Source: an uncultured Bacteroidota bacterium (GTDB taxonomy: Bacteria > Bacteroidota > Bacteroidia > Chitinophagales > Chitinophagaceae). From it: DNA of 35,983 bases. The position numbers were made by a program, and so were the translations under genes. Location of the stretch: positions 1 through 35,983 of the forward strand of contig CAIYTT010000053.1 in assembly GCA_903929195.1 (NCBI GenBank), written 5' to 3'. Positions within the stretch are counted from its first letter, which is position 1. Every line of letters starts with the position of its first letter. Under the pieces are notes generated by a model. That model saw only the letters and a list, made by a program, of their open reading frames with translations, was not told the DNA's origin and made no database searches. Positions 1 through 35,983 of the stretch are shown one piece after another.

Positions 1-443
1 TACACCACCAATTCTTTCTTAAACTCCTCAATACACTTATCTTCATTTTCTCTCATAAGCATTATATCTTCTTCATTTTTATCTTTATAACCACACAAAT
101 GCAAGATACCATGAAAAATAACTCGCATTAATTCATCTTCGTAATTTACTTCATATTTAATAGCATTTTCTTTTACTCTTTCAATACTTATATATATTTC
201 ACCAATTAAAATTAATTCGTCTATTTCACTAAGGTCAAAAGTAATAATATCGGTAAGTGTGTCGTGGTTTAGGTATTGTTTATTAAGTTGAAGTAAGAAA
301 TCATCATCGCAAAATATGTAATTTATTTGTGCCATTTTTATAGATTTCTTATGCTTTTTTATTACTTTATCTAAATAAGCAGATAACTTACGTTTGTTTT
401 TAAGCCCGGATTTTATTGCAGGTTCATGAAATTTAGCAGGCAT
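1..443 (-). CDS. ybeY: rRNA maturation endoribonuclease YbeY (3' end just outside the window)
   Basis: The frame is open from ATG at 443 to the left edge (147 codons plus the two bases TA), so the stop is probably the next base out. The protein has the YbeY pattern: a middle stretch LNHDTLTDIITFDLSEID, then the metal-binding signature HGILHLCGYKD at residues 111-121. YbeY is a zinc-dependent endoribonuclease that matures 16S rRNA 3' ends and takes part in ribosome quality control. The usual signature is HGxLHLxGYDH. Here the third ligand position is Asp121 instead of His, which I believe is a lineage variant rather than damage. A possible start at a later Met (residue 36, MAQINYIF) would cut off the basic N-terminal stretch. 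The gene is transcribed away from kmo. Confidence 0.93.
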   Translation of the reverse strand, partial: MPAKFHEPAIKSGLKNKRKLSAYLDKVIKKHKKSIKMAQINYIFCDDDFLLQLNKQYLNHDTLTDIITFDLSEIDELILIGEIYISIERVKENAIKYEVNYEDELMRVIFHGILHLCGYKDKNEEDIMLMRENEDKCIEEFKKELVV

Positions 444-530
444 ATATACTTATGTTTAGCAGCAAATGTCGTAATAAATATTCTATTATCCATAAACATA
501 AGATAATAATGAATTATATTAATCTTTTGT

Positions 531-559
531 TTGGTTTTTCAATGTGATAATTATCCTTG
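531..559 (+). promoter_or_regulatory. Probable promoter of kmo-recJ
   Basis: TTG at 531-533 and TATCCTTG at 552-559 are separated by 18 bases. This matches the Bacteroidota TTG-N19-TAnnTTTG pattern with one mismatch in the -7 box. Transcription would begin around 564, upstream of the ATG at 602, which favours that start over the TTG at 557. Confidence 0.4.
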
Positions 560-601
560 CAGTATTGCACTAATATTATTAATTTGCCCAAAAATGTATT
601 T

Positions 602-1975
602 ATGGTACGTAAGGTAACAATATTAGGAGCCGGTCTTGTTGGCTCTCTACTTTCTATAATTCTTCGCAAGCGTGGTTACGATGTTTCTTTATACGAACGG
701 CGTAAAGATATGCGTAGTGCAGCTATTGCTGCAGGCAAGTCAATCAATTTAGCTACAAGTGCCAGGGGGTGGAAGGCATTAGAAACTGCAGGATTAAAAA
801 ATGAAATTGAAGAATTGGCAATACCAATGTATGGCAGATGCCTGCATTTACTTGATGGAAGTACTGTTTTTCAACCCTACAGTAAAAATAATGAAGCCAT
901 CTATTCTGTTAGCCGGGGCGATTTAAATAAAAAATTAATGACTTTGGCAGAAAACTTGGGCGTTAATATCTATTTTGAACATAAGTGTGAACATGTAGAT
1001 GTAACAGAAAATAAATTATATTTTCAATTAGCCGATAAATCAAGCAAAACAATAGAAGCAGATTTATTATTTGGTGCAGATGGTGCATTTTCAGCCCTTC
1101 GCGAAAGCTATACGCATTTAAATAGAGTAAACTGCGACCAAAATTATCTTGAATATGGTTATAAGGAATTAGCAATTTTGCCCGGTAAGAATGGCGAATG
1201 GCTTTTAGAAAAAAATGCACTTCATATTTGGCCTCGTGGTAATTATATGCTTATTGCATTGCCTAATACAGATGCCACATTTACTTGCACACTTTTTTTA
1301 CCTTTTGAAGGTGAAATATCTTTTGAGAAGCTGAAAACGGAAGATGATGTTACTAATTTCTTTAATGAAAAATTTGCCGATGCAAAAGCTATCATGCCCG
1401 AATTATTAAAAGATTTCTTTACAAACCCTACAGCATCACTTATTACTACACATATAAGCCAATGGCATTTTGATGATAAAAGTGCATTAATTGGCGATGC
1501 TGCACATGCCATAGTTCCTTTTTACGGACAAGGTATGAACGCAGGGTTTGAAGATTGCAGTGTATTAAATACACTTTTGGATGATTACAGTGATAACTGG
1601 AATACTATTTTAGCCCAATATGAACAAAAAAGAAAACCCAATGGTAATGCGGTAGCAGCACTTGCTTTGCTTAACTTTGTGGAAATGCGGGATAAAGTTA
1701 GCGACCCTATGTTTTTAGAGCGTAAAAAGATAGAAAAAGAATTAGGTAAGCGATATCCTTCTCAATTTGTATCTATATACGAAATGGTTTCTTTTAGCCA
1801 TATTCCTTATGATACTGCATTACAGTGTATTAAAACACAAGATGCACTTTTGGAACAAATAATGAATGAAGGCGATTTTTTTACAAATATAAATAATAAA
1901 AAATTTGAGACAGTACTTGATAAATGGATAGTAGATTATCAGAATGCTGTACAACAATTAGATTTCGGAAAATGA
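602..1975 (+). CDS. kmo: Kynurenine 3-monooxygenase (FAD-dependent)
   Basis: This 457-residue flavoprotein hydroxylates L-kynurenine to 3-hydroxykynurenine with NADPH and O2, in tryptophan degradation or de novo NAD synthesis. Visible motifs are the Rossmann FAD-binding GAGLVG at residues 9-14, the ERR segment that closes the ADP-binding unit, and the second FAD motif in ALIGDAAHAIVPFYGQGMN, whose PFYGQGMNAGFEDC stretch is diagnostic of KMO within the aromatic hydroxylases. Length matches the family (about 450). I start at ATG 602 (MVRKVTILGAG), not at the upstream in-frame TTG 557, because the FAD fold begins at once and the putative promoter overlaps 557. No kynureninase or 3-hydroxyanthranilate dioxygenase gene lies in the window. 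The stop overlaps the recJ start (ATGA). Confidence 0.95.
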   Translation: MVRKVTILGAGLVGSLLSIILRKRGYDVSLYERRKDMRSAAIAAGKSINLATSARGWKALETAGLKNEIEELAIPMYGRCLHLLDGSTVFQPYSKNNEAIYSVSRGDLNKKLMTLAENLGVNIYFEHKCEHVDVTENKLYFQLADKSSKTIEADLLFGADGAFSALRESYTHLNRVNCDQNYLEYGYKELAILPGKNGEWLLEKNALHIWPRGNYMLIALPNTDATFTCTLFLPFEGEISFEKLKTEDDVTNFFNEKFADAKAIMPELLKDFFTNPTASLITTHISQWHFDDKSALIGDAAHAIVPFYGQGMNAGFEDCSVLNTLLDDYSDNWNTILAQYEQKRKPNGNAVAALALLNFVEMRDKVSDPMFLERKKIEKELGKRYPSQFVSIYEMVSFSHIPYDTALQCIKTQDALLEQIMNEGDFFTNINNKKFETVLDKWIVDYQNAVQQLDFGK

Positions 1976-3681
1976 AGGTAGATAAACGGTGGAAAATTAA
2001 AAATGCTGATGCTGAAAAGGTAAATAACTTAACTAATGCACTACATATACATCCTATATTATGTAAATTATTAGCAATAAGAGGTGTAGATGATTACGAA
2101 TCTGCAAAAAGATTTTTCAGACCGGAATTAAGTCAATTACATGACCCATTCCTGATGAAAGGAATGAAAAAATCTGTAGAACGAATTACAGAGGCTATGG
2201 AATGGCACGAGAGAATATTAGTGTATGGTGATTATGATGTAGATGGAACAACGGCAGTTGCGTTATTATATTCTTTTTTAAAAGCTAATTATAAAGGTGA
2301 GCTTGGTTACTATATACCACATCGTTACAGAGAGGGTTATGGTGTGTCTCAGCAAGGAATAGAGTTTGCACGTAATAACGGTTATACTTTAATTATTACT
2401 TTAGATTGTGGTATAAAATCTGCAGAACCTGTAGCTTATGCTCTATCTTTAGGTATAGACATGATTATTTGCGACCACCACATGCCCGATGAGCATATAC
2501 CACACGCTTATGCCATATTAAACCCCAAACAAGAAGACTGCCCATATCCTTTTAAAGAGCTTAGTGGCTGTGGTATTGGTTTTAAATTAGCACAAGCATT
2601 AGCCATTCATTGGAAAGTATCAATGGATAGTGTCTATAAATACTTAGATTTAGTAGTTACTAGTATTGCAGCAGATATTGTACCTATAGACGGTGAAAAT
2701 AGAATATTAGCTTTTTACGGTATTAGAAAAATTAATTCATCTCCCTGTTTGGCAATTGAAACGCTAAAGGAATTAGGTGGAGTGAAACGCGAGATGACGG
2801 TATCAGACCTTGTTTTTGTAATTGGACCTCGAGTTAATGCAGCCGGCAGAATGGATGATGCACGCAAAGCTGTAGAGTTTTTTATAGAAACAGACCCGGC
2901 AAAAATTGTTGAGCTTGCAGCAGCACTGCATTCTGATAATTTTGACAGGAAGGAAGTGGATAAAATCATAACGGACGAAGCCCTTGCAATAATGCAAAAT
3001 GACACCGATTTAATTGGCCGTAAATCTACAGTATTATATAGACCTCATTGGCATAAAGGGGTTGTGGGTATTGTTGCCTCTAGGCTTATAGACCATTACT
3101 ATCGCCCTACAATTATACTTACCTCATCTAATGGTAAAGCAAGTGGGTCGGCAAGGTCTGTGTCCGGTTTTAATATTTACGAAGCTGTCCATGCTTGCCG
3201 CCATTTATTAAACAATTACGGTGGTCATTTTTATGCCGCAGGTATGACGCTGGAGGAAGATAGGGTAAATGAATTTATACATAAATTTGAAGAGGTGGTA
3301 GCCAACTCTATTACCGAAGAACAACAGGTTCCCGAAATAGAGATAGATGCAGAAATTCCACTTTCTTTAGTAAAACAGTCTTTCTTTAATATTATAAAAC
3401 AATTTGAGCCTTTTGGACCGGGCAATATGAAACCTGTTTTTATCACCAGGAGGCTGCAAGACTTTCAGGGTAATTCTGTAATAGTTAAAGACATACATTT
3501 AAAATTGTCAGCCCATCAAGGTAACGGTACTATTGTAGAAGGTATCGGTTTTAATATGGCAGAGAAATATGAAATTGTAAGGAATGGATTATTTGATATG
3601 GTTTATAACATTGATGAAAATGAACATAATGGACATACTAAAATACAAATAAAAGTAATTGATTTACGAGCAAGTAATTAG
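1972..3681 (+). CDS. recJ: Single-stranded-DNA-specific exonuclease RecJ
   Basis: RecJ is a 5'-3' single-strand exonuclease used in recombination and mismatch/base-excision repair. The 569-residue protein carries the DHH phosphoesterase motifs: DYDVDG at residues 87-92, LDCGIKS near 145 and CDHHMP with D168-H169-H170. The DHHA1 motif GGHFYAAGMTL and a C-terminal OB-like domain follow (EPFGPGNMKPVF), in the usual RecJ order and length. The open frame extends upstream to 1924, but the ATG at 1972 overlaps the kmo stop as ATGA. This 4-base overlap is typical of translational coupling and places the start right before a normal RecJ N-terminus. Pairing with kmo is probably positional rather than functional. 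Confidence 0.95.
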   Translation: MKVDKRWKIKNADAEKVNNLTNALHIHPILCKLLAIRGVDDYESAKRFFRPELSQLHDPFLMKGMKKSVERITEAMEWHERILVYGDYDVDGTTAVALLYSFLKANYKGELGYYIPHRYREGYGVSQQGIEFARNNGYTLIITLDCGIKSAEPVAYALSLGIDMIICDHHMPDEHIPHAYAILNPKQEDCPYPFKELSGCGIGFKLAQALAIHWKVSMDSVYKYLDLVVTSIAADIVPIDGENRILAFYGIRKINSSPCLAIETLKELGGVKREMTVSDLVFVIGPRVNAAGRMDDARKAVEFFIETDPAKIVELAAALHSDNFDRKEVDKIITDEALAIMQNDTDLIGRKSTVLYRPHWHKGVVGIVASRLIDHYYRPTIILTSSNGKASGSARSVSGFNIYEAVHACRHLLNNYGGHFYAAGMTLEEDRVNEFIHKFEEVVANSITEEQQVPEIEIDAEIPLSLVKQSFFNIIKQFEPFGPGNMKPVFITRRLQDFQGNSVIVKDIHLKLSAHQGNGTIVEGIGFNMAEKYEIVRNGLFDMVYNIDENEHNGHTKIQIKVIDLRASN

Positions 3682-3799
3682 ATGTTTAAAAAGCCAAAGA
3701 ATATTAATTATTAAAATCGCTTTTTCCCCTTTTTTACATTTTCAACTATTACTGAAAAATACTTAGTTTTAGCAAAAAGTTAGTTTTTCTAAATTTAAG

Positions 3800-4261
3800 A
3801 TGAATACTGATAATAATGAAGAAATAGTTGATACCATCTTTCCTGAAATAAATTTTATTTATGTAGGATTTTGGAAGAGGTTATTGGCTCTTATTATTGA
3901 TGAATTAATACTAATAATTATTTGTTTACTTATTTACTTTGCTTTAAGTAGTGGACAAACATATAAAAATGATGTTTTATTCTTGTTTATAATAGCCTGT
4001 ATATTAGTGCAATGGCTTTATTTTGCCTATTTTGAATCAAGCGAATTGCAGGCTACAATTGGGAAGCAACTGTTAAAAATAAAAGTAACAAATATATATG
4101 GTTATAAAATTTAATTTGAAAAAGCTAGTGGCAGATTATTAGGCAAAATTATATCAGCTGTGTTTTTATTTATAGGTTATTTTGCTGTATTTTTTAATAG
4201 TAAAAAACAAGCTTGGCACGATAAAATGGTCAATACCGTAGTTGTTGAAAATGAATTATGA
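3800..4261 (+). pseudogene. RDD family membrane protein, interrupted by an in-frame TAA
   Basis: The first 104 codons encode an RDD-type protein: GFWKRLLALIIDELIL (with the Arg and Asp of the RDD motif), two hydrophobic helices at about residues 30-50 and 60-78, and QATIGKQLLKIKVTN. A TAA stop at 4112-4114 ends the frame. Without any shift, the same frame then continues for 48 more codons with the expected third segment (FEKASGRLLGKIIS, a helix, then KKQAWHDKMVNTVVV) to TGA at 4259-4261. The stop sits where family members usually read Ser in KISFxKA, so one C-to-A change in TCA would explain it. The product as it stands lacks its last transmembrane helix. RDD proteins are poorly defined membrane proteins, some implicated in ion exchange. 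Confidence 0.85.
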
Positions 4262-4556
4262 AAATAAATTTTTTATTTATAATATATAAATAATATGTTA
4301 TGATTGGTTAATAATGTAAGACAAACTCTTTTGGAACTTATAATTAGGGTTTATGGCAAATAAATGTAAGTTTTGCTGAAAAGAGTAAAATCATACATTC
4401 AATAAAATACCTAAAAAAATGTAATGCAATTTATAAACAAATACCATAAATATTCATATTGTTGCGGCATAAGTTTGCCTATTGTTATTATTTCGTTTTT
4501 TGTAAAAATAATCGCAACTTCTGGTTATGAAAAATAAAATAAGTTTCGATATCTTT
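4262..4556. other. AT-rich intergenic region
   Basis: This 295-base spacer separates the broken RDD gene (plus) from the end of the propeller gene (minus). I see no open frame, tRNA or convincing hairpin terminator in it. Confidence 0.6.
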
Positions 4557-7500
4557 TTATTCTTTTATAACTTTTTTTACAAATTTTTCTCCTTTCTCAT
4601 TAATTGCAGTTACCAAATAAACGCCACTTTTTAAATTTGAAATATCTAATTCGGCATTAAACATATCGTTTTGTATAGAACAATTTTGGGAAATTAGTAT
4701 TCTACCTAACATATCGAAACAGGTAATCAAAACATTTTTACCTTCAAAATCATTTCCTTTCACCGCAAGCCAATTAGAAGCAGGATTAGGGGAGACAGTA
4801 AATGTATCATCGGATTTAGAAGTAGTATTTATTTTTGTTGGAGGATGTATCATTCTTAAATTCACATTATCTATGTATATCATTTGACCATAATGTCCAA
4901 TATTATCAAACGCTAATTCAATACTATTTCCCAAATAAGCATTTAGTGATATGGAATCTGTACGCCATTGAGTGTGTGTAGGAATAAAATATACGGTAGT
5001 ATCGGGTGCTGTTGCCAAGTAAGATGAATCTTTAGAATAGATAGGTGTCCATGTTCTTTCGCAGTCAGTCGAAATATCTACTGCCAGAGTATCTTTATAA
5101 CCCGGATAATAAGCATAAGCTACATCAAATTTCAAATAGGCTGATAATGCTAATCCAAGATCTATTCTTGGCATAATAATTCTGTCGTGCCTACCCCCGG
5201 CATCATTATTGAAATTATTAAAACTAATACACCGGCTGCTTAAGCCGTAGCCACCAATTGTATCTGTTTGTAACCAGTTATTACCGCTTTGCGATTGTTC
5301 TTGCCACAATGCAGGTGGAAATAAAGAACTTTCGAAACCTTCGTAAATAACAGCAGTATCACCGGCAGATACATTAATATAATTATAAACATGAATAGTG
5401 TCATTTCCATATAATCCAAATACAGTAAGCGTTGCATCATACAACCCTGCTGTTGTATAAATAACCGTTGGGCTGTCTGCAATGGATGAAGAAGGAGTAC
5501 CTCCGGGAAAATTCCAAATAAAAGAAGTAATACTACCGTATAAATTTTTATAATACTTTATAGTATCACCTATACATAAATAGTTTTTAGTACTTGTGAA
5601 AGAACCCGAAGGAGGTAGATTATTTTGTATGTTACATTCCCATGCACCCCTGCCATAAGTAGATAGCCTTAAAATGCTTGCCGATGTTCCATCATTATAG
5701 GTCATCATGTCTGTTATATTGGCAACTGTAGGCAACCGATGCGTAATTGACCAACTTGTAGATGTAATATCTTTATAATAAACATAGCTTCCGGCACAAA
5801 CAAATAGTCTTTCAGTTGCAGAATAGTCATCAGAAATTACTTTCAAAATATTTAGAGGAGGTAAATCATAAGTAATATTAGACCATGTAACTCCTTTATC
5901 GGTAGAGCGATATAAAGAATCGCCACAACTAAGATATACCAAATTTGGGTTGTGTTTGTTTGTAGTAATACTGGTCATAATAGTTGTAGGGGCGGGTGTA
6001 AACAAAACCATAAAAACAGGTGTTGTTGCCAATGCATTATCGCATCTTAATAAATGCCCGTTGTTTGTAACAGCATATAAAGTGTTACTATCTGCTTTGC
6101 AAGATTCAAGGCTTTTAATATTTTCACCAAGGGTAAATAGAAAATTCCATGTAGGGGTAGAATTATCAATATTTCTTGTTCTCCAGATGGTATCAGTTGC
6201 CAAAAAAGCTGTTTGACGTATTAAAGCCGGAAAATCAATATGAAATTCAGGATTGGTTGTAAAAGGAGGATTATAAGAATAATCGCCACTTAGAGGACTA
6301 AGATTACGTCTATTTCCATTATCATAAAATACAGTGCCGGTAGTTGAATAATTGATACCACATCTTGCACCCCAATCACCCCCACGGTTACATTTCCAAT
6401 TGCCATTATAAAATAATTCTCCGTTATCTTGCGTACCTGCACTTATTAATTGCCGGTAGATAGGGCTTTGTGCTGCATGATACATTTCTGTGGCTGCTAA
6501 TCCGTCACACCTCGGTGTCCATGTAGTAGCAAGTGTATCAGTTGAAACCCAAACACCACCGTCATTTGCATTAAATCTTAGATTTGGGTTATAAGGGTCA
6601 AATTCCAAATCGTGCATATCGGTATGTATTTGATTCCACCATTGGGTACGCCAACTCCATGTTAAGCCACCGTCAATAGACCTCCAGACACAATGCGAAC
6701 CCAATAATAATTCATTTGCATTGGTAGGGCTAACTGTAAAATTAAAATTATAATATCCCTGCGAACCCGAAGTTACAGTTGAATCATAACACACAATACA
6801 TTGCGAATCGCTGCTGTAAATTGTAGTAAAAGAATTTCCGCCGTTAATGGATTTCATTATTTGACCGTATCCACCCGTTGTTCCTAAATAAACCAAATTA
6901 GTATCTGCAGGTGTTACTGCTATTCTCATACCTTCATTGCCGGCAGGCACAATTATGCCACTGGTAATTATGCTCCATGTTGAACCCATATCGGTACTTT
7001 TAAAAAAATGATAACCGGTTGCAGCATAGAGTACAGAATTACTGTTCGGACGTTTTTGCATGCTTTTCAATGCACCACTATCTAATGTTTCTGTCCACGT
7101 AGCACCGCCATCCATTGTTTTCCAAATGCCATCGTCTGTTGCAGCTATTACAGATAGATGATTTGTAGGGTCCATAATAATATCTATAGCCATACGATTT
7201 CCTATACTTATATTAGCAGGATTCCAGTTTAAGCCACCATTAGTGCTTTTATACATACCATACCAATCACTATAATAGTTTTGGTCGCCAGTACTTAAAT
7301 AAAGAATACTGTCATTGGTATAGTCAATACAAACAGCAGAACAAGCAGTTGTGGGTAACATTTCTGTGCCGGGAGTAGGGGTCCATGTTCTGCCTGTATC
7401 ATGAGTTATAAATAAACCACCCGATGAACTAACTGCATAAATAATGGCAGGATTTGTGGGGTGGAATTTAATTTGGCTTACCCTACCCATCCCGTTCACC

Positions 7501-7625
7501 TGTCCGGTTACATTTATAGGAAAAGGTATAGGCCCGGTATTACTCCAGTTTCCAACTACCGGTTGACTGAATGAATTTAAAAAAATGAAAGTAAAAAAAC
7601 AAGATAAAAGTAAAAAATGTTTCAT
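4557..7625 (-). CDS. Secreted Asp-box (VPS10/sortilin-like) beta-propeller protein with PKD and T9SS sorting domains
   Basis: This 1022-residue exported protein starts with a signal peptide (about 1-20, LLLSCFFTFIFLNSFSQ). About residues 25-660 hold many Asp-box repeats of the form S-x-D-x-G-x-T-W (KSTNGGLNWNP, KTMDGGATWTE, KSTDMGSTWS, RSIDGGLTWSW, RSTDKGVTWSN), as in sialidase/VPS10 propellers. A PKD domain follows (about 665-755, with SFIWNFPGGTP and YTTAGLYDATLTV), then a jelly-roll/MAM-like segment (about 760-930, beginning YEGFESSLFPPALW). The end is a T9SS type A sorting domain (about 945-1022: FTVSPNPASNWLAV, then DISNLKSGVYLV, then KKVIKE). The protein is expected on the cell surface or outside. 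No catalytic residues are recognised, so it may be a binding protein or glycan-active enzyme. It lies 13 bases downstream of the small secreted protein gene. Confidence 0.88.
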   Translation of the reverse strand: MKHFLLLSCFFTFIFLNSFSQPVVGNWSNTGPIPFPINVTGQVNGMGRVSQIKFHPTNPAIIYAVSSSGGLFITHDTGRTWTPTPGTEMLPTTACSAVCIDYTNDSILYLSTGDQNYYSDWYGMYKSTNGGLNWNPANISIGNRMAIDIIMDPTNHLSVIAATDDGIWKTMDGGATWTETLDSGALKSMQKRPNSNSVLYAATGYHFFKSTDMGSTWSIITSGIIVPAGNEGMRIAVTPADTNLVYLGTTGGYGQIMKSINGGNSFTTIYSSDSQCIVCYDSTVTSGSQGYYNFNFTVSPTNANELLLGSHCVWRSIDGGLTWSWRTQWWNQIHTDMHDLEFDPYNPNLRFNANDGGVWVSTDTLATTWTPRCDGLAATEMYHAAQSPIYRQLISAGTQDNGELFYNGNWKCNRGGDWGARCGINYSTTGTVFYDNGNRRNLSPLSGDYSYNPPFTTNPEFHIDFPALIRQTAFLATDTIWRTRNIDNSTPTWNFLFTLGENIKSLESCKADSNTLYAVTNNGHLLRCDNALATTPVFMVLFTPAPTTIMTSITTNKHNPNLVYLSCGDSLYRSTDKGVTWSNITYDLPPLNILKVISDDYSATERLFVCAGSYVYYKDITSTSWSITHRLPTVANITDMMTYNDGTSASILRLSTYGRGAWECNIQNNLPPSGSFTSTKNYLCIGDTIKYYKNLYGSITSFIWNFPGGTPSSSIADSPTVIYTTAGLYDATLTVFGLYGNDTIHVYNYINVSAGDTAVIYEGFESSLFPPALWQEQSQSGNNWLQTDTIGGYGLSSRCISFNNFNNDAGGRHDRIIMPRIDLGLALSAYLKFDVAYAYYPGYKDTLAVDISTDCERTWTPIYSKDSSYLATAPDTTVYFIPTHTQWRTDSISLNAYLGNSIELAFDNIGHYGQMIYIDNVNLRMIHPPTKINTTSKSDDTFTVSPNPASNWLAVKGNDFEGKNVLITCFDMLGRILISQNCSIQNDMFNAELDISNLKSGVYLVTAINEKGEKFVKKVIKE

Positions 7626-7638
7626 GTATATACTATTT

Positions 7639-8043
7639 TTATTTAGATTTTTGTTGAGCCCATATTTTTAACCTTTCACTTGGTGTAAGGATATGTCCGT
7701 TTTGTTGCACATAGGGTAGCATCATATCATGCCAATGTTCATATTTTTTAACTTCAATTCGCATTTTATTTTCCTGCTCCAATTTCTTTCTTTCTTTTTT
7801 AGTTGGAAATTTATCATTTTTATCTTTTTCTCCTATTATTTCGTGTTCCCCGGCAGGTTTTTTATGTACTGAAAAGTAGAGTTTATAAGCTTTTTCTACT
7901 TCAAAAAAGTTTGTTGTAGTGTCCTTAATCATTTCTATCCATAACGGATTTTTGGTATAATCTTTATCTGAAAATACTTTGGGTTGGGCAGAAAGACGAA
8001 TAAAAACTAAAATGCAAACTATAAATAGGAACCCTTGTTTCAT
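7639..8043 (-). CDS. Small secreted protein of unknown function, upstream of the propeller gene
   Basis: The 134-residue product has an N-terminal signal peptide (MKQGFLFIVCILVFIRLSAQP, cleavage expected after SAQ) and a Lys/Glu-rich mature part with KFPTKKERKKLEQENKMR, a likely helix. It includes two Trp-containing stretches (NPLWIEMIKD and YEHWHDMMLPY). I do not recognise the family. The frame opens at TTG 8064, but ATG 8043 is preferred: it gives a clean signal peptide, and a -7-like box occupies 8062-8069. It is the first gene of a unit with the T9SS propeller protein, so a partner or accessory role is inferred from position only. Confidence 0.65.
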   Translation of the reverse strand: MKQGFLFIVCILVFIRLSAQPKVFSDKDYTKNPLWIEMIKDTTTNFFEVEKAYKLYFSVHKKPAGEHEIIGEKDKNDKFPTKKERKKLEQENKMRIEVKKYEHWHDMMLPYVQQNGHILTPSERLKIWAQQKSK

Positions 8044-8061
8044 ATTATTTACTTTTTTAAA

Positions 8062-8069
8062 CAAAATTA
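8062..8069 (-). promoter_or_regulatory. Candidate -7 box for the secreted-protein/propeller unit
   Basis: Read on the minus strand the sequence is TAATTTTG, a full match to TAnnTTTG, ending 18 bases before the ATG at 8043. No matching TTG element is seen about 19 bases upstream, so support is moderate. Confidence 0.4.
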
Positions 8070-8271
8070 GTTACAACTTTTTGAAAGTATCATTATATGA
8101 ATATTAAATCCCAAACTTTCTTAATAATTTTATTGTTCTACATGCTGATAACAGGATATACACCAAAACAAGCTGAATTGCGCCTATATTATTGGTAAAA
8201 ACTCCTAAACCTCAATACCAATCAGCTTTCTAAAAATAATTATTATAATAATTATAATGATAAATACATAG

Positions 8272-8279
8272 TAACTTTG
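8272..8279 (+). promoter_or_regulatory. Candidate -7 box for the Rpn-family gene
   Basis: TAACTTTG matches the Bacteroidota TAnnTTTG consensus and lies 19 bases before the ATG at 8299. A -33 TTG is not evident. Confidence 0.4.
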
Positions 8280-8298
8280 CTTAATAAATATTTAAAGA

Positions 8299-9177
8299 AT
8301 GGCAGGTGTATATGTAAACCCTTTTACAGATTTCGGTTTTAAAAAAATATTTGGTGAAGAAGCAAGTAAACCTATTTTACTTGATTTTCTGAATGCATTA
8401 TTGGGCGATGAAGAAGGACAAATAACGGAATTATGGTTTAAAAATAATGAACAATTAGGGCATAGTGGCGAAGCCAAAGGAGTGATATTTGATATATATT
8501 GCGAGAAGGAGAGTGGCGAAAAATTTATTGTAGAATTACAAAAAAACAAACAAGACTGGTTTAAAGAACGTGCTGTTTATTACGCAACCTTCCCTATACA
8601 AGAGCAAGTAACAAAAGGCGACCCCAAATACGAACTAAAAGCTGTTTACTGCATAGGCATACTTGATTTTATTTTTATAGATTTTGAGACACAAGACGAA
8701 AAAACAGCTTGGAAACATGAAATAAAACTAAAAAATCAATTTGGAAATACCTTTTATGATAAACTTACTTTTCTATTCCTTGTAATGCCTAACTTTAATA
8801 AAAAAGAAGAAGAATTATACACCCGTTTAGATAAATGGTTGTATTTTATTAAAAACCTTGACGACTTCCAGACCATACCACAAATATTTAAAAACGAAGT
8901 TGTGTTTACAGAAGCCTTTAAAAAAGCAGAAATTGCAAAAATGACGGTTGCTGATTTTTATATATACCAAAGAAATATGAGGGCTTTTATGGACTATGAC
9001 GGTATAAGAAATTATGATTTAAGAATAACCAGAGAAAAAGCCATAGAAGAAACTACTATTAAAGTGGAAAAAGAAACGATGATTAAAATAGCTAAAGCAA
9101 TGATAGATATTGGAGTTGAAATTAAAACAATAATACAATCTACAGGGTTAACAGAGGACGAAATAAATGATATATAA
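8299..9177 (+). CDS. Rpn family recombination-promoting nuclease / PD-(D/E)XK nuclease family transposase
   Basis: The 292-residue protein opens with the family hallmark NPFTDFGFKKIFGEE and DFLNALL. The nuclease core follows: D65 in VIFDIYCE, E79-x-Q81 in FIVELQKNK, then ERAVYYATFPIQEQ. This is the PD-(D/E)XK pattern of the Rpn (YhgA-like) group. Members cut DNA and promote RecA-independent recombination; many are annotated as putative transposases. Length is normal, and the C-terminal helical region (EKAIEETTIKVEKETMIKIAKAM) is typical. No inverted repeats flank it, so it is a stand-alone gene with its own promoter box rather than an insertion sequence. Confidence 0.88.
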   Translation: MAGVYVNPFTDFGFKKIFGEEASKPILLDFLNALLGDEEGQITELWFKNNEQLGHSGEAKGVIFDIYCEKESGEKFIVELQKNKQDWFKERAVYYATFPIQEQVTKGDPKYELKAVYCIGILDFIFIDFETQDEKTAWKHEIKLKNQFGNTFYDKLTFLFLVMPNFNKKEEELYTRLDKWLYFIKNLDDFQTIPQIFKNEVVFTEAFKKAEIAKMTVADFYIYQRNMRAFMDYDGIRNYDLRITREKAIEETTIKVEKETMIKIAKAMIDIGVEIKTIIQSTGLTEDEINDI

Positions 9178-9342
9178 TTTTACCATACTAAAATCTAAAC
9201 TATATAAAGTTATAAAACAATATGTAATTATTAAAGTATAAACAATACTGTGTTTTTGTGCAATTTGTTGTTTAAATTATTAAAATTTAAATGCAATAAG
9301 TTCAATCTATTAATTTATCATTTTTTTAAATTCAATAAATAA

Positions 9343-9371
9343 TTGTAGAAATAAAAAAATGATTACCTTTG
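9343..9371 (+). promoter_or_regulatory. Promoter of tRNA-His
   Basis: TTG at 9343-9345 and TACCTTTG at 9364-9371 are 18 bases apart, a good Bacteroidota promoter. The predicted start lies about 14 bases before the mature tRNA 5' end. Confidence 0.65.
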
Positions 9372-9389
9372 CCGTTCAGAAAATTGCAT

Positions 9390-9467
9390 GGAGGTTGTAG
9401 CTCAGTTGGTTAGAGCATCAGATTGTGGTTCTGAGGGTCGAGGGTTCGAGCCCCTTTAGCCTCCCCA
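9390..9467 (+). tRNA. tRNA-His (anticodon GTG), with encoded CCA
   Basis: A full cloverleaf can be drawn: acceptor GAGGTTG (9391-9397) with TAGCCTC, D arm GCTC/GAGC, anticodon stem TCAGA/TCTGA around the loop TTGTGGT (anticodon GTG), and T arm GAGGG/CCCTT with loop TTCGAGC. The genome encodes the extra G(-1) at 9390 facing discriminator C73 at 9464, the identity element of tRNA-His. CCA follows at 9465-9467. It is flanked by its own promoter and a strong terminator, so it is transcribed alone. Confidence 0.97.
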
Positions 9468-9494
9468 TAACATTATTAAATTGTAAAGAATAAT

Positions 9495-9525
9495 AAAAAG
9501 TGCTTTTCGGAGCACTTTTTTATTA
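9495..9525 (+). terminator. Rho-independent terminator after tRNA-His
   Basis: AAAAAGTGCT (9495-9504) pairs perfectly with AGCACTTTTT (9511-9520) around the loop TTTCGG, and the stem runs into a T-rich tail. Confidence 0.85.
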
Positions 9526-9581
9526 TCTTGCAACCCTGAATAATTAGTAGATATTATTTAAAAACTAAAAACGGAAATAAA

Positions 9582-10016
9582 ATGAGTTTAGAAATTACAG
9601 GCAAACTGATTGTAAAAGAAAATACTATTGTTGTAAGCGACAAGTTTAAAAAAAGAGAATTTGTTATAGAATTAGCAGAAGATATAAACGGTAATACTTA
9701 TACTAATTTTGCTAAAATGCAATTAGTACAAAACAAGTGTGAAATTATAGATAAGTTTAATATTGGAGATGTTATAAAAGTAAGTTTCAATATAAAAGGT
9801 ACAAAGTGGCAAAAACCGGGCGAAGACAAAGTAAGTTATTTTACTAATTTGGATGCTTGGCGTATAGAAAGCCCTAATGCTGCACCCAACAACGGCAATA
9901 ATCAACAACAAACACCTGCCAATAATAACAATAATAATTACGGTAATCAGGATACTTATAATAGTAATGTACAATTTAATCCATCGCCTGAAACGGCTGA
10001 TGATTTACCATTCTAA
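9582..10016 (+). CDS. DUF3127 domain-containing (SSB-like) protein
   Basis: The 144-residue protein has an N-terminal OB-like DUF3127 domain (about 1-97: MSLEITGKLIVKEN, KFKKREFVIE, SFNIKGTKWQKPG). A low-complexity Asn/Gln-rich linker follows (about 100-130), and the tail is ETADDLPF. That layout copies single-stranded-DNA-binding proteins, in which an acidic tip ending in LPF or IPF recruits partner enzymes. A DNA-binding role is therefore plausible but not established for the family. The DUF4836 lipoprotein gene begins 19 bases downstream, so the two may be co-transcribed. Confidence 0.85.
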   Translation: MSLEITGKLIVKENTIVVSDKFKKREFVIELAEDINGNTYTNFAKMQLVQNKCEIIDKFNIGDVIKVSFNIKGTKWQKPGEDKVSYFTNLDAWRIESPNAAPNNGNNQQQTPANNNNNNYGNQDTYNSNVQFNPSPETADDLPF

Positions 10017-10035
10017 ATTTTTTTAAACCACTTAT

Positions 10036-11697
10036 ATGCAAAAACAAATTAAAGTAGTTGCTGTTTTATTAATCGGTATTGTTTTTTTCAGTGCATGTAA
10101 TAACGTGCCCGACCATACAAAATACATACCTAAAGATGCTATTTTAGTAGCCGGTGTAAATTTTAAAGGTCTAAGCAAAAAAATTGCTTGGAATGTAATA
10201 ACCGGCAGCAAACTTTTTAAAGAAATGCAAAAACGTTTGCCTGAAAAGAATGCAAACGATGCTTTAAGTGGTATTGAGAAATCAGGTATTGATTTTATAA
10301 GTACTATATATGCTTATGTAAATACAGATAAACGTATGAGAGGTGGTAACAGAGTAACCGTACTCGTGCCCTTATCAAATTCAGGTGATTGGGAAGCTTA
10401 TCTTAAAAAGGTATATCCTAATGTTCAAATTTCTAGTCATGGAGATAGAAAAGAAGCTAAAGTAAATAATTTTATGTATTTAGGTTGGAATAAACATTTA
10501 ATGGTTGTTACCAATCTAATGAATAAGAACTCTGATTATGATGCACCGGGTAATGCAGATGCTTCAAAAAGTGATGCTGATATTACTATGGAAATGGATA
10601 ATATTTTTAATATTAAAGAAGAAAATTCTATTATTATTAATAATATTAATTTTAAAGCACTACAATCGAATGGGCATGATGTAACATTTTGGTTAAATTA
10701 CGACCAATTGCTAACACAATATAATAATGACCTAAATAATAAAATGCCGGTAGGCTTGGCAAAAGCTAACTTATTATGGAAAGATGCTGCAATAGCTTGT
10801 GGTTTTGACTTTAATACCGGTAAAATTACCGGTGATATAAAATATTATGTAAGTAAAGAAATGTATGATATAAGTAGAGATTTTGGAGCGGTAAATGTTG
10901 ATAAAGAGATGCTTGAACGCTTACCGAATCAAAATATGGATTTACTTATGGCTATGCACATTTCGCCTACAGGAATAAAAAAATCTGTTGATAAAACAGA
11001 GGCTACATCAATGATTGATGCCACGTTAACACCGTTGAATATGAACTTAGATTACATACTGTCTGCGTTTTCGGGTGATATGGCTTTTGTAATGAATGAC
11101 ATAAGTGTAACAAGCGAAAATTTTAAAGATGAAATGGGTAGAGAATTACCTTTTAAAACACAAAAAACAAATATAAGCATGACGTATGCTTTGAAATTTG
11201 ATAAAAAAGATAATTTTACTAAACTATTTTCTTTTGTTACTAACTTAGGTATGGGCTTAAAACCTTTTGGAAATAACGGGTATTGTTTTCCTATAGATTC
11301 AAAGGATTCTGTATATATATTGATGAATGATAAATATGCTGTAGCAAGTAATAAATTTAATAATGCCAATGGTTTTTTAAATGGAAATTTCAGAACTACT
11401 AAAATGCCGGAAACAGCATCATCGCAAGTTATAGGTCATCCAATTGCATTTTATCTTGATGTACAGGAAATGGCAAAAAATATAGACCCTAATATCAGCG
11501 AATCGGAAAAAGATAAAGCAATGATAATGGAAAGTAAAAAATTATTGACAAATATTGCTTTTACAGGTGGTGCTTTTAATGATAATGCTACAACTTTTCA
11601 TTTGGATATAAACTTTGCTAATAAAGAAGAAAATAGTATAATTGCACTAATGGATTACGGTATGCGGCTAAGTGATGCCGAGGCAAAAAATAAGTAA
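10036..11697 (+). CDS. DUF4836 family lipoprotein
   Basis: The 553-residue protein begins with a lipoprotein signal peptide, lipobox FSAC with the acylated Cys at residue 21. The conserved opening of DUF4836 proteins follows (HTKYIPKDAILVAGVNFKGL). The rest is soluble and shows paired repeats of strand-rich segments, such as IACGFDFNTGKITGDIKYY and AFTGGAFNDNATTFHLDI. Members are Bacteroidota-specific and of unknown function, placed in the periplasm or on the outer membrane. Length is normal for the family. Confidence 0.85.
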   Translation: MQKQIKVVAVLLIGIVFFSACNNVPDHTKYIPKDAILVAGVNFKGLSKKIAWNVITGSKLFKEMQKRLPEKNANDALSGIEKSGIDFISTIYAYVNTDKRMRGGNRVTVLVPLSNSGDWEAYLKKVYPNVQISSHGDRKEAKVNNFMYLGWNKHLMVVTNLMNKNSDYDAPGNADASKSDADITMEMDNIFNIKEENSIIINNINFKALQSNGHDVTFWLNYDQLLTQYNNDLNNKMPVGLAKANLLWKDAAIACGFDFNTGKITGDIKYYVSKEMYDISRDFGAVNVDKEMLERLPNQNMDLLMAMHISPTGIKKSVDKTEATSMIDATLTPLNMNLDYILSAFSGDMAFVMNDISVTSENFKDEMGRELPFKTQKTNISMTYALKFDKKDNFTKLFSFVTNLGMGLKPFGNNGYCFPIDSKDSVYILMNDKYAVASNKFNNANGFLNGNFRTTKMPETASSQVIGHPIAFYLDVQEMAKNIDPNISESEKDKAMIMESKKLLTNIAFTGGAFNDNATTFHLDINFANKEENSIIALMDYGMRLSDAEAKNK

Positions 11698-11803
11698 TTA
11701 AATATATTATTGCCGTACCAACGTTTATTTGTAATATTACGTCTTAGTAGTAAAGAAAAAACTATTTTTGAAAAAATATTTTTGTATATAAGATTTTTAA
11801 ACC

Positions 11804-12934
11804 ATGAATAAAAAACAAACAAAGCAATTCGCTTTCGGAATAGTAACCATTTGTTTGCTTGTAACAATATACGGTTGTTTAAAAACATCAAATGGTCTTA
11901 ACAATAATTCAATTATTGAAACGCCCTATTATTTGTTTTTTTCAGATTCCGTTGGTGCAATATATAATACCAGCGATGGCATAAAAATTAATAAGCTTTC
12001 CCTTTCGCCTGATGGCAAGCCTTGCAGAGCATTGTGCATAAGTGGTAATAATATTCTTTTTGCAAAAGATGATTTATATGTAAGCGATAATTTTGGTGTA
12101 AACTATAATCATAGCTACGACTCTTTAAGGTCTATACATACTACAGCAATTAATGGGCTGCCTATGAATATTAATCAGTCTATAATTGTAGATGTACCAC
12201 AATGGCATTCTGTATATACGGTAACAAACGACCCCGGTACTAATAACTGGTTAGGTGTTGCTTATAACTATAGGCACGGAGCAACAGGTTACTGGACAAC
12301 AGATTCCTATTACGATACTGCTGCAGCTACAATGCCTACCAGCATGCCGGTAAAATTATCTACATTAACTTTATTAAAAAGCAATACCTTATGTGGTTAT
12401 GATCCATTCCAAAACAGGTATTTTTATAAAAAAGATACATTGTATGGTTGGGATGAATCAACTTATAATTTTGCTGCCGGTGGCGCACCTACTGCACCAC
12501 CTGCTTTAGATACTACTAATTCTTTTTATACTTACGGGCATTATAATAACGAATTAATTGCTATTGATACAAAAGGATTAAAAGGTGCATCATTCAGTGA
12601 TGACCTTGGTGCTACTTGGACACCTTTTACAGGCTTACCTGCACATACACCTTTATTGTGTATTAATTCGCCTTTCGAAGAATTATGTTTAATAGGTACA
12701 GACTCTATGGGGGTTTATATTTTAAATGCGAATACCCATGCTTTTCAGCCTAGTAATAATGGTTTACCTACTAATGCAGTTGTTTATGGTATTGCAGGAA
12801 AACAAAATCTTTACAAAAATGGAGTAACACAAAGATATATTTATTTAGCAACTAATAAGGGGCTATACCAAAGTAAAGACAATGGTTTAGATTGGATATT
12901 AGTAATGCCGGGTAAATTTACAGCTATATATTAG
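11804..12934 (+). CDS. Lipoprotein with sialidase-type Asp-box repeats
   Basis: The 376-residue product has a lipoprotein signal with lipobox TIYGC (Cys25). It contains degenerate Asp-box motifs: VSDNFGVNYN near residue 92, FSDDLGATWTPF near 263 and QSKDNGLDWILV near 356. These suggest a small beta-propeller like that of the large secreted protein at 4557-7625. No PKD or T9SS sorting domain is present, as expected for a protein anchored by lipid. No catalytic residues are recognised, so its ligand is unknown. It is separated from the DUF4836 gene by about 100 bases and faces the S4-domain gene. Confidence 0.7.
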   Translation: MNKKQTKQFAFGIVTICLLVTIYGCLKTSNGLNNNSIIETPYYLFFSDSVGAIYNTSDGIKINKLSLSPDGKPCRALCISGNNILFAKDDLYVSDNFGVNYNHSYDSLRSIHTTAINGLPMNINQSIIVDVPQWHSVYTVTNDPGTNNWLGVAYNYRHGATGYWTTDSYYDTAAATMPTSMPVKLSTLTLLKSNTLCGYDPFQNRYFYKKDTLYGWDESTYNFAAGGAPTAPPALDTTNSFYTYGHYNNELIAIDTKGLKGASFSDDLGATWTPFTGLPAHTPLLCINSPFEELCLIGTDSMGVYILNANTHAFQPSNNGLPTNAVVYGIAGKQNLYKNGVTQRYIYLATNKGLYQSKDNGLDWILVMPGKFTAIY

Positions 12935-12949
12935 TGGTAAATACAAGTA

Positions 12950-13330
12950 CTAATCGTTCATAAAATCTTCAAGATTGCGTCTTTGCTTTTTTGTTGGTCT
13001 GCCGGTTTTGCTTAATCGTTTGCCGGTATAAAAGCTTTCACCCATTCTATTTGCCGGTAATTTGTCTGCTTCAGGTGTAAGGTCTAAATAGTGTTTTATT
13101 GCTACTTCGTAGCCTGCACGTGTAGGTAGTAGAGCGGTAACTTCTATGTTCCAATTTCTTTCAGGCGTCTTTATATCATATTTATCGCCAATTGCAACTA
13201 TACGAGAAGGTTTTACTGTATTGCCATTATATTTAACTCTGCCTGCATCTATGGCAGTAGTAGCTAATGTGCGTGTTTTAAATACACGTATTGCCCATAG
13301 ATATTTATCAAGTCTTAATTTTTCTACCAT
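12950..13330 (-). CDS. RNA-binding S4 domain protein (Hsp15-like)
   Basis: The 126-residue protein has an N-terminal S4 fold (LRLDKYLWAIRVFKTRTLA, DAGRVKYNGNTVKPSRIV, GDKYDI; about residues 4-55) and a basic C-terminal tail (TGKRLSKTGRPTKKQRR). This matches the Hsp15/HslR group, which binds stalled 50S subunits carrying peptidyl-tRNA during heat stress. The function is assigned by family only. It ends 15 bases from the convergent lipoprotein gene. Confidence 0.87.
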   Translation of the reverse strand: MVEKLRLDKYLWAIRVFKTRTLATTAIDAGRVKYNGNTVKPSRIVAIGDKYDIKTPERNWNIEVTALLPTRAGYEVAIKHYLDLTPEADKLPANRMGESFYTGKRLSKTGRPTKKQRRNLEDFMND

Positions 13331-13338
13331 TACAAAAA

Positions 13339-13346
13339 CAAATTTA
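13339..13346 (-). promoter_or_regulatory. Candidate -7 box for the S4-domain gene
   Basis: On the minus strand this reads TAAATTTG (TAnnTTTG), ending 8 bases before the ATG. The 5' leader would then be only a few bases long. Confidence 0.4.
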
Positions 13347-13501
13347 AGGTATTACTATTTTATTTTTAAAATAAATTTAGACCTGAAATAGAAAATTGTT
13401 ATGATAGAGCTTGTTAGAAAATTATAGGAATCATAAAATTACATGCTCTTTGAGGAAACTTAGTGTACTTTGTGTTAAAATAGAACATAAAATATAAATG
13501 T

Positions 13502-13618
13502 ATGGCATATAATGAGTTAGCTTATATTGCTTTTAACTCCGGATTCAAAATATATAGAGTATTCGGTTCTTGATAATTATAAAGTGCCTATGACGAGTTT
13601 TTGTTTTTTGAAATTTAA
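13502..13618 (+). pseudogene. Decayed GxxExxY protein gene fragment
   Basis: Read from ATG 13502 in one frame, the translation starts MAYNELAYIAFNSGFKIYRV, then FGS**L*SAYDEFLFFEI*. This aligns without gaps to the start of GxxExxY proteins (typical form NELSYKIIGAAIEVHKELG, then PGLLESAYEEFLxYEL). Each internal stop (13571, 13574, 13580) can arise from one base change: GGA to TGA, TTA to TAA, GAA to TAA. The third removes the Glu of the GxxExxY motif. The rest of the gene is missing, and the SusD terminator follows directly. GxxExxY proteins have a PD-(D/E)XK-like fold of unknown role. The recognition rests on pattern memory of the family consensus. Confidence 0.6.
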
Positions 13619-13629
13619 AAATTAGAAAC

Positions 13630-13659
13630 AAAAATGGCTGCCCACGGACAGCCATTTTT
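13630..13659 (-). terminator. Terminator of the SusC-SusD unit
   Basis: AAAAATGGCTG (13630-13640) pairs perfectly with CAGCCATTTTT (13649-13659) around an 8-base loop. The stem lies 21 bases past the susD stop on the minus strand. Its A/T ends make it able to work in both directions. Confidence 0.85.
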
Positions 13660-13679
13660 ATGCAAGAACCTACCAAATT

Positions 13680-15032
13680 TTATTTATCCCAAAATACTTT
13701 AGGAGTATATAAAGTGGATGTTGGTGTATTCGCTTTGTTATACGAAAGCTCTGTTTGTGGGTAAAGGAATCTGCGAGGTATATTAGTACCCGACACAGGT
13801 GCTAATACCGGGTATCCGGTTCTACGCCATAAATTCCATACCTCCGGATTAAGATATAAAGCAATATATTCGTCATTGGCAATTTGAGATAAAGCAGTTG
13901 TTGATACTAAAGTACCATTGTGTACCAAATAAGTATCTATATCGGCTGTTGCTACACCTAATTTAGTCATATTGGCAGTAATGGCATTTTTAAAGGCAGT
14001 TTGTGCAGCAATTAACGAACCGGTACCACCTACTACAATCTTGGCTTCTGCCGTCATGTATTGCAACTCATCGTAAGTAATAAATTCTACAGGGCTGCTG
14101 ATACTGCCATAATAAGTATTTAAAGCATCGCCATATACGGCACTTGATGTATCTACATAAACCAATGTACGAGGGTCGTTATTTGCAAACATATTTTGTA
14201 CCATATTGCCATATACAAAACTTATGTCTCCTCTATTTTCATTAAATTGATACCAAGGACTGCCATTTGGTTCGGTTGTGCCAAAAACACAAACTGCATT
14301 ATCTGCATTACTCGTAAACGAATTGGCAATTTCGCTTAATGCATTTGTTGCCATTGCAATATTGCCTTTGCTTTGATGCATATATAATCTGGCTTTAATA
14401 GCATGTGTAAATTTTATCCATTTTGTTGCATCACCGCCATAAATAACATCTTCGGCACCAGGTGTAACTTTACCCTGTACCGGATTATTTAAATAGGCAA
14501 TACCCTTGTCGCACAAACTATTTATGGTATCGTAAAGTCCTTTGTCAACATCGTAAGACGGCGTAAGATTATAAAAACCTTTCAAGGCATTGGAATAAGG
14601 AATTGTACCCCAACAATCTACCATAATTTGTAAAGAGTATGCCATTAAAACTCTCGACACACCGGAATATACGTTATATCCCATCCTGTCTGATTGCACC
14701 ATTAAACTATCATCATTTTCCATAACAGCAGTATAAATATTCCCCCAAAGTGCATCAACATCTTGTGCGGTAAGTACATATTGATAATAAGCAGCACTTT
14801 GTCGGGTAGCTCCTAATGTTTGTTGCATAAACATAGATGTAAAGCGAGACATATCTCCTCCTTGTGCATAAGCTAAAGAACCCTCTACCGAAGACAGTAG
14901 CATGGAAGGGAAAACGGTATTAGGTGCATTGGGATTGGTGTTTGCTTCGGTGAAAGTAGATTTTTTGCACGAAGTTTGCAGCAGCAAAATAGCACATACT
15001 ATAATTGTAATTGACTTATTTATATATTTCAT
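13680..15032 (-). CDS. SusD/RagB family nutrient-binding lipoprotein (SusD-like_2)
   Basis: This 450-residue outer-membrane lipoprotein has its lipobox as QTSC (Cys22). Family features are the NPNAPNTVFPSMLLSS opening, repeated helical (TPR-like) stretches, VDCWGTIPYSNAL, WIKFTHAIKARLYM, and the conserved end (YLNPEVWNLWRRTGYPVL, then IPRRFLYPQTE). Together these are typical of the SusD-like_2 branch. It forms the lid of a SusC transporter and captures glycan or peptide ligands at the surface. The substrate cannot be told. It starts 36 bases after the susC stop, in the usual susC-susD order. Confidence 0.93.
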   Translation of the reverse strand: MKYINKSITIIVCAILLLQTSCKKSTFTEANTNPNAPNTVFPSMLLSSVEGSLAYAQGGDMSRFTSMFMQQTLGATRQSAAYYQYVLTAQDVDALWGNIYTAVMENDDSLMVQSDRMGYNVYSGVSRVLMAYSLQIMVDCWGTIPYSNALKGFYNLTPSYDVDKGLYDTINSLCDKGIAYLNNPVQGKVTPGAEDVIYGGDATKWIKFTHAIKARLYMHQSKGNIAMATNALSEIANSFTSNADNAVCVFGTTEPNGSPWYQFNENRGDISFVYGNMVQNMFANNDPRTLVYVDTSSAVYGDALNTYYGSISSPVEFITYDELQYMTAEAKIVVGGTGSLIAAQTAFKNAITANMTKLGVATADIDTYLVHNGTLVSTTALSQIANDEYIALYLNPEVWNLWRRTGYPVLAPVSGTNIPRRFLYPQTELSYNKANTPTSTLYTPKVFWDK

Positions 15033-15068
15033 AATTAATGTTTTATTTTTAAAAGATGTTTAAAATAA

Positions 15069-18000
15069 TTATAATCCTAAATTTAATCTTATACCATAAG
15101 ATTTTACACCGGGGTTATTAAAATAATCCATTCCTTGTCCATTTGCAGGGCCGGAAAGACTTGTTTCCGGGTCAACACCTTTATATTTTGTCCATAAAAT
15201 TATATTATTCATATAAACAGTTACAGCCATAGAATGAATATGTGCCTTTTTAATTAACGCAGTAGGCAATACATAAGTTAAACTTATTTGGCGTAAACGC
15301 AACCATGAACCATCTTCAACACTTGGTCTTGCAGGGCCAATAAAACTACTGCCTACATTTTGCCAATAATATTGTCCGGTTTTTGCATAGTATATATTTT
15401 TTGCACCTGCACCGGCAGTATCAATTGCACCATGTACAACATTACCATTAATATCAACATGACCCATATAACCGGCAAATACAGTAGAATCATTCCTGTT
15501 AAGTGTTTCGGCTGATTTACCGAAATAAGATAATGCACCTCTTGTACCGTTCCATATTTGGCCACCGCTACGCATATCTATTTGCACACCCAAAGAAAAT
15601 CCTTTAAAAGAAAAACTGTTAACCATAGAGCCTATCCAATTTGGATTAATATTGCCGAGAGCTACATTTTTAGTACCTACAATAGGCATACCATAACCCG
15701 GGTCTCCTTTTATATCATTTATTATTAGGTTACCTTTACTGTCTCTAACATAATCATTACCCATAATTACACCAAATGCTTGCCCCGGTACCGCATATAT
15801 ACCCCCATTTTGGAAACCGGAGATAAATAATTGGTCTAAACCATTACTCAACGATACTACTTCGTTTACATTTTTAGTCCAGTTAAAATTTAAGTCCCAA
15901 CGGAAACCTGATTTTGTTTTGATAGGAGTAGTATTTAACGTTAGCTCTAAACCTTTATTAGATATAGTTGCAGCATTCATTAATTCTGCCCCAAAACCGG
16001 AACTATATGGCACCGGTACTTGGAAGATGCCATCCGTTGTTAATGAATAATAATAAGTAGCACTTAAATTAATGCGACTATGAAAAAATGCGAGGTCAGT
16101 ACCTATTTCAAAAGAATTGGTATGTTCCGGTTTCAAATTCGGATTACCGATAACTGTAACGGCATTTGAAATCTCATAACCCGAGCTGCCTACAAACGGC
16201 CAGGTTAATCCCGGTGTAAAACCATCTTGAATAGCTGCACTGTGATAATAAGTAACCAAACCTAAAGGTGGTGCATCTTTACCTACGGATGCATCAGACA
16301 ATCTTAATTTACCATAAGACAAAATAGGACTTCCTGTTAAACCAAGAGGTTCTGTAAATACATAAGACAAACCGGCTGATGGGTAAAAGAAATTATTCTT
16401 ATTTGCAGGTAATGTTGATGATGTCTCATCTCTACCGGAAAGTGTTAAAAATAAATAGTTTTTATAATCTAATTCTCCTTGTCCGTAGTAAGCCATTCTT
16501 CTTAATTTACCCTCACTTTCGCTTGAAAAATAATTAGATGCATTAGACATATCAAGGAAATTTGGTAATGTTAATGTTGTACCTTGTGCCAATGTACTTG
16601 TTGATGTTAGGTCAAAATAGTTTTGTCCTAAGGTTAGTGCAGCATTAAAATCTTTATTTATTGTTTTATGCATGTTTATAATAATGTCGGAATTGAATTG
16701 ACTGTTGCTGTAATTAGTCATATAAATTGCACCTGCCGGGAACGCTCTTGAATAAATATCATACGCGTTTTTATCACTTTGGGTATAAACATCGCCACCT
16801 AAACGGTAGGTTAAATCTATCCAATCTAATAATTTATAATTTACTTGTGTGTAACCATAAATACGGTCAAGATTAGATACAAATCTATTGCGATTTACAG
16901 ACCAATAGGGATTGTCGTATCCTGCCCCGCCTCTATAGTTTCTTTGAGTATTGTTGGCAGTATCTAAATAAGAAAGTGAATTACTTGCAGGGTTACTAAC
17001 ACCGTTTGCATTGTCGAATGTTGGTGGAGTACGCATTAAACCTAACATTAAAGCAGATATATTTGAACCTTGTTGTGCTTTGTCGTTTTCTGATTTAATA
17101 TAGTTAGCACCGGCTGAAATAGATAATTTATCTGTAAGTATAATTTGTCCGTTTAGCCCAATAGTGTTTTTATTGTATTTAGTATTGGGTATCGTACCAA
17201 ATTGTCTTAAATCGCCAAACGACATACGAAACGAAGCTTTGTCATCGCCGCCGGATAGTGCTATATTATTGTTATTACTTGTACCTGTTTGAAAAAAATC
17301 ATAAGGATTATAAGGAGTAACTTTTGTTAATGCCGATGAAGAAGATTTACCAACAATATTACCGTGTTTATCTATATCATTACTTTTACCGTCCCAAAAC
17401 AAGGTATCGATAGCAGCACCCCAAGAAGTGCTTTTGCCGGTTGAAGGCCCCATATATTTATTACCGGAGCCTTGCGAATATTTATTTTGAAGGTCGGGTA
17501 GTTGATTTACTTCATCTACTGAATAAGAAGAATTCACTGATACATGTACGCCTTTACCTTGGCCGGGGCTATTCCCTTTTTTAGTAGTAATTATTAATGC
17601 ACCTGCTGCAGCTTTAATACCATATAACGCAGTTGCTGCCGGCCCTTTAAGTACATTTATGCTTTCTATATCATTGGGGTTTATATCTAAACCTCTGTTG
17701 GTAGCTTGCGCCCCACCTGTAAGATTCCCATTAGCACCCGATGCTTGAAACCCTGCATTGGTAGGGTCGTAGGCATTAATAGAGTTATCTAATGGAATAC
17801 CATCAACAATAATTAATGGGGCATTGTCGCCTGTTAGCGATGTAACACCTCTTAATTGCATGTAAGTACCGGCACCCGGGTCGCCGGCACTATTAATAAT
17901 TGTTAAACCCGAAACTTTTCCTTCCAGCTCACTAAGTGGGTTACCGGTACCCGAATTGTTCATTTGTTCACCATCTACAGTTTGTGTAGCAAATGCTAAT

Positions 18001-18350
18001 GCTTTTTTTTCTCTTTTTATACCTAAAGCTGTTACCACAGTTTCATTTAACTCTTTAGCTTGTGTTTTCATGTTTATAATAATGCCATCAGCTGTAATTT
18101 CAGCATCTTGGCTTGCATAACCCAAAGCCTTTATTATAATCATTTTGTCTCCGTTGGGTACATCTATTTCAAAATTACCGTCAACATCTGTTACGGTACC
18201 TAATACAGTACCCTTAATGGCAATACTTGCACCCGGTAGCCCTTGTCCGGTCTCATCTAATACTTTACCTTTAATGTGTCGTGTTTGTGCAAAGGCAAAT
18301 TGCATACCTACCAACAACAATAGCAATAACATTAATCCCTTTTTCTTCAT
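15069..18350 (-). CDS. SusC/RagA family TonB-dependent outer-membrane transporter
   Basis: The 1093-residue protein has a signal peptide (1-21, ending FAFAQ) and a carboxypeptidase-regulatory-like domain (about 25-105: IKGKVLDETGQGLPGASI, GTVTDVDGNFEI). The SusC-type TonB box region VVTALGIKREKKAL and a plug with GVTSLTGDNAPLIIVDGIP and DIESINVLKGPAATALYG come next. A large beta-barrel ends in LNLGL. It pairs with SusD to import a bound nutrient across the outer membrane using TonB energy. No glycoside hydrolase, peptidase or sigma/anti-sigma gene is adjacent, so this is an isolated pair rather than a full utilisation locus. The IS copy inserted about 200 bases upstream of its start may affect its promoter. 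Confidence 0.95.
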   Translation of the reverse strand: MKKKGLMLLLLLLVGMQFAFAQTRHIKGKVLDETGQGLPGASIAIKGTVLGTVTDVDGNFEIDVPNGDKMIIIKALGYASQDAEITADGIIINMKTQAKELNETVVTALGIKREKKALAFATQTVDGEQMNNSGTGNPLSELEGKVSGLTIINSAGDPGAGTYMQLRGVTSLTGDNAPLIIVDGIPLDNSINAYDPTNAGFQASGANGNLTGGAQATNRGLDINPNDIESINVLKGPAATALYGIKAAAGALIITTKKGNSPGQGKGVHVSVNSSYSVDEVNQLPDLQNKYSQGSGNKYMGPSTGKSTSWGAAIDTLFWDGKSNDIDKHGNIVGKSSSSALTKVTPYNPYDFFQTGTSNNNNIALSGGDDKASFRMSFGDLRQFGTIPNTKYNKNTIGLNGQIILTDKLSISAGANYIKSENDKAQQGSNISALMLGLMRTPPTFDNANGVSNPASNSLSYLDTANNTQRNYRGGAGYDNPYWSVNRNRFVSNLDRIYGYTQVNYKLLDWIDLTYRLGGDVYTQSDKNAYDIYSRAFPAGAIYMTNYSNSQFNSDIIINMHKTINKDFNAALTLGQNYFDLTSTSTLAQGTTLTLPNFLDMSNASNYFSSESEGKLRRMAYYGQGELDYKNYLFLTLSGRDETSSTLPANKNNFFYPSAGLSYVFTEPLGLTGSPILSYGKLRLSDASVGKDAPPLGLVTYYHSAAIQDGFTPGLTWPFVGSSGYEISNAVTVIGNPNLKPEHTNSFEIGTDLAFFHSRINLSATYYYSLTTDGIFQVPVPYSSGFGAELMNAATISNKGLELTLNTTPIKTKSGFRWDLNFNWTKNVNEVVSLSNGLDQLFISGFQNGGIYAVPGQAFGVIMGNDYVRDSKGNLIINDIKGDPGYGMPIVGTKNVALGNINPNWIGSMVNSFSFKGFSLGVQIDMRSGGQIWNGTRGALSYFGKSAETLNRNDSTVFAGYMGHVDINGNVVHGAIDTAGAGAKNIYYAKTGQYYWQNVGSSFIGPARPSVEDGSWLRLRQISLTYVLPTALIKKAHIHSMAVTVYMNNIILWTKYKGVDPETSLSGPANGQGMDYFNNPGVKSYGIRLNLGL

Positions 18351-18548
18351 TTTAGCTTTTTTAATTGTTAAAAATAAAATATAAAATAAACTTAAAGTTT
18401 AGCGATAAGAAGGTTTTGGTTGTAAATTTACAGATACTTTCACAATTCCAAAATTTTATTTAATCTAAATTTAACTTTGACGATATTTTGTGAAAAGTTT
18501 ATATGATTTTATTGTTAAATTTTATACAGTCAAATAATACTAACTTGT

Positions 18549-18552
18549 ATTT
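18549..18552. repeat. Target-site duplication, left (ATTT)
   Basis: ATTT here and ATTT at 20157-20160 directly abut the two ends of the insertion sequence, consistent with a 4-base duplication. Confidence 0.7.
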
Positions 18553-18566
18553 AGGGTCTGCTGAAA
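18553..18566 (+). repeat. IS terminal inverted repeat, left
   Basis: AGGGTCTGCTGAAA is the exact reverse complement of 20143-20156. Confidence 0.9.
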
Positions 18567-18584
18567 AAGTTCAGTTGGTTTTGA

Positions 18585-20078
18585 TTAAGGGATTGCCGGT
18601 TTGACATTGAGCAGCGTGGATAGCCTTGCTGAAAAAGTCAGCAACCATAAGCATAGGGCAATAAGTGCTTGCCCGGCCAATTTGACCAGGTTGAGCACCA
18701 TTATGATGGAGGCAATCCATGACTGGCTTGTTTGTTGAAGCCTTGCCTTTATGCGGTTTAAGCCGTATGCCGATTTAGCCTGTCCAAACTTGCCTTCTAT
18801 TGGGTTTCGCTCTCCCGGACTTACGTGTGCCTCCACTGCCTTTGGTCTGCCCAGCGGTTTAGCTCGTAGTCTTATTCCCAGCTCTTTGAGCTGCCTCCTG
18901 TTTTCCCTTGTACAGTAAATCTTATCTACCAACACTTCTGCCGGATACATTCCGAACCGCTTCTTAAACCGGTCAATAGTAGCCATTAACCGCGTACCCT
19001 CATTATATGCCTCCCAAGATAGCTCTTCGAGGAAAGAAAACCCATTCATAATACTCACTTCGATCTTTGCCCCGAACTCTACTTTGGCATTGGTTTTACC
19101 TCTTACTATTGGTCTTACATGCGGTTGGTGAATGCTTACTATCCGATGGTCCACCTTGTGTTTCTTTTCAATGAACATTTCCAGTTGCTGGTCATAGAAT
19201 GTTTGAATAACGAGCAGGTATTTGTATTGATGACGGTCAAGTGGAATAGATTTATACTCTTCGAGTAGCTTGTGGATATTCTTTATGTTGCGTCTGAGAT
19301 AGTTTAGCTGTCGCTTAATAGCTGTTCTCAACTCTTTCTTCGATTTGGATTTCTTCTGAGCTGTTTTCAAATAGATCTTATGGGCTACCCTGCGGTAGGT
19401 ACGAGGCTTGGCTATATGTCTTGTCGCACAAAACAAAAGATCTATCAGTTCTTCTGATTTCTCCCTCGCATCATTAAGCAGGTCCAGGTCTGTGGGATAC
19501 CTTATGTCCTGAGGACAGGCTGTAGCATCTACTATCAGCCTGCCTTCATTGGGGCGTTGTGTATCTGTAGAGGCGGCTGACACCTGTACGTCTTGTTGTG
19601 TGCTATTGTCATCACCTGTATCCTTATTCTGCTGCTGTCTCCCATCCGACAACCCCAATATTATCTCGTTGATCCTGTTGATTTGGTCAGCTCCTAACCT
19701 CTTTCGGAATTCAACAAATAACGATGGATCAAATGGCTCTTCATCGCTAAAGCTGCTGAAACCGATAAAATACTGCATGTACATATTCTCCTGTATCTGT
19801 AGAACCGTTTCCCGGTCACTCAAATCGCACATATGCTTGATAATAAGTGAGCCGATGGCCACACGCGGATTGATACCGTCAGCTCCTGTTCGGGTATTGT
19901 GCATCTGTGTCTGGTAAACATTTACCAAACCATCCCAGGGTATCTTGTGTGCTAATAACACCCAACGGTTCGCAGGGTTGAGTTTTCGAGCAAAAGGCGT
20001 CTCAAAGCCTGGCAGCGGAAGCTGGTGCTCGCTACTGTAGTGTTGCTTGGATGCACGGTTTCTGAAGGCCTTAGCCAT
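18585..20078 (-). CDS. IS5/IS1182-type DDE transposase
   Basis: The 497-residue transposase has an N-terminal DUF772-like DNA-binding region (RVAIGSLIIKHMCDLSDRET, then YMQYFIGFSSF, about 72-110). A low-complexity stretch follows at 145-175. The DDE catalytic core has D184 in LIVDATACPQD, D385 in VLVDKIYC and E429 in NPIEGKFGQAK. All three acidic residues are present and the frame is uninterrupted, so it is probably active. The start ATG (20078) is 64 bases inside the IS end. It mobilises the element at 18553-20156, and a second copy begins at 35848. Confidence 0.92.
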   Translation of the reverse strand: MAKAFRNRASKQHYSSEHQLPLPGFETPFARKLNPANRWVLLAHKIPWDGLVNVYQTQMHNTRTGADGINPRVAIGSLIIKHMCDLSDRETVLQIQENMYMQYFIGFSSFSDEEPFDPSLFVEFRKRLGADQINRINEIILGLSDGRQQQNKDTGDDNSTQQDVQVSAASTDTQRPNEGRLIVDATACPQDIRYPTDLDLLNDAREKSEELIDLLFCATRHIAKPRTYRRVAHKIYLKTAQKKSKSKKELRTAIKRQLNYLRRNIKNIHKLLEEYKSIPLDRHQYKYLLVIQTFYDQQLEMFIEKKHKVDHRIVSIHQPHVRPIVRGKTNAKVEFGAKIEVSIMNGFSFLEELSWEAYNEGTRLMATIDRFKKRFGMYPAEVLVDKIYCTRENRRQLKELGIRLRAKPLGRPKAVEAHVSPGERNPIEGKFGQAKSAYGLNRIKARLQQTSQSWIASIIMVLNLVKLAGQALIALCLWLLTFSARLSTLLNVKPAIP

Positions 20079-20142
20079 ATTTCCTTGCTTTTGTTGCAGC
20101 TAAGTTCCGCTTATTATCAATATCAACACTACTTTTGTGAAA

Positions 20143-20156
20143 TTTCAGCAGACCCT
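20143..20156 (-). repeat. IS terminal inverted repeat, right
   Basis: TTTCAGCAGACCCT, the exact complement of the left repeat at 18553-18566. Confidence 0.9.
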
Positions 20157-20160
20157 ATTT
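20157..20160. repeat. Target-site duplication, right (ATTT)
   Basis: Copy of ATTT at 18549-18552 abutting the IS right end. Confidence 0.7.
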
Positions 20161-20320
20161 ACTGATAACAGATAATTCGCGTTAGTTGTTGGAATGTATG
20201 ATAATTGATATGTGTGGTAGCTAAAGAAATATCAATCACGAAAAAGTCCAAATAAACCTGTCATTTCGCAATGAAGAGTAGATATCTGCATGGATTTAGA
20301 ACGTTTTTTTAAGCCATTGA

Positions 20321-20739
20321 TACTATTATACAGATTTCTCCATTATTCCACTAAAAATGGGCTGTATTGCTACACATCATCATCCGCAGGAATGGGATGC
20401 AAAAACAAAGGAATTTGAATATGCAACTGAAGGAATGGCTATTCAAGAATCTGCATTAATGTATTATGGCATTATGCTAAAAATAATCTATCAATAGAAC
20501 GGCTAATAGAAACACTAACCGTTATGCCAAGGTCTATTTTTAATATGGAGCCACAAAGTATAGGTATAGGAAATAAAGCATGTATTACTTTATTTCGTTT
20601 AGAAAATGAAACCGTGATACAGCGTAATAATGTAAAATCTAAAAGTAAAAACAACCCTTTTATAGGTAACAAATTAAGTGGTAGTGTTTATGGCATAATA
20701 AACAATGGTTTATTTGTATTGAATATTATTGAAAGCTAA
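20321..20739 (+). pseudogene. pyrC: C-terminal remnant of dihydroorotase, frameshifted
   Basis: Two adjoining frames give parts of one dihydroorotase. The first (ATG 20357 and a little upstream) reads MGCIATHHHPQEWDAKTKEF, then EYATEGMAIQESALMYYG, like the metal-site region IATDHHPQEWDAKxxEF. The second, from about 20482, reads NNLSIERLIETLTVMPRSIF, then GIGNKACITLFR, KSKSKNNPFIGNKLSG and GIINNG, the family's usual C-terminus. The shift falls between about 20470 and 20482. The N-terminal half (first metal ligands) is absent; 20161-20320 shows no readable coding trace, and no trace lies left of the IS. Dihydroorotase works in pyrimidine synthesis, so a functional copy must exist elsewhere if the pathway is complete. 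The end overlaps the convergent SGNH gene by 14 bases. Confidence 0.8.
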
Positions 20740-21637
20740 ATTTACCACCCATTTTTAAATCAGTTATAATTTTTTTTGTGTACCGTCTTGCACCACTTCC
20801 GCTCATGTGGCAATTATCAGTAAAATCTTTGTTGGTAACAGGTATATCATAATTATTAATAAAAATAATATTTGGAATAGATTTTAAACAATTGCCTAAT
20901 TCCATTACACTTAAAGATTTTTCATTGTTGTGTTGGGCAGGTATGGATGGGGAAAAACATATTATTATTTGATTTACTTTTTTTGCCTGTTGTTTTATAG
21001 TTGTTACTAATTCATTCATTTGTTCTCTAGTAAAATTTGGCAGAACACTGTTCCACCGAACAGAGTCCATTTTAATTTTTTGTTCATTTAAAATTACGGA
21101 ACCCGAACTATCGAAATTTAAAATATTACATTCATTTACACTGTCTATTTTTGTATAAGTTAGATACTCGGACATTTGTGATTGGTAAATAGCAAAATTA
21201 AAAAATATATTGATGTAATTTTGAAGTGTGTTATTGCTATTAGGAAAACCGCTATATTTATCAATAGAAGATTTACCAAAATCAGGAAAATGCAGATTTA
21301 TTAAAATAGTTTTATCCTTTTTCCAAATATCGTATTTTTCAAAATCAGAAAATTTCATTCCCCAAGACGAAAGGTTAATAACAGGTACTTTGAAAGAATC
21401 ACTTATTTGCATACCATCCATAGCATATAAATCGATTGACGAACCAATTATTACAATTTTGCTATTTTTTAATAGCTGCTCATTTTCAGCTATAAATTTT
21501 GCCTTGGCATTAAAACAAACAGAATTGGAATAAAATGGTAAAATTGGATGTGTGTTTACATAGTATAAAACGTATGCAAATATGATAACAAATAAAATTG
21601 CCAAGTAATATCCGGTCTTAAATAGAAGTTTCTTCAT
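20726..21637 (-). CDS. SGNH-hydrolase-like membrane-anchored protein, partner of MBOAT
   Basis: The 303-residue protein has one N-terminal membrane helix (about 8-27), and the remainder is probably periplasmic. It keeps an SGNH-type pattern: IVIIGSSIDL with GSS at 65-67 (block I Ser region) and D274-N-C-H277 in DNCHMSGSGARRY (block V Asp/His). Such AlgX/DltD-like proteins often pass an acyl group, brought across the membrane by an MBOAT, to a polymer or glycan. The gene starts on the last base of the MBOAT stop codon (TAATG), so the pair is translationally coupled. The acceptor is unknown, because no polysaccharide genes lie alongside. Confidence 0.72.
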   Translation of the reverse strand: MKKLLFKTGYYLAILFVIIFAYVLYYVNTHPILPFYSNSVCFNAKAKFIAENEQLLKNSKIVIIGSSIDLYAMDGMQISDSFKVPVINLSSWGMKFSDFEKYDIWKKDKTILINLHFPDFGKSSIDKYSGFPNSNNTLQNYINIFFNFAIYQSQMSEYLTYTKIDSVNECNILNFDSSGSVILNEQKIKMDSVRWNSVLPNFTREQMNELVTTIKQQAKKVNQIIICFSPSIPAQHNNEKSLSVMELGNCLKSIPNIIFINNYDIPVTNKDFTDNCHMSGSGARRYTKKIITDLKMGGKFSFQ

Positions 21638-23061
21638 TAAAATTGAAAATAAATAAAGGTGCTATACGTTCCGAAATTAATATAAATTAAAAAACCCAAG
21701 AATAAATAAATTACAAAAGGAGCTTTTCTTAAACTTCTCTCGTCTCTACGCAACCACCAATCTCCCAAAATTAATGGAAGAATATATGCAAACGATATAA
21801 TGTAACCGTGCAAATCCAACAATTGACCGGGGTTATTAGAAAATTTAAAATAAATATTTTTAAGATATTGCAAAGCAATACTCATACTATCTGCTCTAAA
21901 AAATATCCAAGCAATTGTAACGAAAGTAAACGTAGTTAGTATTTGCCAAAGTTCTTTAAGGTTTGGTAATTTCCTATCTTGTGCTACAATACTTGTTGTA
22001 TAAGCTCTATTGCGGTTTAGTAATAATAAAGGCAGAAACAAGCAGGCATGTATAAACCCCCAAATAATAAATTTCCAATCGGCACCATGCCAAAACCCAC
22101 TTACTACAAAAATGATAAAAGTGTTGATAACTGCTTTTGTTTTACCTTTTTTAGAGCCACCGAGCGGAATATATAAGTAGTCGCGAAACCAAGAAGATAA
22201 TGAAATATGCCAGCGACGCCAAAATTCCGAAATGTCTCTGGCAAAATAAGGGAATTTAAAATTGCTTAAAAGTTCGAAGCCAAACAATTTTGCAGTACCA
22301 ATTGCTATGTCAGAATAGCCGCTAAAATCGCCATAAATTTGAAAACTAAACGCTATTGCACCAACAATAAGCGTAGTTCCGTTTTCATGTTGATAATTAC
22401 TGAAAATCTTATTTACAATACTAGAAAGATTATCGGCAATAACTACTTTTTTAAATAATCCCCATAGAATAAGTCGAAGTCCCTCAACGACCTGAAAATA
22501 ATTAAAGGTTCTTTTTTGTTGCACTTGTGGTAATAAATGTCCCGCTCTTTCTATTGGGCCTGCAACCAAAAGCGGAAAAAAGCATACAAAAAGGGCATAA
22601 TCTATGAAATTGCTAACGGGCTTTTGCTTTCCATTATAAATATCGAACACATAAGACAAGCCATGAAACGTATAAAAAGAGATACCTACAGGTAAAAAAA
22701 CTTTAAGTAGAACAGGGTTGGTATGCAATCCAATGTTTGCAAACAGAAGTTGAAACTGGGTTGCAAAGAAGTTGTAATATTTAAATATGCCAAGAATACC
22801 AAGATTATTGATGATGCCTAACCATAAAAATATTCTTGCTTTTTTACGATTAGGCGAGGCAACACCAAAACCATAAGCAAAATCAAGTAATGTACTCAAG
22901 GCTAAAAGTCCCAAAAATTTGTAACTCCAACAACCGTAAAAAAAATAACTGGCAGCTAAAATCAAAATATTCTGCTTTTTTAATGATTTATTGAAAACAA
23001 GCCAGTAAAACAAGAATACTATGACAAGAAAGATTAGAAATTTGTAAGAATTAAATTGCAT
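21637..23061 (-). CDS. MBOAT family O-acyltransferase (AlgI/DltB-like)
   Basis: The 474-residue polytopic membrane protein has the AlgI-type signatures: VFLPVGISFYTFHGLSYVFD (about 122-140), FFPLLVAGPIERAGHLLPQ (161-179), FQIYGDFSGYSDIAIG (240-255), FWRRWHISLSSWFRDYLYIP (280-299) and SGFWHGADW with the catalytic His325. These enzymes move acetyl (or longer acyl) groups from cytoplasmic donors across the membrane for O-acylation of extracellular polymers. The coupled downstream SGNH protein is the likely transfer partner. Alginate, peptidoglycan or another glycan cannot be chosen from context. Confidence 0.92.
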   Translation of the reverse strand: MQFNSYKFLIFLVIVFLFYWLVFNKSLKKQNILILAASYFFYGCWSYKFLGLLALSTLLDFAYGFGVASPNRKKARIFLWLGIINNLGILGIFKYYNFFATQFQLLFANIGLHTNPVLLKVFLPVGISFYTFHGLSYVFDIYNGKQKPVSNFIDYALFVCFFPLLVAGPIERAGHLLPQVQQKRTFNYFQVVEGLRLILWGLFKKVVIADNLSSIVNKIFSNYQHENGTTLIVGAIAFSFQIYGDFSGYSDIAIGTAKLFGFELLSNFKFPYFARDISEFWRRWHISLSSWFRDYLYIPLGGSKKGKTKAVINTFIIFVVSGFWHGADWKFIIWGFIHACLFLPLLLLNRNRAYTTSIVAQDRKLPNLKELWQILTTFTFVTIAWIFFRADSMSIALQYLKNIYFKFSNNPGQLLDLHGYIISFAYILPLILGDWWLRRDERSLRKAPFVIYLFLGFLIYINFGTYSTFIYFQF

Positions 23062-23383
23062 TTAGCTTTTTTATGTTATAAATTATTTGTTGTGTTTTTT
23101 TGTATTTAAATTAGAACTAAATAAGGCAAAGATATTAAAAGTAAAGATGCTAAACTATATTAAATCTTTCAGTCTGTCAATAAGAAATACCGGCAGAAAG
23201 AAAAAGATAGATAATATTCATGCTTATATATACAAACAAAAATAAAATATTTTTCAGTATTCTGTTTGTAGATATTTTACGAAAAATTTACTTGTATTAC
23301 AATCCGAGACTAAATAGATATATTTGTAATAATTCAATGAATAAGAAATGATTGATTTTTTTATATTGTTTTGCTTCTCACTC
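23062..23383. other. Spacer between MBOAT and the Nudix gene
   Basis: This 322-base AT-rich stretch contains the candidate MBOAT promoter box. I see no other gene, RNA or hairpin of note. Confidence 0.5.
23127..23134 (-). promoter_or_regulatory. Candidate -7 box for the MBOAT-SGNH pair
   Basis: Minus-strand TATCTTTG matches TAnnTTTG and lies about 65 bases before the MBOAT start. No clear -33 TTG is seen. Confidence 0.35.
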
Positions 23384-24031
23384 CTAAGCTAAAAATATAT
23401 CCTCTAATAGCACTTCCAATTCGGATAGTATCATTGCGGTTGCTCCCCATATCAATACATCTTGTGATAACTGATATGCATTTACATTCTTTATTTTAAT
23501 TTTTGATGCGGGAGAAATTACATCTGTTATTGTTTTTTTTGTTTTATCGAACAATAAACGAAGCGGTATTTCAAGTACATGAGCTACTTCATTAGCATTG
23601 GGTTTAAACTCCGGCTTGGCAATACTAAAACCTATATAAGGAAATACATTGTAATTACTTACAGGTATATATATAGGCGTTAAAGCACCTAAAATTTGCA
23701 CATGTGTTTTATTTATGCCTATTTCTTCTTCTGCTTCTCTAAGTGCAGTAGCCAAAAGGGTATCATCAGAGGGTTCTTTTCTGCCACCTGGAAAACTAAC
23801 TTGCCCGCTATGTGCAGTTTTGTCTTCATTCCGCCTCATTAATACAAGGTGTAGCTCGGTATTTATTGGGTATAACAAACAAAGTACTGCACTTAGCCTA
23901 GCATTTTGGGGTACAGTAACCGGCATAGGCAGCACTCTGCCTATCATTCTTTCTTGTGCCTGCCTGCCCGGTAAGGGCTCTTTCAGTCGTATTGATAAAA
24001 AATTAATAATATTACTGTAATTATCTTTCAA
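23384..24031 (-). CDS. CoA pyrophosphatase-type Nudix hydrolase
   Basis: The 215-residue protein has the CoA-pyrophosphatase subgroup pattern HLVLMRRNEDKTAHSGQVSF immediately before the Nudix box (about residues 82-105: GGRKEP, then LREAEEEIG). The AHSGQVSFPGG segment is the UPF0035/NudL hallmark. It would cleave CoA or related nucleotides to phosphopantetheine and 3',5'-ADP. The first Glu of the canonical box is replaced by Asp90, as in other NudL proteins. Length is close to the family's usual 190-220. Confidence 0.88.
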   Translation of the reverse strand: MKDNYSNIINFLSIRLKEPLPGRQAQERMIGRVLPMPVTVPQNARLSAVLCLLYPINTELHLVLMRRNEDKTAHSGQVSFPGGRKEPSDDTLLATALREAEEEIGINKTHVQILGALTPIYIPVSNYNVFPYIGFSIAKPEFKPNANEVAHVLEIPLRLLFDKTKKTITDVISPASKIKIKNVNAYQLSQDVLIWGATAMILSELEVLLEDIFLA

Positions 24032-24137
24032 TTCAATTTAGTATATTTAAAATAATACATACAAATATTGCTGTGCCACAATCAAAATTAGGTGGCAAAC
24101 ATGTTTAAAATGTTACCTAAACAATAATTATTTATTA

Positions 24138-24854
24138 CTAATGCATTGGCACTTCTATTATTAAAACTTCACTGTTGTTAGTTGCTTTAATTTCTACTGC
24201 ATCTGTATCATAAACACCTATTGCATCTCTTCTGTTTAGTTCTTTATCCATAATGGTTACATTTCCTTCTACAAGTAATAGATACAAACCATTATTTGTA
24301 TTATGTGGTGTAACAGTAATTGTTTTGCCCTCTTCAAGTGCGGTTCTGTATATCCATGCTTGTTGGTTTATTTTTAGTCCTGCATCTGTATTCGTGATAG
24401 GCGATGCAATGGTTTGCAACTTATTAATACGGTCTTCTTTTTTAAAGTAGGCTTGATTGTATTGTGGTTTTACATTTTGTTTTTCAGGAAAAATCCATAT
24501 TTGAAACAATCGCACTTTTTCATCTTTGTTATGGTTGTATTCGCTATGTGTTATACCTGTACCTGCACTCATTGCCTGCACTTCATCAACATGTATCGAT
24601 TCTGTGTTGCCCATACTGTCTTTATGTTCTAAAGCCCCTTCAAGCACAACAGTAACAATTTCCATATTGTCGTGTGGGTGTTTTCCGAAGCCTGTGCCAC
24701 CCGCTACAGTGTCATCATTAAGTACCCTAAGCATACCAAAGTTTACTTTTGTGGGGTCGTACCAGCTTGCAAAACTAAAAGAATGCCAAGCATCTAACCA
24801 TCCATGATTTGCATGCCCTCTTTTATCGGCTTCATGTATTATTATTTTAGCCAT
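24138..24854 (-). CDS. Pirin family protein (YhhW-like bicupin)
   Basis: The 238-residue protein shows the pirin N-terminal cupin: WLDAWHSFSFASWYDP, NFGMLRVLNDDTV, and the metal site with H59-P-H61-D-N-M-E and then GTGITHSEYN. The C-terminal cupin is shorter and lacks the ligands. Relatives include the quercetin 2,3-dioxygenase YhhW and a range of redox-linked regulators, so the substrate is uncertain. It stands alone between the Nudix gene and the divergent BatA-type gene. Confidence 0.9.
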   Translation of the reverse strand: MAKIIIHEADKRGHANHGWLDAWHSFSFASWYDPTKVNFGMLRVLNDDTVAGGTGFGKHPHDNMEIVTVVLEGALEHKDSMGNTESIHVDEVQAMSAGTGITHSEYNHNKDEKVRLFQIWIFPEKQNVKPQYNQAYFKKEDRINKLQTIASPITNTDAGLKINQQAWIYRTALEEGKTITVTPHNTNNGLYLLLVEGNVTIMDKELNRRDAIGVYDTDAVEIKATNNSEVLIIEVPMH

Positions 24855-24998
24855 ATTGTTTCTATTTTTAAAGCACGAAATTACTAAAATGATAATTTAG
24901 AAAATAGATATGCTCATTTAATAAATGAATTATGTAGTAGAAAATGCACTTATCGTAATCTTTAACTATTTTGCAAACTACTGATTGCTATATTCACC

Positions 24999-25006
24999 TA
25001 TATTTG
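24999..25006 (+). promoter_or_regulatory. Candidate -7 box giving a leaderless BatA-type mRNA
   Basis: TATATTTG matches TAnnTTTG and ends only 4 bases before the GTG start at 25011, so transcription would begin at or next to the start codon. No Shine-Dalgarno sequence is present. A TTG at 24971-24973 is rather far away (25 bases). Confidence 0.4.
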
Positions 25007-25010
25007 TTGT

Positions 25011-27056
25011 GTGAGTTTTTTATACCCCCTTTTTCTTATTTCAGGTATAACATTGGCAATACCGGTGTTAATACATTTATTTAATTTACGTAAGTACAAA
25101 ACGGTATTATTTCCGCATACGCGTTTTTTAAGAAACATACAACTTAACAGCCGAAAGCAAAGCCAAGTGCGTTATAAATTGCTATTGCTAAGTCGATTGT
25201 TGTTTTTGGCAAGTTTGATATTTGCATTTGCACAGCCGGTATTTAATAAAGCATCTAAAACACAAACAGGCGAAAAACAGCAAATAATATACATAGACAA
25301 TTCGTATAGTATGGGTGCTAAAATAGGCACTCGCCGCATTATAGATATAGCTAAAGAAGCTGCCATAAAACAGATTCACAAATCGAAACCGGGTACTAAG
25401 TTTATTTTATTAACGAATGATAAGTTACAAAGTTACCAACCATTACCAGCAAACACAGTATTAAATACTATTAATAATATAGAAGTATCTGCATCTATTA
25501 AAACGGTAAACGATATTGTAAATACAGTACAGAACCTAATACAAAATGAAAACATACCGGAAGCGGTAATTTATTATTATTCTGACTTTCAAAAAAACTC
25601 GTTTCCTGTACTGCCTAACAAAACACAATTAAAAAACATTACTTTTATTGGCATACCTATACAGGCAGACAGTAAAGACGATGTTTACGAAATTGCCAAT
25701 ACTTACATAGACACCGCATACCTTACCACACCGGTATTACAAACCGGTAAGAATAATTATTTAATAGTACATACCAAAAGAACAGGTAAGCCAAATGAAG
25801 AAAGTACGGTATTACAATTAAAGCTTAATGGACAAATAAAAAATGCTGTTTCTCTAAATTTAGATAAAGGGGAAAGTATAGATACATTACAATTTCAGGT
25901 AAATAATGCCGATTGGCAACAAATAGAATTAAAAATAAACGATAGAGAACTTCATTTTGATGATACTTTTAGAATTGCTGCACGTAGTTCGCCCAATCTA
26001 TCTATATTAGTAGTTAATGAGGGGCAAATGAATCCTTATATATTGGCATCATTTAAGGCTTATAACGGTTTTAGGCTCAACCAAACCGATATAAACAGCA
26101 ATGTATCTAACTGGAAAGATTATAATTTAGTAATATTAAATGGTGTTACATCTATTAGCCCCTTTTTGGCTAAAACAATTAATACCGCTTTGCAAAACGG
26201 ACAAAGTATTGTTTTTTTTCCGGGTAAAACAAGTAATATCCAGTCTTTAAATGAGGGCTTAAAACAGATTGGAGATATAAACATTACCGGCATAGATACA
26301 GCGGTACAGGCTGCAAGTACCATACAAAAAGGAAGTAATTTAGTGAAAAATCTATTTGATAACCTACCTGAAAACGTTCAATTGCCGGTTGCCAATTGGC
26401 ATTACATAGTTAGTGCGGGTTTAAGTGCCAACCAACAATCTGTATTAAGTTTTAGAAACGGAGACCCTATGTTAGCTTGTTATACACCAAACAAGGGTAA
26501 GTTTTATTTATTGTCGAGTGCGGCAGATTTACAATCAGGCAATTTTCCGGGTAGTTATTTTTTTACGCCTTTCTTATACGAAATGGCAATGCAAGCCGGT
26601 AGTAGTAGTGTAAATGCTGTTATGGCAGGTACGCAGCAATCGGTATATCTGTCGTTAGCCAATGCAACAGAAAGAAGCACTATACATTTGTTTTCTAACA
26701 GTATAGATGCCATACCGCCACAACATGCCGATGGTACAGGCATTGATGTATATATAGATGAGGTAACCCAACAACCGGGTTTCTATAAACTGGCAGCACC
26801 AACGAGCGATACCGTGTTAGTGGCATTAAACCAAAATAAAAGTGAATCGCAACTAATATTTAAACATATTGAAGAATTAAAAAAAGAATGGAGTGCAGAA
26901 AACATAAAATGGATTACTATTAATGATGCCGGTAATAATAATGATATTGACAATATAGAACCGTTCCCAATATGGAAAATATGTGTGTTTTTTGCAATTA
27001 TTTTACTTTTAGTCGAAACATTTTTATTAGCAAAGCCTGATAAAAAGATAGCTTAG
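25011..27056 (+). CDS. BatA-domain / von Willebrand A-like membrane protein
   Basis: The 681-residue protein begins with the Bacteroidota BatA N-terminal domain (MSFLYPLFLISGITLAIPVL, then IHLFNLRKYKTVLFPHTRFL; two membrane helices at about 3-20 and 56-76). A vWA-like domain follows with the MIDAS motif D96-N-S-Y-S100. A long periplasmic region leads to a final helix near the C-terminus (WKICVFFAIILLLVETFLLA). The start is GTG 25011; the conserved BatA opening begins right there, so a later start would delete it. Related BatA/BatB proteins accompany MoxR ATPases in stress-tolerance operons, but no MoxR gene is nearby. Exact function is unknown. Confidence 0.85.
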   Translation: MSFLYPLFLISGITLAIPVLIHLFNLRKYKTVLFPHTRFLRNIQLNSRKQSQVRYKLLLLSRLLFLASLIFAFAQPVFNKASKTQTGEKQQIIYIDNSYSMGAKIGTRRIIDIAKEAAIKQIHKSKPGTKFILLTNDKLQSYQPLPANTVLNTINNIEVSASIKTVNDIVNTVQNLIQNENIPEAVIYYYSDFQKNSFPVLPNKTQLKNITFIGIPIQADSKDDVYEIANTYIDTAYLTTPVLQTGKNNYLIVHTKRTGKPNEESTVLQLKLNGQIKNAVSLNLDKGESIDTLQFQVNNADWQQIELKINDRELHFDDTFRIAARSSPNLSILVVNEGQMNPYILASFKAYNGFRLNQTDINSNVSNWKDYNLVILNGVTSISPFLAKTINTALQNGQSIVFFPGKTSNIQSLNEGLKQIGDINITGIDTAVQAASTIQKGSNLVKNLFDNLPENVQLPVANWHYIVSAGLSANQQSVLSFRNGDPMLACYTPNKGKFYLLSSAADLQSGNFPGSYFFTPFLYEMAMQAGSSSVNAVMAGTQQSVYLSLANATERSTIHLFSNSIDAIPPQHADGTGIDVYIDEVTQQPGFYKLAAPTSDTVLVALNQNKSESQLIFKHIEELKKEWSAENIKWITINDAGNNNDIDNIEPFPIWKICVFFAIILLLVETFLLAKPDKKIA

Positions 27057-27246
27057 CTGAAAGTATAAAATAAATTAAACAATAGGATAATGTATTAGTT
27101 GTAATATTAAACAATATATAAAGAACCAAGAGTAACGAAACATCCCTTTGTACTCATTTTTGTAATATAACAAGAATAGATTACAGAACAAATTAACGTT
27201 TTATATTTTTTAACTTTTATTGGGTAATTAAAGTGTATTAATAATG

Positions 27247-27254
27247 TACTTTTG
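27247..27254 (+). promoter_or_regulatory. Candidate -7 box for nrnA
   Basis: TACTTTTG fits TAnnTTTG and lies 32 bases before the ATG at 27287. The nearest TTG (27220-27222) is 24 bases upstream, longer than ideal. Confidence 0.4.
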
Positions 27255-27286
27255 CAATCTATAATTTTATATTATTTGCTTTTATA

Positions 27287-28285
27287 ATGCTACCTATACA
27301 AGACGTTTTCCCTTTACTGCAAACTCCGTCAAAGGTTTTTATTACAACTCACCATAAACCCGATGGAGATGCAATAGGTAGTATGATGGCTCTTTATCAT
27401 TACTTAATTAAAAAAGGACATACCGTTACGGCAGTAACACCCAATGAAGTTCCTGATTTTTTAGAGTGGATACCGGGAACTAAAAAAATGTTGAACTTTG
27501 AAGAACAACAGCAAGAAGCATTAACAGCATTAAAAAATGCAGATTATATTTTCGGTGTTGATTTTAATACATTTAGCAGAACAAAATATTTAGAGCAGGC
27601 ACTAACCGAAGCTACACAACCCAAAATATTAATAGACCACCACATGTTTCCATCAAACCTATGGAACTATGGTATTTCTATTCCCGAAAAGAGCAGTACC
27701 TGCGAAATGGTATATGACTTTATTAATAGAAACGGTGATAATGAATTAATAGATAAAAATATTGCTGCATGTATCTATACCGGAGTAATGACAGATACCG
27801 GTAGTTTTAGATTTGCAGTAACAACGCCGGCTGTGCATGTAATGGTTGCAGACTTAATGAGCAAAGGTCTTGACCATGCTCGCGTACACGAAGAGGTAAA
27901 TGACTCGTGGACAGAAGGACGTATGCGTTTTTTGGGATATGTACTTATAGAAAGAATGGAAGTTTTTAAAGAATTAAATACTGCTTTTATTTCGTTGTCA
28001 AAAAAAGACTTGAATTTATTTAATATAAAAAGCGGTGATACGGAAGGTTTGGTAAATTATCCGCTAAGTATAGCAAATATAAAATTTGCTACCCTTATTA
28101 CAGAAAGAAGCGATGAGGTAAGGCTATCATTTAGAAGTAAAGGTAGTTTTGATGTGAATGCTTTTGCCAGAAATTATTTTGAAGGTGGGGGACATTTTAA
28201 TGCTTCGGGAGGAAAATCAAACTTAAATTTTGTTGAAACAATAGAAAAATTCAAGAAAATAATATCGGAAGTTCATCCAAATTAA
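27287..28285 (+). CDS. nrnA: DHH family phosphoesterase NrnA (oligoribonuclease / pAp phosphatase)
   Basis: The 332-residue protein has DHH motifs in order: THHKPDGDAIGS (21-32), FGVDFNTFSR (about 89-98), ILIDHHMFPS with D117-H118-H119, and YTGVMTDTGSFRF. The C-terminal DHHA1 motif GGGHFNASGGKS follows. This is the NrnA pattern: it degrades 2-5-mer RNAs and dephosphorylates 3'-phosphoadenosine 5'-phosphate. Length fits (about 310-345). It precedes the FKBP genes but has its own promoter box. Confidence 0.93.
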   Translation: MLPIQDVFPLLQTPSKVFITTHHKPDGDAIGSMMALYHYLIKKGHTVTAVTPNEVPDFLEWIPGTKKMLNFEEQQQEALTALKNADYIFGVDFNTFSRTKYLEQALTEATQPKILIDHHMFPSNLWNYGISIPEKSSTCEMVYDFINRNGDNELIDKNIAACIYTGVMTDTGSFRFAVTTPAVHVMVADLMSKGLDHARVHEEVNDSWTEGRMRFLGYVLIERMEVFKELNTAFISLSKKDLNLFNIKSGDTEGLVNYPLSIANIKFATLITERSDEVRLSFRSKGSFDVNAFARNYFEGGGHFNASGGKSNLNFVETIEKFKKIISEVHPN

Positions 28286-28369
28286 AAAAAATTAAAAACA
28301 ATCAGTAATTTACAAGCCGTAAGGAAAACTTAAATACAAATTTTAAAAAAAAGAAAACAAACAATAGTT

Positions 28370-29329
28370 ATGATTAAAAGAATAATACCGGCTGCTTTAT
28401 TAGGTGCAGCTATCTTTGGAGCAAGCAGCTGCAAAAACGACAGTTTCAAGAAAGTGAACGGAGTTGAGTACATGATTATTAAAGAAGTAAAAGGTAAAAA
28501 ACCTGCTATGGGCGATGTAGTTGAAGTAAACTACAAATTAATTGCAGATTCTGTTGTTGCTGCAACCGGCAAAACAGAAACTTTTACAGTAATAGATACC
28601 AGAAAGCAAAATATGGGTAAGCCCGTACCTGTGCCTATTGATGACAAAAACTTTAAAGGTGATATTAGAGAAGTAATAAAATTACTTTCTCCGGGTGATA
28701 GCGTTCTTATTAATGTACCTATTGATACTTTAATGGTTGCCAACCCGGGTAAATTACCACCATGGATGAAAAAAGGACATAAAATAACGTTCCAAATGAC
28801 TATTGCTAACATTACAACAATGGAGCAATATCAAAAAGATATGCAGGCAAAACAAGAAGAAATGAGAGCTTCTATGCAAAAAGATATGCAAGCTAAAGCT
28901 GCAGAACAAACACCAATTGATGAAAAGATTTTGCAAGATTATTTTACAAAAAATAATTTGAAACCTTCTAAAACACCCGGTGGCGTATATTATATTATAC
29001 ATAAAGAAGGTACTGGTGCAACTATTAAACCCGGACAAACTGCAAGTATAAGATATACAGGTAAGACACTTGACGGTAAAATGTTTGATTCAAATGTTGA
29101 CCCATCAAAAGGACATACTGACGCATTTAGCTTCCCGGTGGGCGAAGCAAGAGTAATTCCGGGATGGGATGATGGTGTACAAGTAATGAAAAAAGGTACA
29201 AAAGCTACTTTATACATACCTTCTCCTTTGGCTTATGGCGAAAGAGGTGCAGGTGCAGATATTGCTCCCAATTCAATATTAATGTTTGATATGGAAGTAG
29301 TAAATGTAGAAGACAAGCCGGCAAAATAA
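28370..29329 (+). CDS. Exported FKBP-type prolyl isomerase lipoprotein, array member 1
   Basis: The 319-residue protein is a probable lipoprotein (GASSC, Cys21). About 28-150 form a degenerate FKBP-like domain (VNGVEYMIIKEVKGKKPAMG, GDSVLINVPID, PPWMKKGHKITF). A charged helical linker with Met/Gln/Lys repeats (about 152-185) and DEKILQDYFTKNNLKP lead to a canonical FKBP domain (about 205-315). That domain has IRYTGKTLDGKMFDSN, RVIPGWDDGVQVM, YIPSPLAYGERG and LMFDMEVV, which supply the usual Tyr, Phe-Asp, Val-Ile, Trp, Tyr and Phe of the active pocket. It would catalyse prolyl cis-trans isomerisation and assist folding in the periplasm or on the outer membrane. A strong terminator follows. Confidence 0.92.
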   Translation: MIKRIIPAALLGAAIFGASSCKNDSFKKVNGVEYMIIKEVKGKKPAMGDVVEVNYKLIADSVVAATGKTETFTVIDTRKQNMGKPVPVPIDDKNFKGDIREVIKLLSPGDSVLINVPIDTLMVANPGKLPPWMKKGHKITFQMTIANITTMEQYQKDMQAKQEEMRASMQKDMQAKAAEQTPIDEKILQDYFTKNNLKPSKTPGGVYYIIHKEGTGATIKPGQTASIRYTGKTLDGKMFDSNVDPSKGHTDAFSFPVGEARVIPGWDDGVQVMKKGTKATLYIPSPLAYGERGAGADIAPNSILMFDMEVVNVEDKPAK

Positions 29330-29334
29330 TTTTT

Positions 29335-29392
29335 TACTACTAAGAATTGGCTACTTTTATAAAAAAGTGCCATTTCTTAGTAGTATTATATT
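29335..29392 (+). terminator. Terminator after FKBP 1
   Basis: TACTACTAAGAA (29335-29346) pairs perfectly with TTCTTAGTAGTA (29374-29385). Inside, TGGC/GCCA and ACTTTT/AAAAGT extend the stem to about 22 pairs around an ATAA loop. A T-rich tail follows. Confidence 0.85.
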
Positions 29393-29432
29393 TTAATAAT
29401 ATTTATTTTTTAATCAAAAAAATAGTTCTTCT

Positions 29433-30416
29433 ATGTTTAAAAATCAAAAGATTGCAATTATTTGCCTTCTGTTTATTTGTTTTGCAACAACAATAAATGC
29501 ACAAGAAAAAAAGGCTACAAACAAGAACAAAGTAATTACAGAAACAAAACCTGTTTTTAAGAAACTGAACGGTGTTGAATATTGTATAGTAAAAAACATA
29601 AGCGGTAAAAAACCGGTTATTGGTGATATAGTAGAAGCTAATGTACTTGTAATTGCCGATACAATTGTTAAAGCTACTAAAAAAGCAGAAAAATTTGTAG
29701 TTGGTGATTCAAGAAAAGAAAATGGTGGTAAACCGGTGCCTATTAAAATGGATGAAAAAACATTTAAAGGCGACTTTAAAGAAGTTTTAAAACTTGTTTC
29801 TCCCGGCGATAGTGTTGTCATTAATGTATCGGTAGATACTTTAATGAAATCGTTCCCAAACCAGCCTATGCCACCACTTATGAAAAAAGGCAGAAAAATT
29901 ACTTACGAAATTTCTGTTGTTTCCATAAAACCATTAGAAGAATTCCAAAAAGAAATGCAAGCAAAACAAGCTGAAATGCAAAAGCAAGAACAAGCTAATG
30001 CAGCACAACAAAATGCTATAGATGAAAAAATATTACAAGATTATTTCGCAAAAAATAATTTGAAACCTTTAAAAACAGAAGCAGGTGTATATTATGTAAT
30101 ACATAGCGAAGGTGCCGGAGCAACAGTAGCAAAAGGACAAACTGCAAGTATTAATTATACAGGTAGAACACTTGACGGTAAAATGTTTGATTCAAATACC
30201 GACCCTTCAAAAGGGCATGTGGAACCGTTTAAATTTCCTGTAGGTGCCGGTAGAGTTATTAAAGGATGGGATGATGCCGTTTTAATTATGAAAAAAGGAA
30301 CCAAAGCAACCATTTATATACCTTCTTCTTTAGCTTATGGCTCAAGAGGTGCAGGTGCTGATATTGGTCCTAATCAGGTTTTAATGTTTGATATGGAAGT
30401 AATGGGAGTTGAATAA
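29433..30416 (+). CDS. Exported FKBP-type prolyl isomerase, array member 2
   Basis: The 327-residue protein is the closest paralogue of member 1, but its signal peptide ends INAQEKK without a lipobox Cys, so it should be soluble in the periplasm. A degenerate FKBP-like N-domain (LNGVEYCIVKNISGKKPVIG, PGDSVVINVSVD) is followed by a Gln/Lys-rich helix (FQKEMQAKQAEMQKQEQ) and DEKILQDYFAKNNLKP. The canonical C-terminal FKBP domain has INYTGRTLDGKMFDSN, RVIKGWDDAVLIM, SLAYGSRGAGADIGPNQV and MFDMEV. All pocket residues are retained. It has its own strong terminator. Confidence 0.92.
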   Translation: MFKNQKIAIICLLFICFATTINAQEKKATNKNKVITETKPVFKKLNGVEYCIVKNISGKKPVIGDIVEANVLVIADTIVKATKKAEKFVVGDSRKENGGKPVPIKMDEKTFKGDFKEVLKLVSPGDSVVINVSVDTLMKSFPNQPMPPLMKKGRKITYEISVVSIKPLEEFQKEMQAKQAEMQKQEQANAAQQNAIDEKILQDYFAKNNLKPLKTEAGVYYVIHSEGAGATVAKGQTASINYTGRTLDGKMFDSNTDPSKGHVEPFKFPVGAGRVIKGWDDAVLIMKKGTKATIYIPSSLAYGSRGAGADIGPNQVLMFDMEVMGVE

Positions 30417-30470
30417 AATCAATTTATTAGTTGCCAATTTTTTACTTTAGAAAGTTTAAATAAAGAATAT

Positions 30471-30512
30471 ATAAGCAGACCATATGTTAAAATATATGGT
30501 CTGCTTATTTTT
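30471..30512 (+). terminator. Terminator after FKBP 2
   Basis: A perfect 15-base-pair stem, ATAAGCAGACCATAT (30471-30485) with ATATGGTCTGCTTAT (30494-30508), has an 8-base loop and a T5 run. Confidence 0.92.
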
Positions 30513-30593
30513 AAGAAATCTATAAAGAATATAATTATTATTTTTGAAATCAATATTGCACTTATTACAAATACTTTATAACGGAATAAAACA

Positions 30594-31622
30594 ATGAAAA
30601 AGATACAATTTATTGCAATTACGGTCTTAATGTTACTTTCGGTAACATGTCAAGCATCCAGAAAAAATAAGAAAAGAGATGTGGATTCTACAAAACAACT
30701 TTCGCAAACAAGTGCAGTTGTAGCCGACACATTTACAACTTTTCCTGACGGATTGCAATATAAAATTATTAAACATGGTACAGGAACAAGAAAGCCCATT
30801 TTTACAGACCATGTTGAAATGAATATAAGCGTACAGGTAAAAGACAGTGTTATTTACGATTCTAGAAAAATGTACAATAATAAACCTGTGCCACAACAAA
30901 TAATGAAACCGAAAGGTAAGGGGGATATTGTAGAAGGACTAATGATGTTAGTAGTTGGGGATAGTGCTATTTTTAGATTTCCTGCCGATTCTATGAAAAA
31001 AAATGGTGGTTCATTGCCACCTTGGGCTAAAGAAGGTGAGATTGTAGAATACAAAATAGCCATTGTATCAATTATGAGCGAGGAAGAACTTAAAAAAGAT
31101 AAAGCAGCAAAAATTGCAGCTCAAAAAGAAATAGACGAAAAATTGTTACACGACTATTTTACAAAAAACAACATTACACCATTAAAAACACAGTCGGGAC
31201 TTTATTACACCATTAAACACGACGGTGAAGGTGCTACTGCACAAAAAGGAAATATTATTAGTGTTTTTTATACAGGTAAATTATTAAACGGTACTATTTT
31301 TGATACAAATCAAGATTCTACATTTCATCACCAAGACCCCATTTCTTTTGAAATAGGAAAAGGAAAAGTGATTAAAGGCTGGGACGAAGGTATGACATTA
31401 TTGAAAAAAGGCAGTATTGCAACATTATATATTCCGTCGGGTTTAGCTTATGGCCCACAAGACAAAGGCGGCCCAATACCACCTAACTCTGTTTTATTAT
31501 TTGATATTGAAGTAAAGGATATAAGAACACAGGCAGAATTAGATGAGTCCTTATTGCAAGAGTATTTTAAGAAAAATAATATTAAAACCCAAAAACAAGT
31601 TCCGGTTTATATTACTCTATAA
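30594..31622 (+). CDS. Exported FKBP-type prolyl isomerase, array member 3 (frameshifted at its 3' end)
   Basis: As it stands this encodes 342 residues: a signal peptide (about 1-21), a degenerate FKBP-like domain (about 45-160: PDGLQYKIIKHGTGTRKP, GDSAIFRFPADSM, PPWAKEGEIVEYKI), DEKLLHDYFTKNNITP, and a full FKBP domain (about 200-315: VFYTGKLLNGTIFDTN, KVIKGWDEGMTLL, IPSGLAYGPQ, LLFDIEV). It then enters another linker, DESLLQEYFKKNNIKTQ, and runs out of frame into KQVPVYITL and a stop. Shifting one base at the A5 run 31591-31595 restores KTSSGLYYSITKKGKG and joins the FKBP domain encoded at 31670-31966. The intact form would be a three-domain protein of about 457 residues. Confidence 0.88.
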   Translation: MKKIQFIAITVLMLLSVTCQASRKNKKRDVDSTKQLSQTSAVVADTFTTFPDGLQYKIIKHGTGTRKPIFTDHVEMNISVQVKDSVIYDSRKMYNNKPVPQQIMKPKGKGDIVEGLMMLVVGDSAIFRFPADSMKKNGGSLPPWAKEGEIVEYKIAIVSIMSEEELKKDKAAKIAAQKEIDEKLLHDYFTKNNITPLKTQSGLYYTIKHDGEGATAQKGNIISVFYTGKLLNGTIFDTNQDSTFHHQDPISFEIGKGKVIKGWDEGMTLLKKGSIATLYIPSGLAYGPQDKGGPIPPNSVLLFDIEVKDIRTQAELDESLLQEYFKKNNIKTQKQVPVYITL

Positions 31623-31669
31623 CTAAAAAAGGTAAAGGAGCTGTTGCTGCTACCGGTGATACCGTTTTT

Positions 31670-31966
31670 ATGAATTATATAGGTAAAACACTTAATGGTA
31701 ACGTATTTGATAAAAATGTTGATTCTGCATTTAATAATATTCGCCCGTTTAGCTTTGCTTTGGGTACAGGTAAGGTAATAAAAGGCTGGGACGAAGGCAT
31801 TGCATTATTAAATAAAGGCAGTAAAGCTACGTTTTATATTCCTTCTGCCTTGGCTTATGGGCCACAGGCACCATCGAGAGCAATAGGAGCCAATGCAGTA
31901 CTTTTATTTGATGTAGAATTAACAGATATAAAAAAGGCTAAGTTAATTCCGAATCAGGTAAAATAG
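31670..31966 (+). CDS. Second FKBP domain of array member 3, separated by a frameshift
   Basis: The 98-residue frame begins at an internal Met (MNYIGKTLNGNVFDKN) and contains KVIKGWDEGIALL, YIPSALAYGPQ and LLFDVELTDI, all canonical FKBP pocket motifs. In this frame homology extends upstream without a start codon to about 31596, encoding TSSGLYYSITKKGKGAVAAT. It is therefore the C-terminal half of the preceding gene, split by loss of one A, and not an independent gene. It has no signal peptide of its own, so a separately translated product would stay in the cytoplasm. Confidence 0.8.
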   Translation: MNYIGKTLNGNVFDKNVDSAFNNIRPFSFALGTGKVIKGWDEGIALLNKGSKATFYIPSALAYGPQAPSRAIGANAVLLFDVELTDIKKAKLIPNQVK

Positions 31967-32027
31967 GTTTTAATAAAAAGAGTTTGTGTAATATCACTAA
32001 AAAATAGTATTATTTTAAAGAGAATAA

Positions 32028-32945
32028 ATGAAACTGCATATAAAAATAATTAAAGTAATAACAGTTTTTTTCTGTTTGTTCTCTTTTTCCGTTTGTAATG
32101 TTATAGGTAAAGAGAATAATGGTGCAGGCAAGAAAATGAAGCATGGTTTTAGAAAATTACCAAGCGGAATTGAATATAAAATAATAAATGCTAAAGGCGG
32201 GCGTAAACCTATTGTTGATGACCATATAGAAATGCATATTCATGTGCATATTGGTGATAGTACCATTTTTGATTCTCGGAAAATGAATAATGATTTACCG
32301 GTACCTTTTAGGATAAGTGCTGCAAAATATGCAGGAGACCCCGTAGAAGGATTTATGCTAATGGGTGCAGGAGACAGTGCAGTAATAAAAATTCCGGTTG
32401 ATTCTATGATAAAGGCCGGAAATCAATTATTACCAAATATGCAGGCAGGTGATATGGTAGAATATAATGTTGTATTACTATCTGTACTATCAGACAAAGA
32501 AAAACATATTGACGACTCTATAAAAGCTGCAAAACAGACAATTATAGACGATAAATTACTTACTGATTATTTTAACCGAAATAAAATAAAACCTGTAAAA
32601 ACAATATCCGGTATGTATTATACCGTAATAAATGATGGAAGCGGATCAAAACCAGTTATTGGCGACACGGTATCTGTAAATTATACAGGCAAATTAATAA
32701 CAGGTAAAGTTTTTGATTCCAACACAGACCCTGAATTTCATCATGTGGAACCTTTTAAATTTGCCGTAGGTACGGGTAGTGTAATTAAAGGTTGGGACGA
32801 AGGGCTACAGCTTATGAAAACAGGGGCAAGAGTTATATTATACATACCCTCTAATTTAGCGTATGGCAGCCAAGACAGAAGCCCACAAATACCCGCAAAC
32901 TCTATAATGATATTTGATATTGATTTATTGAAAATTATAAAATAG
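32028..32945 (+). CDS. Exported FKBP-type prolyl isomerase, array member 4
   Basis: The 305-residue protein has an N-terminal hydrophobic export signal (about 8-25, VITVFFCLFSFSVCNVIG; a Cys is present but the lipobox is weak). A degenerate FKBP-like domain (about 40-155: PSGIEYKIINAKGGRKPIVD, GDSAVIKIPVDSM) is followed by DDKLLTDYFNRNKIKPVKT. The canonical FKBP domain (about 195-305) has VNYTGKLITGKVFDSN, SVIKGWDEGLQLM, YIPSNLAYGSQ and MIFDIDLL. It is closer to member 3 than to members 1 and 2. It begins 61 bases after the member 3 tail, with no terminator seen between them. Confidence 0.92.
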   Translation: MKLHIKIIKVITVFFCLFSFSVCNVIGKENNGAGKKMKHGFRKLPSGIEYKIINAKGGRKPIVDDHIEMHIHVHIGDSTIFDSRKMNNDLPVPFRISAAKYAGDPVEGFMLMGAGDSAVIKIPVDSMIKAGNQLLPNMQAGDMVEYNVVLLSVLSDKEKHIDDSIKAAKQTIIDDKLLTDYFNRNKIKPVKTISGMYYTVINDGSGSKPVIGDTVSVNYTGKLITGKVFDSNTDPEFHHVEPFKFAVGTGSVIKGWDEGLQLMKTGARVILYIPSNLAYGSQDRSPQIPANSIMIFDIDLLKIIK

Positions 32946-33357
32946 GAGGAGTTATATAGGGATTGTAATAATAAATTTCTATGTAGTGAATAGTGGTAAT
33001 ACCATTTGGAAAACAAAATAAGGCTTTTATCCTTGCCGGCTAAAGGCATGGTGCTATGTGATGATACTAATACTTTGCCCCCATGTTAGCTTTGTAAATT
33101 TTCTATTTGAATTGATGGGCCGTCTCAAAAGGGCGACCTCTTTTTTGTTTAGTTTAATTTTTTGAAGATAGTTTCTGCATGTATATCACCACATGTCGGA
33201 TATGGGGATTAAAAAAATAAAAACAAGCTTTTTAGGCTGCTTTTTTTCTTAAATTTTGAACAATATTGTAAAAGCAATACAATAAAAAATATAAATACTA
33301 AATTTATATAATAAAAAATTACACTTATCTTGAGATTGTCAATTCATTTATCTTAGC
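32946..33357. other. Non-coding junction region with IS-end-like sequence
   Basis: About 410 bases without a believable gene lie between the FKBP array and the accessory block. GGCCGTCTCAAAAGGGCGAC (33119-33138) looks like the terminal repeat of Bacteroidota insertion sequences of the GTCTCAAAA type. It is followed by T-rich DNA and AAGCTTTTTAGGCTGCTTTT (33225-33244). No partner end or transposase is present, so at most this is a leftover end. Confidence 0.35.
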
Positions 33358-33365
33358 TAACTTTG
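33336..33365 (+). promoter_or_regulatory. Promoter of the antitoxin gene, predicted leaderless
   Basis: TTG at 33336-33338 and TAACTTTG at 33358-33365 are 19 bases apart, the ideal Bacteroidota arrangement. The box ends 4 bases before the ATG at 33370, so the message should start at or beside the start codon. Confidence 0.65.
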
Positions 33366-33369
33366 TAAA

Positions 33370-33594
33370 ATGACAACTATTCAACTACATCTGCCAGACG
33401 ACTTAGCAAGTAAGGCTGTTAGAATTTCGGGTAACATTGAAACGTTGATTATTGATTTGTTGCGTACAAAAATAAACGAGTTAGATAAACCTGTTACTTT
33501 AGCTGATGAGTACCGCCTTGCAGGGATTGAAAATAAATCTTTAATTACAGGATTTCAATCTATTGATATGGAGGGTTGGGATGAGGAATATTAA
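33370..33594 (+). CDS. MazE-type / DUF2281-like antitoxin
   Basis: The 74-residue protein opens with an antitoxin-like DNA-binding segment (TIQLHLPDDLASKAVRISGN). A short helix follows (ETLIIDLLRTKINELDKP), and the acidic tail MEGWDEEY is typical of small Bacteroidota antitoxins that sit before PemK/MazF toxins. The toxin start at 33581 overlaps its last 14 bases, the usual translationally coupled arrangement. The antitoxin is intact while its toxin is cut short, so it could act as a solitary antitoxin. Confidence 0.72.
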   Translation: MTTIQLHLPDDLASKAVRISGNIETLIIDLLRTKINELDKPVTLADEYRLAGIENKSLITGFQSIDMEGWDEEY

Positions 33595-33685
33595 TAGAGG
33601 AGAAATTTGGCTGGCAAACCTTGACCCAAATGGCTTTAACTTATATTTACCCTCAAAAATATTTCAATTCTTGATGGTTTTTTAA
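33581..33685 (+). pseudogene. Truncated PemK/MazF-type toxin
   Basis: This 34-codon frame reads MRNINRGEIWLANLDPNGFN and then unrelated residues to TAA. The first 17 residues match the start of PemK/MazF endoribonuclease toxins (xxRGEIWLxxLDPT), including the N-terminal strand. The conserved RPxxIIS segment and the rest of the fold are gone. The break lies near 33630, where family similarity ends abruptly, suggesting a deletion or insertion event. No toxin activity is expected. Confidence 0.7.
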
Positions 33686-33705
33686 ATCACTTTATTTGAA
33701 TAATA

Positions 33706-33713
33706 TACCTTTG
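33706..33713 (+). promoter_or_regulatory. Candidate -7 box of the UDG-fold/deiminase-fold unit
   Basis: TACCTTTG matches TAnnTTTG and ends 30 bases before the ATG at 33744. A small hairpin, TGGGT (33717-33721) with ACCCA (33731-33735), would lie in the 5' leader. No good -33 TTG is seen. Confidence 0.45.
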
Positions 33714-33743
33714 TACTGGGTCTGAAAAATACCCAAAAATATC

Positions 33744-34121
33744 ATGCCTAAATTTACAATTAGAGAATTAATTAAACAAAATGAGAATATAATTCAGTAT
33801 TATAAAAATGGATTAATATTATGGAACGAAATTAAAAATAGTCCGGAATTTGAAAATATTGAGAGCTTAATCAAGAAACTGGAAGAAATGCAGTCAAGAT
33901 TTGAATCTGAATGTGGAGGCAAATATCTTGGAAGAGAAATTATGGCATTTGTTGGAATTGGTCAATTTTCAAATGAATTAATTGGTTTTGATATAGATTA
34001 TGAAGATGCCATAAAAGTGAAAAATGCAATTGAACAAAGTTATTGTAGTATTGAGGTGAAATGGTATATAGAAAATGCCATTAAACATTTTGGATTAGAT
34101 GAAAATAAAAATAATGAATAG
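33744..34121 (+). CDS. Uncharacterised small protein, first gene of the three-gene unit
   Basis: I do not recognise this 125-residue protein. It is soluble, with no signal peptide. It appears mostly helical: TIRELIKQNENIIQYYKNGL, then ESLIKKLEEMQSRFESECGG, a possible short coiled coil. A compact middle part, LGREIMAFVGIGQFSNELIG, and a charged tail follow. Base composition matches its two downstream neighbours. The next gene starts 17 bases beyond its stop, so co-transcription is likely. The small size and first position would suit a regulatory or adaptor role, but this is inference only. Confidence 0.65.
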   Translation: MPKFTIRELIKQNENIIQYYKNGLILWNEIKNSPEFENIESLIKKLEEMQSRFESECGGKYLGREIMAFVGIGQFSNELIGFDIDYEDAIKVKNAIEQSYCSIEVKWYIENAIKHFGLDENKNNE

Positions 34122-34138
34122 TGTATAAAAAAACTATT

Positions 34139-34687
34139 ATGATAAGTATCAAACATAAATTTCTGACCCACAAAATACATCCGGAAACAGAAACTTTAAT
34201 TATTGGAACTTTCAATCCTAATGCCGAAAAAAATCAAGCTGATTTTTTCTATGGAAGAGGAAGAAATTTTTTATGGCGATTATTACCTGTAGCTTATGAA
34301 GATGCTGACTTAACAGGCAAATCAAGAGAAGAAAAAATTGATTTTATTCATAAAAGAAAAATTGATTTTATTGACATAATTTCAGAAGTAGAAATAGATA
34401 ATGGTGAGGAGGCTAATTATAAAGATAACTATCTTGATAGTCGGGTTAGTGAATGGCGTGATGTAAAAAATGAAATTGAGAACTTAAAAAAGATTAAAAG
34501 GGTTTGCATTACAAGAAAAACATTTTCAGATATTCCAAAAATGAAGGTGAGAATTGATGAAATTCAAAAATACTGCGAAGAAAGACACGGTTCTATTGAC
34601 TTCAAATATTTGATAACACCAGCAAGGTATTATTCTACAGAAAAACAAAATGTGTGGACGAAATTTCTTAAAAATGATAACAGATAA
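34139..34687 (+). CDS. Uracil-DNA glycosylase superfamily-like protein
   Basis: Counting from ATG 34139 (MISIKHKFLTHKIHPETETL), the protein has 182 residues. G23-TFNPN in LIIGTFNPNAE takes the place of the UDG motif-1 loop (GxxPG or GINPG in relatives). FFYGRGRNFLWRLLP (36-50) matches the FYGxxxNxFWxxL segment of mismatch-specific and deoxyinosine-type UDGs. FIDIISEVEID (77-87) and LITPARYYS (158-166) occupy the places of later motifs, the last resembling the LPSTSPA catalytic loop but without a clear His. A DNA or nucleic-acid base-excision role is plausible; activity is unproven. A GTG at 34121 would add six residues. Its end overlaps the next gene. Confidence 0.68.
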   Translation: MISIKHKFLTHKIHPETETLIIGTFNPNAEKNQADFFYGRGRNFLWRLLPVAYEDADLTGKSREEKIDFIHKRKIDFIDIISEVEIDNGEEANYKDNYLDSRVSEWRDVKNEIENLKKIKRVCITRKTFSDIPKMKVRIDEIQKYCEERHGSIDFKYLITPARYYSTEKQNVWTKFLKNDNR

Positions 34688-35537
34688 AGATACTAATTTT
34701 CTTTATTTAGCTGATTATATTTTGAAAAATAAATACGATGATTATAATGATTTTTCAAAACAGTTTCAGGAATTGCTAATAAAATGCAATATAAAATTTG
34801 ATTGGCTTCGCGGTACAAAAGATGTCTGGGCGGTTGATTATATGCCAATACAAATTGAAACTGATAAATTTATCCAGTTTGATTATAAGCCTGATTATTT
34901 ATATACAAAAAAAGAACGAAATTCAATTTCTGACGTTGATTGTATTTGTAAAAGTATAGGGTTAAAAACTATCAAGTCCGATATTATTCTTGATGGGGGT
35001 AATGTTGTAAGAACAACTGATAAAGTAATAATGTGTGATAAAATAATTTTTGCTAACCAAAAAAATTATTCAAGGAAAGAATTAATCAAAAAATTACATG
35101 AACTATTTCAAGTTGACAAACTGTTTTTTATTCCTCAAGACCCACATGATGAAATAGGACATGCAGATGGTATGGTACGTTTTATTAATGAAAATAAAAT
35201 AATAGTTAATGATTATACTTCCGAACAGGAAGCAAAAAACAAACAGTTTGTAAGAGCATTTTACATTGCTTTAGACAATACAGGCATTGAATATGCTACT
35301 TTACCGTATAACCCTTACAACAATCAAAAAATGTGGCACGCAAATGGAATTTATATTAATTATCTACAAATGAAAGACGTAATTATTCTGCCCACCTTTG
35401 GAATAAATGAGGATGAAAAGTCAAAAGAAATAATTTCTAAGCTGTTCCCAAATTATAGAATTGAAACTATTAACAGCAATGAAATTGCATTTGGTGGTGG
35501 TGTTCTAAACTGCATTACTTGGAATATTAAGAAATAA
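34674..35537 (+). CDS. Agmatine deiminase / peptidylarginine deiminase family protein
   Basis: The 287-residue protein shows the guanidino-group-modifying (PAD/agmatine deiminase) pattern: KDVWAVDYMPIQ (49-60), D107-GGNVV, H163-x-D165 in DEIGHADGMVRF, WHANGIYINY, and the nucleophile C280 in GGGVLNCITW. Relatives hydrolyse the guanidinium of agmatine or of C-terminal arginine to give ammonia and a ureido product. The first motif is altered: the usual DxWxRDxGP reads D-VWAVDYMP, with Val for Arg and Met for Gly, so substrate choice may differ. It is shorter than typical agmatine deiminases (about 340-370). The start is ATG 34674, overlapping the UDG-like gene by 14 bases; ATG 34650 is also possible. 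Confidence 0.82.
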   Translation: MITDKDTNFLYLADYILKNKYDDYNDFSKQFQELLIKCNIKFDWLRGTKDVWAVDYMPIQIETDKFIQFDYKPDYLYTKKERNSISDVDCICKSIGLKTIKSDIILDGGNVVRTTDKVIMCDKIIFANQKNYSRKELIKKLHELFQVDKLFFIPQDPHDEIGHADGMVRFINENKIIVNDYTSEQEAKNKQFVRAFYIALDNTGIEYATLPYNPYNNQKMWHANGIYINYLQMKDVIILPTFGINEDEKSKEIISKLFPNYRIETINSNEIAFGGGVLNCITWNIKK

Positions 35538-35847
35538 TTATGTATTTTTTAATCTATAATTAAGATGATTCATCCCCCCCTAGTTCTTCCGGATTTTCCG
35601 CAGGAAATCTGGAAGTGAGAATGAAGCTCCTTCTTCGAAGGCAATTACTTGACAAAGCTAAAAGAAAGCGATATGTTTTTAGAACTAATTTATAAACTTA
35701 GCTGTCAAAATGCCGAATCTTTATTAAATTTCATAGCTTAACAACCTTTTCATTTAACTACAATACCCTGAATATATTAAGGAAAGGGATAATTCTTTCT
35801 TTTTCAAACCCCGTGGGAACATCAATGAAGAACAAGACTGAATAATT
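35538..35847. other. Non-coding stretch with palindromes before IS copy 2
   Basis: It contains an imperfect inverted repeat, CTTCCGGATTTTCC (35586-35599) with GGAAATCTGGAAG, and a small CCTTC/GAAGG hairpin close behind. A short frame ends in DMFLELIYKLSCQNAESLL and a stop near 35740, perhaps the tail of a lost gene, but I do not recognise it. Confidence 0.4.
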
Positions 35848-35983
35848 AGGGTCTGCTGAAAAAGTTCAGTTGGTTTTGATTAAGGGATTGCCGGTTTGAC
35901 ATTGAGCAGCGTGGATAGCCTTGCTGAAAAAGTCAGCAACCATAAGCATAGGGCAATAAGTGCTTGCCCGGCCAATTTGACCA
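35848..35983 (-). mobile_element. Left end of a second copy of the same insertion sequence (cut by window edge)
   Basis: From the terminal AGGGTCTGCTGAAA onward, all 136 bases equal those at 18553-18688. Orientation is the same as copy 1. The flanking bases to the left are AATT, different from copy 1's ATTT, so this was a separate insertion. Confidence 0.93.
35880..35983 (-). CDS. IS5/IS1182-type transposase, C-terminal fragment (continues outside the window)
   Basis: This is the last 34 codons of the transposase, identical to the C-terminus of the copy at 18585-20078 (WLLTFSARLSTLLNVKPAIP, then stop). The remainder lies beyond the right edge. Confidence 0.88.
   Translation of the reverse strand, partial: VKLAGQALIALCLWLLTFSARLSTLLNVKPAIP

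Follow-up and report, generated by a model that had tools for sequence, protein, structure and literature searches.

A two-gene unit common to many Bacteroidota pairs a predicted PAD-fold hydrolase with exchangeable partners and resembles an anti-phage system

The window analysed here is a stretch of 35,983 nucleotides of Bacteroidota DNA. Near its end lie three plus-strand genes, for which a preliminary description had given a 17-base gap and a 14-base overlap. We found the genes at the same positions and reproduced both spacings. The features of this region are the following:

33370..33594, plus strand: antitoxin-like frame of 74 aa, intact, named by eye, in the flank outside the unit
33581..33685, plus strand: truncated toxin-like frame with a stop after 34 codons, named by eye, in the flank
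33706..33713, plus strand: TACCTTTG, fitting the Bacteroidota TAnnTTTG box, candidate promoter read from the sequence
33744..34121, plus strand: ORF1, open frame of 125 aa, accessory rather than core
34139..34687, plus strand: UDG-superfamily protein of 182 aa, exchangeable partner (sub-cut-off TIGR04274 match, AlphaFold2 model)
34674..35537, plus strand: PAD/agmatine-deiminase-fold protein of 287 aa, constant gene, predicted Cys hydrolase (PF04371)
35843..35983, no strand assigned: end of an IS, 141 bases, at the contig end (99.3% identical to window 18548-18688)

The listed frame of the UDG-like gene opens at GTG 34121; we chose ATG 34139, which fits the starts of close relatives and leaves the 17-base gap after ORF1. 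The PAD-like gene, whose listed frame begins 8 codons before ATG 34674, overlaps the UDG-like gene by 14 bases when read from that ATG. All the motifs singled out beforehand (GTFNPN, FFYGRGRNFLWRLL, DGGN, HAD and a Cys) are present. Upstream, TACCTTTG agrees with TAnnTTTG, the consensus of the Bacteroidota box, and a clear -33 element was absent nearby when inspected by eye. The flanks were likewise as first seen, with a broken toxin-antitoxin-like locus on one side, whose antitoxin-like frame had no Pfam match, and an IS on the other: the final 141 bases in the window share 99.3% identity with the end of an IS copy inside it, and the contig therefore ends in an IS. The GC content of the unit is 27.7%, compared with 33.3% for window positions 1-33300, and values as low were found in 3 of 316 overlapping stretches of the same size.

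The product of the PAD-like gene matched PF04371 (PAD_porph) above the curated cut-off (E 2.6e-29; 102.9 bits against 25). Alignment with 6b10 and 1xkn showed that the Cys, the His-x-Asp and two further acidic residues of the active site are all kept, and the residues W52, D55, D107, N110, H163, D165 and C280 were invariant in 34 aligned relatives. As in known relatives, D55, D107, H163, D165 and C280 would serve in catalysis and guanidino binding. A PAD profile (A5) matched 6b10 (E 3e-23) as well as the agmatine deiminases 2ewo (E 8e-18) and 2jer (E 6e-17). From these alignments we conclude that the protein is a short PAD-fold protein with an intact Cys/His/Asp active site. Assignment as a housekeeping agmatine deiminase was not supported, as the protein scored 71.6 of the 381.8 bits that form the equivalog cut-off of TIGR03380. 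The only PF04371 genes of the host genome are those in the two copies of the unit, so the protein may still have a metabolic role.

The UDG-like protein of the window had a match to TIGR04274 (DNA-deoxyinosine glycosylase) below the cut-off (E 9.4e-7; 29.1 bits against 80) and did not match PF03167 at E 1 or below. Its AlphaFold2 model (pLDDT 91.8) aligned with 2l3f at Z 13.3 over 156 residues and with Mug at Z 12.2, all 50 rows listed by a structure search with the model were UDG-superfamily entries, and the UDG profile (A8) matched 2l3f (E 9.5e-18). N43 and W46 were invariant in 15 sequences. The model confirms the predicted UDG fold. The relative at locus L053 scored 94.5 bits against TIGR04274, which passes, and met the PF03167 cut-off of 24.3 with 41.3 bits; the relative at L018 just missed TIGR04274 with 77.9 bits.

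The preliminary description had proposed that a base-handling protein and a guanidino hydrolase work together, an idea that would fall if their homologues were rarely adjacent. We found 341 PAD relatives and read the neighbourhoods of the best 80. A partner lay within about 700 bp of the PAD gene in 58 of these 80 loci (30 AAG, 17 HNH, 11 UDG); it was directly upstream on the same strand in 53, with a 4-base overlap in 30 of the 53. Near-duplicates are kept in the counts of 80 (L019 and L020 are identical; L023, L025 and L056, and L091 and L092, are near-identical by tree). The remaining 22 PADs had no recognised partner within reach, and upstream DNA was shorter than 800 bases in just 3 of them. 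In an even draw of 395 genomes of the phylum, members of the PAD subfamily (at E 1e-30 or below) occurred in 7 genomes at 8 loci, 7 of which had an adjacent glycosylase. The pairing also occurs as single proteins, an HNH-PAD fusion of 412 aa (L040) and an AAG-PAD fusion of 514 aa (L150), and copies of the unit were present on plasmids and viral contigs. The genome of the window carries a second UDG and PAD pair. By eye, this second copy adjoins genes of the NADH dehydrogenase operon.

Viewed from the partners the association was much weaker. Searched on its own, the HNH partner stood without PAD in every one of its 4 genomes from two draws (G033, G363, G421 and G477), in all 3 viral loci, which are alike, and on 2 of 4 plasmids, PAD being present in 2 of 11 cases overall. 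AAG lacked PAD in 3 of 6 genomes and in its one plasmid match. The UDG query gave 11 matches, 7 of them without PAD; 6 of these 7 were weak (E above 1e-8), and at least one of these (L014) was false by eye. Counted from the PAD, adjacency is frequent and the refuting condition fails, and on those neighbourhood counts the pairing of a base-handling protein with a guanidino-hydrolase-fold enzyme is a real, recurrent and tightly coupled unit. Gene order and homology show a module of two genes: in most of the loci read, a constant PAD directly follows a predicted DNA-attacking enzyme that belongs to one of three unrelated classes, with activities assigned from fold and profile.

The commonest partner class has the AAG fold, as confirmed by a model of one member (L069; pLDDT 85.8). 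Foldseek returned four matches at E up to 0.003, all of them human AAG, and the model aligned with human AAG at Z 12.4 over 164 residues, the next fold reaching 4.9. The class has an invariant E-x-Y, which resembles E125/Y127 of human AAG. A sequence search of the PDB gave no match up to E 10, and no Pfam family scored above its cut-off for the members L069, L085 and L023. The HNH partner is PacI-like: its profile matched R.PacI (E 1.6e-12), and in 14 sequences C79, C82, C131, C134 and R114 were invariant and Y81 nearly so, which supplies the Cys pairs for zinc and the active-site Tyr and Arg.

The partner gene appears to have been exchanged repeatedly. A quick tree of 61 PADs with a partner gave 21 partner changes, and the same number was obtained with 60 PADs after removal of L085, whose PAD range has a frame shift that puts part of its tree row out of frame. 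The HNH label was no more clustered on the PAD tree than in shuffles, 196 of which (out of 500) gave a value as low; of the 79 inner branches of the tree, 27 are open. The clearest cases are closely related PADs beside different partners: 91% identical with UDG and HNH (L053 and L057), 85% identical with UDG and HNH (L022 and L024), and 81% identical with AAG and HNH (L075 and L082). Between L022 and L024, the DNA is similar just before the partner and again from the start of PAD onward, and dissimilar in the partner itself. Likewise, the window and L018 share 67% identity in PAD and 62% in ORF1, and 22% in UDG. These comparisons show, at the level of sequence, cassette-like replacement of the partner gene next to a PAD that stays in place. 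The UDG is therefore one of at least three interchangeable partners (UDG, AAG and PacI-like HNH) of a constant PAD.

ORF1 had been described as part of a three-gene unit. No Pfam family scored above its cut-off (a match to RE_Bsp6I was weak, with E 0.0093 and 16.1 of 25 bits), and NCBIfam and PADLOC gave no row up to E 1. Since a 62% identical protein occupies the equivalent place in L018, ORF1 is a real gene. That locus is the only one of the 80 PAD loci with an ORF1 relative within 3 kb, and other loci have other accessory genes (an X231-like domain, UzuA, part3 and a small downstream protein). We therefore rejected a three-gene core; the coupling of UDG and PAD stands, and ORF1 falls outside it.

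Several loci lie close to known defence genes. At L041, UzuA (E 1e-90) is one base from the UDG gene; at L150, the BREX gene BrxC lies about 6 kb from the AAG-PAD fusion; and Vsr genes are also near some loci of the unit. We compared with PADLOC the 124 nearest of 566 candidate genes, from 54 loci and within 1.5 kb, and the matches included Type I REase, GajB, ThsA and MADS. These neighbours matched 160 PADLOC families compared with 51 for a control, a coarse comparison of family totals rather than per-gene counts. The control consisted of 124 genes out of 169; 11 genomes of the phylum supplied them, through 20 regions chosen by their position, some with a UDG or PAD match as well. Among the first 25 families listed for the control were three caspase-like, two PbeA, one Type I REase, one DpdF-like and a methyltransferase. 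The UDG, PAD and ORF1 themselves matched 0 families of PADLOC-DB 2.0.0 at E up to 1. Two further candidate neighbours were discarded: an ADP-ribosylglycohydrolase at the AAG-PAD fusion, considered as a connection to Brig loci (PF03747, 15.2 of 26.2 bits, E 0.018; no PADLOC match), and a CHAT protease before AAG in L106 (13.8 of 24 bits), where DUF6642 passes with 53.3 bits against 27. One HNH relative overlaps the adenosine-deaminase gene RdrB in a RADAR-like locus. All 5 further RdrB loci examined were without a UDG, AAG, HNH or PAD neighbour, and we gave this parallel little weight; the genome of the window had no RdrB match at E up to 1e-8, and the unit was not classed with RADAR.

The neighbourhoods, the swapping and the fusions all agree with defence, and we infer from them that the unit is probably an anti-phage or anti-mobile-DNA system. 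The cassette proposed in the preliminary description is partly supported, with a two-gene core and an exchangeable partner in place of its original composition.

The mechanism that we prefer is as follows. The PAD-fold enzyme would deiminate a nucleobase, either within DNA or among the free nucleotides of the pool, to give an aberrant base: acting on the guanidine-like part of guanine it would yield xanthine, and acting on adenine, hypoxanthine. The partner would then excise this base or cut at it, and foreign DNA would fall apart as it replicates. If the product base were shared, it would be clear why very different cutters can replace one another beside one enzyme. Consistent with this, the UDG partner of L053 passes the model for DNA-deoxyinosine glycosylases, and the AAG partner has the fold of human AAG, which excises hypoxanthine; the HNH relative that overlaps RdrB adds little weight. 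The known substrates of PAD-fold enzymes are arginine-like, and we know of none that acts on a nucleobase. Against the mechanism, PacI is sequence-specific (PMC4081073), the window UDG lies under the TIGR04274 cut-off, 22 of the 80 PADs have no recognised partner, and partners, HNH above all, often stand without PAD. Because HNH relatives do so, our confidence in the whole statement, an anti-phage module in which the partner attacks an aberrant base made by PAD, is lowered to a tentative one. The unit might even stand for a form of prokaryotic immunity of a new class, although we regard this as rather doubtful: a pentein-fold enzyme of the arginine-deiminase type, turned nucleobase deiminase, would write an aberrant base, at which the DNA would be destroyed by an exchangeable reader (UDG/HDG glycosylase, AAG glycosylase or PacI-like nuclease), giving a write-then-cut system with swappable cutters.

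Alternatively, the partner might be a Brig1-like or Type IV-like attacker of hypermodified phage bases and PAD an accessory enzyme, processing a guanidino or amidino group on the base or a phage guanidino metabolite, with partners that vary with the phage modifications. The swapped partners would suit changing targets, HNH and AAG relatives without PAD would suit cutters able to act alone, and PAD keeps the guanidino-binding residues of known relatives. On the viral contig L111 a DDAH-like gene (PF19420; 33.6 bits against 23) precedes PAD, and removal of modified phage bases is reported for Brig1 and Brig3, both glycosylases of the UDG superfamily (PMC11078745 and PMC13160076). However, the constant PAD would have to suit many different modified bases, and we give this explanation a modest chance. 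A PAD that protects the host from a toxic DNA cutter, either as an enzymatic antitoxin citrullinating the cutter or as a modification enzyme replacing a methyltransferase, would fit the tight coupling of the two genes, the lack of a methyltransferase among the unit's genes in the window (by eye) and the solitary state of PacI, which is without one (PMC3488263). We consider this unlikely, as 91% identical PADs beside unrelated cutters are ill-suited to a specific antitoxin; the 22 of 80 PADs that lack a recognised partner, and the partners that lack a PAD, also speak against it. Less likely still is a DNA-repair or nucleotide-clean-up pair without a role in defence: the UDG/HDG and AAG folds are those of repair enzymes, and the host's second copy stands beside NADH dehydrogenase operon genes (by eye), but the patchy distribution (7 of 395 genomes), the partner swapping, the PacI-like nuclease partner, the plasmid and viral-contig copies and the nearby UzuA, BrxC and Vsr genes are unlike housekeeping. 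That three accessory genes came together by chance in an AT-rich island, as low GC, the IS end and the broken toxin-antitoxin-like pair might suggest, is barely credible; for UDG and PAD we regard it as refuted, since other genomes have the pairing too, both with short overlaps and in fused form, whereas ORF1 may still be there by chance.

Judged by its genes and their surroundings, this two-gene unit, common to many Bacteroidota, looks like an undescribed anti-phage system; we found no description of a deiminase with swappable partners in the literature searched, which lies largely outside the subscription journals; among the papers listed, PMC5981450 and PMC13060105 contain the term agmatine deiminase. 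Should the unit prove to serve in defence, no other such system known to us centres on a PAD-fold enzyme, and it would illustrate clearly how two glycosylase folds and a nuclease can be interchangeable parts of one module. The unit also offers a place to seek new chemistry, in which a pentein enzyme would work on bases or on a guanidino mark of phage DNA. Another question on which it may throw light is how nucleases of the PacI type manage without a methyltransferase, which for PacI is reportedly explained by a host genome without the site (PMC3488263), whereas relatives here have PAD. As the unit is small (about 1.4 kb, two genes), these ideas are directly testable.

Compared with known systems, the unit combines familiar elements in a different way. 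Like agmatine deiminases and Porphyromonas-type PADs, the window PAD scores above the PF04371 cut-off and keeps the active-site residues; unlike them, it is short (287 aa compared with 330-438 aa for solved relatives), and PADs of the unit adjoin a predicted DNA-attacking enzyme in most loci read. The UDG partner of the window resembles family 6 UDG/hypoxanthine-DNA glycosylases, with 2l3f, a putative uracil DNA glycosylase, as its closest structure and profile match and TIGR04274 as its nearest curated model; the partner at L053 passes that model, although the window protein reaches 29 of 80 bits. The commonest partner class shares its fold with human AAG/MPG but has no sequence match to a solved AAG (E 10) or, in three members, to Pfam. 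The near-invariant Tyr and invariant Arg of the HNH partner fit the unusual active site of R.PacI (3ldy, 3m7k), in which Tyr is the general base (PMC4081073). PacI, however, is described as a solitary endonuclease (PMC3488263), whereas HNH relatives here often sit with PAD, and some have an N-terminal HTH-like part (L024; weak, sub-cut-off Pfam match). The cognate methyltransferase of Type II restriction-modification was absent from the three genes in the window (Pfam, by eye). RADAR (RdrA-RdrB) also centres on a deaminase, and one RADAR-like locus has the unit's HNH family as a third gene; in RADAR, RdrB is an adenosine deaminase with the ATPase RdrA (PMC9994260, whose main text mentions neither HNH nor glycosylase), whereas the window unit has no ATPase gene by eye. 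Brig1 and Brig3 are likewise UDG-superfamily glycosylases near other defence genes, with base excision as defence, and the word deiminase is absent from the main texts (PMC11078745 and PMC13160076). Compared with Brig by description, the constant gene here is PAD, and the glycosylase is replaceable by an AAG fold or a nuclease.

The preliminary description had claimed three plus-strand genes, spaced by a 17-base gap and then a 14-base overlap, between a broken toxin-antitoxin-like pair and an IS, and the open frames agree with it in position, gap and overlap:

Window 33706-33713: TACCTTTG, candidate TAnnTTTG box, read in the sequence
Window 33744-34121, plus strand: ORF1 (125 aa), open frame
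Window 34139-34687, plus strand: UDG-like gene (182 aa), open frame
Window 34674-35537, plus strand: PAD-like gene (287 aa), open frame

The setting was recovered as well: on the 5' side stand two frames identified by eye, one antitoxin-like and the other toxin-like and truncated, and on the 3' side an IS end that occurs a second time at window 18548-18688. The GC content of the unit is 27.7% against 33.3%, a value equally low in 3 of 316 overlapping same-size stretches. Separately, related FKBP-type peptidyl-prolyl isomerase genes stand in a row at window 28370-32945:

Window 30594-31622: FKBP-type gene (FKBP_C, 95.7 bits)
Window starts 28370, 29433, 31670 and 32028: further FKBP-type frames, by eye
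Window 31622-31966: FKBP-type frame that appears broken, by eye

The PAD-like protein matched PF04371 with 102.9 bits (cut-off 25). Against the agmatine deiminase equivalog it scored 71.6 bits, far under the cut-off of 381.8. A profile built from 34 relatives matched 6b10 (E 3e-23) and the agmatine deiminases 2ewo (E 8e-18) and 2jer (E 6e-17). The guanidino-hydrolase machinery looks intact, because seven residues with presumably catalytic or guanidino roles (W52, D55, D107, N110, H163, D165 and C280) are invariant in the 34 aligned relatives. The UDG-like protein matched TIGR04274 at E 9.4e-7, yet with 29 of 80 bits, under the cut-off. Its AlphaFold2 model (pLDDT 91.8) resembled 2l3f (Foldseek E 6e-7; VIA Z 13.3 over 156 residues, 3.4 A), followed in VIA by Mug (Z 12.2), TDG and SMUG1; all 50 structure-comparison matches listed belonged to the UDG superfamily, and a profile of 15 sequences matched 2l3f at E 9.5e-18. 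ORF1 matched no family above cut-off in Pfam, NCBIfam and PADLOC searches, and PADLOC gave zero matches for all three proteins.

The host genome carries a second UDG-PAD pair on another contig, C154 (UDG segment 54% identical, PAD 50%), preceded by a different first gene. An even draw of 395 genomes across the phylum contained eight loci of the PAD subfamily (E up to 1e-30), spread over seven genomes, and a glycosylase adjoined the PAD in seven of the eight: a UDG in the host genome (G000, twice), G194 and G296, and an AAG-like protein in G099, G076 and G359. The eighth locus (G002) has no adjacent glycosylase; a gene for a Vsr endonuclease (99.6 bits, cut-off 27) lies one gene off. A GTDB contig scan gave 341 PAD relatives, and among the best 80 of these, in which near-duplicate loci remain, a partner lay within about 700 bp of the PAD in 58 (AAG-like 30, PacI-like HNH 17, UDG 11). 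The pairing of a UDG with a deiminase-fold enzyme, as first described, is thus not chance. No recognised partner was found at the other 22 of the best 80, only three of which have less than 800 bases of upstream sequence. In 53 of the best 80 the partner immediately precedes the PAD on the same strand, with a 4-base overlap in 30 of the 53; the exceptions to this order, by locus of the relative, are:

L040: HNH-PAD fusion
L078: divergent HNH
L070: UDG downstream of the PAD
L050: UDG downstream of the PAD, on the other strand
L031: HNH one gene further upstream

At L088, some 3 kb that include transposase-like genes (by eye) separate the HNH gene from the PAD gene, as though an IS had split the pair. 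In L083, L095 and L096 the PAD has an N-terminal extension of about 140 aa with a likely membrane helix at its start (by eye), and no recognised partner stands beside it.

The AAG class gave zero PDB sequence matches up to E 10. Its model (pLDDT 85.8) had human AAG entries as its sole structural matches up to E 0.003 (Z 12.4; next fold 4.9), and E62 and Y64 (L069 numbering), invariant across 22 sequences, resemble the human pair E125/Y127. Among the UDG partners, that of L053 exceeds the TIGR04274 (DNA-deoxyinosine glycosylase) cut-off with 94.5 of 80 bits, and that of L018 falls just under it (77.9 of 80). A profile of 14 HNH sequences matched R.PacI at E 1.6e-12, with the zinc cysteines and R114 conserved and Y81 nearly so. 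Passages on PacI give a tyrosine as its general base (PMC4081073) and describe a solitary enzyme without a methyltransferase, whose site is missing from the host genome (PMC3488263).

In these data a single conserved PAD-fold enzyme adjoins several interchangeable enzymes predicted to attack DNA. A quick tree covering 83 PADs (the best 80 of 341, the two host-genome PADs and G296) required 32 changes of the four labels against a shuffled mean of 44; for the 61 PADs that have a partner it required 21 partner changes (still 21 among 60 without the frame-shifted L085). Of its 79 inner branches 27 are open; the starred branches alone need at least 6 AAG, 7 HNH and 8 UDG changes. Starred pairs with unlike partners are L022 (UDG) and L024 (HNH), with PADs 85% identical, L075 (AAG) and L082 (HNH), 81%, and L070 (UDG, downstream) and L071 (HNH), 69%; L053 (UDG) and L057 (HNH), 91% identical in their PADs, share one starred four-member clade. 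L022 and L024 are alike in DNA immediately 5' of the partner (118-173 with 9467-9520), the likeness being absent across the partner gene and resuming at the PAD start. Between the window and L018 the PADs are 67% and the ORF1 proteins 62% identical; the UDG proteins are only 22% identical, and their genes gave no DNA match within an E limit of 1e-3. On these comparisons, the partner is evidently exchanged while the PAD remains. Accessory parts are shuffled as well: in C154 an X231-like domain comes before the UDG, whereas in L023, L025, L029, L056 and L084 it is part of a fusion with AAG; an N-terminal segment fused to the L036 HNH recurs before UzuA in L041 (by eye); and a part3 domain is seen at loci of all three partner classes (HNH, UDG, AAG) and, in L090, fused to the C-terminus of the PAD.

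Partner and PAD also occur as single proteins, HNH-PAD in L040 (412 aa) and AAG-PAD in L150 (MT836602.1, 1-8516; 514 aa, PAD part 88.8 bits to PF04371, AAG part by eye), the latter about 6 kb from a BrxC gene (E 1.7e-70). This fusion begins 15 bases after a 471-aa ORF whose ADP-ribosylglycohydrolase match is weak and below cut-off; passages on Brig1 and Brig3 place an ADP-ribosyl glycohydrolase at those loci also (PMC11078745, PMC13160076). In L041 (7734-9984) a UzuA (Uzume) protein (E 1e-90), with an additional N-terminal part, stands a single base before the UDG gene, and the PAD follows. Two Flammeovirga plasmids carry a PAD with HNH downstream, and AAG plus PAD is found on viral contigs L106, L107, L109 and L117. 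At L106:4806-6001 a 192-aa DUF6642 protein (53.3 bits against 27; CHAT match weak, below cut-off) overlaps the AAG start. Viral contigs L111 (5012-6004) and L118 (4220-5224) have a protein of about 330 aa upstream of the PAD, so two pentein-type genes can co-occur in a virus; the first matches dimethylargininase PF19420 (33.6 bits against 23), and the second has no Pfam match and resembles it by eye. Four HNH loci (L031, L047, L060, L072) share a 92-103 aa protein downstream of the PAD, related by eye. Among 124 near neighbours are several with matches to defence models, including those of Type I REase, MADS, GajB and ThsA; PADLOC families matched numbered 160, against 51 for a 124-gene control set, a suggestive excess and not a statistic.

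Guanine contains a guanidine-like N-C(NH2)-N part, and AAG, like certain UDGs, removes hypoxanthine. Because of this common substrate and the guanidine-like part, we tentatively propose that the PAD may deiminate a nucleobase and the partner attack DNA at the aberrant base. The PAD would make one product base recognised by every partner class, a simple link between them. Passages of PMC5387724 describe family 6 UDGs as hypoxanthine DNA glycosylases, and RADAR, in passages of PMC9994260, converts dATP to dITP during infection, and is therefore a precedent for a deaminated nucleotide as a weapon.

Viewed from the partner side, the coupling to PAD is loose. Searched for in their own right, HNH relatives had a PAD nearby in 2 of 11 cases; none was nearby in four of four genomes (395 and 201 searched, G363 in both), three of three viral loci, which look alike, or two of four plasmids. 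AAG-like genes lacked a PAD in three of six genomes and at the sole plasmid match. The window UDG query found a PAD at 4 of 11 matches in the 395 genomes, and among the other seven only L009 is closely related. In G363 (L159:6461-11882) a RADAR-like locus has a PacI-like HNH as its third gene, after RdrA (E 7e-22) and RdrB (E 3.8e-35), whose end the HNH overlaps by 4 bases; none of five other RdrB loci has such a neighbour. Because HNH and AAG relatives exist without PAD, which favours cutters able to act alone, we lowered the weight of base deimination by the PAD and raised that of a Brig-like arrangement, in which the partner would attack phage-modified bases with the PAD as helper; the two now stand level, each possible but doubtful. 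A PAD that protects the host from the cutter ranks behind both. PADs as alike as 91% adjoin unrelated cutters, which is hard to reconcile with a specific protein antitoxin role.

No paper describing this combination was found in the literature searched. The main texts of the Brig1, Brig3 and DefensePredictor papers never mention a deiminase, and that of the RADAR paper mentions neither glycosylase nor HNH. Compared by passages with these nearest works found, Brig1, Brig3, RADAR and DefensePredictor, the composition of a PAD with an interchangeable partner is rated categorically new, its function being a prediction.
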